Both the position numbers and the translations under genes were made by a program. A DNA stretch of 64,000 bases, from the NCBI GenBank assembly GCA_032622095.1, contig CP136066.1:7401784-7465783 (forward strand). The letters are read 5' to 3'. Below the pieces are notes generated by a model. That model was not told the DNA's origin. It made no database searches and was given only the letters and a program-made list of their open reading frames with translations. This document shows positions 1-64,000 of the stretch, in pieces (within the stretch, counting starts at the first letter, position 1; the number at the start of each line of letters is the position of its first letter). Source of the stretch: Siphonodentalium dalli (Eukaryota; Mollusca; Scaphopoda; Gadilida; Siphonodentaliidae).

Positions 1-266
1 CACATAAGTAGAACACCGCCGGAATATCTACCCCTCTGCATAGGTAGACGTTGCGAGGCGTCACAGACAACGTGATAATCATATTGCTTACTGATACATT
101 GCGCATAATCTGCATTGTGTTCATGTAGCCAGTGTTCACTGACACCTACCACATCGATATGATTAAATTCAAGAAATCTTGTTAGGTAAGCTGAAGAGCT
201 CATTAGGCCTGTGGCATTCCATGTTAGGAAGCTCCGTTTTAATTGGCTACAGTTATTGGACGTCAT
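1..266 (-). CDS. LINE-A ORF2, N-terminal end of the APE-like endonuclease (cut by window edge)
   Basis: This is the beginning of the second reading frame of a non-LTR retrotransposon, read on the minus strand from the ATG at 266 to the window edge (88 codons, no stop). The translation contains SFLTWNATGL near residue 12 and VGVSEHW near residue 40. These match the first two conserved blocks of APE-type (EEP-fold) LINE endonucleases: the N-containing strand and the block with the catalytic Glu. The enzyme nicks target DNA to prime reverse transcription. The frame lies about 212 nt downstream of ORF1 on the same strand, the usual bicistronic LINE order. The same two blocks occur, decayed, in LINE-B at 45.4-45.8 kb, so the two copies belong to related families. 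The reverse transcriptase would lie beyond the window. Confidence 0.85.
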   Translation of the reverse strand, partial: MTSNNCSQLKRSFLTWNATGLMSSSAYLTRFLEFNHIDVVGVSEHWLHEHNADYAQCISKQYDYHVVCDASQRLPMQRGRYSGGVLLM

Positions 267-478
267 GATAATATATGTGGTGCTCAAATACGGTGGTACA
301 TATTGTGATATATAATTTAGAGATACATGAATACACAATGTCGATAGTAGGCACAGCAATAAACCTATTATAGTAAAATACGACTTATTGTGTAGGTTAG
401 AATGACAGGGTGGTGACATGATATTACTTCGTGTTAATACAATTAATAGTGCTCACTATAGGCAAGCAATCAATCAAA

Positions 479-2200
479 CTAATCATAATAACGGCGTTCT
501 TCTTCACGCTTTGTTGTATGCTCGTTGTAAGGTATCCATTTCCGACAATAAATCCGATTTGCCCAAAAATACCTGCTTGTAACTTGGTCAACTTGAGATT
601 CACAGACATTGATTCTAGCCGAGTTATTTGACATTAACAGAATTTTGGTGAATGAAATGTCATTTTGCGTCAGAACGTCCTTCAAGTCATAGACTGTCAC
701 TTCATCAACAAAGTTGCTAACAAAAACTTTAGCTGTTTTCAGTGGTTCATCAAGTCTCTGTCTAAAAACACGATCCTTGTTAATTGTTCTGGAATACGTT
801 TCGTTCGTTTCACGGGTTTCGCTACTGTGGTCGGAATTATCGACAGGGATGCTGTTTATAGAGGCGTCTGCTGATTGGTTGTTAATGTGGACACTTGTGG
901 ATTTCTGGTTATCCTCCTTATACATATACGAATTTGGTTGAGGTCTCTGTTGAATAGAAGTGCAAAGCACCTTAACACTATTAATCAGCTCTGTTTGGGA
1001 ATTCATTGACCCAGTATGTGATTTCGACACACTTTCAATCATGGTCTGTAGTTTACTGCACGTCTCGTTAGTGTGGCGTCGGAATTCTTGCTGCATTCTG
1101 TCTGTATTCTGTTTCATTGTTTCCAACACGTTTTTGTCAATGTTAATATTTTGAGTGTTATTTGAACATTTTCCAGTCTGTTTTGAAATTACATCTTTCA
1201 GTGTGGCGATTTGAGCGTCTTGTTTCCTCTCGGCTTTTATATAGCTTTCAACCTTCTCAAGGACCGTAGACATATTATCTTCGACTGTTTTAATATTCGA
1301 TCTGATCCTAGCTATTCCGTCGAGTTTGTCGCTTTCTACTCGTGAGATTGATTGCGAATTTATTACACTGGCATTTGTTAGTTCTAAGAATTTATTCTCT
1401 AGTATTTTTATTCTGTCACTTAATGGTTTCATGAATTTATCCGGGTTTAGACGCTCCTCCATTTTTGTGAGTCTGCTTTCAATATTAACAATGAAACCAT
1501 TTATCTTTGGAAGCTGTTCATTGATATAATTCATTGCAGGCAGATACTCCGTTTTGATTGCAGCTATGTCCTTCTGTATCTGTATTATAGCATTAGGAAC
1601 GTTAATTTTATGCTTGGAATCATCAAGTTTGGAGTCTACGATTTGTGATTCTGGGAGACGTGGAACAACGGTTGTAGATTTTCTTCGAACAGTTTTGCTG
1701 ATTAGCTCTGCAATAACATCAGGATTTTCATCAACTAAGAACAGCAACAAGTTATAAATATCACAAGCTAGACGATCTTTAACAGGTGCGCAATTTCTGT
1801 TAGAAATGCGAGATTTAATGTCTAGTGATTTGTCGAATTGGTATTTCTCAGATTTCAAGACTTGTAGAAATATGTAGTCACGTATATCTTTTAGTGAACT
1901 TTCATTTTGAACTGCAAAGAGTATTGATTCGATAACGCGATCTTTAATGGTTGTATTGACGTGTTGCAGGACAATCGTAAGATGCTGTTCGCATGAATCT
2001 GAACTTTCTTTTGATGGGCTCTCAAGATATTTGATGATATACGAATGTAGATCAATGAAGTCAGTGCTCATATTGTTCAGTCGGGAATAATTAAGTTGCT
2101 GAATAGGCCGATCGTCACTTGTGTGTGACACGTCACCGGTCGCTACACCGGTCGCATTTGAAATGTCGGTGATATGGTAGTCACTGTTATAACTCTCCAT
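479..2200 (-). CDS. LINE-A ORF1 protein (coiled coil plus RRM-like C-terminus), intact
   Basis: This is an uninterrupted 573-residue frame from the ATG at 2200 (MESYNSDYH); the frame is open a few codons further upstream but without an ATG. It is the RNA-binding ORF1 protein of the LINE whose ORF2 begins at 266. Residues ~40-165 are helix-rich. Residues ~210-400 are a long charged, heptad-like region compatible with coiled-coil trimerisation. Residues ~490-570 (starting KVFVSNF, then RYFWANRIYCRKW) fit the RRM-like C-terminal domain with the W-x-V-x-x-R-x-W type ending common in such ORF1 proteins. A Ser/Asn/Thr-rich linker lies between. The domain reading is by inspection, not by profile search. 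No frameshift or internal stop is present, unlike LINE-B and LINE-C, so this copy may be recent. Confidence 0.8.
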   Translation of the reverse strand: MESYNSDYHITDISNATGVATGDVSHTSDDRPIQQLNYSRLNNMSTDFIDLHSYIIKYLESPSKESSDSCEQHLTIVLQHVNTTIKDRVIESILFAVQNESSLKDIRDYIFLQVLKSEKYQFDKSLDIKSRISNRNCAPVKDRLACDIYNLLLFLVDENPDVIAELISKTVRRKSTTVVPRLPESQIVDSKLDDSKHKINVPNAIIQIQKDIAAIKTEYLPAMNYINEQLPKINGFIVNIESRLTKMEERLNPDKFMKPLSDRIKILENKFLELTNASVINSQSISRVESDKLDGIARIRSNIKTVEDNMSTVLEKVESYIKAERKQDAQIATLKDVISKQTGKCSNNTQNINIDKNVLETMKQNTDRMQQEFRRHTNETCSKLQTMIESVSKSHTGSMNSQTELINSVKVLCTSIQQRPQPNSYMYKEDNQKSTSVHINNQSADASINSIPVDNSDHSSETRETNETYSRTINKDRVFRQRLDEPLKTAKVFVSNFVDEVTVYDLKDVLTQNDISFTKILLMSNNSARINVCESQVDQVTSRYFWANRIYCRKWIPYNEHTTKREEERRYYD

Positions 2201-2230
2201 TGTCTCTCTATAGCGATAACTCAATTAACG

Positions 2231-2702
2231 AGAATGAATTGTTTATCACACCTTTCTATATACGATCATGTCACAGAAGTATAGTGGTCATTTTGGTATG
2301 CAAATTAGTAAACACTACTTTGCATATTCAACAATATATACAATTGTGCAAAGTCAATATATTGAATTGTAAGATTCTCCAAACCTTGTATGTTGATAAT
2401 CCGTAATTTCCAATAACAGTTACATCCGTATTGTAATACTGTAGAATAACACATAATTTTATCCGAAGCTCTGGTTGAGTCGCCAATTTTCGGGATATAA
2501 CCAGGAAACTCCATATGCATTAAGTGTCATCGCCAGTTATTTAACATTGCGAAGCATACGAAACTACACAACACCATATAGAATATCCGTAGTCATAACG
2601 AAAGGAAATCAGCATGAGATTTAGGTTTAGTAACATCGAAAACTATGATAAAATGGAAATGAACGAGAGCAATTCGATAAGTGGTACTCGCAATCCGCCA
2701 TC
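2231..2702. other. Unassigned AT-rich DNA between LINE-A and the 69-bp satellite
   Basis: There is no convincing reading frame, hairpin or tandem repeat. It may include the untranslated 5' leader of LINE-A. The sequence changes abruptly into the satellite at about 2703. Confidence 0.5.
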
Positions 2703-5700
2703 TTGAATTCATTCCTCTACTGTGTGACCGTGATACGAGCACCCCGCCCTGCTCATATAATATGGGTATCACAAGACAGGGGTGCCTCTACTGTGGGACC
2801 GGGATACGAACATCCCCCTGCTCATATAATATGGGTATCATACGACAGGGGTGACTCTACTGTGGGACCGGGATACGAGCATCCCCCTGCTCATATAATA
2901 TGGGTGTCACAAGACAGTGTGCCTCTACTGTGCGACCGTGATACGAGCACCCCGCCCTTCTCATATAATATGGGTATCACAAGACAGGGGTGCCTCTACC
3001 GTGGGACCGGGATACGAATATCTCCCTGCTCATATAATATGGGTATCACAAGACAGGGGTGCCTCTACTGTAGGACCGGGATACGAACACCCCTGCTCAT
3101 ATAATATGGGTATCACAAGACAGGGGTGCCTCTACTGTGGGACCGGGATACGAGCATCCCCCCGTTCATATAATATGGGTATCACAAGACATGGGTGCCT
3201 CTACTGTGGGACCGGGATACGAGCATCCCCTTGCTCATATAATATGGATATCACAAGACAGGGGTGCCTCTACTGTGTGGCCGGGATACGAGCACCCCCC
3301 TGCTAATGTAGAATGGGTACCACAAGACGGGGGTGCCTCTACTGTGGAACCGGGATACGAGCACATCCCTGCTCATATAATATGGGTATCATAAGACAGG
3401 GGTGCCTCTACTGTGGGGCCGGGATACGAGCATCCCTCTGCTCATATTATATGAGTATCACAAGACAAGGGTGCCTCTATTGTGGGACCGGGATACGAGA
3501 ATCCCCTGCTCATATAATATGGGTATCATAAGACAGAGGTGCCTCTACTGTGGGACCGGGATACGAGCATCCCCCTGCTCATATAATATGGATATTACAA
3601 GACAGGGGTGCCTCTACTGTGTGACTGTGATACGAGCACCCCGCCCTGCTCATATAATATGGGTATCACAAGACAGGGGTGCCTCTACTGTGGAACCGGG
3701 ATACGAACATCCCCCCTGCTCATATAATATGGGTATCATACGACAGGGGTGACTCTACTGTGGGACCGGGATACGAGCATCCCCCTGCTCATATAATATG
3801 GGAATCACAAGACAGTGTGCCTCTACTGTGCGAATGTGATACGAGCACCCCGCCCTTCTCATATAATATGGGTATCACAAGACAGGGGTGCCTCTACCGT
3901 GGGACCGGGATACGAACATCTCCCTGCTCATATAATATGGGTATCACAAGACAGGGGTGCCTCTAATGTGGGACTGTGATACGAACATCCCCTGCTCATA
4001 TAATATGGGTATCACAAGACAGGGTGCCTCTACTGTGGGACCGGGATACGAGCATCCCCCCGTTCATATAATATGGGTAGCACAAGACAGGGGTGTCTCT
4101 ACTGTGTGACCGTGATACGAGCACCCCGCCCTGCTCATATAATATGGGTATCACAAGACAGGGGTGCCTCTACTGTGGGACCGGGATACGAACATCCCCC
4201 TGCTCATATAATATGGGTATCATACGACAGGGGTGCCTCTACTGTGGGACCGGGATACGAGCATCCGCCTGCTCATATAATATGGGTATCACAAGACAGG
4301 GGTGCCTCTACTGTGGGACCGGGATACGAACATCCCCTTGCTCATATAATATGGGTATCATACGACAGGGGTGCCTCTACTGTGGGACCGGGATACGAGC
4401 TTCACCCGGCTCATATAATATGGGTATCACAAGACAGTGGTGCCTTTACTGTGTGACCGTGATACTAGCACCCCCGCCCCCTGCTCATACAATATGGGTA
4501 TCACAAGACATGGATGCCTCTACTGTGGGACCGGGATACGAGCATCCCCTTGCTCATATAATATGGGTATCACAAGACAAGGGTGCCTCTACTGTGTGGC
4601 CGGGATACGAGCATCCCCCTGCTAATGTAGTATGGGTACCACAAGACAGGGGTGCCTCTACTTTGGAACCGGGATACGAGCACCCCCCCCTGCTCATATA
4701 ATATGGGTATCACAAGACAGGTGTGCCTCTACTGTGTGACCGTGATACGAGCACCCCCTGCTAATATAATATGGGTATGACAAGACAGGGATGCCTCTAC
4801 TGTGGGGCCGGGATACGAGCATCCCTCTGCTCATATAATATGAGTATCACAAGACAGGGGTGCCTCTAATGTGGGACCGGGATACGAGCATCCCCCTGCT
4901 CATATACTATGGGTACCACAAGACAGGGGTGCCTCTACTGTGGGACCGGGATACGAGCACCCCGCCCTTCTCATATAATATGGGTATCACAAGACAGGGG
5001 TGCCTCTACCGTGGGACCGGGATACGAACATCTCCCTGCTCATATAATATGGGTATCACAAGACAGGGGTGCCTCTAATGTGGGACCGGGATACGAGCAT
5101 CCCCCTGCTCATATACTATGGGTATCACAAGACAGTGTGCCTCTACTATGTGACCGTGATACGAGCACTCCGCCCTTCTCATATAATATGGGTATCACAA
5201 GACAGGGGTGCCTCTACCGTGGGACCGGGATACGAACATCTCCCTGCTCATATAATATGGGTATCACAAGACAGGGGTGCCTCTAATGTGGGACCGAGAT
5301 ACGAACATCCCCTGCTCATATAATATGGGTATCACAAGACAGGGGTGCCTCTACTGTGGGACCGGGATACGAGCATCCCCCCGTTCATATAATATGGGTA
5401 GCACAAGACAGGGGTGTCTCTACTGAGTGACCGCGATACGAGCACCCCGCCCTGCTCATATAATATGGGTATCACAAGACAGGGGTGCCTCTTCTGTGGG
5501 ACCGGGATACGAACATCCCCCTGCTCATATAATATGGGTATCATACGACTGGGGTGCCTCTACTGTGGGACCGGGATACGAGCATCCGCCTGCTCATATA
5601 ATATGGGTATCACAAGACAGGGGTGCCTCTACTGTGGGACCGGGATACGAACATCCCCTTGCTCATATAATATGGGTATCATACGACAGGGGTGCCTCTA

Positions 5701-8092
5701 CTGTGGGACCGGGATACGAGCATCCGCCTGCTCATATAATATGGGTATCACAAGACAGGGGTGCCTCTACTGTGGGACCGGGATACGAACATCCCCTTGC
5801 TCATATAATATGGGTATCATACGACAGGGGTGCCTCTACTGTGGGACCGGGATACGAGCATCCCCCATGCTCATATAATATGGGTATCACAAGACAGTGG
5901 TGCCTTTACTGTGTGACCGTGATGCTAGCACCCCGCCCTGCTCATACAATATGGGTATCACAAGACATGGATGCCTCTACTGTGGGACCGGGATACGAGC
6001 ATCCCCTTGCTCATATAATATGGGTATCACAAGACAGTGGTGCCTCTACTGTGTGGCCGGGATACGAGCATCCCCCTGCTAATGTAGTATGGGTACCACA
6101 AGACAGGGGTGCCTCTACCGTGGGACCGGGATACGAACATCTCCCTGCTCATATAATATGGGTATCACAAGACAGGGGTGCCTCTAATGTGGGACCGGGA
6201 TACGAGCATCCCCCTGCTCATATACTATGGGTATCACAAGACAGTGTGCCTCTACTATGTGACCGTGATACGAGCACTCCGCCCTTCTCATATAATATGG
6301 GTATCACAAGACAGGGGTGCCTCTACCGTGGGACCGGGATACGAACATCTCCCTGCTCATATAATATGGGTATCACAAGACAGGGGTGCCTCTAATGTGG
6401 GACCGAGATACGAACATCCCCTGCTCATATAATATGGGTATCACAAGACAGGGGTGCCTCTACTGTGGGACCGGGATACGAGCATCCCCCCGTTCATATA
6501 ATATGGGTAGCACAAGACAGGGGTGTCTCTACTGAGTGACCGCGATACGAGCACCCCGCCCTGCTCATATAATATGGGTATCACAAGACAGGGGTGCCTC
6601 TTCTGTGAAACCGGGATACGAACATCCCCCTGCTCATATAATATGGGTATCATACGACAGGGGTGCCTCTACTGTGGGACCGGGATACGAGCATCCGCCT
6701 GCTCATATAATATGGGTATCACAAGACAGGGGTGCCTCTACTGTGGGACCGGGATACGAACATCCCCTTGCTCATATAATATGGGTATCATACGACAGGG
6801 GTGCCTCTACTGTGGGACCGGGATACGAGCATCCCCCTGCTCATATAATATGGGTATCACAAGACAGTGGTGCCTTTACTGTGTGACCGTGATACTAGCA
6901 CCCCGCCCTGCTCATACAATATGGGTATCACAAGACATGGATGCCTCTACTGTGGGACCGGGATACGAGCATCCCCTTGCTCATATAATATGGGTATCAC
7001 AAGACAGGGGTGCCTCTACTGTGTGGCCGGGATACGAGCATCCCCCTGCTAATGTAGTATGGGTACCACAAGACAGGGGTGCCTCTACTGTGGAACCGGG
7101 ATACGAGCACCCCCCCTGCTCATTTAATATGGGTATCACAAGACAGGGTTGCCTCTACTGTGTGACCGTGATACGAGCACCCCCTGCTAATATAATATGG
7201 GTATGACAAGACAGGGATGCCTCTACTGTGGGGCCGGGATACGAGCATCCCTCTGCTCATATAATATGAGTATCACAAGACAGGGGTGCCTCTAATGTGG
7301 GACCGGGATACGAGCATCCCCCTGCTCATATACTATGGGTATCACAAGACAGGGGTGCCTCTACTGTGGGACCGGGATACGAGCATCCCCCTGCTCATAT
7401 AATATGGGTATCACAAGACAGGGGTGCCTCTACTGTGGGACCGGGATACGAACATCCCCCTGCTCATATACTATGGGTATAACAAGACAGGGGTGCCTCT
7501 ATACTGTCGGACCGGGATACGGGCATCCCCCTGCTCATATATTATGTGTACCACAAGGCAGGGGTACCTCTACTGTGGGACCGTGATACGAGCATCCACT
7601 GCTCATTTACTATGGATATCACAAGACAGGGTGCCTCTACTGTGGGGCCGGGATACAAGCATCCCCTGCTCATATAATGTGGGTATCACAAGAGAGTGGT
7701 GCATCTACTGTGTGACCGGGATTCGAGCACCCCCCTGCTAATATACCATGGGTATCACAAGACAGGGGTGCCTCTACTGTGGAACCGGGATACGAGCATC
7801 CCCCAGCTCATATATTATGAGTATCACCAGACAGTGGTGCCTCGACTGTGGGACCGGGATACGAGCATCCCCTGCTTATATAATATGGGTATAACAAGAC
7901 AGGGGTGCCTCTACTGTGGGACCGGGATAAGTGCACCCCCTGCTCATATAATATGGGTATCACAAAACAGGGGTGCCTCTACTGTGGGACCGGAATATGA
8001 GCACCCCCGGCTCATATAATATGGGTATCACAAGGCAGTGGTGCCTCTACTGTGGGACCGGGATACGAGCATCCCCCTGCTCATATATAGTT
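2703..8092. repeat. 69-bp satellite array (about 78 copies) with higher-order structure
   Basis: The unit is 69 bp, with recurring blocks CTCATATAATATGGGTATCA, CAAGACAGGGGTGCC and GGACCGGGATACGA. Variants are ordered, not random: a segment around 2721-2960 recurs 898 bp later, and the segment around 5069-5545 recurs almost unchanged 1,109 bp later (6178-6653), so multi-unit blocks were duplicated. Because 69 is a multiple of three and the unit lacks stops in several frames, long frames appear on both strands (the longest 322 codons at 5427-6395, repeating a 23-residue motif HIIWVSQDRGASTV...). They begin and end inside the array and are open in all three plus frames, so I treat them as by-products. 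Units decay toward the right end (7500-8092). Confidence 0.95.
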
Positions 8093-8195
8093 GGTCACGT
8101 GTTGTTTATAACAAAGGTTTTAGTACTTAACATCGATGTTAATGCATGCAAAATTACCTGTTATCAATAAAATAATTGTTGTTGTTGTAACTGGG
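8093..8195 (+). mobile_element. Possible 3' tail of a non-LTR element, (TTG)n end
   Basis: Directly after the last satellite unit comes a short unique stretch ending in an AATAAA signal at 8166 and a run of TTG triplets to about 8189. A poly(A) signal followed by a short simple repeat is the usual 3' end of several LINE families, and LINE-C in this window ends the same way (AATAAA then a TTATC repeat). No coding remnant is visible, so this is a guess from the terminus alone. Confidence 0.35.
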
Positions 8196-9430
8196 GGTCT
8201 GAAAGCCTGAACACATCTGTAATCGATTAAACGGCATCTCTGGACAACACTTTCAGTGCAAGATTCATATTGGTCCCATTCAGATCAATTCGAAATGTTT
8301 GTAATGTCATTATCAAAAATATGTATTTTTTTCGACCAAAAACGTGTTTAGGTGAGGGGTAGCTAAAATCCAATGTCTCGCAAACCGTTCAAATTTTTAG
8401 TCAACTTCTTTCTTCATATGCTTTTTAGATAACTACTACACCATATGAACTAAATATTTCAATATTTTTGCAATATACGTTTGAATGATAATGTTCGAAA
8501 AATATAATTTTTTGGAAAAAGAGCGATTTTTCAACAAAAATAAATGTTTCGGCTCCAAATGGCACGAAAATCCAAATTAACCAACAATTCTTGCATATCA
8601 GGTACAAATATGGTATGCTGTAGTCATTTTAACACCAACAATGTGGGCAAATAATTTAGGACATAGCCGCAGGGCTCACTTTACCAAAATCGTTAATTTC
8701 TGGGAAAAGTCACTGGTGGGTATCGTTCATTGTCAATTTGAGAATAGCCACCACCAATTCCGTTATTTTTCACTATCATTTTCGTAAAGATTATATATTT
8801 CTCCATTAAAAAAAATAGTTTTAACTTGTTCTACGGTGGGTAGGGGTATCTCGAAAACTAGAGCTCTTTTTCGATTTGGCCGCTGCACTAAACCCTTGGT
8901 TTACGTAAACCTGAAATTTTAAAAGACGAGAATATGGACCAATTCGAACCAATAATCCCGGCTTACTCGGTTCGAAGCTGGGTAAACTGCATGATCACCG
9001 TGGTCTGGGCCTGGTCTAGATTATAATTTACTTGAAAACTGGTTCAGATCTGAGACCAGAATTCGGCCGATGGCGTTTTAGATCAATTCCCAACATATCC
9101 TCGTGAAAATATTTTCATATATATTTTCACATAGGTTTATTTTGAACTTATTTGATAATGAAATAAGCCCATATTGGACTTTTATTACACGCTTGTTCCT
9201 AGAAATACAGTGTTATTGCTGCTCCATATTTACAAATCCGTATGGAACGTACGTTCCATACGCATCTCGTTGACGTAAAATGACGTACATGACGTTCGCC
9301 TCAACCGTGAAACTGGAACTATTTAAATAAAAGAATCATCACACATACCAAACACGCCCTGTATGAGCATAAATAAAACTTTAATCCTGTATTTTTAATG
9401 CACGGATTCTAGGACGCGAAGCGTGTAATA
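8196..9430. other. Non-coding AT-rich DNA, nothing recognised
   Basis: Many stops in all frames, runs of A and T, no tandem unit and no long inverted repeat. I see no gene here. Confidence 0.5.
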
Positions 9431-9580
9431 AACACAGAACGACACGATGTGTAAATGTGTTTGTCGATACGGCACTCGTGCTGTCGCTGAAGGATAGAAC
9501 TCGACGCGCAAGCGCCTCTCGTTCTATCCTTCCGCGACAGCACGAGTGCCGTATCGACAAACCCATTTACGTTCTGTGTA
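9431..9580. mobile_element. Fold-back (hairpin) MITE
   Basis: The left arm 9451-9500 and right arm 9521-9570 are inverted copies with 48 of 50 positions matching, separated by a 20-base loop. The pairing resumes outside the arms (AACACAGAAC at 9431 against GTTCTGTGTA at 9571) after a 10-base bulge on the left. A short, non-coding, almost fully self-complementary unit is typical of fold-back MITEs. No clear target-site duplication was found. Confidence 0.7.
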
Positions 9581-10162
9581 TATACTCGTTATTCCGTTTA
9601 ATGGCGCGGACCACAATAAGAACACAGCTTGTTCTCCCGAAAATCAGCACGATGGTGGGTTTATAATTGGATTATTCTGTATGTTAATAACCTGCATAAG
9701 GTCGTCTCCTTTTGAGTCAATAACTGACGAATTGAAAATGAGAGTGTTTTTGTCCCATTATCGACTTACTATAAGTTAATCATGGGCGGGAAAATAACAC
9801 GAACAAACCAACTCATGACTTATCAGATGTACGCTTTTTAACGTGTACAAAATAGCGCAAAACTACCGAAACGTAAATTGTCGTATGTATCTCTTAGAAG
9901 CTATACAGTGAAATCGCGTTTTGTTATTTTATTGTAGCGGTATTTGTTATTTCACTGTAGCTTGCTAAATGACGCCATGACGCCATTTCTTGAAGGCGCT
10001 TTACTGACTATCAGCTGATTGGTGTCTGAATGTGGGTCAACTAGGTGTTGTTTTCCGTGTATTTTTTAATTTGTTGTGCTATTAAAAGTGAAAATGCTGC
10101 ATAATGTAAGCATTAGTAACGCGCATATAATAAAAAGAACACCTACATTTGTTTTGCTTAAA
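9581..10162. other. Non-coding DNA, nothing recognised
   Basis: No supported gene. There is a local cluster of related short motifs (TTTGTTATTT and CACTGTAG variants around 9905-9962) but no clear array. Confidence 0.4.
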
Positions 10163-10277
10163 TACCTGAAACATCTCATTCGTGTCTGTAAAGAAATATT
10201 GAATTTTCACTCGCGGTTTGTAGCTGCTCGTGAAAATTCGATATTTCTTTCCAGACACTCGTGACATGTTTCGGTTT
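10163..10277. repeat. Inverted repeat / hairpin element
   Basis: Left arm 10163-10210 pairs with right arm 10230-10277 with only a few mismatches and a ~20-base loop. The core AAGAAATATTGAATTTTCAC faces its complement. It resembles the other fold-back elements in this window in size and layout but not in sequence. Confidence 0.65.
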
Positions 10278-10772
10278 TCAAATAAAAAGAGTGTTATATA
10301 TATTATCATTATAACAGGCTGCAATTCCTTTTTGAAAGCTATTGATTATAAGATAGTTCCACTCGGCTGGGGATATAAACATATTAAGTGGATGTGACAC
10401 GGAGAGAGGCATAAGGTGTTGTCAATCAATTATATGTAGCGCCCTCAGCATGAGAAAGCAGTGCTCATAACTGCTATATCAGTGTTTTGTTCCACGCATT
10501 TCAACAAAGCCGAACCGAACAAGTCAATAAAACAAACCACATGCATCCATTCGAGTCACACAAAACTTCGGTTGCGACGAATGAATCCCTTTGTCATATG
10601 CAATATCTACCTGCCGAGTTTCTTATTTAATACCGGTCAGTCCGCTATAGAAATTAACGAGCGAACCACGAGAGGGCGTCGAATGGGTTTATCAGTAGAC
10701 AACTTAATAGGAGGACGATACTGGTGCATTTTAACCCTTTCAGAATGGGAGCCACGCTGGTGCAGCATTGAA
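10278..10772. other. Non-coding DNA, nothing recognised
   Basis: A 124-codon frame (10461-10835) crosses this stretch but runs into the adjacent hairpin element and has no recognisable domain, so I do not call it a gene. Confidence 0.4.
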
Positions 10773-10936
10773 AACCCTGTGCCAGTGCATTATCTTATAT
10801 ATGCGAGTCTGCCACAGGGAGCCTCGTATACATAAGAAAATGCACTGGTTTAAAAGATCAAGGTAAATATTGTTAGATCAATGCCCTATGGGCGACTCGC
10901 CTATATCAGATAATGCATTGATACAGTGTTATTTTT
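10773..10936. mobile_element. Hairpin-ended MITE, short diverged copy
   Basis: This is a diverged copy of the family best preserved at 13881-14266. An imperfect palindrome at about 10780-10848 (GTGCCAGTGCATTATCTTAT facing its complement) is followed by a ~25-base spacer (GGTAAATATTGTTAGAT) and a second half-degraded palindrome to about 10930. The same spacer and arrangement occur at 43270-43412, so these two form a short subfamily. Confidence 0.65.
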
Positions 10937-11073
10937 CTTAACATTTCAAGAAGCTCCAGTCATCAAAGAGTTAAAACATTCTAAAGTAACGCTGTTTGAG
11001 TCGGTCATGGACTAGGGTAGCGGCTCCATATTCATTGAAATTTGTTTTGCAGCCGATTCCCACAACTTATGAA

Positions 11074-11174
11074 TAGTCATCTACATAATATATAGTCATC
11101 TACATAATATATAGTCATCTACATAATATATAGTCATCTACATAATATATAGTCATCTACATAATATATAGTCA
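11074..11174. repeat. 19-bp tandem repeat (about 5 copies)
   Basis: TAGTCATCTACATAATATA is repeated five times without a mismatch, followed by a partial unit. Perfect identity suggests recent expansion. Confidence 0.95.
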
Positions 11175-11364
11175 AGTAGCCCAGATGATTAAATGTAATT
11201 TTCGCGAAACATCGCGGGTGGATTGCGGCGACCACACTTATTACATTGAGATGGTAATTAGGAATCAACTCAGTTTGGTCGTCAATTCTGAAAATAGTGG
11301 TTTTTCTATGACTTGAACGGGTTATAAATGAGATAAATTATCTACCTGTTTTAGTGACGTGAGA

Positions 11365-11465
11365 GTAACCAATCATTGGGTTATGGTAACACAACTTTGT
11401 AACCAACGTTGGGTTAAATTAACCAAACGTGTGGTTTAAAGTAACTACACATGGGGTTAAAGAAA
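11365..11465. repeat. Degenerate ~22-bp palindromic repeat, about 4 copies
   Basis: Four successive blocks follow the pattern TAACCA...GTTGGGTTA. Each has its first half complementary to its second, for example TAACCAACGTTGGGTTA. No function is evident. Confidence 0.5.
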
Positions 11466-12286
11466 ACGTATGTCAATATATAATTATATTTCATCTCAAT
11501 GTATGAGTTTTTACCATATAATCTGAGATTTTGGTAATTAATTAAGTTCCCCAAAAAATAAGTCTCATCAATGGATTCAGTTTGGACCTTAACGTCTGAA
11601 TAGAGGAGTAATATTACATTAAACTAGACTTCGAATCTATTATGTAATATGAACGTCAGACACGGGGTGTAACATACATGTACAATGACTTTATGTATAA
11701 TGACCAACCTAAAAAAACACAATCAATACTACAACTATATTATTTCGAGATAAAAGATGCCTTCACCGCTTATTTATTTGAGTTTAATACCAATACAGAG
11801 ATGAAAATATGACAAAGAGAGCCCACAGCCAGTACATCTTTATCAAGGGGCGCAATTGAAAGCAGTGATTATTAAGTAAACTAATTTAATCCAACAATCT
11901 AACTCAACAATTGAACCAACTTCTGGAATTTGACAACACTATTAACCCCTCTTTGGATAACCTAAAAAGTTTGACTAAACTTTATTTTGGGTGAATCCTT
12001 CTTGTAATTACAGCCTTTTCTGGCCACTTTGCAAGATACGTCTATGTTATTTACGTTCAGATGGTGATGCTAAAACAACATGTTTGGGATATATCACCGT
12101 ACTATACTTCTCTCTAGTTGGTTGTTTTTATGTGTAACCATGTATGCTAAGTGGATGTCCAACCAGGTAGCAGAACTGCCAAGTTAAAAGACACAAGACA
12201 CAATATTGTCAGAGATGAAAGTGAAAGTGGCCTTTTAGAAAGTCAACTAAGGAGAACAGAAAAACGGCTTCGAAATACAAAAACAT
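11466..12286. other. Non-coding DNA, nothing recognised
   Basis: AT-rich, with stops in all frames and no repeat structure that I can define. Confidence 0.4.
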
Positions 12287-12512
12287 CCATTACCCTGCAG
12301 GGAGCCCCACACATATATAGAAGCATATAGAAGAGTGTCGTCTGCTCATGTTTGTCTGGGGCTCTGTATGGGTGAAATTATAAAATTGTTAAAGAATACA
12401 AGAAAAAATTATTAAAATTGTAAAATATTGTTAGGCCAATGCATTCTCTTATATATGCGAGGCGACCTATGGTCGACTCGCATATATAAGAGAATGCATT
12501 GGCACAGGGTAA
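12287..12512 (-). mobile_element. Hairpin-ended MITE, half-length copy
   Basis: The internal part (12287-12430) is the inverted equivalent of 13990-14117 in the full copy, and the right end is the terminal hairpin at 12436-12502. That hairpin has two ~32-base arms differing at one position around a TAT centre (left arm beginning CCAATGCATTCTCTTATATA). The other terminal hairpin is missing, so this copy is truncated. Confidence 0.8.
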
Positions 12513-12599
12513 AACATACTTCGCAATACTGGTGGGTGTAAACTATCGGCATATATGGCGAGTATTCACTGATTGTCATGTATATCATTATACATGCTA

Positions 12600-12755
12600 G
12601 GATTTGTCACAATAATATGAGTTCCCCACACAATAGGGTATCTAGTCTGACTATGCCACCCCCTCAAATATACAATGCAATATTTGTCAAATGTATTATG
12701 CATTAATGTGTGTATATTGAAATAAAATATCCCATCCTATCCTATCCTATCTATA
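12600..12755 (+). mobile_element. Possible LINE 3' end with (ATCCT)n tail
   Basis: Unique sequence is followed by AATAAA at 12721 and then a run of ATCCT units (12730-12751). LINE-C ends with AATAAA and a TTATC pentamer run, so this is a plausible 5'-truncated copy of a related element. No coding sequence is left to prove it. Confidence 0.4.
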
Positions 12756-12859
12756 CTATATACAATGTGCAGATATGTGAACGAAGGGAGTATAGACTTT
12801 CCGAAAAGGTAGCCATACATATATATACATGTATGTGATACGAACTAAGGTTGCTGTTT

Positions 12860-13395
12860 ATCCTATATATATCGTTTATTTATAGTATCAGTAAAAGTTA
12901 GTCAAGTTTATCAATATTAACAGGGGTGAAAATTCCCGATTGTCTTATGAAACATTAAGAAAGAAACTGGACAACGCTCTTCATTTAGCGTACTTCCATG
13001 ACATTGAGTGTAGTTTCCTATATGGTCCATTAATATAAATTAGTTTATGGTGTATGCCACATAGTTTGTCGGCCGCCGTGTAATATAATTATATGTCTAA
13101 AATATACGGGCTATATGGAAATGGCTACATAGCATAACGTGTGTGTGAAATATCCCGTGATGCGGCCAGTTTATCGCATGTAAATCGTCCTTATGCAGGT
13201 ATAATAAGAGGGTACATGCCGCGCTACTATAGTGTTATAATGTCATATATCTTATTAATATATATATTATATATATCAGCTTATATAAGCTTATCATATA
13301 TATATTGTTTATTTATATTATTAGTAAAATGTAGTCAAGTTTATAAATATTATGAGTTTAAACCAGGGATGTAAATGCCCCGTTGTCTTATATTA
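12860..13395. repeat. Direct duplication, ~90 bp, two copies
   Basis: The sequence around 12865-12950 (GTTTATTTATAGTATCAGTA ... GTCAAGTTTATCAATATTA ... TTGTCTTAT) recurs with substitutions and small indels at about 13295-13392. The intervening DNA is AT-rich and non-coding. Confidence 0.6.
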
Positions 13396-13396
13396 T

Positions 13397-13730
13397 ACTA
13401 GTTGGTTGACGAAGTATTTGTCCATGTGGCTACTCCACAATATGGTTCACTGCTCGCGTGTGGATTAGTTCAGCCTGTTCGTCTGACAACCAGCACATCT
13501 GCTTATAAGAAGCTTTTTTATGTAGATAATCTGCTTAGAATCGTTCCTTTTTGTCGTTATAATGTTGGATGACGTTGTATTTGTCCGTCTGGCTACTCCA
13601 AAACGTGTATCCAAATGGTTCACTGCTCGCGTGTGTGTCAATACAGCATGTTTGCCTGAAAAGTCGCATATTATCTACTTATGAATAACTTGTTTTAGGT
13701 AGATAATTTGCTTAGAATCGTCTCATTTTG
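13397..13730. repeat. Direct duplication, ~155 bp, two adjacent copies
   Basis: Copy 1 (about 13397-13555) and copy 2 (about 13562-13725) share GTTGGTTGACG/GTTGGATGACG, GTATTTGTCC, GGCTACTCCA, TGGTTCACTGCTCGCGTGTG, and GTAGATAATYTGCTTAGAAT at the end. Copy 2 runs into the hairpin at 13711. Confidence 0.65.
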
Positions 13731-13798
13731 AATCGATAATCTGCTTAAAATGAGAGCATTTTAGTAACATTATCGACTCATAATGAGGCAATTCTAAG
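13711..13798. repeat. Hairpin
   Basis: Arms 13711-13740 and 13769-13798 (30 bases each, a few mismatches) enclose a 28-base loop. The left arm is also the end of the direct duplication preceding it. Confidence 0.6.
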
Positions 13799-13880
13799 CA
13801 GGTTATATGCGGACAATGACACAAATTTATATAGTTGTTTAAATTTATATATGTGACCCGCCATATCAAATCCAGTCGTA

Positions 13881-14266
13881 AGTCGGATTTTTTTACCTTG
13901 TGCCAATGCGTTCTCTTATATATGCGAGTCGAACATAGGTCGCCTCGCATATATAAGAGAATGCATTGGTCTAACAATTTTACAATTAAAATATTTTTTT
14001 CTTGTATTCTTTAACAATTTTATAATTTCACCCATACAGAGCCCCAGACAAACATGAGCAGACGACACTCTTCTAAATGCTTCTATATATGTGTTGGGCT
14101 CCCTGCAGGGTAATGGATGTTTTTTATTTTATGTCCTAAAAATTGTAAGAAACATTTATTTAAAAACATTGTTAGACCAATGCATTCTCTTATATATGCG
14201 AGGCGACCTATGGTCGACTCGCATATATAAGAGAATGCATTGGCACGGGGTAAAAAAATCCCGACT
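13881..14266. mobile_element. Full-length MITE with hairpins at both ends (386 bp)
   Basis: The outer ends are inverted repeats: AGTCGGATTTTTTTACC on the left against a complement with one extra G on the right. Just inside each end lies a ~67-base near-perfect palindrome (13903-13969 and 14177-14243) beginning CCAATGC and containing TCTCTTATATATGCGAG facing its complement. The terminal inverted repeat is therefore about 110 bases long and each arm can also fold on itself. The interior has no gene. Copies or parts lie at 10773, 12287, 43270 and 56381, so it is a dispersed family. No transposase or clear target duplication identifies its superfamily. Confidence 0.8.
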
Positions 14267-14560
14267 TTTCAGGTGCATGCTCTTTAACATATGTTTTCAC
14301 TGTGGGCCGCGCCATAAACGAAATAACGGCTATGACACTATTATCTGCTTATTTCAGAATCGAGTAATCGCACCTATTTCACATTATAGGTCGAATATGT
14401 GCGTATTTACACGAGGATATGTTAGCTAGTGGTTTAGGGCCGACCATCTATTCTCGTGGTTTTCCCTTGAATATTAAAGACATATTACGGACTTATTCGT
14501 ATGCGTGAAACTAATACGTTAGTACTCAGGCGCTATGCCAACTGTGGGAATGTAGCAATC

Positions 14561-14591
14561 TTTTTTATTATTATTATTATTATTATTATCA
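14561..14591. repeat. (TTA)n microsatellite
   Basis: About eight TTA/TAT triplets in a row. Confidence 0.9.
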
Positions 14592-15649
14592 TATCTACTA
14601 ACGCATATGATTTCGCCCTCGAGAGTCATTGCATTTAATTAATACTAGCAGGGTTACCAGGCGTTCCCAGGTTAAAGTGATGTGAAACCCTCTGCATACT
14701 GTGGATATTTGTTGGGAATAGAGAATACTCTTGCTCAAAGTGGTCTCATAAATTGTATATTCAAATAGCATCACAAAACATGATTCTTACACAGTCATGG
14801 AATATAAGTATAGTGGCTCACCTTGTCGATTGTCATTTTGTTTATCACGATTAATCCGTTCCACCAATAATTAAGTATTTATTTATTTACAACTGCGTAT
14901 ACTTCAAATGTTATAATATGATACATGAACATCGTAAACACATTAGTTCGCAAAAATAAAAGACGACAATTGGGTTTTACATATAGAGATGTATCAATCA
15001 ATCTAGTGGGCTGGACTAAGATCTTGAGGACACGTGGCTATCATATCTCCATGAAGATACAGATGTTTTAAAGAAATTTCCAGGTGTTCCTCTGTTCATT
15101 GTGCTATATATTGGCTAAATATTCTCAGTTTAAAAGAATTATTGCTGCAAATGTATATCAGATGCATGTGCCAGACACAGATTGATATTTTGAGTTGTTT
15201 ATGTCAGTCGATGAGTCTGTTCTAAAAATTCCGCTGTATCGGGCAGATATACCCTTGTCGTATGTCAGTATTGGAGGATCCTGAAAAGTCATGTACTACT
15301 TCTTTTATATCAGAAGAAAATATATTTGACTGCACAATGTGACCACTATTTTTGAACAGGCCTTCGATACATTTCCATATCTCTTGACAAATTGTAACTT
15401 TTGTGTGGAAACTGTAATTGAATGGAACAGACTCAATTGTGTTATAATATATATGCAATCCCGTGAAGGTTCGAGGTATCTCAGTTTGCAAGAATATATG
15501 CATCTCTTAAATAGAATGATTAATATACTTTTAATGCTTCTTCTGTGTACCTCTTTTAGCTAGCTCATTAATTGAATGCCCTGATTGCCATCCCCATATA
15601 CATATGACAGTTGGGAAGATATAATTGTTCAAGTGACTTAATTGGGTCG
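14592..15649. other. Non-coding DNA, nothing recognised
   Basis: A 93-codon minus-strand frame (15222-15503) has no recognisable motif, no convincing splice sites and a competing plus-strand frame of similar size; I leave it uncalled. Confidence 0.4.
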
Positions 15650-17580
15650 CCATTTGTCGAGATTGGGAAATTTGAACGCCCAAATCTCCTTAAAATGATA
15701 TGGAGATGGCCTGGTCACTATATATAAATTGTAGGTGGATATCGGCGAATGAAATCTTATCAATGATAGTGCACATCCTCTCGCCATCCGTGACCCAAGC
15801 GACATCTAATGTGATTTAATTCATCGTATCATTAGAGAAGAACGTGTATGAATTTGGTGGGAATTAGTGCTAAATATATTTGTATCAGCTTTGGTGCAAT
15901 TGCCATCCTATTGCATTACTTTAACGGAGCCACTTTTGATATATTTAAACCACGTCCATTAGATTCGTGGATGCATGATATACTGGAGATGATTATCTAT
16001 ATAGGTTTGGTGGTAATCAGCAACTAAACAAATTCGTAGAATAGTTATGACCCCCATCTCTCACCCAAACGGCAGCAAATTTGTGTCTTTAAATCACATG
16101 ATTGTATGCCTCGTATCATAGAGAAGAATAATATATCAATTTGGTGGAAATCTGAGCTAAAAATAATTTATTAAATCAATTGTCGATGCCTCCCTGCAAC
16201 GCTGACTCGAACAGCGGGGGTGATTATGTATGCGTTTGGTGGAAATCGGCGACAAAACTATTTCATCATATTTTTTAAATTTTGTCGACCTCCCCCTTTT
16301 CTTCCCCTGACACTAACAGCGTCACTTTAGAAAAGTTATCTTCCTCGTAAAATGTTACACCTCTTAGAACGCCTTGGTGGCATCTCGATTGTACCCCGTG
16401 AAGTTATATATAGAACGCATGCAGACAGACAGAAAGACAGCACAATTTGATTTCTCGTATCATTTGAGAAGAACGTGTCTGAATTGATGGTAATTGGTAC
16501 TAAAAATATTTGTTATAAGTTTTGGTGACCCTCCCGTCCGTATTTCGGACTCAAGCGGCGCCACGTTTGTTACCGTTAAACCACACACTTAGACTCATTA
16601 GAGATTAGAGATGCATATATATCAAACTGGTGAAAATTGGCGAGTATACAAATTCGTATCAAATTTAAGGTCGTATTTAAGAAGTATATGTATCAATTTG
16701 GTGGAAATCGGCGCTAAACATATTGTTATCATTTTCTGTGTCCCTCTCACCTCTATACACCACTGACTCTAATGGCCCCACTTGTAACATCCTTAAACCA
16801 CGAAATTACACTCCTGATATCACGGAGATGATTGTCTATAAGTTTGGTGCTAATCGGCGACTAAACAAAATTTTATCAAATTTAGTGCCAACCCCACCCT
16901 CCCCATCTCTAACACAAACAGCACCAATATGGCGTCTTTAAATCATACGATTAGATTCATCGTATCATGGATAAGAACGTGTATCAATTTGGTGGAAATT
17001 GGCGCTAAAATATTGTGTATCAAATTTTGGTGCAACTCTCCCTTTCAGTGCACCCCTGACTCGAATGAGGTCACATTTGACAGATTTAAGCCACACCATT
17101 AGACTCCTCATACCATGGGGATGATTTTGTATAAGTGTGGTGGCAGTCGGCGACTAAACCCATTCTTATCAAATTTAGTGCCCACCCCCCCCCAATATCT
17201 TATCCAAACGACAACAATTTGGCGTTGTTAAATCGCTCAATTAGGTTCATTGTATCATGAAGAAGAATATATATCAATTTGGTGGAAATCGGCGCTAAAA
17301 TTAGTTTTATCAATTTTGGTGCCCCTCTACCCTTCTGTGCATCCCTGACACGAACGACGCCACTTTTGAGATATTTAGATTCTTCATATCATGCGGATGA
17401 TTATATGTAAGTTTCGTGGCAATCGGCGACAAAACAATTCTGCCCCTACCCATGTTCTGCCGCTGACAACAACGGCGTCAATTTAGACAATTCTAACCCC
17501 CACCATTATCTTTCTTGTAAAAAGTTACCCCTAGTAGAACCATTTGGTATCATCTAGATGGTCCCCTGTGAATTTCTATA
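15650..17580. repeat. Degenerate ~290-bp dimeric tandem repeat
   Basis: Two half-unit types alternate. One carries TTTGGTGGAAATCGGCGCTA (copies near 16700, 16990 and 17280, spaced 290 bp). The other carries TTTGGTGGCAATCGGCGACT (near 16010, 16840, 17130 and 17410). Each half also includes a C-rich stretch of the type CCCCTCCCC..CTGACTCGAA and a block like ATTAGATTCATCGTATCATG. Copies differ by many substitutions and indels, so the array is old. It ends at the GACA microsatellite at 17584, and a similar short GACA block occurs inside at about 16420. Confidence 0.8.
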
Positions 17581-17583
17581 GAA

Positions 17584-17612
17584 CACAGACAGACAGACAG
17601 ACAGACAGACAT
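17584..17612. repeat. (GACA)n microsatellite
   Basis: ACAGACAGACAGACAGACAG continues for about seven units at the end of the 290-bp array. Confidence 0.9.
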
Positions 17613-17733
17613 TCGCAAATATAGATATAGATATAAGAATGACGGTGTGTGCGCTGGAAATTTGGATTAATATTCCTAATAATAACTACTTTGAGCACGA
17701 TTATTCTCCATTTCTATTTGAACACCCGACGGA

Positions 17734-17963
17734 GTATCATGAACAATAACAGCATGGGCGATGAAATCACACCAGCCACGAACCAACGGTGTTTCACACC
17801 ACTTTAATTACAAACCGTTGGTTCGTGGCTGGTGTGATTTCATCGCCCATGCTGTTATTGTTCATGATACAATTACCCGATGTGAAACACATCACTTTAA
17901 TTACAAACCGTTGGTTCGTGGCTGATGTGATTTCATCGCCCATGCTGTTATTGTTCATGATAC
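17734..17963. repeat. Inverted repeat with an extra direct copy
   Basis: Left arm 17734-17790 (beginning GTATCATGAACAATAACAGC) is complementary to 17814-17870. A second, nearly identical right arm follows at about 17884-17962 with one base change in the core. The connecting bases (ACAATTACCCGATGT at 17869) also have an inverted match at about 18131-18146. It looks like a fold-back element that gained a third arm by local duplication. Confidence 0.75.
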
Positions 17964-20102
17964 TCGTCTATTATTATAGGACAAACACGTGATTCAGCTT
18001 TATGCGTAGACAATTGTTGTATCATAACACGTGTATTGTTGGGATATCGACATGCGTCATCGACCAGGTAAGGTAGAAGAGTGTTTATAAACATTGAAGC
18101 ATATCGATCAACGACATCCAACAATTGAACAACATCGGGTAATTGTGAGAATGACGTATCGGAAAACAGATGAGAACAAATAAGAACAAAATCAAAAAAG
18201 GAAGAAGTTAAGCAAATTTGATCACGAGAAAGCTAGGATCAATGGCGAAACAGAGACGTATAATGCTTTTACGGTGGCGAAAGTTGAACACTGAACACAT
18301 TACCACCGACTTCACCTCTGGACAAACGACAGTCAATATATCTTAAGTAGAATGAATTGACCTTGAATTATCTCTGGATAGCTTTGATTCTCTAACCAGA
18401 GCACACATACATCGATAACTTAATCAGACCACAGACGAAGATAGTAAAGTATTGGGATAGATAATTATATTTTTTGTATATCCACAACAAACCAGTCCAA
18501 GGTTTCTACGACGTGAACAGATTGTCTCCCCAAGACTGCAAAATATGAATAAGTCGTTGACAAACCTGGATATAGTGTGTCTGACATTTGCGGAATGAGG
18601 TTACCGTATGGGCACCTCGTTCTGCTTATTCCTCATTCCCCATGCATGCACAACAAACAGCGCGTTTACTATATCTGAGATATTCACAAACTACTGTTGC
18701 ACATGTGCATGTATACCACAACGAACTTAAACTAACAGTATTAAAGCGGAACATACTTTAAACATTGGTTTCAAATTAAATTGAATTTGTAAACAAAAAC
18801 TAAACAGAACTGCACCATTCCTCCTCTCGGACCACTATTTTCGCATTGTCAACTCAATGCCATACATTATATAATAGTACATGTATATATTGGGTGGCAA
18901 AAGTGATAATGTTTTTTCGGAAAATCGGATGATCCCATCCAACTTGGTTCGTGGGGCTGTTGCGTTTATCGTTTACTTTACTAACCATACGTTGGTGTGG
19001 CGACATGGGACCTCCCTCCCGCCAACGATGGTAAAATTGTTCAACAGTTTGGAAATTTCATAATATTAATTGGTAATTTCACACCAACAATATGTTGAAA
19101 TTGTTCTGGTAGCCTGATTGTCCAACAAGTACTGTTTGCGGAATTAGTTGTCATTTGCATTCTTCCTACTTTTGATCACAATTTTGGTTTGAAATATCCT
19201 CTAGTTCCATCCCCCGTCATTCAGTTTGAAATTTAAGTTAACAAAACTAACCAGGTGCGAAATTGAAGCCAAGGGAACGGGTGCAAATTGTAGTATGCGA
19301 GCTTGTGAGTTCGGTCTGGTTAAAGGGGTGCAATTGAAATGACACATGGACATCCTCCGTCAACGGAAGCCCCAACACACATCCATCTAATGCTTCAGCG
19401 GTTCTGAAACCCCATCTAAAATGGAAATACGAAGTCAATTGTTGACACAGACGATGCTTTAACTCGAGCCCGTGGACGGTTACAATCGTATCCCTGCGAG
19501 ATTATCGAACGGTGACCAATAACCATCAATCAAGGTGAGGTAAACACATATCACCAACTGACGATAAAATAACAATGCACTGCCTCCATCGGACATTTCC
19601 TGTATTATTTTGTTCCATTGGTCAAGTATGTCACATGGGCAAAACTGATATTTTCTTGCCCGTCATGTGAACGTGCCATAATGGTCGCTCGAGGCCGTCG
19701 TGGATATCTGAGACGTCGTTTGATTGCGGCATAAGGGGATTAACTCAAAACCGTGAGTGGAATGACACAATCGTTATGGGTTACAATGGAGTTGTCTTCC
19801 ATAGTTTCAGTTCAAACGCTTTAAAGTATATTGTTTTGAGTGTAACGCTCACGTACTGAAATTTCTTGAAATCGGACAGACTGACACTTAGGGTCAATTT
19901 ATAGGAAAACACACCAAGAACGCCGTGCATTGAATCTGCATTTGTAACTGGTATTTTTTATTTCGTAAGGCAAGAAAGGCACTAACAATGATGACATTGT
20001 GACATCAACCACACCATTCATGCCACCATAACAGTGTTAAATCCTGTATGTATGTTTTACCATGGGAGTGTTATTAAATACTCACTGACGAGTAGTTATC
20101 CC
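17964..20102. other. Non-coding DNA, nothing recognised
   Basis: Only short frames occur and none shows a domain. Weak local hairpins exist (for example 18590-18645) but none is strong. Confidence 0.4.
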
Positions 20103-20166
20103 TTAGGAAATGTTCAGATAATAGGTTCAACAACCTTTATTTAACTCAGTATCTGAACATTTCCTT
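20103..20166. repeat. Short hairpin
   Basis: AGGAAATGTTCAGATA at 20105 pairs perfectly with TATCTGAACATTTCCT at 20149; loop of about 28 bases. Confidence 0.7.
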
Positions 20167-20304
20167 CTGCATTTGTATTATTTGTCGTCTGCTTATTTGT
20201 CATAATAACCCCTCCCGGTGAATAATAAACCATTCTAATGTATACTGTTATAACTGAGTGGGAAATTCCATTTAAGGGTATTGCCAATCAGCCAAATTTC
20301 TATG

Positions 20305-21000
20305 TTAATGTTATAATTATAACGATCACAGCGCTGTGTCCCTCAACGAAGCACACACAACTACGTTAATGTTATAATTATAACGATCACAGTGCTGTGT
20401 CCCTCAACGAAGCACACACAACTACGTTAATGTTATAATTATAACGACCACAGCGCTGTGTCCCCCAATGAAGCACACACAACTACGTTAATGTAATAAT
20501 TATAATTATCACAGTGCTGTGTCCCTCAATGAAGCACACACAACTACGTTAATGTTATAATTATAACGATCACAGTGCTGTGTCCCACAATGAAGCACAC
20601 ACAACTACGTTAATGTTATAATTATAACGATCACAGCGCTGTGTCACACAATGAAGCACACACAACTACGTTAATGTTATAATTATAACGATCACAGCGC
20701 TGTGTCCCTCAATGAAGCACACACAACTACGTTAATGTTATAATTATAACGATCACAGTGTTGTGTCCCTCAATGAAGCACACCCCACTACGTTAATGTG
20801 ATAATTATAACGATCACAGTGCTGTGTCCCTCAATGAAGCACACACCACTACGTTAATGTTATAATTATAACGATCACAGTGATGTGCCCCTCAATGAAG
20901 CACACACCACTACGTTAATGTTATAATTATAACGATCACAGTGCTGTGTCCCTCAATGAAGCACACACAACTACGTTAATGTTATATTTATATTGCCTTT
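20305..21000. repeat. 61-bp tandem array built on two palindromes (about 11 copies)
   Basis: Each unit contains GTTATAATTATAAC (14-base perfect palindrome), three bases, then CACAGCGCTGTG (12-base perfect palindrome, often one base changed to CACAGTGCTGTG), then TCCCTCAATGAAGCACACAC and a short joiner. Eleven units follow with few differences. The double-palindrome core is better kept than the joiner. Confidence 0.9.
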
Positions 21001-23017
21001 TGATGATGTATTCCCATGACAAGGCTGAATGTAATCTTATAGGTTTTACAAAATCGGCCGCAAACTTGAGACTGGCCCACGCAGCACTTTTAAAAGCACG
21101 CTCAATCATTCTGCCGACCAATCTTAGTGATTATATGTCAACAATTGGTGACGTAGTGTTCGTGTTGCGGTCTGTTTCATTGAGATATGAGACGGTTGAC
21201 CTACATGTACTTGACAGTTGACCAATCATCGAACAGGATACATTGTAATACAGACAGGCTATGTTTCCTCTCCTATGAACTACGGATGACTCAAACCGTA
21301 TATATACCATTGCGACCTCTGCACTCTGGCTTCTCGAAAAGTAAATATAAATAAACACATAACGTATCATGCAAATGCATTTATTTTATCATCTTGTCAT
21401 GTTGTCATTGCACTTGATAAGTGTATATATGTAGGGTTTGCAGTTATCCTTTCATCACAATAGCTGTAGATTATCCATAAAAAGGCAAACATTAGAATAT
21501 TATGTTGGGTGTTTTTGCAGTTCTCTTTCGTCTCACATGAAGTAGAATATGTAAGACACAGGACTTTCATCGTGTATGTTTAAGGATATTGTTCACAAAC
21601 GTATCTTCAACAGGCGTCTTATAAAATTAGTTATCACATAATTAGCTCCTGAACTCGGCCTCATATTTTAGTAAAACACACAAGAATTGTCGGCACGGAT
21701 AAGGATGTAAGAGTTCAGCGAAATTATATCGATCACTGTTATTATGTTAATTAGTTTATAATTATGATATTCAATTTATTTAGGGTTGATTGGTGTGTAC
21801 ACTGAGCTAAACATAGGTGATAACGGTGGTTGATCAATTGTGTCATTATAAAAAGACACATTTAAAATTGAAGTATATTATTCTTTAAGGTGTCTTTACG
21901 TCCGCTTTGGTTGTGATAAGGAAAGCATTATTAATTTTGTTTAACCCCAGCCGATTTGAGATTGTTTTTCCTTGGTAACTCAGTGCACTCGGTAAATTAA
22001 TTTGTTATAGAATTGAGACTCATCAGATATCCTCTACATGTATATAGACCTTACCCGTATTGAAATTCGCGCAGTACTATTTCCCGCACACCCATCCGTG
22101 TGCGAATTAAAAACTGAGTGAAAAATAGTGCGACTCCTGAGTTTATACCAAACAGGAAAACTCGAAGGGCAATGAGTTACATACATTACGGAAGGTTGGA
22201 CCGAATAGACAATTGTATTTACATGCGGGGATATGAAATTTCAAAACCATTACTCATAAGTAAATCATGGTAAGATCGTCGATGTCGCAATGTTTGTGAG
22301 CAATATACATAGTCCATGACTAAGGGACAATATAGTGACACCGTGCGTGGTCACACGACGCGAGTTAAATACGTGTATTCCAACCCAACTATTTGCTAAA
22401 GACGCAGCTAAATAATGATGTTATCAAATTCAACCACCTACGCGGTTATGGTTTTACTTCTTTCGAGATAATTTCATTGATATTCATAACCATGTATTTT
22501 AGTATTATAATGATTGTTTGGAGCATATAACCACCCATCTGCTCAACAAAATGTTAGAAGCCCCACCCACACTCCCCTGGAATACGGAATACCACTTAAC
22601 ACAGAGGGTGGAATACGGAATACCAGTTAACAACCATATGGAGTTTTCCGGATAAATTTTCTATTGCCGTACGACCGCCGGTCATCCCGCAGTGTCCACA
22701 TCTAAAATGATCTAAAATGAAGATGATCGACGATCTGTATGTCAAACCGTGAATTTATTGTGACAAAAATCGCATTTATATTATTATTATGATCATTTTT
22801 TGGAAGGTGTCGAAGGTCGGCGTACGAATACCATTATTTTTGTAATACCGAATACCTCCTAACAGAGGAGCCGGAATACGGCGTACCTCATAACAGGGCA
22901 TGGAATACGTCGTACGAAAAGGGGTGTGGGGGGGGCCTCATGTTACAATCAACTCGACGTCTATGATCCTCATTCTTGGTCTTTAATACAGCCATGTACC
23001 TTCAGAAATCATTAAGA
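21001..23017. other. Non-coding DNA, nothing firmly recognised
   Basis: Small frames at 20946-21370 overlap each other on both strands and run into the array. A block at about 22070-22125 (with AAAACTGAGTGAAAAATAGT) resembles 23150-23220, suggesting a dispersed repeat. Around 22575-22915 the motif GGAATACGGAATACC and relatives recur several times. Confidence 0.4.
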
Positions 23018-23121
23018 ACTGAAACTGTCAACAGCTAAAAATCTGAAACTGTCACCAGCTAAAAGTCTGAAACTATCACCAGCTAACCAGCTAAAAGTCT
23101 GAAACTGCCACCAGCTAAAAG
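23018..23121. repeat. ~24-bp tandem repeat (about 4 copies)
   Basis: CTGAAACTGTCACCAGCTAA plus AAGT is repeated four times with one internal partial duplication (CCAGCTAACCAGCTAA). It lies about 200 bases downstream of the stop codon of the PAN-like exon. Confidence 0.85.
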
Positions 23122-23327
23122 TATTTCAAGAAAATGTGTGTTAGTTTTGTATTCGTGCAGCACTGTGCGCGAATGCAAAGTGCGTGAATTCAAAACTGAG
23201 CGAAAAATATTACTGCGCAAATTTAAATACGAGTAATGAAGCTGTAAGTGTAATTTGTTATCCTGGAATATAACCCACATTAAGTTATCCTTCTACATTA
23301 TTTAGACACCAGTCAATTGAGTTCTCT

Positions 23328-23575
23328 TCACATAAGTTGAAGCTCCTTCACTCGATATGTTCTCCCTGTGGTTGTCGCACTGAGCTGGGCGCCGGTTCTC
23401 AGGCCGTACTTGATGCAGCTCTTTGGCAGTAGTATGAATCCCACACAGCTATCGTCCCGCATGCATATTGCTGTACAGTCCTCTTCCAAGAATATGTTTG
23501 CAATCGTCTCCAAGTTCTTCAGATCATCTCGGGTTCGAACAGCTGAAAATGCCTCCTCGGCGAGCAAGAGGTATT
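23328..23575 (-). CDS. Terminal exon encoding a PAN/Apple-like domain
   Basis: The minus-strand exon has a good 3' splice site (a T-rich tract then TTTATTTCAG, ending at 23576), enters in phase 1, and runs 82 codons to a TGA at 23328. The translation has a four-cysteine pattern centred on EEDCTAICMRDDSCVGFIL and KSCIKYGL, the C-x3-C...C-x-G-F...C spacing of PAN/Apple modules, which bind proteins or sugars outside the cell. A hydrophobic-acidic stretch (YLLLAEEAFSAV) precedes it. The nearest upstream candidate exon on this strand (24897-25046) ends in phase 1, so the two join in frame. The gene would encode a secreted or surface protein. I rely on motif reading; the domain is short and has only the core cysteines. 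Confidence 0.6.
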
Positions 23576-23659
23576 CTGAAATAAATAAATCCACATTTTA
23601 TATACAACTTTGACAGTGTTTTTTTGTTGAAAATACTAATGAAGTTACTATAAATATAG

Positions 23660-23791
23660 AATACACCCATAGTAGCCGAGAATACCAAATTTTCACCACG
23701 AGTGAAATTGTGGTTTTAATGTTGGCGAGTGGTTAAAACACAATACCACGAGTGGTGAAAATTTGTACTCCCGGCTACTATGCGTGTATTT
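23660..23791. mobile_element. Fold-back MITE in a candidate intron
   Basis: Arms of about 60 bases (ATACACCCATAGTAGCCGAG on the left, CGGCTACTATGCGTGTATTT on the right) pair with scattered mismatches around a short loop. It sits about 85 bases upstream of the PAN-like exon on the minus strand. Confidence 0.7.
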
Positions 23792-24896
23792 TATTTATGC
23801 CATAATTATTATTTTTGTTACTTTGTTCGGGAATTCAACTACCCCGCTGTTTACTTTGAATGTGTATCCTCACCCAGAGACACAAACACGACACTATAAG
23901 GAATGTGCGTCACGCGTAGTGATGCATACGTTAACGTCATGACGTCATCATGTTTCTGAGCGATCAGTCACTTGGAATTACTATTCATATGTTTCCTAGT
24001 TCATATAGCACTAGCAAGATACATTTTATTGAAATTCAAGCAATTTTCCTCATATCTAATTGTTATCATGAAAACTTCCAATTTTAAATGAATGTGACAT
24101 AGGAACTATTTTGCTAACCACGACGTAGTTCTACTGTGAGTGTACATGTTTAACACGAAATTACGTTTGAACATTTACACCCACGGTATAAATTTATACC
24201 CACAGTAGGAAGCTGTATACCCACAGTAGGGTGTAAAGATGAAGTTTACAAAATTGGTGTTATACACACAATAGAATAGGCAATAATGGTATAAATACGA
24301 TATTTACATTAGTGGCGTGGGCGTTGGGTGTAGCAATATCGTCACAACACGCGGCGTCATGGTAACGCCACTATACATTTCCTAATATATTTAACGGTAT
24401 TTATAACTGAGCTGTAAATATAATTATATCAGTTTCCTGGCATAATTGCACAGTTTAGTCATTTCATGGCGGTCGCTGCGCAGGGGATGCATTAAATATA
24501 CTGTGCTAGTACATTATAGCAACCACCCCAGTGGGTGTTTATACCTAAATGCAGGTGAATTATGACGTCATATAATTTTTCTATATTTCTTTACCAAGAG
24601 CGAAAATAGCGTGTATGCTTTTTTGTAAATTTCACACGTGACTTCCGGGAGGTTACTGCGCAGAATTCAGCAGAAACTACAGGGTGCTCAGATATAACGG
24701 AGGAATATTCAGACAACAACTGATCAAATTAATTCCCAGATTCTAGAATGTACCTGACTTTCAAGTTTACCCTACTCAGTTCTTTCCGAGTATTAATTAC
24801 AGCCTTTTCATCTGATAAAAATCATTGGTATATCATTAGCATAATAATTAATTATCCCTCGTGTAGCGACTGCCCTGTCAGTGTCATCCGGCTTAC
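23792..24896. other. Candidate intron, no other feature
   Basis: AT-rich. A short motif TATACCCACAGTAGG is repeated at 24195-24232. No reading frame of interest. Confidence 0.4.
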
Positions 24897-25046
24897 GGCA
24901 TTTACTTGATCGGAAATTACTTCCGTATATCCCATAGACCGATAAGGCCTTCACCTTCGCATCATGGCAAACAATTTTCACAAGTGTACGTAGATTAATT
25001 AATCGCTTGATTTCGTGACAATCGACAGTTACTGGGTTAGGCTTCA
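24897..25046 (-). CDS. Candidate internal exon, possible end of a galactose-binding (F5/8-like) domain
   Basis: On the minus strand an acceptor (GTTTACAG, AG at 25047-25048) opens a phase-1 frame. It can end at either of two donors: GTAAGC after 24897 or GTAAAT after 24906, both phase 1. The ~50-residue product includes PNPVTVDC and LVKIVCHDAKVKALSVYGIY. Alternating hydrophobic strands ending in V-Y-G resemble the last two strands of F5/8-type C or fucolectin-type galactose-binding domains (…ltLCEVeVYG). That reading is tentative: only a third of such a domain would be here, and no upstream exon for the rest is visible in the repeat-filled DNA above it. Phase agreement with the PAN-like exon supports it being a real exon. 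Confidence 0.4.
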
Positions 25047-25368
25047 CTGTAAACTGTTACAGACAACAATGATCAAGATTCCTGAATCATTCAATCAACC
25101 AAAAAGTTCGAAGTTCAAAGAAAGATAAAAAAAATGAAAGAACGAATTCTGTGTTACGTGTAAATTGTAAATGTAATGGATACTAAAATTGTAGTATGTT
25201 TCCTAGTTACCATCTTCAGACTTCAACTTCAACTTAAGTTCAAGGAATTGATATCTGATGAGGATTCTGGTGGTGTTGTGAACACAACAGCACAATGCGT
25301 GCTCATGGAGGCATTTTTCTCCAAATCCAAGATTTTTTAAAAGCCATATAAATAAAGGTAGGTCTGTT

Positions 25369-25502
25369 CACAGTTACTGGACATAAAGTCCCAAAAATAA
25401 GGTTTTAATCGAGTTTAGAAATCGGTATTTCGTTATATAAGGATACCGATTTCTAAACTCGATTACAACCTTATTTTTGGGACTTTATGTCCAGTAACTG
25501 TG
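25369..25502. mobile_element. Fold-back MITE, 134 bp, with 7-bp target duplication
   Basis: Arms 25369-25428 and 25443-25502 match at 59 of 60 positions around a 14-base loop. The ends are CACAGTTACTGG and its complement. GTCTGTT directly flanks both ends (25362-25368 and 25503-25509), a 7-bp target duplication (8 bp if a shared G is counted). Size and symmetry mark it as a MITE; near-identity of the arms suggests it is young. Confidence 0.85.
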
Positions 25503-25559
25503 GTCTGTTTACTTTAAAAATTAAATTTTGATTATTATTTAATTTAATCATTTTTCATC

Positions 25560-26660
25560 ATTTGACAATTTGTCGTCGTCATTCGTTGGTCGTCAGTGTC
25601 ACAGTCAGTGTGTTTGTCGTCATTCGTGTTTGGTTGTCGTCTGTCGTTTTTCGTCCTTAGTAGTTTGTCCTCATGTTTATTGTTTTCATCCTTTGTTCAT
25701 TTGTCATCAGTCTTGGTTTTTGTGGCAAGTACACCGCAGCCCAAATGTAGTTAGCCAGTGGAGCCGCGGTGTACAATGTAGTGCATTTCGGCTACGGTGG
25801 CAATGCTAACTGCACCGGCAATGCTAACTGCACCATGGTCAAGTGGAAACTTGTTTTGTCCAGCAGGGTACATTATATCCCGTAGATTTGGACTAGGATT
25901 TATACCTAAGCACAAACCAGGCGAACAAAAAATACATGTACTGCAGGTTACACATAATTTTGAAACCTGCAGGCCTGGGTCGATGTCTTTGTCATCAAGA
26001 CATTTTTCGTCGTCGATCATTCGACATCTTGTATGTCTTTGGCTGTTTGTTTTTCGTCATCAGTAATTTTTCGTCATCGATTGTTCGACATCGTGTTAGT
26101 CGTTGGCCATTCGTTTTTTGTCATCAGTCATTTTTTGTCATTAGTTGGTATTTTTCTTCGTTGTTGTTTGTTGTCATTTGCTCTCGTCATCCTCGTCATT
26201 TATCTGTCATTTGCCACCATTCGTCAGCCGGTGTGTTTTTTCGTTAGTTGTTTTTCATCGTCGGTCATTTGTTCATCGGTTGTTTTTCGGAACTTCTGTC
26301 TGTGTGTGGGTCCACTTAACTGCGGTGCAGTTAGCATCGCCACCGCGGCCGAAATGCAACTACCCGGTACATGTACACCGCGGCTCCACTGGCTAACTAC
26401 AGTTGGGTAGCGATATGATTGCCATTCGGCATGGTGTATTTGCCACGGTGTACTTTCATCAAACTGAAAAAAGACAATGCAAACCAGAAATCTAACCACG
26501 GTGTACATGTCATTCGACCATGAGGGTAGTTGCCTTTCGGCCACAGTGAAATTGCCGTTTGGCTGCAGTGTACTTGCCGTTCGGCCGCGGTGCTCAACTG
26601 CAGTTACAAACTCTGACACCGCAGCTGAACAGCAAATACACCGCGGTGCCAATGGACACT
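25560..26660. repeat. Low-complexity TCGTCAT-rich DNA inside an inverted repeat
   Basis: The block at about 25732-25830 (GTACACCGCAGCCCAAATGT ... AGTTAGCCAGTGGAGCCGCG ... GCTAACTGCACC) is roughly complementary to 26318-26405. Between and before them the sequence is built from TTCGTCATCAG-like words. After the right arm, CCGCGGTGT/CACCGCGG words continue to about 26650. Several frames of 80-140 codons arise on both strands but are biased low-complexity sequence with no domain. A degenerate repeat element is the simplest explanation. Confidence 0.55.
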
Positions 26661-26689
26661 TGTTTTATACAGCGGGTTACATGTATTGT

Positions 26690-27265
26690 ATGTCTACTTT
26701 GATCCCGGAAATGGGCGGGTCCAATTTCATGACCATGACCATGACCTCGCTCATATACATGTAGGTATATGCTCATATACTATACATGTAGGTATGTGTC
26801 TGGACCTCAACCAATCGATTGGTACATGTACATTGTATGTACGGTAGGCTTCTTTCATCCTGGAAGCAATATGGACAGGTCTAATTTCACATGCGACTGT
26901 CCCTCACATTGACCTACCGGTAGCGCACATACACTCATATGTTTCTGGACCTCGACTCATCGTTTGTCCAGATGCTGTATATTTTGTCCAAACGGAGGCG
27001 ATCATAGATAAATCTCTAAATAGCGCGGATGAATTCGGGTACATCATTTGGTATATTATGTTATATTTTAGAACTTCTGTCTCTGTGTGTTATAGACTTG
27101 AAAACTGCACGACTGATCGGACTCAAATTTGGTATTAATGTACCAAAGGCCTACTTTGATCCCGGGAACTATATGGGTGGGTCCGATTTAATATGCGACT
27201 GTGTCCTTGACTGCGACCTCGATATATACATGTACTCATACATTGTACATGTATACCGGTTGGCA
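26690..27265. repeat. Degenerate direct repeats, about 3 copies
   Basis: TACTTTGATCCCGGAAATGG at 26696 recurs as a looser match near 26848 and again near 27153 (TACTTTGATCCCGGGAACTA). Each is followed by a block of the type GGTCCAATTTCATG..CGAC..CCTCG and ACATGTA-rich sequence. Confidence 0.5.
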
Positions 27266-27490
27266 ACGTTGTTCACTAAAGAGCCCGGATGAAGTCAGGC
27301 ACATCAGCTACTGTACATGTGTACATGTACATATGTACATGTAATATTAAAGTAATAATTTAGAAATAACAGTTACCAAATTATGAAAATTTCCTCAATA
27401 ATATCCTAATAGTATAGAATAATGATCATATTAAGAATGCGTTATTTTCCGCAGAACACTTTGTGTGAGCGGAGTGTTTGTATATATACA

Positions 27491-27724
27491 GCATGTAAAT
27501 AGTGAGTGATAAGCAAAACACCGTGGCGATTGATTAGGTTGAGAGTGATTCATGGTGATCCATTCAACACCAAAATCTGAGATTTAGCTTATTAAATGGC
27601 TATACCGGTAATGCGGTATGTTGTAAATAATGGTGGCATTTCTAACAAAAGTTCATATACATTTATATCCAGTGGGGGTCTACTCGGTGTTGAGTGTTTT
27701 GCTTATCGCATACTCTTTACATAC
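27491..27724. mobile_element. Short TIR element (234 bp)
   Basis: Terminal inverted repeats of about 31 bases (27491-27521 and 27694-27724), identical over GATAAGCAAAACAC and near-identical outside. The interior is non-coding. Confidence 0.6.
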
Positions 27725-28149
27725 ATGTACATGTACTGTTTGTTTACATAAGAGGACGTTTGCCTACATACAATGTATTAAACACAAAGTACTAACATAA
27801 CAACATGCTGAAATTAACGTGATGCATGTATTTATGATGGCACAAGAACAAGGTTTGTTTATAATATTAATTCTGTTTATGGCGGTTTTAATGGGTGTGA
27901 CTATTTTAACAGCAATACCCACCGCCAACACTTACCCAATCTTTAAAAGATCCTCATGGACATATATCATAATTTTCTTCAATGTCTGGTGTGACAACCT
28001 GCTAATACCTGTAGACCGTGATTTATAACCTAACGGCATGTATCGTAACTCCACCGCAGTGACCGTTTCCATACTGCTGTCATTGCCAATTCATTAAAAG
28101 CGACACATCACATATTCATTATTAGCTCAACGTCGTTCGTGTATGTGTC
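27725..28149. other. Non-coding DNA before the large satellite
   Basis: A hydrophobic 69-codon frame at 27819-28028 has no supporting context and is not called. Confidence 0.4.
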
Positions 28150-31100
28150 CGTCAACAATTTCCTTTGGCGCGGCTATAGGTCGTACCTTTGGTCTGATCT
28201 TTATAAAATTTGTCATGAATGTTGACATTGACATGTAGATGGGAACAAGTCATTTTGGGGTCATTGGCCAAAAAACATGGCCGCTGACAGCCATCTTGGA
28301 TTTCAAAATTAAATCGATTGGCGCGGTCTACATGTCGTACTGTTTGTCTGATCATCATGAAATTTGTCATGGATGTTAACGAGTCATTTTGGGGTCGTTC
28401 CACCAAAAAACATGGCCGCCAGCAGCCATCTTATTTTACTCTTTGCATGACTAAATCCTTTGGCGCGGGATATAGGTCGTAGCTTTGGTAGGATCTTCAT
28501 GAAATTTGTCATGGATGTTAACAATGACATGTAGATTGGAAAGAATCCTTTTGGGGTCATTCAGCCAAAAATCATGGCCGCCAGCAGCCATCTTGGATTT
28601 CACTCTTTGCATGACTAAATCCTTTGGCACAGGCTACAGGTCGTACCTTTGGTAAGATCATTATGAAATTTGTGATGAATGTTGACATTGGCATGCAGAT
28701 GGGAAGGAGTCATTTTGGGGTCATTCGGCTAAAAAACATGGCTGCTGGCGGCCATCTTGGATTTCAAAATTCAATCCATTGGCGCGGACTACAGGTCGTA
28801 CTGCTTGTCTGATCATCATGAAATTTGTCATGGATGTTAATATTGACACGTACATGTAGATGGGAACGAGTCATTCTGGGGTCGTTCGGCTAAAAAAACA
28901 TGACCGTCAGCAGCCATCTTGGATTTTACTCTTTGCATGACTAAATCCTTTGGCGCTGCTACAGGTCGTAGCTAGCTTTGGTCAGATATTCATGAAATTT
29001 GTCATGAATGTTGACATTGACATGTAGATGGAATGAGTCATTTTGGGGTCATTCGGCCAAAAAACATGGCTGCCAGCAGCCATCTTGGATTTTACTCTTT
29101 GCATGACTAAATAATTTGGCGCGGGCTACAGGTGAGGCCTTTGGTGCGATCTTTATGAAATTTGTCATGAATGTTGAAATTGAAATGTAGATGGGAACGA
29201 GTCATTTTGGGGTCATTCAGCAAAAAAACATGGCTGCCAGCGGCCATGTTGGATTTCAAAATTAAATCCATTGGCGCGGGGTCGTATTGCTTGTCTGATC
29301 ATCATGAAATTTTGCATGGATGTTAATATTGATATGTAGATGGAAACGAGTCATTCTGGGGTTGTTCGGCCAAAAACATGGCCGCCAGCAGCCATCTTGG
29401 ATTTTACTCTTTGCATGACTAAATCCTTTGGCGCGGGCTACAGGTCGTAGCTTTGGTAGGATCTTCATGAAATTTGTCATGGATGTTAACAATGACATGT
29501 AGATTGGAAAGAATCCTTTTGGGGTCATTCAGCCAAAAATCATGGCCGCCAGCAGCCATCTTGGATTTCACTCTTTGCATGACTAAATCCTTTGGCACAG
29601 GCTACATGTCGTACCTTTGGTCAGATCATTATGAAATTTGTCATGAATGTTGACATTGGCATGCAGATGGGAACGAGTCATTTTGGGGTCATTCGGCTAA
29701 AAAACATGGCCGCTGGCGGCTATCTTGGATTTCAAAATTCAATCCATTGGCGCGGACTACAGGTCGTACTGCTTGTCTGATCATCATGAAATTTGTCATG
29801 GATGTTAATATTGACATGTAGATGGAAATGAGTCATTCTGGGGTTGTTCGGCCAAAAACATGGCCGCCAGCAGCCATCTTGGATTTTACACTTTGCATGA
29901 CTAAATCCTTTGGCGCGGGCTACAGGTCGTAGCTTTGGTCATATTTTCATGCAATTTGTTATGGATGTTAATAATGGCATGTAGATGGAATGATTAGTTT
30001 TGGGGTCATTCGGCAAAAAACCATGGCTGCCAGCGGCCATCTTGGATTTCAAAATTCAATCCTTTGGCGCTGGCTACAGGCCGTACTGCTTGTCTGATCA
30101 TCATGAAATATTGCATGGATGTTGATATTGACATGTACATGTAGATGGGAACTAGTCATTCTGGGGTCGTTCAGCCAAAAAATATGGCCGCCAGCAGCCA
30201 ATTTGGACTTAACTCTTTGCATGACTAAATCCTTTGGCGCGGGCTACAGGTCGTACCTTTGGTCTGATCTTCATGAAATTTGTCATGGAAGTTAACAATG
30301 ACATGTAGATGGGAACGAGTCGTTTTGGGGTCATTCGGCCAAAAACATGGCCACCAGCCGCCATCTTGGATTTTACTCTTTGCATGACTAAATCCTTTTG
30401 CGCGGGTGTAGTGGCTTTGGTCAGATCTTTATGAAATTTGTCATGAAAATTGACATTGACATGTAGATGGGAACGAGTCATTTTGGGTCATTCGGCCAAA
30501 AAACATTGCCGCCAGCAGCCATCTTGGATTTTACTCTTTGCATGACTAAATCCTTTGGCGCGGGCTACAGGTCGTAGCTTTAGTCAGATCTTCATTCAAT
30601 TTGTTATGGGTGTTAATAATGACATCTAGATGGGAACGATTAGTTTTGGGGTCATTCGGCCAAAAACATGGCCACCAGCAGCCATCTTGGATTTTACTCT
30701 TTGCATGACTAAATCCTTTGGCGCGGCTACAGGTCGTACCTTTGGTCTGATCTTTATGACATTTGTCATGAATGTTGACATTGACATGTAGATGGGAACG
30801 AGTCATTTTGGGGTCATTCGACAATAAAACATGGCCGCCAGCAGCCATCTTGGATTTTACTCTTTGCATGACTAAATCCTTTGGCGCGGGCTATAGGTCG
30901 TGGCTTTGGTCAGATCTTCATGAAATTTGTTATGGATGTTAATAATGACATGTAGATGGGAACGAGTAGTCTTGGGTCATTCGGCACAAAAACATGGCTG
31001 CCAGCGGCCATCTTGGATTTCAAAATTAAATCCATTGGCGCAGGGTACAGGTCGTACTGCTTGTCTGATCATCATGAAATTTTGCATGGATGTTAATATT

Positions 31101-34100
31101 GACATGTACATGTAGATGGGAACGGGTCATTCTGGGGTCATTCTGCCAAAAAGCATGGCCGCCAGCAACCATCTTGGATTTTACTCTTTGCATGACTAAA
31201 TCCTTTTGCGCGGGCTACAGGTAGTGGCTTTGGTCTGATCTTCATGAAATTTGTCATGGATGTTAACAATGACATGTAGATGGGAACGAGTCGTTTTAGG
31301 ATCATTCGGCCAAAAAACATTGCCGCCAGCAGCCAATTTGGATTTTACTCTTTGCATGACTAAATCCTTTTGCGCGGGCTACAGGTTGTACCTTTGGTCT
31401 GATCTTTATAAAATTTGTCATGAATGTTGACATGTAGATGGGAACGAGTCATTTTGGGGTCATTCGGCAAAAAACATGGCTGGCAGCTGCCATCTATGAT
31501 TTCAAAATTCAATCCATTGGCGCGGGGTCGTACTGCTTGTCTGATCATCATGAAATTTTGCAAGGATGTTAATATTGATATGTAGATGGAAACGAGTCAT
31601 TCTGGGGTTGTTCGGCCAAAAACATGGCCGCCAGCAGCCATCTTGGATTTTACTCTTTGCATGACTAAATCCTTTGGCGCGGGCTACAGGTCGTAGCTTT
31701 GGTAGGATCTTCATGAAATTTGTCATGGATGTTAACAATGACATGTAGATTGGAAAGAATCCTTTTGGGGTCATTCAGCCAAAAATCATGGCCGCCAGCA
31801 GCCATCTTGGATTTCACTCTTTGCATGACTAAATCCTTTGGCACAGGCTACATGTCGTACCTTTGGTCAGATCATTATGAAATTTGTCATGAATGTTGAC
31901 ATTGGCATGCAGATGGGAACGAGTCATTTTGGGGTCATTCGGCTAAAAAACATGGCCGCTGGCGGCTATCTTGGATTTCAAAATTCAATCCATTGGCGCG
32001 GACTACAGGTCGTACTGCTTGTCTGATCATCATGAAATTTGTCATGGATGTTAATATTGACATGTAGATGGAAATGAGTCATTCTGGGGTTGTTCGGCCA
32101 AAAACATGGCCGCCAGCAGCCATCTTGGATTTTACTCTTTGCATGACTAAATCCTTTGGCGCGGGCTACAGGTCGTAGCTTTGGTCATATTTTCATGCAA
32201 TTTGTTATGGATGTTAATAATGGCATGTAGATGGAATGATTAGTTTTGGGGTCATTCGGCAAAAAACCATGGCTGCCAGCGGCCATCTTGGATTTCAAAA
32301 TTCAATCCTTTGGCGCTGGCTACAGGCCGTACTGCTTGTCTGATCATCATGAAATATTGCATGGATGTTGATATTGACATGTACATGTAGATGGGAACTA
32401 GTCATTCTGGGGTCGTTCAGCCAAAAAATATGGCCGCCAGCAGCCAATTTGGACTTAACTCTTTGCATGACTAAATCCTTTGGCGCGGGCTACAGGTCGT
32501 ACCTTTGGTCTGATCTTCATGAAATTTGTCATGGAAGTTAACAATGACATGTAGATGGGAACGAGTCGTTTTGGGGTCATTCGGCCAAAAACATGGCCAC
32601 CAGCCGCCATCTTGGATTTTACTCTTTGCATGACTAAATCCTTTTGCGCGGGTGTAGTGGCTTTGGTCAGATCTTTATGAAATTTGTCATGAAAATTGAC
32701 ATTGACATGTAGATGGGAACGAGTCATTTTGGGTCATTCGGCCAAAAAACATTGCCGCCAGCAGCCATCTTGGATTTTACTCTTTGCATGACTAAATCCT
32801 TTGGCGCGGGCTACAGGTCGTAGCTTTAGTCAGATCTTCATTCAATTTGTTATGGGTGTTAATAATGACATCTAGATGGGAACGATTAGTTTTGGGGTCA
32901 TTCGGCCAAAAACATGGCCACCAGCAGCCATCTTGGATTTTACTCTTTGCATGACTAGATCCTTTGGCGCGGCTACAGGTCGTACCTTTGGTCTGATCTT
33001 TATGACATTTGTCATGAATGTTGACATTGACATGTAGATGGGAACGAGTCATTTTGGGGTCATTCGACAATAAAACATGGCCGCCAGCAGCCATCTTGGA
33101 TTTTACTCTTTGCATGACTAAATCCTTTGGCGCGGGCTATAGGTCGTGGCTTTGGTCAGATCTTCATGAAATTTGTTATGGATGTTAATAATGACATGTA
33201 GATGGGAACGAGTAGTCTTGGGTCATTCGGCACAAAAACATGGCTGCCAGCGGCCATCTTGGATTTCAAAATTAAATCCATTGGCGCAGGGTACAGGTCG
33301 TACTGCTTGTCTGATCATCATGAAATTTTGCATGGATGTTAATATTGACATGTACATGTAGATGGGAACGGGTCATTCTGGGGTCATTCTGCCAAAAAGC
33401 ATGGCCGCCAGCAACCATCTTGGATTTTACTCTTTGCATGACTAAATCCTTTGGCGCGGGCTACAGGTAGTGGCTTTGGTCTGATCTTCATGAAATTTGT
33501 CATGGATGTTAACAATGACATGTAGATGGGAACGAGTCGTTTTAGGGTCATTCGGCCAAAAAACATTGCCGCCAGCAGCCAATTTGGATTTTACTCTTTG
33601 CATGACTAAATCCTTTTGCGCGGGCTACAGGTTGTACCTTTGGTCTGATCTTTATAAAATTTGTCATGAATGTTGACATGTAGATGGGAACGAGTCATTT
33701 TGGGGTCATTCGGCAAAAAACATGGCTGGCAGCTGCCATCTATGATTTCAAAATTCAATCCATTGGCGCGGGGTCGTACTGCTTGTCTGATCATCATGAA
33801 ATTTTGCATGGATGTTAATATTGACATGTAGATGGAAACGAGTCATTCTGGGGTTGTTCGGCCAAAAACATGGCCGCCAGCAGCCATCTTGGATTTTACT
33901 CTTTGCATGACTAAATCCTTTGGCGCGGGCGGCTACAGGTCGTAGCTTTGGTAGGATCTTCATGAAATTTGTCATGGATGTTAACAATGACATGTAGATT
34001 GGAAAGAATCCTTTTGGGGTCATTCAGCCAAAAATCATGGCCGCCAGCAGCCATCTTGTATTTCACTCTTTGCATGACTAAATCCTTTGGCACAGGTTAC

Positions 34101-37100
34101 ATGTCGTACCTTTGGTCAGATCATTATGAAATTTGTCATGAATGTTGACATTGGCATGCAGATGGGAACGAGTCATTTTGGGGTCATTCGGCTAAAAAAC
34201 ATGGCCGCTGGCGGCCATCTTGTATTTCAAAATTCAATCCATTGGCGCGGACTACAGGTCGTACTGCTTGTCTGATCATCATGAAATTTGTCATGGATGT
34301 TAATATTGACATGTAGATGGAAATGAGTCATTCTGGGGTTGTTCGGCCAAAAACATGGCCGCCAGCAGCCATCTTGGATTTTACTCTTTGCATGACTAAA
34401 TCCTTTGGCGCGGGCTACAGGTCGTAGCTTTGGTCATATTTTCATGCAATTTGTTATGGATGTTAATAATGGCATGTAGATGAAATGATTAGTTTTGGGG
34501 TCATTCGGCAAAAAACCATGGCTGCCAGCGGCCATCTTGGATTTCAAAATTCAATCCTTTGGCGCTGGCTACAGGTCGTACTGCTTGTCTGATCATCATG
34601 AAATATTGCCTGGATGTTGATATTGACATGTACATGTAGATGGGAACTAGTCATTCTGGGGTCGTTCAGCCAAAAAATATGGCCGCCAGCAGCCAATTTG
34701 GACTTTACTCTTTGCATGACTAAATCCTTTGGCGCGGGCTACAGGTCGTACCTTTGGTCTGATCTTCATGAAATTTGTCATGGATGTTAACAATGACATG
34801 TAGATGGGAACGAGTCGTTTTGGGGTCATTCGGCCAAAAACAAGGCCACCGGCCGCCATCTTGGATTTTACTCTTTGCATGACTAAATCCTTTTGCGCGG
34901 GTGTAGTGGCTTTGGTCAGTTCTTTATGAAATTTGTCATGAATATTGAAATTGACATGTAGATGGGAACGAGTCATTTTGGGTCATTCGGCCAAAAAACA
35001 TTGCCGCCAGCAGCCATCTTGGGTTTTACTCTTTGCATGACTAAATCCTTTGGCGCGGGCTACAGGTCGTAGCTTTAGTCAGATCTTCATTCAATTTGTT
35101 ATGGGTGTTAATAATGACATCTAGATGGGAACGATTAGTTTTGGGGTCATTCGGCCAAAAACATGGCCACCAGCAGCCATCTTGGATTTTACTCTTTGCA
35201 TGACTAAATCCTTTGGCGCGGCTACAGGTCGTACCTTTGGTCTGATCTTTATGACATTTGTCATGAATGTTGACATTGACATGTAGATGGGAACGAGTCA
35301 TTTTGGGGTCATTCGACAATAAAACATGGCCGCCAGCAGCCATCTTGGATTTTACTCTTTGCATGACTAAATCCTTTGGCGCGGGCTATAGGTCGTGGCT
35401 TTGGTCAGATCTTCATGAAATTTGTTATGGATGTTAATAATGACATGTAGATGGGAACGAGTAGTCTTGGGTCATTCGGCACAAAAACATGGCTGCCAGC
35501 GGCCATCTTGGATTTCAAAATTAAATCCATTGGCGCAGGGTACAGGTCGTACTGCTTGTCTGATCATCATGAAATTTTGCATGGATGTTAATATTGACAT
35601 GTACATGTAGATGGGAACTGGTCATTCTGGGGTCATTCTGCCAAAAAGCATGGCCGCCAGTAGTCCAAGTCTTCTTGTACTAAAACCAGCTAAGATATTG
35701 GGATGGCGATGCTGGCGTTTAGTCCAAGCCCGCTTGCATACCAATCCTACCACACGACTTACGCCCACGATCTGTGGCGGGAATCTGTGGTGTATTTTAC
35801 TCGATTTACCTAGCAAATCAATACATGATGCTATATACATCGGAAAGGCTTACATCTTATGGTCACAATGGTGTATAATAATCTAACTTTAATGTTAAAT
35901 TACACATAGAATATTCCGGTTGATTGCCATAAACATCGATTTGTTTCTCTGTTTGTTTACGTTTTAACCGAAAGCCGAAGTGGTCCGAATAAGTTCGGCA
36001 TAATCCGCTGTTTGTTCTGGGAATTCTACTTTCCGTTTCTATATATAGCGCGGGTTTTCCGAACAAAAATGGTGAAAACCGATCGCCCGAAAGTCCAGTT
36101 TTCTATGTGCTTTCAGAACAATTCCCGCACTAAAAACTTAATGACATAATGGAGGATCAGAACGGTAGTTTTGTTGACAATTTTCGCAAGCAACATGTCA
36201 AAATTGGAGCAAATTAGAACTCTTGTGTCTGACTTTCCATCCGTGTGATTTTCATCCATGTGCATTTTGACTTTGGTGTTGATAAAATAATCGGAGAACC
36301 GAATCACACAGTTTCGAAATATAGTTCTTCCGTTTTAGTGGGACTTTTCAAACTTAAGGTTAAAAATTTATACAAATTTTGTTTGATTTTTTGTGTGCTT
36401 AACAAGAGCAGTATATTGCTCTGTTCGCTTAGTATATATCTTAATTTCGCCGAAGTCCACCAAATGTGGGAAATGTAGCACCATATTATTTATTCTAATA
36501 CTCGTTGTGTTTACACTGTTTTAAACTTTGAGAGGGTTGTAATTCCCCGTAATTTATTTAATGTATTACATTTATATCTTCAATGTTTAATTAATCTATT
36601 TATTATTTTATTTATTGACACACATAATTACGATTACAATGGAGAATTCTTCGTAATTTGCGTTGTTGTCCAAAATCTACGGAATATTTTCAACGGAAAA
36701 TGCCGAACACAGTTCGCGAGGTCAACCGAGTTCGCATACTTTTTAAAAATTGTAAACATTGAGGTAAATGTCTCTTTTCGCATTAAATTACCGTTTTAAA
36801 TTCACAACTGATGTGGGTTTCAGATAAAATAGCATGTCTTCTGCGGAAAATATCCGTTTATTGTCGCAATTGTGATATTTTATTTCATATAATTGTGGTT
36901 TTATTTGAGCGGGTCACTAACGCTTAAGCCGTGTCATAAGCGAGCATATAGGGCGGTCTTGGACTAAACGCCAGCATCGCCATCCCAATATCTTAGCTGG
37001 TTTTAGTACAAGAAGACTTGGACTAGGCCGCCAGCAACCATCTTGGATTTTACTCTTTGCATGACTAAATCCTTTGGCGCGGGCTACAGGTAGTGGCTTT

Positions 37101-40100
37101 GGTCTGATCTTCATGAAATTTGTCATGGATGTTAACAATGACATGTAGATGTGAACGAGTCGTTTTAGGGTCATTCGGCCAAAAAACATTGCCGCCAGCA
37201 GCCAATTTGGATTTTACTCTTTGCATGACTAAATCCTTTTGCGCGGGCTACAGGTTGTACCTTTGGTCTGATCTTTATAAAATTTGTCATGAATGTTGAC
37301 ATGTAGATGGGAACGAGTCATTTTGGGGTCATTCGGCAAAAAACATGGCTGGCAGCTGCCATCTATGATTTCAAAATTCAATCCATTGGCGCGGGGTCGT
37401 ACTGCTTGTCTGATCATCATGAAATTTTGCATGGATGTTAATATTGATATGTAGATGGAAACGAGTCATTCTGGGGTTGTTCGGCCAAAAACATGGCCGC
37501 CAGCAGCCATCTTGGATTTTACTCTTTGCATGACTAAATCCTTTGGCGCGGGCTACAGGTCGTAGCTTTGGTAGGATCTTCATGAAATTTGTCATGGATG
37601 TTAACAATGACATGTAGATTGGAAAGAATCCTTTTGGGGTCATTCAGCCAAAAATCATGGCCGCCAGCAGCCATCTTGGATTTCACTCTTTGCATGACTA
37701 AATCCTTTGGCACAGGCTACATGTCGTACCTTTGGTCAGATCATTATGAAATTTGTCATGAATGTTGAGATTGGCATGCAGATGGGAACGAGTCATTTTG
37801 GGGTCATTCGGCTAAAAAACATGGCCGCTGGCGGCTATCTTGGATTTCAAAATTCAATCCATTGGCGCGGACAACAGGTCGTACTGCTTGTCTGATCATC
37901 ATGAAATTTGTCATGGATGTTAATATTGACATGTAGATGGAAATGAGTCATTCTGGGGTTGTTCGGCCAAAAACATGGCCGCCAGCAGCCATCTTGGATT
38001 TTACTCTTTGCATGACTAAATCCTTTGGCGCGGGCTACAGGTCGTAGCTTTGGTCATATTTTCATGCAATTTGTTATGGATGTTAATAATGGCATGTAGA
38101 TGGAATGATTAGTTTTGGGGTCATTCGGCAAAAAACCATGGCTGCCAGCGGCCATCTTGGATTTCAAAATTCAATCCTTTGGCGCTGGCTACAGGCCGTA
38201 CTGCTTGTCTGATCATCATGAAATATTGCATGGATGTTGATATTGACATGTACATGTAGATGGGAACTAGTCATTCTGGGGTCGTTCAGCCAAAAAATAT
38301 GGCCGCCAGCAGCCAATTTGGACTTAACTCTTTGCATGACTAAATCCTTTGGCGCGGGCTACAGGTCGTACCTTTGGTCTGATCTTCATGAAATTTGTCA
38401 TGGAAGTTAACAATGACATGTAGATGGGAACGAGTCGTTTTGGGATCATTCGGCCAAAAACATGGCCACCAGCCGCCATCTTGGATTTTACTCTTTGCAT
38501 GACTAAATCCTTTTGCGCGGGTGTAGTGGCTTTGGTCAGATCTTTATGAAATTTGTCATGAAAATTGACATTGACATGTAGATGGGAACGAGTCATTTTG
38601 GGTCATTCGGCCAAAAAACATTGCCGCCAGCAGCCATCTTGGATTTTACTCTTTGCATGACTAAATCCTTTGGCGCGGGCTACAGGTCGTAGCTTTAGTC
38701 AGATCTTCATTCAATTTGTTATGGGTGTTAATAATGACATCTAGATGGGAACGATTAGTTTTGGGGTCATTCGGCCAAAAACATGGCCACCAGCAGCCAT
38801 CTTGGATTTTACTCTTTGCATGACTAAATCCTTTGGCGCGGCTACAGGTCGTACCTTTGGTCTGATCTTTATGACATTTGTCATGAATGTTGACATTGAC
38901 ATGTAGATGGGAACGAGTCATTTTGGGGTCATTCGACAATAAAACATGGCCGCCAGCAGCCATCTTGGATTTTACTCTTTGCATGACTAAATCCTTTGGC
39001 GCGGGCTATAGGTCGTGGCTTTGGTCAGATCTTCATGAAATTTGTTATGGATGTTAATAATGACATGTAGATGGGAACGAGTAGTCTTGGGTCATTCGGC
39101 ACAAAAACATGGCTGCCAGCGGCCATCTTGGATTTCAAAATTAAATCCATTGGCGCAGGGTACAGGTCGTACTGCTTGTCTGATCATCATGAAATTTTGC
39201 ATGGATGTTAATATTGACATGTACATGTAGATGGGAACGGGTCATTCTGGGGTCATTCTGCCAAAAAGCATGGCCGCCAGCAACCATCTTGGATTTTACT
39301 CTTTGCATGAATAAATCCTTTGGCGCGGGCTACAGGTAGTGGCTTTGGTCTGATCTTCATGAAATTTGTCATGGATGTTAACAATGACATGTAGATGGGA
39401 ACGAGTCGTTTTAGGGTCATTCGGCCAAAAAACATTGCCGCCAGCAGCCAATTTGGATTTTACTCTTTGCATGACTAAATCCTTTTGCGCGGGCTACAGG
39501 TTGTACCTTTGGTCTGATCTTTATAAAATTTGTCATGAATGTTGACATGTAGATGGGAACGAGTCATTTTGGGGTCATTCGGCAAAAAACATGGCTGGCA
39601 GCTGCCATCTATGATTTCAAAATTCAATCCATTGGCGCGGGGTCGTACTGCTTGTCTGATCATCATGAAATTTTGCATGGATGTTAATATTGACATGTAG
39701 ATGGAAACGAGTCATTCTGGGGTTGTTCGGCCAAAAACATGGCCGCCAGCAGCCATCTTGGATTTTACTCTTTGCATGACTAAATCCTTTGGCGCGGGCT
39801 ACAGGTCGTAGCTTTGGTAGGATCTTCATGAAATTTGTCATGGATGTTAACAATGACATGTAGATTGGAAAGAATCCTTTTGGGGTCATTCAGCCAAAAA
39901 TCATGGCCGCCAGCAGCCATCTTGTATTTCACTCTTTGCATGACTAAATCCTTTGGCACAGGTTACATGTCGTACCTTTGGTCAGATCATTATGAAATTT
40001 GTCATGAATGTTGACATTGGCATGCAGATGGGAACGAGTCATTTTGGGGTCATTCGGCTAAAAAACATGGCCGCTGGCGGCCATCTTGTATTTCAAAATT

Positions 40101-42255
40101 CAATCCATTGGCGCGGACTACAGGTCGTACTGCTTGTCTGATCATCATGAAATTTGTCATGGATGTTAATATTGACATGTAGATGGAAATGAGTCATTCT
40201 GGGGTTGTTCGGCCAAAAACATGGCCACCAGCAGCCATCTTGGATTTTACTCTTTGCATGACTAAATCCTTTGGCGCGGGCTACAGGTCGTAGCTTTGGT
40301 CATATTTTCATGCAATTTGTTATGGATGTTAATAATGGCATGTAGATGAAATGATTAGTTTTGGGGTCATTCGGCAAAAAATCATGGCTGCCAGCGGCCA
40401 TCTTGGATTTCAAAATTCAATCCTTTGGCGCTGGCTACAGGTCGTACTGCTTGTCTGATCATCATGAAATATTGCCTGGATGTTGATATTGACATGTACA
40501 TGTAGATGGGAACTAGTCATTCTGGGGTCGTTCAGCCAAAAAATATGGCCGCCAGCAGCCAATTTGGACTTTACTCTTTGCATGACTAAATCCTTTGGCG
40601 CGGGCTACAGGTCGTACCTTTGGTCTGATCTTCATGAAATTTGTCATGGATGTTAACAATGACATGTAGATGGGAACGAGTCGTTTTGGGGTCATTCGGC
40701 CAAAAACATGGCCACCAGCCGCCATCTTGGATTTTACTCTTTGCATGACTAAATCCTTTTGCGCGGGTGTAGTGGCTTTGGTCAGTTCTTTATGAAATTT
40801 GTCATGAATATTGAAATTGACATGTAGATGGGAACGAGTCATTTTGGGTCATTCGGCCAAAAAACATTGCCGCCAGCAGCCATCTTGGGTTTTACTCTTT
40901 GCATGACTAAATCCTTTGGCACGGGCTACAGGTCGTAGCTTTAGTCAGATCTTCATTCAATTTGTTATGGGTGTTAATAATGACATGTAGATGGGAACGA
41001 TTAGTTTTGGGGTCATTCGGCCAAAAACATGGCCACCAGCAGCCATCTTGGATTTTACTCTTTGCATGACTAAATCCTTTGGCGCGGCTACAGGTCGTAC
41101 CTTTGGTCTGATCTTTATGACATTTGTCATGAATGTTGACATTGACATGTAGATGGGAACGAGTCATTTTGGGGTCATTCGACAATAAAACATGGCCGCC
41201 AGCAGCCATCTTGGATTTTACTCTTTGCATGACTAAATCCTTTGGCGCGGGCTATATGTCGTGGCTTTGGTCAGATCTTCATGAAATTTGTTATGGATGT
41301 TAATAATGACATGTAGATGGGAACGAGTAGTCTTGGGTCATTCGGCAGAAAAACATGGCTGCCAGCGGCCATCTTGGATTTCAAAATTAAATCCATTGGC
41401 GCAGGGTACAGGTCGTACTGCTTGTCTGATCATCATGAAATTTTGCATGGATGTTAATATTGACATGTACATGTAGATGGGAACGGGTCATTCTGGGGTC
41501 ATTCTGCCCAAAAGCATGGCCGCCAGCAACCATCTTGGATTTTACTCTTTGCGTGACTAAATCCTTTGGCGCGGGCTACAGGTAGTGGCTTTGGTCTGAT
41601 CTTCATGAAATTTGTCATGGATGTTAACAATGACATGTAGATGGGAACGAGTCGTTTTGGGGTCATTCGGCCAAAAAACATTGCCGCCAGCAGCCAATTT
41701 GGATTTTACTCTTTGCATGACTAAATCCTTTTGCGCGGGCTACAGGTTGTACCTTTCGTCTGATCTTTATAAAATTTGTCATGAATGTTGACATGTAGAT
41801 GGGAACGAGTCATTTTGGGGTCATTCGGCAAAAAACATGGCTGGCAGCTGCCATCTATGATTTCAAAATTCAATGTATTGGTGCGGGCTACAGGTCGTAC
41901 TGCTTGTCTGATCATCATGACATTTTGCATGGATGTTAATATTGACATGTAGATGGGAACGAGTCATTTTGGGGTCGTTCGGCCGAAATACATGGCCGCC
42001 AATGACATCTAGATGGGAACGATTAGTTTTGGGATCGTTCGGCCAAAAACATGGCCGCCAGCAGCCATCTTAGATTTTACTCTTTGCATGACTAAATCAT
42101 TTGGCGCGGGCTACATGTCATACCTTTGGTCTGATCTTTATGAAATTTGTCATGAATGTTGACATTGACATGTAGATGGGAACGAGTCATTTTGGGGTCA
42201 TTTTTAGGTTATTCGGCCAAAATCATGGCCACCAGCAGCCATATTAGATTTTACT
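28150..42255. repeat. ~160-bp satellite with ~2,246-bp higher-order units
   Basis: Monomers of about 145-165 bp contain, in order, GGCGCGGGCTACAGGTCGTA, a TTTGGTCTGATCTTCATGAA block, GACATGTAGATGGGAACGAG, TCATTTTGGGGTCATTCGGC, and the self-complementary core ATGGCCGCCAGCAGCCAT followed by CTTGGATTTTACTCTTTGCA or CTTGGATTTCAAAATTCAAT. From about 29.27 kb, blocks of about 14 monomers repeat with a period of 2,246-2,249 bp (29592, 31838, 34087; after the inserted transposon 37707 and 39953). Repeated blocks differ by only a few bases, while monomers within a block differ much more. This is classic higher-order satellite structure. 28.15-29.27 kb is a related partial block offset by ~968 bp. Short frames throughout are by-products. 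Confidence 0.95.
35661..37025. mobile_element. Non-autonomous TIR DNA transposon, 1,365 bp, inserted in the satellite
   Basis: The ends are 68-base perfect inverted repeats (35661-35728 and 36958-37025) beginning TAGTCCAAGTCTTCTTGTAC. The motif TAGTCCAAG recurs at the inner border of each TIR. The element is flanked on both sides by GGCCGCCAG (35652-35660 and 37026-37034), a 9-bp target duplication; other satellite copies have this 9-mer once at the same point (for example near 31158 and 33404). The interior is AT-rich and lacks any recognisable transposase. Long TIRs plus a 9-bp duplication would suit Mutator-like elements, but 8-9 bp duplications occur in other superfamilies, so the class is not settled. 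Only one satellite unit carries it, so it inserted after the higher-order units were amplified. Confidence 0.92.
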
Positions 42256-42577
42256 ATTTCGTTAACTAGGCCTTTCAACTTTCCACATTCCTAATCACTC
42301 CATTGACTGTAATACATGAAATTTTTACCTTTCCAAGTTGAGCTACAGTGTCTTTGACACTTTCATTGCCTTTAACTAAGGTAATCTATGTCAAATACTA
42401 AAGTGACGCATCATATTCACTACACTTCATTCAATAATTAATTTTTCTACATAGCTTACATGTATTGCATTGATTGCCTTCAGCTAAGGTAAATAGGTAA
42501 TATATGTCCGACTCAAATATTAAGGTGCATTCCATTTCCATCCATTAATTCTAAGGAAACTTCCGCTGTGATATATA
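42256..42577. other. Non-coding DNA between satellite and TIR element
   Basis: A motif around 42365-42400 (TTGCCTTTAACTAAGGTAAT) is echoed at 42473-42500; otherwise nothing recognised. Confidence 0.4.
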
Positions 42578-43182
42578 TACAGGGTACTACTACATGTGCT
42601 ACACCACTCGGAGAAATGTCTGTGTCATCGCACTAAAATACCATGTTAGAATTTGGATTGATATATTCGTAATCGTATGTAGTCACTACATGTACCTACA
42701 GTACCTACTACTGCATACATGAAAAACTAATCCATTAAAAATTTAAACCTGTACCGGTAGTTGTGGTAATGTGATTGCAGACATCGAGGACCTGTTGGCC
42801 TGGTTGATTTCGCTGTGGGATGATGGTTCACTTCCATCCTCAAGCTACTTATGCCATTTAATGGCATAATTATGTTCTGACGTGCAGGGGTAGATAGGCT
42901 TGAGACCCCACCACAGTTCAATTTACACCAGGTTCTCAGCTATTATTATCTGATGTTCGAAATTTAGTCATATGTTTGGACTGATCATAACCATGATTTA
43001 ATGCTGGGTTTGAATAGTTCACTACATGAGCAATGTTAGGTACGATGGTAGTAACCCGGATATTGGTGACTATATGCGATTACGAATATATAAATCCAAG
43101 TTCTAACATGGTATTTTAGTGTGATGACACAGACATTTCTCCGAGTGGTGTAGCACACGTAGTACCTGGCTAGTACCCTGTA
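42578..43182. mobile_element. TIR element, ~605 bp, TA-flanked
   Basis: Left end 42580-42690 and right end about 43068-43181 are inverted copies roughly 110 bases long with scattered substitutions, containing CACTCGGAGAAATGTCTGTG and ACTAAAATACCATGTTAGAA. The outermost bases are CAGGGTACTA, and both ends are bounded by TA, which may be the target duplication. The interior has no transposase, so it is non-autonomous. Confidence 0.7.
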
Positions 43183-43267
43183 CGTAACATCCTATAATTA
43201 TTGTAATATTGAACTTAATTATCAACTTGGTGGTTGCTCCATTACGTGTCACGTACGATCATATTAT

Positions 43268-43414
43268 TATATACACGAGTCTCCAATATATAAGAAAACG
43301 GACTGGCTTACACGGTAAATGTAAATATTGTTTGGACATTGTATTCTCCTATATATGCGAAGTTCCCTATGGGAGACTCACATATATCAGAGAATATATT
43401 GACGCAGGGTTTTC
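43268..43414. mobile_element. Hairpin-ended MITE, short diverged copy
   Basis: Same layout as the copy at 10773. A right half-hairpin (CACGAGTCTCCAATATATAA ... GGACTGG) is followed by GGTAAATGTAAATATTGTTT, then an imperfect palindrome (CATTGTATTCTCCTATATAT facing ATATATCAGAGAATATATTG) and a CGCAGGG end. Confidence 0.65.
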
Positions 43415-43583
43415 GCAATGTTTTTGGAAGGGTTAAAAGCCATCGTGCAAACTAAGATTCTGTTTATAAATTACTCGTCGTTTAGAAGTTTTTAATTTTT
43501 AATTTTTAATTTCAATTGTGGAGTTACAGTGGGCGGTTGTCATATTCACCAGCCGGTGCTTATTATTCCACTTGGCCGTTTAT

Positions 43584-46153
43584 CTATATATATATATCTA
43601 CGACGAGGTTCCATATCGAGCAGTCTCGTGCTTGACTTGGGCGGTACGTTTTTGGCCCGAAGACAACTACACCGCTTTTGGAAAAATAGTACTCGAACTT
43701 CCAGGTAATATAGTAGTTGTGACATGTGTTTAGCATGTTCTTCAAGTCCCCTTCAGAATAAGATAACAAACATATATAATCGGCAGTGGTAGGGCATTTG
43801 CAAGAGACAGCGTCGATGTAGAGACCTTCTGTTGCGCCGGATAAAGTATCTAGAAGGTCATTGATATAGACAAGGTACAGAAAATGTGACAAGACGGCAC
43901 ATTGTGTAGTCACTTGTTCTACATCGAGTGATTCGGAATGAAGACCGTTTTATCTCACAACACCCTTCATGTTGTGTACATGTCAGCAATGACTCTGAGT
44001 ATATGTCCCACGAGACCTTTTCTGTACATATCAAGCCATCCTGCCAAACGCGATCGAAAGCCTTTTGTGAGTCTAGAAAAGCGGCATATACTACAGAGTT
44101 ATTACTGAGTGCAAATTCTATACTTTTCTGCAAAAAGAGAGACAACCTTCTGGAAGCTATTTTGAAGTTTGTTCGGGAAATTTTGAAAGAGCGCCGAGTG
44201 CAGAAGCCTATCGAGGAGAATTGTTTCAAATAATTTATAAGTGACAGACAACAATGTGACTGCCCTGTAGCTATCGGGATTTTCGTTAGGCTTCGGGTCC
44301 CCTTGATAGGTAAGGACTATTACCTCAACAATCATGTCCTGTGGTATGAACTCAAAGTCCAGCATGGACGAAAATAACTTTCCAAGGACATCGTATAGTT
44401 TGGGTGGACTGTGCATCAAATGTTCATACAGGACCTAATACAGAATTAAAAATCAAATAGAAAGTCCACAGTATTGTGAGTTTTCAGCTGTTTGACAGTG
44501 TTTCCAATGTAAGCTTCAAACTTGGGATCACTGTGGTTGCCGCTTTTAAAGAGATTTTGAAAATAGCCCCTCCAGCCAGTAACGATATCCTCAGAATCCC
44601 TGCATATGAGGTCGCCGAATTTCATTTCAGAGCCTTGGTTAATAACATATTTTGTATTGCTCGTTATGGCTTTCCAGAAAGATGCCTGGTCATATTGTGC
44701 ATAATATTCAATTCTTTTCTCAGATTCAACTTTAAGGGATTTGACTGATGCTCAATGGCATCGACGAAATTGGCGTTTGGAATCACTATAAGCACGAAAA
44801 TATTGATTAGGTAGATCTGTTGGACGCCCTTTAGATATCCAGAACCTCCTACATTATCGCATACGTTTATGAAGAGCTTTCAAGTCGGCATTCCAATATG
44901 ATCTAACTTTGCGTCTGTGTGTCATTCTAGGACTTGCTTTCTTTGCAGAATTGATGAGAATGTCAATCACCCTGGTGTATAAAGCAACAATGTCGGATTT
45001 ACTGGATATCGTTGTGTTCAACAGACCGAGTTCGTGTTCTTCAGCCGACTGGTAAACGTTGACATCTAGCTTTGACCATGGAATAAATGCTATACTATTC
45101 ATGTTATCTCGCAGGGCAGTCTTGATATATCAAGGGACATTGAGCACATAATTAGCATATGGTTGCATGCGTTTAGTGAATCATCATCCAGTATATGAAC
45201 ATGTTTAACCATGTCTGACTTACACCTATGAGTTACACTGTGATCAACCATGGACGTACACACGCTGGTGTTGTATGGAACATAAGATGACCTCTGGTCA
45301 CATTTTAGATCAATATAATTGTTTCCGTCCGCTTTACTTGTAGGTGGGCATTTAAATATCTCACGATGACAACAAAACCGTGGGGCAAGTATTCAGACAC
45401 TAGATCAGCGAGGATATTCAGACATACTACGAAATCTGGTTCAGGGTAATTTGTGTCGGGAGATATACCTGGAAGAAATGAATATATTCGCTCCTATCAA
45501 TCTGAAGCCCGGCCCCAATGATTATATCATGATCAATGGACACCGTAGATACTTTACCGCCATTCTTCCTGTTGATCAGGAAGGCGACACCGTCTCTGGT
45601 ATATTTGGCTCTAGTTTTTGTGGTGATTATGCGCCCAAGTTTCCCTAAGCCGGCATAATTGGCGTGGATTTGGTCGAGCACCGACAGGTTATCTGCACCG
45701 AACCAGTGTTCTGAGACACCCACTATATCATATTCAGACTTATTCAGAAGACTAGTAGGTAAAGTGAACCTGAAGTTAGACCCGTGGCATTCCATGTGCA
45801 TAAATGTAAATTTGGTTAAGGGCAAAACTTTGTGCGACAATTTACATTATTGTGAAAGTCAGCCATATTAATTTAGGCGTAATTTTGGTAATTGTCTTAC
45901 GCCATCGCCTACACTGTAGACCGACTGGCCAAAAGTTGTCTTCTACAATTTCAGTGGCACTAGACGGAACAGTGATGAGAGCCGCAAGGCAGTCGGGGTT
46001 ATTGCTGCTGAACACTTTGACATACGTTGGAACGATTCCGTTACTTTCTAAATAGTCTCTGATGTCCGATTGCATATCCTCACATGATGAAGGTGGTACA
46101 CAATGTATGGATGATACGAGAAAGGGGAAGATATCTGTGGATATCTGTTTCAT
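43584..46153 (-). pseudogene. LINE-B, decayed non-LTR retrotransposon related to LINE-A
   Basis: Read on the minus strand the pieces are in LINE order. 46153-45842 is the ORF1 C-terminus (NFWPVGLQCRRW, like RYFWANRIYCRKW of LINE-A). 45840-45427 is the endonuclease: VGVSEHW is in frame, while the TWNATGL block lies in another frame just before it, so a frameshift occurs near 45.79 kb. 45102-44854 is a linker. 44419-44102 holds reverse-transcriptase block DSYRAVTLLS. 44229-43858 holds AFLDSQKAFDRVW. 43913-43584 holds a degraded active-site region (TADYICLLSYS where F-A-D-D is expected) and KSGVVVFGPK. Multiple frameshifts and the lost aspartate show it is dead. The element is truncated at the 3' end near 43.58 kb and has only the end of ORF1. 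Confidence 0.85.
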
Positions 46154-46744
46154 GGAATCGGTACCAATTGCACAGGAGGAGAATAATGAGCGAACGTCAC
46201 TGTTAGCAGAGTCTGCGTATATAAGATAAACATTTCAACACCTTTGCGTGGAATCTCTGTAAGAATTCCTCTTGGTTCTGTGGAATACATGGAATTGGTG
46301 TTTTTTTTTTAATTAAAACTTTCAAAAACTTCAATTTAAAAAAAAATTTAAAAAAAAAATTTAAACATTAAAAACGTCAATTTGTCCCGAAAATAAAAAA
46401 AATAATTTACTAATTTTAAAACATCAAATTAACCCATTAATATGAAGTTTTCTTGACAAGATATCGACTTTCAAAACCGAAAGTTTTAATACGTTTTTGA
46501 AATTTTGTCAGCCTAGCAAAACATCCAGTGATTTTCCTTATAAAGAGCGTCCAAGCTTCTGTCACGGTATATTTGTACTGGTCTCCAAGGTAACACTGGT
46601 GGATGGTTCTACGTATTATTGTGCGATGGTTGTGTCCCGTATTTGTGTCCCGTATGTGACAGTATTTTTCATTTATCTTTTGCCTAAATTGTTATTTCGG
46701 AAATTTTGACTAATTTTGTGTCAAATCGGACAATGCATCTTTAA
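46154..46744. other. Non-coding DNA with A/T runs
   Basis: 46300-46370 consists of T- and A-runs (AATTTAAAAAAAAATTTAAA and similar). A 70-codon frame at 46497-46709 has no domain. Nothing else recognised. Confidence 0.4.
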
Positions 46745-49700
46745 GACTGAATCCTGAATACCGGCTAACATCGGGATATGAACCCTGAATACTGGCTAAC
46801 ATCGGGATATGAATCATGAATACTGGCCAACAGCGGGATATGAATCATGGATACTGGCTAACAGCGGGATATCAATCATGAATACTGGCCAACAGCGGGA
46901 TATGAATCATGGATACTGGCTAACAGCGGGGTCTGAATCATGAATACTGGCTAACAGCGGTGTATGAATCATGAATACTGGCTAACAGCGGGATATGAAT
47001 CATGAATACCGGCTAACAGCGAGATATGAATCATGAATACTGGCTAACAGCGGGTTGTGATCATGAATACCGGCTAACAGCGGTGTATGAATCCTGAATA
47101 CCGGCTAACAGCAGTGTATGAATCCTGAATACCGGCTAAAAGCGGCGTATGAATTATGAATATTGGTTAACATCGGGATATGAATCCTGAATACTGGCTA
47201 ACATCGGGATATGAATCCTGAATACTGGCTAACAGCGGGATATGAATCCTGAATACCGACTAACAGCGGGATATGAATCCTGAATACTGGCTAACGGCGC
47301 GATATGAATCATGAATACCGGCTAACATCGGGATATGAATCATGAATACAGGCTAACAGCGGGATATGAATCCTGAATACCGGCTAACATCGGGATATGA
47401 ATCCTGAATACTGGCTAACAGCGGGATATGAATCATGAATACCGGCTAACAGCGGAATATGAATCCTGATTACCGACTAACAGCGGGATATGAATCATGA
47501 ATACCGGCTAACATCGGGATATGAATCCTGATTACCGACTAACAGCGGGATATGAATCATGAATACCGACTAACAGCGGGATATGAATCATGAATACTTG
47601 CTAACAGCGGGATTTGAATCCTGAATACTGGCTAACAGCGGGATATGAATCATGAATACTTGCTAACAGCGGGATATGAATCCTGAATACTGACTAACAG
47701 CGGGATATGAATCATGAATACTTGCTAACAGCGGGATTTGAATCCTGAATACTGGCTAACAGCGGGATATGAATCATGAATACTTGCTAACAGCGGGATA
47801 TGAATCCTGAATACTGACTAACAGCGGGATATGAATCATGAATACTTGCTAACAGCGGGATTTGAATCCTGAATACTGGCTAACAGCGGGATATGAATCA
47901 TGAATACTTGCTAACAGCGGGATATGAATCCTGAATACTGACTAACAGCGGGATATGAATCATGAATACTTGCTAACAGCGGGATATGAATCATGAATAC
48001 TTGCTAACAGCGGGATATGAATCATGAATACCGACTAACAGCGGGATATGAATCATGAATACTTGCTAACAGCGGGATTTGAATCCTGAATACTGGCTAA
48101 CAGCGGGATATGAATCATGAATACTTGCTAACAGCGGGATATGAATCCTGAATACTGACTAACAGCGGGATATGAATCATGAATACTTGCTAACAGCGGG
48201 ATTTGAATCCTGAATACTGGCTAACAGCGGGATATGAATCATGAATACTTGCTAACAGCGGGATATGAATCCTGAATACTGACTAACAGCGGGATATGAA
48301 TCATGAATACTTGCTAACAGCGGGATTTGAATCCTGAATACTGGCTAACAGCGGGATATGAATCATGAATACTTGCTAACAGCGGGATATGAATCCTGAA
48401 TACTTACTAACAGCGGGATATGAATCATGAATACTTGCTAACAGCGGGATATGAATCATGAATACTTGCTAACAGCGGAATATGAATCCTGAATACTGGA
48501 TAACAGCGGGATATGAATCCTGAATACCGACTAACAGCGGGATATGAATCATGAATACTGGCTAACAGCGGGATATGAATCATGAATACCGGCTAACATC
48601 GGGATATGAATCATGAATACTGGCTAACAGCGGGATATGAATCTTGAATACTGGCTAACAGCGGGATATGAATCCTGAATACCGGCTAACAGCGTGATAT
48701 GAATCATGAATACCGGCTAACAGCGGGGTATGAATCATGAATACCGGCTAACATCGGGATATGAATCATGAATACAGGCTAACATCGGGATATGAATCCT
48801 GAATACCGGCTAACATCGGGATGTGAATCCTGAATACTGGCTAACAGCGGGATATGAATCCTGAATACCGGCTAACAGCGGGATATGAATCATGAATACT
48901 GGCTAACAGCTGGGTATGAATCCTGAGTACTGGCTAACGGCGCGATAAGAATCATGAATACCGTCTAACATTTGGATATGAATCATGAATACTGACTAAC
49001 ATCGGAATATGAATCATGAATACCGGGTAACAGCGTGATATGAATCATGAATACCGGCTAACATCGGGATATGAATCCTGAATACCGGCTAACATCGGGA
49101 TATGAATCCTGAATACCGGCTAACATCGGGATATGAATCCTGAATACTGACTAACAGCGGGATATGAATCATGAATACTGACTAACACCTGGATATGAAT
49201 CATGAATACTGGCTAACAGCGGGATATGAATCATGAATACAGGCTAACATCTGGATATGAATCATGAATACTGGCTAACATCGGGATATGAATCCTGAAT
49301 ACTGACTAACAGCGGGATATGAATCCTGAATACTGACTAACACCTGGATATGAATCAAGAATACTGACTAACACCTGGATATGAATCATGAATACAGGCT
49401 AACATCTGGATATGAATCATGAATACTGGCTAACAGCGGGATATGAATCCTGAATACCGGCTAACAGCGGGGTATGAATCCCGAATACTGGCTAACATCG
49501 GGATATGAATCATGAATACCGGCTAATATCGGGATATGAATCATGAATACTGGCTAACAGTGGGATATGAATCCTGAATACTGGCTAACAGTGGGATATG
49601 AATCCTGAATACTGGCTAACAGCGAGATATGAATCATGAATACCGGCTAACAGCGAGATATTAATCCTCAATACCGGTTAACAGCGAGATATGAATCCTG

Positions 49701-50865
49701 AATACCGGCTAACAGAGGAATATGGATCCTGAATACTGGCTAACAGCGAGATATGAATCATGAATACTGGCTAACACCGAGATATGAATCCTGAATACTG
49801 GCCAACAGCGAGGTATGAATCATGAATACCGGCTAACAGCGAGATATGAATCCTGAATACTGGCTAACATCGAGATATGAATCCTGAATACTGGCTAGCA
49901 GCGAGATATGAATCATGAATACTGGCTAGCAGCGAGATATGAATCATGAATACCGACTAACAGCGGGGTATGGATTCTGAATACTGGTAACATCGGGGTA
50001 TGAATTATGAATACCGGCTAACAGCGAGGTATGAATCATGAATACCGGCTAACAGCGGGTATGAATCATGAATACTGGCTAACAGCGAGGTATGAATCGT
50101 GAATACCGGCTAACAGCGTGATATGAATCCTGAATACTGTTAACAGCGGGATATGGATCACGAATACCGGCTAACAGCGAGATATGAATCCTGAATACCG
50201 GCTAACAGCGGGGTATGGATCCTGAATACCGGCTAACAGCGAGATATGAATCCTGAATACTGGCTAATATCGGAATATGGAGTCTGAATACCGGCTAACA
50301 GGGAGATATGAATCCTGAATACTGGCTAACAGTGGGGTATGAATCCTGAATACCGGCTAACAGCGAGATATGAATCCGGAATACTGGCTAACAGCGAGAT
50401 ATGAATCCTGAATACTGGCTAACAGCGAGGTATGAATCATGAATACCGACTAACAGCGGGGTATGGATTCTGAATACTGGCTAACATCGGGGTATTAATT
50501 ATGAATACCGGCTAACAGCGAGGTATGAATCATGAATACCGGCTAACAGTGGGGTATGCATCCTGAATACTGGCTAACATCGAGATATGAATCATGAATA
50601 CCGGCTAACTGCGAAATATGAATCCTGAATACTGGCTAACAGCGAGGCATGAATCATGAATACCGACTAACAGATGGGTATGAATTATGAATACCGGCTA
50701 ACAGCGAGGTATGAATCATGAATACCGGCTAATATCGGGATATGAATCGTGAATACCGGCTAACAGCGAGATATGAATCCCGAATACCGGCTAACAGCGA
50801 GATATGAATCCTGAATGCTGGCTAACATCTTGATATGAATCCTGATTACTGGCTAACATCGGGAC
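46745..50865. repeat. 31-bp minisatellite (about 133 copies) with a 124-bp higher-order unit
   Basis: The unit is GAATCMTGAATACYGGCTAA followed by CAKCGGGATAT. Between about 47.58 and 48.45 kb four-unit blocks repeat exactly (the GGGATTTGAATCC variant returns every 124 bp at 47611, 47735, 47859 and again at about 48.08-48.33 kb), while the flanks are a mosaic of older variants such as AGCGAGATAT. The centre is thus the most recently amplified part. Its right end stops about 26 bases from the splice donor of a lectin exon (GTATGT, from 50891 on the minus strand). Confidence 0.95.
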
Positions 50866-50891
50866 AGAGCATTTTGGAAGTAATTACATAC

Positions 50892-51100
50892 TTGCTGATT
50901 TCCAGCAGATGGCCTGGTGCTGCATCGAACAATCCTCTGTCTCCCACTGTCCCCCGTATATCGTTTTCACACATTCACCGCTTCCCAGTGATGGGGCCCA
51001 ATATGTCCACGTAGCTGGTGTCCCACTCTCCAGCTGCCATGCGTTGGCTCCGTTCAATTTGTGAACTCCGATCCAGATATGGGTGTTGTTTTCGATTTCG
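50892..51100 (-). CDS. C-type lectin domain, second exon
   Basis: This is a minus-strand exon bounded by an acceptor (CTACTTTTGTACAG) and a donor (GTATGT). It completes the C-type lectin-like domain begun at 52594: HIWIGVHKL (the WIGL motif), W-Q-L-E-S-G-T-P-A-T-W-T-Y-W, then GECVKTIYGGQWETEDC and QAICWK, with the three C-terminal cysteines in the expected places. The usual calcium/sugar motif EPN or QPD is not visible (the region reads WAPSLGSGECV), and the WND position reads WET, so calcium-dependent sugar binding is doubtful. It enters with one base (matching the two-base overhang of the upstream exon) and leaves in phase 1. Without splicing the frame stops a few codons later, supporting an exon. 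Confidence 0.85.
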
Positions 51101-52407
51101 CTGTACAAAAGTAGATATGGCGTGAACATCAATTCATAATAATTCTGGTAACATGAAAATGCGAATGTTAAAATTTGAGAAATTTAAATTATAATTGCCA
51201 CTCATTCAAGATCATACGACAGAAAATGCCAAGTAAAGGAACCGCGAACGCCTATAACTCCCATCTAGAGGTATCCCAAACACAACAAGGAGCCTTATAA
51301 TAATATAATATATTTTCAACTATTTTCGACGGGTATATAAATGTTCTTCGTTATACTTTCTGGTCTCCGGTCATGAACACACTCTCATATCTATATTATC
51401 ATGGATTGGTCAAGCTGCCCTTTCACTGGAAGCGCGTGGTTACACTTTGTTGAACTAACACTGTATTGTTTACTCCCACCCTACCTCACATATATGCATG
51501 CACATTGGGCCACCGACCCATATATAGGTAGTGCACAAAGGGGTCGCAGGCCGCTACAATTAATGAGACTGCAGGCCCTTCCGCCGCTTAATAAAGGAAG
51601 CATGTTTGAGATCAAAATATGCGCGAAGCGCACAGATGGTCTACATATCACATGTCCCTATATGGATCTAGGACACAAATGGGCCGCATAGTCTGTTTTG
51701 TACATGGCAGTATTGTTGTGCGGTTCTGACTCTAGTTACGAAAACAAAACAAAATCTAAAGGCAGATTCCCAGTATACACTCAGGCACTTGGCATGTGTA
51801 AAATAGTCACACCATTGTAAACTTAATGATCAGGTCTGGAAATTCCCAAATATAGCTGCAATAGACATATGTAACTATTGTAGCTACCTATGGCCCTTGG
51901 TGATGGATGAATCTGGTTGAAGAGAGATAACCCAATCCAACAAACAATCATTTAAATATACAGGAACATGATTTGATTTAACTCTTAGTAAATTAATATT
52001 GTTTGCCATGCTCATGTATAATTTTAAAAAAATATTTCAATATTGTTACTTTTTCCCTAACAACTGTACCTAAATAGAAGAAGAACAGATGGATGGATCT
52101 GAGTCCCATATCACATTGCATAACCAATTTCTAAACAGATGCATGTGCTTTTCTATGCTTCTCTGATATTCCGCAAGCTGGTGCAACCGAAATGTCATCA
52201 GTAGTGATTTCATAAGTTGTGATAACATAATACCCATCAACCGTAGTTGCAACTCGCGATTATGCAAGCAATGCAAATTGGTAAAATATTGTTTTACGAT
52301 AGTCAAATGTAGCTACACAGGCTACATATAGTTATTCTAGCTATAATTGGAAATTGCCAGAACTGATTCTGGAACATGACATTGCCACGTATTCCCAATA
52401 TACTCAC
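51101..52407 (-). other. Intron between the two lectin exons
   Basis: Delimited by GTGAGT (minus strand, from 52407) and TTTTGTACAG (to 51101). No array, hairpin or gene inside; small frames at 51401-51691 and 52070-52306 show no domain. Confidence 0.75.
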
Positions 52408-52594
52408 GGCATGAGTGGGATGACCAGATCAATCGTCTTCCTGTCCAAAGTGTCCGCTACGTCCATTATTGTCGTGTCCATTGCACTACATTGTTCCCTT
52501 GTAGCCTCATAGCTGTTTGCCGATGTAAGTCCTTTCAGGCACATCAACTTATTTTGGTAAAACACCCACGGAGGTGAGGACAATGGACACTGCG
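52408..52594 (-). CDS. C-type lectin domain, first exon
   Basis: This is a minus-strand exon after a strong acceptor (TATGTTTTGTTTGCAG) and before GTGAGT. It starts in phase 1 and ends with two bases of a codon, which the exon at 51100 completes. The product, about 62 residues, is the N-terminal half of a C-type lectin-like domain: QCPLSSPPWVFYQNKLMC with the extra N-terminal cysteine pair of the long form, then ANSYEATREQCSAMD, the helix with the first canonical cysteine. The joined domain is about 132 residues, normal for the family, and is flanked by phase-1 introns on both sides, as in shuffled extracellular modules. No signal-peptide exon was found upstream, so the gene is incomplete here. 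Confidence 0.85.
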
Positions 52595-52604
52595 CTGCAA
52601 ACAA

Positions 52605-53735
52605 AACATAGACACCAGGGTGCACATGAAATATTACGTTAACAATACTGAAACAAAACATATGCCCTGTCCAATTTGACACCAAAGAGCCCCCATACGT
52701 ACGTTAAAGATAACTTGTCGGATTTGACAGCAATACGCCCCCATCTGTACGTTAATTCTGTACGTTAAGGATGACATGTCAAATTTGACACCAACAAGCC
52801 CCCACATGTACGTTAAAAATTATATGTCGGATTTGACTCCAATAAGCCCCCATATGTACGTTATATATGACATGTCGAATTGACACCAACAATCCCCACA
52901 TACGTACGTTAAAGATAACATGCCGGATTTGACACCAACACGCCCCCATCTGTGCGTTAAGGGTGACATGTCGAATTTGACACCAACAAGCCCCCACATG
53001 TACGTTAAAAATTACATGTCGGATTTGACTCCAATAAGCCCCCATACGTACGTTAAATATGACATGTCGAATTGACACCATTAAGCTTCCATATGTACGT
53101 TAAAATTACATGTTGGATTTGACTCCAACAAGCCCCCATATGTACGTTAAAGATTACATGTCGGATTTCACACCAATGAGCCCCCATATGTACGTTAGAA
53201 ATTACATGTCGGATTTGATTCCAACAAGCCTCCATATGTACGTTAAAGATTACGTGTCGGATTTGACACCAATAAGCCCCCATATGTACGTTAAAAATTA
53301 CATGTCGGATTTGACTCCAATAAGCCCCCATATGTACGTTAAATATGACATGTCGAATTGACACCAACAAGCCCCCATACGTACGTTACAGATGACATGT
53401 CGGATTTGACACCAACAAGCCCCACCGTACGCTAAAGATGACATATCGGATTTGACACAAACGTGCCCCCATCTGTACGTTAAAGATGACATGTCGGGTT
53501 TGACACTAACAAACACCCACATGTACGTTACAGATGGCATGTCGGGTTTGACACCAACACGTTCCAATATGTACGTTAACGATAACAAGTCGGATTTGAC
53601 ACCAACAAGCCCTCATCCGTGTGTTAAAGATGGCATGTCGGAGTTGACATCAACAAGCCCCGATATGTACGTTTATGTTGCAATGTCGGATTTGACACCA
53701 ACTAGCCCCGATATGTACATATACTTGATATTAAA
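52605..53735. repeat. 48-bp minisatellite (about 21 copies)
   Basis: The unit is CATATGTACGTTAAARATTA plus CATGTCGGATTTGACACCAA plus YAAGCCCC. Because 48 is a multiple of three, frames stay open on both strands; the minus strand repeats the 16-mer IRHVIFNVHMGAYWSQ. The frames begin and end within the array. Units become degenerate at the left end: a weak unit (minus frame NVIFHVHPGVYV) extends to about ten bases from the acceptor of the lectin exon at 52594. Confidence 0.9.
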
Positions 53736-54033
53736 GCCCCATGGCAGTTTGCGCTCCAAAATACACCTACAAATGTTCGCTTTTGAGTTTTTCACTATGG
53801 AGATAGGTTGATAAATTCTTGAACTACCTTTCCACGATCATTTTATGTCCCAGATAGACGCACTGAATATTAAGTCATACAACATTCCAGTTTGAACACG
53901 ATGTTTGGGTCCCAAACAAAAATAACCATTTGTACGGCATGGAACAGAAAAAAGCGTTCCGAATTAGTCTATTATTCCTGATATGGTTGAACGTGAGAGT
54001 GTTTGTGTAACTTCTTTGCGAAACATTGACAAC
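53736..54033. other. Non-coding DNA, nothing recognised
   Basis: Short spacer between the 48-bp array and the palindrome; only small frames. Confidence 0.4.
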
Positions 54034-54143
54034 AACTGGAAAAATTATGTGACTATGCATTCAGATATTTGTCAGTGCATATGAAGCCGGCTTCATATGC
54101 ACTGACAAATATCTGAATGCATAGTCACATAATTTTTCCAGTT
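54034..54143. repeat. Perfect 110-bp palindrome without a spacer
   Basis: Bases 54034-54088 (beginning AACTGGAAAAATTATGTGAC) are the exact complement of 54089-54143, with the centre at GAAGCC/GGCTTC. No mismatch and no loop. The sequences flanking it are unrelated and show no target duplication. Confidence 0.95.
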
Positions 54144-54809
54144 TTTACGTAATCCCAATATTATGTCATTTTGCGCATTTATAAAACATATAAATAAGAT
54201 ATATTGTACTTATTTTCGCACGAACAGGCTGAAATATTTAAGTCCAATATTTGGTCGATGATATGTTGAACAGTAATAAGCTAAACACTGATTTCTAAAT
54301 AGCTGTCAATGTTGGCTAGTGTTTGGTATATATAGGATCTCACATGCGGTTTACCGAGGCTCAAATATAATTTAGTGGACGAGGTTGATATATTACGGAT
54401 AAAATAGAACGAGTTTGAGATACCTTTTATCACATGATCCAATAAACGCGAAGCAACGCGAAATATTCATCGAAAACAACAATCTTAAACTTCAGCAATC
54501 GCAAGTCACTTAAATAATGGCGTGACGTCATCCCACGCTCTAATATTACGCGTGTGTAATGGCCTAAATCACATGGGAATTCTTCTCAAGTTGTGAAGTT
54601 GGCAATTTTATTTTTGTCTCGTTGGTCCACTGCCGCTTCCGCAATTTAACAATCTCCAGACAGTTACTAACCGGAATGTCAATTTAACAAACAAACGTAC
54701 ACGCCACCAGAATTTGGCTCATCGCTATAGAAAATATAGAAAACAAATACAATATGACCCACGCGGTTGTGGTTGATATTAGTATCGACGAACTCTCTCG
54801 TTAGTGTTT
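54144..54809. other. Non-coding DNA, nothing recognised
   Basis: AT-rich with no frames above noise. Contains CGTGACGTCATC at about 54521, a CRE-like word that occurs by chance often enough not to be called. Confidence 0.4.
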
Positions 54810-54966
54810 TTAAGAAATAGCTATTATTTTGATTAAGGTTGTGCAGTTGTAACAGAAAAGATTGAAGATAAATTCCATAACGCGCTTACCGCAGTTATAG
54901 AAGATTTATCTTTTAACTTTTCAGTTATAAGTCATATCCTTAATCGAAACAAGAGTTATTTCGTAT
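54810..54966. mobile_element. Imperfect fold-back element
   Basis: AAGAAATAGCTATTATTTTG plus ATTAAGGTTGTG at the left faces CATATCCTTAATCG plus AAACAAGAGTTATTTCG at the right. An inner pair (AAAAGATTGAAGATAAATTC / AGATTTATCTTTTAACTTTT) also matches. Confidence 0.55.
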
Positions 54967-55509
54967 AACTTAATCCTTCATTTCACAAGAGTTCTACCAA
55001 AAGTGGAAGATGGAAGTATCGAACAGTTGTCGCATTTTAGGCACGCGGTATAGGCGTGGTCACTCGGCGGTGCTGCCAGTTCTGTAGCGGGAAAATAATC
55101 ATGAAATTTAGGTTATCGAGACATAACCTAAATGACAAAGTGTGTGGCAGCCAATTGTTTTACAGTATTCGGTGGATTGACAGCTTATGATTAAATTATA
55201 TTGCGTTAATATTGAAGATTTTACAAAAACTCAGAAATGGTGCATTATAATGAAAACAGTACACATCCTAATACCTCTTGGTTTTATCACTAAAAGTGGC
55301 CACCAAGGCCTGAAACGGCGAGAAATTAACGTTTTCCGAGAAATAATTGACTCAATCGACCCAATTAACTAAAAACGATCCATAGAGCGCATGACTAACA
55401 AACAGGGACACCGATGCTATAAGTATAATACTTTTAATGTGAGACTCACATCTTTATTGAGTTTTAAGACGGCTGGTCAGTCAGCCTGTTCTCCCGACAA
55501 TTAGCTCGC
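54967..55509. other. Non-coding DNA, nothing recognised
   Basis: One 61-codon frame (55187-55372) without any recognisable feature. Confidence 0.4.
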
Positions 55510-55935
55510 TATAGGTTTAAACTCTGATTCTTTTAAGGTTCACAGAATACCGACAATCAACACGATGTAGGCTTATACTGTGATTCATTTAGGGTTCACA
55601 GAATACCGACAATCAGCATGGTATAAGTTTAAACTCTGATTCGTTTAAGGTTCACAGAATACCGACAATCAACACGGTATAAGTTTAAACTCTGATTCGT
55701 TTAAGGTTCACAGAATACCGACAATCAACACGGTATAGGTTTAAACTCTGATTCGTTTAAGGTTCACAGAATACCGACAATCAACACGGTATAGGTTTAA
55801 ACTCTGATTCGTTTAAGGTTCACAGAATACCGACAATCAGCACGGTATAGGTTTAAACTCTGATTCGTTTAAGGTTCACAGAATACCGACAATCAACACG
55901 GTATAGGTTTATAATGTGATTTGCTTTAGGTTCAC
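55510..55935. repeat. 56-bp tandem array (about 7.5 copies)
   Basis: The unit is GGTTTAAACTCTGATTCGTT, TAAGGTTCACAGAATACCGA, CAATCAACACGGTATA. The central copies are almost identical; the first and last are diverged. Confidence 0.95.
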
Positions 55936-56380
55936 ATAATAGAATCGCCTCAGTTTGAGTCCACAATGAATTAAAAGTGAGAGTGGTTTAGTGCAAGTAT
56001 CTAATCATAATGCCCTATTCAATGCATATTCCATTGTTCGTTCCATTACCAAGGACAATATGGTCCGAGCGAATGTCACACATGACGAAGATTCGAATGG
56101 TGTGTCCTCAAATGATACGATACAATTTAAATCTATGCTATTTTGATGCATACAAGCGCGACACCGATGCTTTATTACTCAAGTGTTCGCTATCAATGGT
56201 GCTTACCTAGTTACGGGGATACACGCTTAACCTACATCACGCTACATTAATTTACACATCAGTGTACTTCAAATTGAGACAGTGGATCTACGAAACTTAT
56301 ATTTTGATCAGGAACCACCAACATGGTAGCAAATTAGCAGGACAACTTAAACATGGGTGATGACCTGGGTTCACGCTGCC
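55936..56380. other. Non-coding DNA, nothing recognised
   Basis: A 66-codon frame at 56010-56210 shows no domain; nothing else. Confidence 0.4.
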
Positions 56381-56646
56381 ATAGGCCAAATTGCATATAT
56401 AAGAGAATGCATTGGCCTAACAAATGTTCTTACATTCTTTAACAATTGTTATCATTTATTTTGTGTGTTTTCTTATATTCTTTATCAATTTATATCATTT
56501 GTTCTTACATTTTTTTTTATCAATTTATATCATTTTATCTTACATTCTTTAACAATTGTTTATCATTCTTTCAAATTTTGTTTATAAAAAATAATATAAA
56601 TTTTTGAGGCCATGCATTCTCTTATATACGCGGCCGACCTTTGGTA
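56381..56646. mobile_element. Hairpin-ended MITE, copy with half-hairpin ends
   Basis: The left end reads GCATATATAAGAGAATGCAT plus TGGCCTAACAA, and the right end GAGGCCATGCATTCTCTTATATACGCGG-type sequence, its inverted partner. These are the inner halves of the terminal palindromes of the family at 13881-14266; the outer halves are lost. The interior is T-rich with TTCTTACATTCTTTAACAAT repeats, matching the interior tracts next to the hairpins in the other copies. Confidence 0.7.
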
Positions 56647-57300
56647 TATGTACCAAGGCCAATTTGCCGTTTACCACTTATATTGAAATGACAAGGGCTT
56701 GCAGTAGCCATCATTCATATCATACAGGCTTAGCAGAAATCCAGAGTTATTAGTATAGAGAGATACGACGCTAAACCGGTAATTACCTCCACCGATGCCT
56801 GCGAGGACCGAATCACTGGGTCTCTAATGAAATTGCATTGGAACACTCTACCTACATTATTAAAACGATGGTTAAGTTTCAATTAACAGCAGGAATGACA
56901 TCATTTCACTTTTATAAGATTGAGGAAACATAGCACTGTGTTCTTATCAGTTCAGATAATTAAAAATGTGTGTGGCTCTGGTGAATAATGCCGATAAGAT
57001 AAGACTTATGACCGGAATTGGTGGAAAATATGTGTGGGTTGTAAGCAAGCATATCAACTATGGTGGCATATATATTACTTCCGAAACACAAGAAAGGTCT
57101 ACTTTATCTGTTTTTCGTATGTGATATATCTGAGAAACTATAGGGGAATAATTAAAATGCCTCCCATATAGAGGAAATCCATGGGCAGAATTGTGTGGTA
57201 AACCGCTCTCTGATAATTTTGTGTTAATTAATAGAGAAAACAACTATATTACCACAAAGTAACATTCAGAATGATATATCTGTAAATTTAATTGTGCGGA
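56647..57300. other. Non-coding DNA before LINE-C
   Basis: No gene recognised; part of the right end may be the 5' untranslated leader of LINE-C, whose true start is not marked. Confidence 0.4.
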
Positions 57301-57331
57301 AGTCGACTGAGCAAGAAACAAAGGTGACGAG

Positions 57332-59546
57332 ATGGCTGATTCTAATCATATTACGGATGAAGTAGATAATATGGGGAGTCACGATGAAGAGGATACCGGG
57401 AGTTTGGATAAAAGAGAAGAGGAAATAAGAGACTATTCGTTGGTAGTAGGGAGACTAAATGCAAGAAAAAATGAAGGAATGGCGAAAGATATTCATGCTA
57501 TTGAATCTAAAAATGGAGGTAAGTGTGTTACAATCACACTAGACACTGACAAGTTTGATAACTATGTACAAGGCATTTCTGACAAATATTGGGACCCCAT
57601 TTCACACGTGGAGAAGGGAGGCGTGATTTGGAAATGTATATACGATAGATCTGAAGTAAAACGTTTAGTTGAAGACCAACTTTCAATTCCAAGGACGAAG
57701 TCTACGAGAGTTAAAATGCATATCTTTAGAACGACCAATAAGCTAATGATTCAAGAATCAAAATTGGTGTAGAATGGTGGATAGAGCACCACTTACCAGA
57801 CATTTACGAAAGAGCGTTTGGACAGTCAGTTGGTCTAGATGTTAAAACCTTATACAATGAAATGCTGTCACAGACATGTGTCAAAGAAGTGGTACCAGTA
57901 TCAAGTACGCCATGCCCTCGACGGGATACCTATGATTCCAGAAAAATATTCTTCTCAACTCCCAAAAGGAAAGTAAATGTGCGTGTAGGGAGATCGTTGG
58001 TTCATGTACTTCCGTCAGCTGCAGCCGGTTCGAAATTTTTAGCTGCTACTACTCTGAAGATGTCGGTTGATGATTTGAGCGTATGTATCGAAGAAATGCA
58101 GTTAACACAGAAAGAAAGTGTTAATCACGTCGATCAATCAATGTATGATCTGCGGACTCAAATACAAAATATGATCAAAGTTCATGTGCAACACATAAAT
58201 TCGAAAATGGAGGAGTTGGAACGCGAAAATACTGCCCTGAAAGTGGAGACGAATAAGACACGGAAGGACTTGCATAATAGATTGGATGAAGTCAAGAAAG
58301 AGCAATTAACAATTAAAAATGAAAATAGGAAGCTTAGGAATGACCTCACACTTCTAAAGTCAACGATGAAAGATATCGAAGAATCTGAAATATCTAAACA
58401 ACAGGATAAACAACAAGAGATCTCCAAAACTGATGCTACATTTCAATGTGAATATGTCTTTCAGAACAATACAAGTTCGCAAGAAGACCGTGTTCCTGTC
58501 AGCTCAACTGACACAAATGATATTCTTGTTAGCCAAACTGACACAAATGATGATCGTGTGAGCCATATGTTCCACATACCCTCTTCTGATGTTCTGTAAG
58601 GGTTATGATCACACAACCATCCCAAATTCATGATACGTCTGAAAATTCCTGGAAACGTGCGCGAAAACTGAAAACATATCGACGAGATCATCGCAGGGAT
58701 GACACTCGGTTGCCGCTACATTTAATAGTGTGTGATTCGGTTTTAGGTGGAATCGATCCTCGGAGAATGGAAACACGGGATGAGCGGGTTACAACAGTCG
58801 TCACGCCTGGTCAGCGCATTGATGAGTTAAATGAATAGCTGTCAGGTGATTTACCTTTTGAAAATGTCGGTAAAATAACTGATCACGTCGGAGTGAATTC
58901 CTGCAGAAATGGGATTGTGACAACGGACGAAGACTTGCGTGTACTAGCAACAACACTGGGCGAACGTTTTAGTGCGGCGGAGATAAGAATCTCTTCAATA
59001 TTACCAACGCTTCACTCAGAGCATGTGCATAGTTTGATCTATGATACCAATTGCAACTACATGAAAATGTGCCGTGATAATGGTTTCATTTATATTAAGA
59101 ATGAGCATGGATTCATGTCACAGAGGGAAGGTAGAGTGGATGCTGCATTGTACAGAGACAACTGGCATCCGAACAAGACAGGTGCGAGTGTTCTGGCAAA
59201 AAGAATCAAATATGCTCGGGATGACTTTTTACAAACGGTGGACAAACACGATGCAGTGAAGGATGGTTCATTCTTCGAAAGGGAAACTGAACACCGGGAC
59301 AGACGATATAAGAGGCAAGAAAGTAGGTACCAGCGGGAAAATTCTTATCCATCTGGCGTCGAACGGGTTAACAATAACTCGGGGAATAACAGTGATGTTT
59401 ATTCCAATGGTGACCACATATATCATAAATTGTCCAATGAGAACAGAAACCATTCCGCAATTCGGGGAAATGATGAGCTTTCTTTTTGTCGGCATCAGCT
59501 AACAGAAATTTTGCGTTATATAAATACAAGGTACATGCGCAATTGA
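57332..59546 (+). pseudogene. LINE-C ORF1 (N-terminal gag-like part, coiled coil, SGNH esterase), broken
   Basis: The ORF1 protein binds element RNA, and the esterase may act on lipids or membranes. The first part (57332-57772) contains VKMHIFRTTNKLMIQES, a motif typical of invertebrate LINE ORF1s. A one-base loss in the A-run at about 57757 moves the frame, which continues (IGVEWWIEHHLPDIYERAFG) through 57862-58599. Residues from 58060 to 58420 form a strongly charged coiled coil. A second -1 shift near 58595 leads to the esterase. Block I is LIVCDSVLGGI (catalytic Ser in C-D-S rather than G-D-S) and the Gly/Asn block is HVGVNSC. Block V is DNWHPNKTG with the Asp-His pair. A TAG at 58836 interrupts this domain. 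The tail after 59260 is charged and Asn-rich. Total about 737 codons. Confidence 0.85.
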
Positions 59547-59862
59547 AGTCTTGCTTCGATAATCATTAATGCACTTGTTGTCAAAGTTTGTTTCTGGAAA
59601 TCTGTATAGTATATAATTATATATATATGTATTTTTATTCCAATTGCTAATATTGTATAGCAAATATCAGAAATTGTATTTATGTTAAGTTAACCAATAT
59701 GACATACTATATTTGACTGTATGACATATTTTTTTTCGAAAACAAAATCCTTAAGATCTGTTAGACACGTGAACTACTAGTATACATGCCTTTCAGCTTT
59801 GTTTCTTGCTCCTGGACGTCGACTGTCCGCCAATGAACTAATTATAACTTATTGATTTTATA

Positions 59863-62800
59863 ATGATTCGAGAACAAGAGTGTGTTATATCCACGCATAG
59901 GCGTAGAGTGGCTCTTACGTCATGGAACGCACAAGGATTTGCGAACAAATATCAAAATACCGAATGCTTGGAACATTTGTGTAAATATGACTTTATTACA
60001 ATTTGTGAGACTTGGCACAAAGATGCATCAGATATACAAATAACAGGATACCGATGTATTGAAAACAGACCGAAATCTGATTCTATTAAAGGAGGGGTTG
60101 CATTTTATTGTCGTACAGAGTACGAGAAATGGATTGAGAAAATACATCACCTAGATAATTATATTATATCTGTTGAATTTAATGGTGGATTATTCAATTT
60201 ACAATCCAAAATTGTTTTCATATCAGCTTACATTCCGCCCATTAACTCTTCAAGCTGGAAGACAATGGAGGAAAAAGAAAGAATATTCTCTTCTCTTAAG
60301 TAAACTGTTGTTGTTGAATAAATATGGGTTAAATGACATGATTATTTTAAGTGGAGACTTCAATGCGCGCACTGGGAAAATGCCAGACTATGTTACAGAT
60401 GATAATGACAGATATGTTCCATTACCCGAAAACTATATAATTGATACCATATGTCCCCGCGAAAATTTGGACGGACAAATCAACTCATTCGGTAGACAAC
60501 TTATATCACTTTGCAAATCTTCATCTTTGCGCATTGTAAATGGAAGGACAACCGGTGACCTTCTCGGAAACTTTACTAGTTACCAATATAATGGTTGTAG
60601 TGTCGTTGACTATATTCTAATGTCTGAAAGATATCACTCAGATATTACCTATTTTTGTGTCAAATCATCGAACGAGTATTCAGATCAAAGTCAACTAGCT
60701 TTGCATATGGAATATACTCCTAAAAATGCACGCGAACAACAAACTAAATTCACTTACGCTAAACTTCAACATTCTTTGAAATGGACCCCAGAAAGTTCTT
60801 ACAAAGCTGAAACAGCTCTGGATACTAGGGAAATTCATAATAAGCTAATGCAATTTAGATTAGGTACCTACGAAAACAATGAAAATGGAACTGAGAACGC
60901 GATTGAAAAATTCTCATCAATTTTGACTGACATAAACGGGAAAGCATCGAAACGGATTAATTGTCACAAAACACACCAGAAGAAGAAAAATAGATGGTTT
61001 GATAACAAAAGCAAAACCCTCAAAAATGACATGAAAACCATTGCATATGCTGTGAAAAAAAATCCATATGACAAATTATTGGTAAGCAATTTTCATGCAG
61101 CAAAAAAAGCCTATAAAAGAGAAATAAAACATAAACGCAAGTTGTTTCACCAATCGTTACAAGATGAATTAACTTCTCTGGAAACTTGTGACCCGAGTGA
61201 ATATTGGAACATTATTAAAAATATAAGAGCGATCAAGCAATCTGGCTATGATAGCCTCAACCCCGACTCTGCTGTCGAGTTTTTCAACGGACTATATTGT
61301 CGTGAAAATACTGATACAACAGTTTATACTTTGAGAACAGATAAGCCATTGATTGCGAATAAACTTAATAATGAAAAAATAACACAAAGCGAAATTATCG
61401 CTGCTCTGCGAGAAATTAAGAATAATAAATCTCCCGGCATAGATGGTATAAGAAATGAATTACTTAAAACAGTAGTTCATATTATTATTGAAGATGTCAC
61501 ACGTCTCTCCAATATTGTACTTAAGTCTTCTCATTATCCAAGAAAATGGAGCGAATCAATACTGAAACCAATTTACAAAAAAGGCGATAGGAGTGACCCC
61601 AATAATTACCGAGCGATTGCTCTGAGTATTTCAGTAGGAAAATTATATAACAAAATTATAAATAAGAGAATAATGAAATTCTTAGAAGAAAATAATCTGA
61701 TAAGTGAAAACCAATTTGGTTTTCGAAAAAACAAGAGCACAATAGATAGTGCTTTCATTTTGAAAACATTAATCGCTACGTACCAAAAACAAACAAAACC
61801 ACTCTACGCAGCGTTCATAGATTTCCGTAAAGCATTTGACTCCATAGATAGGGAAATAATTTTCCAAAAAGTTAACCGCATTGGGATTACTGGTAACCTC
61901 TTACACACATTAAAGTCCATGTACAATTCGAGTTATTATATGACGCGGACACGGGATGGGGTGGGACCTAAACAATTATCAAATATTGGAGTAAGGCAGG
62001 GATATACTGTGTCTCCCACACTATTTAATATTTTTATAGATGACATATCGGAAATTTTTGATCAGTCATGCTCGCCTGTGAATATTGGGAACACCGCCAT
62101 CAATCATCTTCTTTTTGCCGATGACCTTATCTTATTATCTGACTCACAGGACGGCTTACAAACCTGCCTGAATAATTTACAAGTATATGTAAATAACAAC
62201 AACCTTGCAATTAATACTGAAAAAAGTAAATGCATGGTATTTCGAAAAAGTAAAAACTCTAAAATTTCCCTCGTTCAAGATTGGCAATCTTCCCATTGCA
62301 CTTGTTGATGAGTACACATATTTAGGCATTAGATTCTGTGCTACTGGGTCATTGAGAAAAGCACAAAATTAAGTAAGCAACAAGGGCATGAAGGCACTCT
62401 ATTCGCTTGTTATGTCACTACAACAACACGATATATTCTCAATTAATTTGTGGATCAAACTGTATGATAAACTCATTAAACCCATTACACTATATGGTTG
62501 CGAAATATGGGCCTCTGATATCAACCTCAACAATATAGATACTGCACCATGTGATCGTCTCATCTCAATTTTTGCAAACGAGCACTTGGAGTAAACAGGA
62601 AAGCATCAAATCACGCGGTACGTGCTGAGCTTGGTAGATACCCCGTTGCTTATGAAGCATTATCTCGTGCTACTAAATATGCCTTAAAAATATTGACTGC
62701 AGAAAAACATTCCCTCGTTCATAAATCAGCCACAATGTCCGATGACCGCATAATCCCAAATAAGTGGTCCTTTAAATTTGACATTCCAAAACTCACGGAA

Positions 62801-63355
62801 ATTATTGATAAAACTGTTCAGTATTTGAAGAAAATTAAACACACTATTTGTGATAGTTTCAAGGTTGACCATGTGTCGTGTTTCAGAAGAGATATATATA
62901 ACGATGAAAAACCATCAGGTAAGAACAAATTGAGGATGTATAGAGAAATAATAAGTGATTACCGATTGGAGCCATATTTGGACATAGTAAAAAATATCGA
63001 AGTAAGAAAGATCTTCAGCAAATTTCGGATTAGCAATCATACTCTAGAAATTGAAAAAGGGCGCCATAAACAACCGAAGATTCCTGTAGACAAGAGAATA
63101 TGCAGAAAGTGTGGATTGGAAACGGAAACCGAGGAACATTTTATTTTAATATGTCCTATTTACAAAACCATTCGTCTCCGTTTCTTTGACGAAATAGATA
63201 AAGTAAATCACAAGTTTATTAATATGACTGATGCCCAAAAATTCATTTTCATACTGCGAAATGACAAAACAGAAACGTACAATATCATCTGTAACATGGT
63301 CCGTCTCTTTTTCCACAAAAGGTCTGAAACACCAGATTTTCAACAACAAACATGA
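59863..63355 (+). pseudogene. LINE-C ORF2 (endonuclease, reverse transcriptase, CCHC), broken
   Basis: The polyprotein performs target-primed reverse transcription. Endonuclease: ALTSWNAQGF and ICETWH near 59910-60015, AYIPP near 60230, GDFNARTG near 60355. A frameshift at about 60295 separates the N-terminal 146 codons from the long frame to 62308. Reverse transcriptase: KSPGIDGI (61430), NNYRAIALS (61600), FGFRKNKST (61720), AFIDFRKAFDSID (61813), GVRQGYTVSPTLFN (61990), FADDLILLSD (62114). After a further shift near 62275 come VDEYTYLGIRF, a TAA at about 62370, then WIKLYDKLIKPITLYGCEIW. Another shift near 62585 precedes VNRKASNHAVRAELGRYPVA. The C-terminus (62693-63355) includes ICRKCG...EEHFILICP, the CCHC-type finger of CR1/L2-like ORF2s. 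The catalytic FADD is intact, so decay is recent. Confidence 0.92.
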
Positions 63356-63465
63356 CATTTTTTCCATTTTAATTCTGATTACAATTGTGTATATATTGTG
63401 TATATACATATATATATTTATTGTTATTTATGTTGTGACATCGGCCCCGTGTGCGTGTAAATGTC

Positions 63466-63488
63466 AATAAACTTATCTTATCTTATCT
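63466..63488 (+). terminator. LINE-C poly(A) signal and pentamer tail
   Basis: AATAAA at 63466 is followed at once by ACTTATCTTATCTTATCT, a short pentamer repeat. LINEs of the L2/CR1 kind typically end in such a microsatellite instead of poly(A). Confidence 0.75.
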
Positions 63489-63490
63489 AA

Positions 63491-64000
63491 TGTATATAAA
63501 GGCTGATTATAGAATATAATCTACACTCAGTACCTATGTATAAAGTAAGATTCCAAATAGATTCCGAACCACGTTCCTGGAAAAAGCACCAAAAAGTCCA
63601 AAACACATTGAAAGGCTACCAATTGTGCCAATGCCAGATGGAAGAATAACAAGCAAGATGTTATTTATTTGATAGTTCACAACTATATAGATAATTTACA
63701 CAACAACTATAAAATAGATTATGCGAGAACTAATTTTCAAATTCCAAGTTTGACCTTATACATGTATAAAAAAAAATTGCCATATGTAGCAATATACTAG
63801 TAATGGGAGAAATATTTCAATGTACACATGTACATAGCCCATTATAATTTACATATACAAAACACGGTTGTATTATATATACTGGTATGTTCATAAATGA
63901 AGAAGTTTACTATATTTAAAAATGGAGAAAATGAGACTAATTGGAAACAAGAAGGAGCTACACTCCCTAAATGGATGGAGGGTTTCCACCGCTTGTCTGT
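63491..64000. other. Non-coding DNA to the window edge
   Basis: AT-rich, no gene, array or long inverted repeat recognised. Confidence 0.4.

Follow-up and report, generated by a model that had tools for sequence, protein, structure and literature searches.

To our knowledge, the translation of ORF2 from bicistronic LINE mRNAs has been worked out for few elements only (SART1 and L1). As cited in PMC5972666, the silkworm LINE SART1 couples the translation of its two ORFs through UAAUG (Kojima et al. 2005), a mechanism that needs an overlapping stop-start and an RNA structure 3' of the overlap, and mammalian LINE-1 reaches ORF2 by an unconventional form of termination-reinitiation (Alisch et al. 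2006). The L1 spacer is 63 nt long and was reported to be dispensable for L1 retrotransposition (PMC2881922). Our search, which covered open-access literature, found no report of a leader-spacer duplex comparable to the one described below in a LINE and no description of one for L1. A different configuration is known from the ribosome shunts of plant pararetroviruses (CaMV 35S leader, RTBV) and of RTSV, with a 5'-proximal short uORF that stops a few nt before a stable helix, and with a UA-rich sequence for landing ahead of the next ORF; in the RTBV/RTSV type the uORF has 6-7 codons, and 7-8 nt separate its end from the stem. In these viruses the helix forms locally, as a stem-loop within the leader, and the ribosomes skip no long coding ORF (PMC5902531).

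The LINE analysed here lies in a 64,000-nucleotide stretch of the Siphonodentalium dalli genome (the window). It shares with the viral shunts the 5'-proximal short uORF, a (predicted) stable helix and the UA-rich sequence before the next ORF, but ~2.5 kb separate the two strands of its helix, ORF1 itself (~2.2 kb) forms the loop, the host is a LINE and the spacings, that from the uORF stop to the helix among them, are looser. Like SART1 (PMC5972666), the element is proposed to use an RNA structure for ORF2 translation of a bicistronic mRNA; however, its ORFs are 316 nt apart, with no overlapping stop-start (ORF1 stop 59544-59546, ORF2 AUG 59863), and it is the leader and the spacer that its structure connects. 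With L1, as summarised in the same source, it has in common two ORFs separated by a spacer and an ORF2 start that would be reached non-canonically. The SART1 UAAUG coupling and L1 termination-reinitiation, as described there, do not fit the anatomy of this LINE.

Results

The LINE element in the window

The element is a two-ORF AP-endonuclease non-LTR retrotransposon (LINE) with the following parts:

57198-57331, + strand: 5' leader, lacking ~33 nt at the 5' end compared with other copies (family 5' end GACGTAATGACGCTGCGTCGGACGG)
57271-57285, + strand: uORF of 4 codons, ATG ATA TAT CTG TAA, its stop 2-5 nt 5' of arm A
57288-57327, + strand: arm A of the long-range duplex (putative take-off side), adjoining the ORF1 AUG on its 5' side
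57332-59546, + strand: ORF1, within the looped-out part, its frame broken by a frameshift and a stop in the window copy
59547-59862, + strand: inter-ORF spacer, 316 nt, with 7 AUGs, none of them 3' of arm B
59793-59838, + strand: arm B of the duplex, complementary to arm A
59839-59862, + strand: putative landing zone, AU-rich and AUG-free, filling the interval from arm B to the start of ORF2
59863-63355, + strand: ORF2, with AP-type endonuclease, RVT_1 and a weak zinc-binding C-terminal match, frameshifted in the window copy
63356-63490, + strand: 3' UTR, terminating in AATAAACTTATCTTATCTTATC

Frameshifts and stops have left the window copy dead; ORF1 is one ~746-codon frame in another copy and contains a coiled-coil-like part and a weak C-terminal GDSL-esterase-like match. 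The ORF2 reverse transcriptase domain was detected as RVT_1 (E 3e-39), and the N-terminal AP-type endonuclease as Exo_endo_phos (E 1e-4, just below the Pfam cut-off in the window fragment); this endonuclease aligns with many intact frames across the genome. We take the element to resemble the CR1/L2-like group, two-ORF AP-endonuclease LINEs with an esterase-like ORF1, with which it would share the AP-type endonuclease, RVT_1, the coiled-coil-like part and the weak GDSL match. Copies are dispersed in the genome and truncated to varying extents. In the other copies of the window's family (F1) the leader starts with GACGTAATGACGCTGCGTCGG, and the uORF varies as ATG(A/G)TATATCT(A/C/G)TAA.

Just 5' of the element, GATAAGATAAGACTTATGAC (56993-57012) is an inverted match to the TTATC repeats of the element's 3' tail (63463-63482), and is possibly the tail of a separate, oppositely oriented insertion.

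A predicted duplex between leader and spacer

The original prediction described an inverted match between the segments preceding ORF1 and ORF2, and its coordinates were exact. The leader side consists of AGTCGAC (57301-57307), T (57308) and GAGCAAGAAACAAAG (57309-57323), and the spacer side of CTTTGTTTCTTGCTC (59797-59811), CTGGAC (59812-59817) and GTCGACT (59818-59824). The complementarity exceeds that description, extending over ~40 nt (leader 57288-57327, spacer 59793-59838), and the extended leader arm reads TTAATTGTGCGGA-AGTCGAC-T----GAGCAAGAAACAAAGGTGA against the reverse complement of spacer positions 59793-59837. The local alignment score was 45, compared with a maximum of 42 and a 99th percentile of 30 among 5000 dinucleotide shuffles (p 0.0005 for the window arms with 2000 shuffles and smaller windows). 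Within the whole 6.3-kb element the best complement of arm A is arm B (45; runner-up 18). The arms alone are predicted to form a duplex of -48 kcal/mol, and when the 2763 nt of RNA between the leader and the ORF2 start are folded without constraints, it is present with core pair probability near 1; unconstrained folding of three further copies (L004, L006, L008) also yields the duplex. The predicted fold of the window copy thereby includes a stable helix of the kind that CaMV/RTBV-type shunts have.

The genome holds at least 22 leader-bearing and at least 34 spacer-bearing F1 copies, and those keeping both segments have both arms. Small spacer or leader deletions in some of them are subfamily differences that spare the arms. 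The CTGGAC bulge is mostly absent from the older spacer variants L047, L048 and L050, where the pairing is more even. One pair is G-C in young copies (leader GAGCAAG, spacer CTTGCTC) and has an A-U version in older or sister copies (leader GAACAAG in L052 and L069; spacer CTTGTT in L047, L048, L075 and L077), both arms of which never occur together in one old copy. In the nearest sister family, L075-L077/L079 are 5'-truncated or interrupted, with arm B in L075 and L077 and no paired arm A.

Rearranged copies were also seen. The leaders of L003 and L005 have a common 44-nt deletion between GATAATTTT and ATTCAGA, 5' of the uORF. L007 (G000:C4:243959851-243960766) carries the first ~260 nt of the element plus upstream flank in tandem, two times. 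An 86%-identical subfamily has five nearly identical copies within a 1.4-Mb span (G000:C8:142.8-144.2 Mb, L018-L020); all five have identical deletions, arm B included, and they look like a segmentally duplicated dead copy.

Complementarity in other LINE families

Relatives were located by protein searches of the same genome with the ORF1 N-terminus and the endonuclease. For twelve families (F1 and eleven others, one or two copies per family, all from one genome) we scored ~250 nt 5' of ORF1 and ~200 nt 5' of ORF2 symmetrically in fixed windows. RNAduplex over whole leader and spacer segments gave gapped helices extending everywhere and was dropped as uninformative; a GU-rewarding alignment score, too permissive to separate real from shuffled sequences, was also dropped.

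Leader-spacer complementarity was detected in 12/12 of these families. Shuffle p per family ranged from 0.0005 to 0.048, k3 being marginal (p 0.048), and Fisher's combined value was 2e-17 for twelve families that are not fully independent because of common descent within one genome, several with shared arm ancestry. The arm sequences are family-specific and several are unrelated (F1 GAGCAAGAAACAAAG, F2 CTGGACTTCGGGGATAGTC, F3 GGATCACCGGAGACA, b GGTCATCGGAGA, k3 GGCGACTGGAGAGGAT, k7 GGTGGCCACTGGATTAAT, k8 ACCGAGGTCAGAA, k9 TGACGCGGACTTGGATG). When partners were swapped among families, the observed sum was reached in 0/20000 cases. Nine further loci were fetched after the predictions had been written down; three represented new families (N2, N5, N12), in all of which pairing, uORF and landing zone were as predicted, which brings the complementarity to 15 families. 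The other six re-sampled known families, and N6 and N7 were not significant (p 0.52 and 0.21); N4, N6 and N9 had uORF or arm damage, as decayed copies would be expected to have. The shuffles, the partner swapping and the recurrence in further families uphold the earlier claim that the match is unlikely by chance, and a chance match was rejected.

Arm A lies on or shortly 5' of the ORF1 AUG in most families, and in k9 the best arm B is found ~270 nt 5' of ORF2. In place of ORF1, a k9-group LINE (G000:C8:171069502) has a 2005-codon open frame that may fuse ORF1 with ORF2, in which case no second initiation would be needed. Most families also have a 5' leader motif, ~GACGTAAT..GCGACG..GGNNGCAACNGNAAATTYGCTCYSNG, 5' of the uORF (e.g. 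L087, L089, L091, L095, L107, L117; F1 L002-L007), kept where the arms differ and perhaps an internal promoter or another leader element.

The uORF and the putative landing zone

A uORF of 1-6 codons is present just 5' of arm A in 15/15 families (12/12 first-sampled, 3/3 new). In all 12 first-sampled families it ends within a range of -3 to 26 nt ahead of arm A, against 2.2 expected from shuffled leaders (P 4e-10), with window and distance limits that were set after inspection of the first families and fixed for the three later ones. The distance from stop to arm A is 2-26 nt, varying with the family and with the arm edge drawn, compared with 7-8 nt in RTBV/RTSV. The uORF peptides differ among families (MIYL, MGNF, MEIY, MNSTR, MATY etc.), suggesting that position, rather than product, matters.

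The sequence that separates arm B from the start codon of ORF2 (11-112 nt, varying by family) is AU-rich, with a GC fraction of 0-0.38; pooled for 14 families it amounts to 488 nt, with a single AUG. By shuffling, 5.3 would be expected (p 0.006), and 15.7 at the rate of the spacer 5' of arm B (0.032 per nt); family d has one small AUG within the zone. Such an AUG-depleted, AU-rich zone suggests that ribosomes arrive just 3' of arm B and scan to ORF2, rather than coming from the ORF1 stop. Leaky scanning is unlikely in view of the 71 AUGs within ORF1 and the 7 in the spacer of the window copy.

Covariation of the arms

Covariation was analysed in an ungapped alignment of the 14-bp core common to eight related families, in which 95.9% of cells pair. 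Changes on both sides were detected at 5/14 core pairs (e.g. G-C to A-U and U-A to C-G in F3). Seven cells changed on both sides against 2.6 expected from shuffles (0/500), and the signal was lost (0-1 cells) when the partner was slid by 1-3 columns. Transition mismatches inside the matches were of the wobble type (leader G/spacer U or leader U/spacer G) in 16 cases and A·C in one (p 2.7e-4); the constraint therefore acts on the sense RNA, not on the DNA.

The comparison of copies and families, proposed earlier as a check on the pairing, yielded compensatory changes. Complementarity lost without compensation would have spoken against the pairing; it is lost in some decayed copies and kept, with compensation, by the families. 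Judged from these substitution patterns, pairing in the sense transcript is under selection, and its conservation across families is close to certain.

Discussion

The position of the uORF, the putative landing zone and the site of arm A resemble the CaMV/RTBV/RTSV configuration, and we therefore propose a ribosome shunt across ORF1. In the full-length LINE mRNA, arm A, 5' of the ORF1 AUG, would pair with arm B, 5' of the ORF2 AUG, and ORF1 would be looped out. Cap-loaded 40S subunits would scan the short leader and translate the tiny uORF, whose stop is at the foot of the duplex. Some post-termination 40S subunits may leave the duplex unmelted, pass from one side of its base to the other, enter the AU-rich, AUG-free sequence 3' of arm B and initiate at the next AUG, that of ORF2. 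Ribosomes that melt arm A would get to the ORF1 AUG, so that the duplex would set the ORF1/ORF2 ratio. By analogy with the viral systems, we infer that the uORF is translated, that ribosomes shunt and that ORF2 is the product, and we put the probability of shunting as the mechanism for ORF2 translation at roughly 65%. The original prediction had offered the pairing as a possible route for ORF2 translation; its pairing half is borne out by compensatory changes, wobble-only imperfections and family-specific partners in 15 families, and its translation half is suggested by anatomy (the uORF and the AUG-free, AU-rich landing zone).

The duplex could instead be a conserved RNA switch with another purpose, hiding the ORF1 AUG to turn translation off and tagging the transcript for assembly into RNPs or for reverse transcription, or else joining two RNAs in trans, with ORF2 translated via an IRES or reinitiation. 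Pairing and covariation fit this reading equally well, and in F2, F4, k3 and k9 arm A extends up to or over the ORF1 AUG. We nevertheless consider it unlikely: neither the tiny uORF at the duplex foot in all 15 families nor the AUG-free, AU-rich stretch directly 3' of arm B would be expected from a switch.

In a further reading, ribosomes terminate on ORF1 and then reinitiate on ORF2, in the manner of SART1 or mammalian L1, and the duplex merely aids the crossing of the spacer; in its favour, such ORF2 mechanisms are reported for LINEs (PMC5972666, PMC2881922). The window LINE lacks the stop-start overlap, its 316-nt spacer has 7 AUGs, ribosomes that scan onwards from the end of ORF1 would encounter numerous AUGs at the density found 5' of arm B, and arm A, 5' of ORF1, is left with no role; this makes reinitiation distinctly improbable.

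Complementary intron ends can promote splicing, and the pairing might join a 5' splice site in the leader to a 3' site in the spacer, ORF1 being the removed intron. Pyrimidine-AG stretches do occur near arm B in some spacers, but a common donor or acceptor across families was not seen by eye. Spliced ORF2 RNA should sometimes retrotranspose, yet in 0/22 leader-bearing F1 copies checked was the leader joined to the spacer (distances ~2.3 kb or more); judged from these genomic copies, excision of ORF1 by splicing is very improbable.

An inverted repeat or inversion/template-switch copy at the DNA level, kept alike by conversion and without RNA function, is equally improbable: the similarity between the F2 arms spans ~85 nt with indels, as such a repeat might, but the alternative in the original prediction that the match records an inversion implies A·C mismatches as frequent as G·U, against the 16:1 excess still pairing in sense RNA, and leaves unexplained both the in-step changes at separate positions and the constraints on uORF and landing zone.

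Taken together, the ribosome shunt that we favour may explain how LINEs make their second protein. It is built on a specific RNA element that covariation backs and that was located to exact coordinates in many families, and simple compensatory-mutation reporters make the question of ORF2 translation testable. It seems reasonably probable that a whole group of animal-type LINEs shunts across the complete ORF1 for ORF2, by means of a uORF and a long-range leader-spacer duplex that coevolves in each family and would act as an ORF1/ORF2 switch. If true, transposable elements would join the systems that use ribosome shunting, and the process would come to include the kilobase-scale bypass of a coding ORF.
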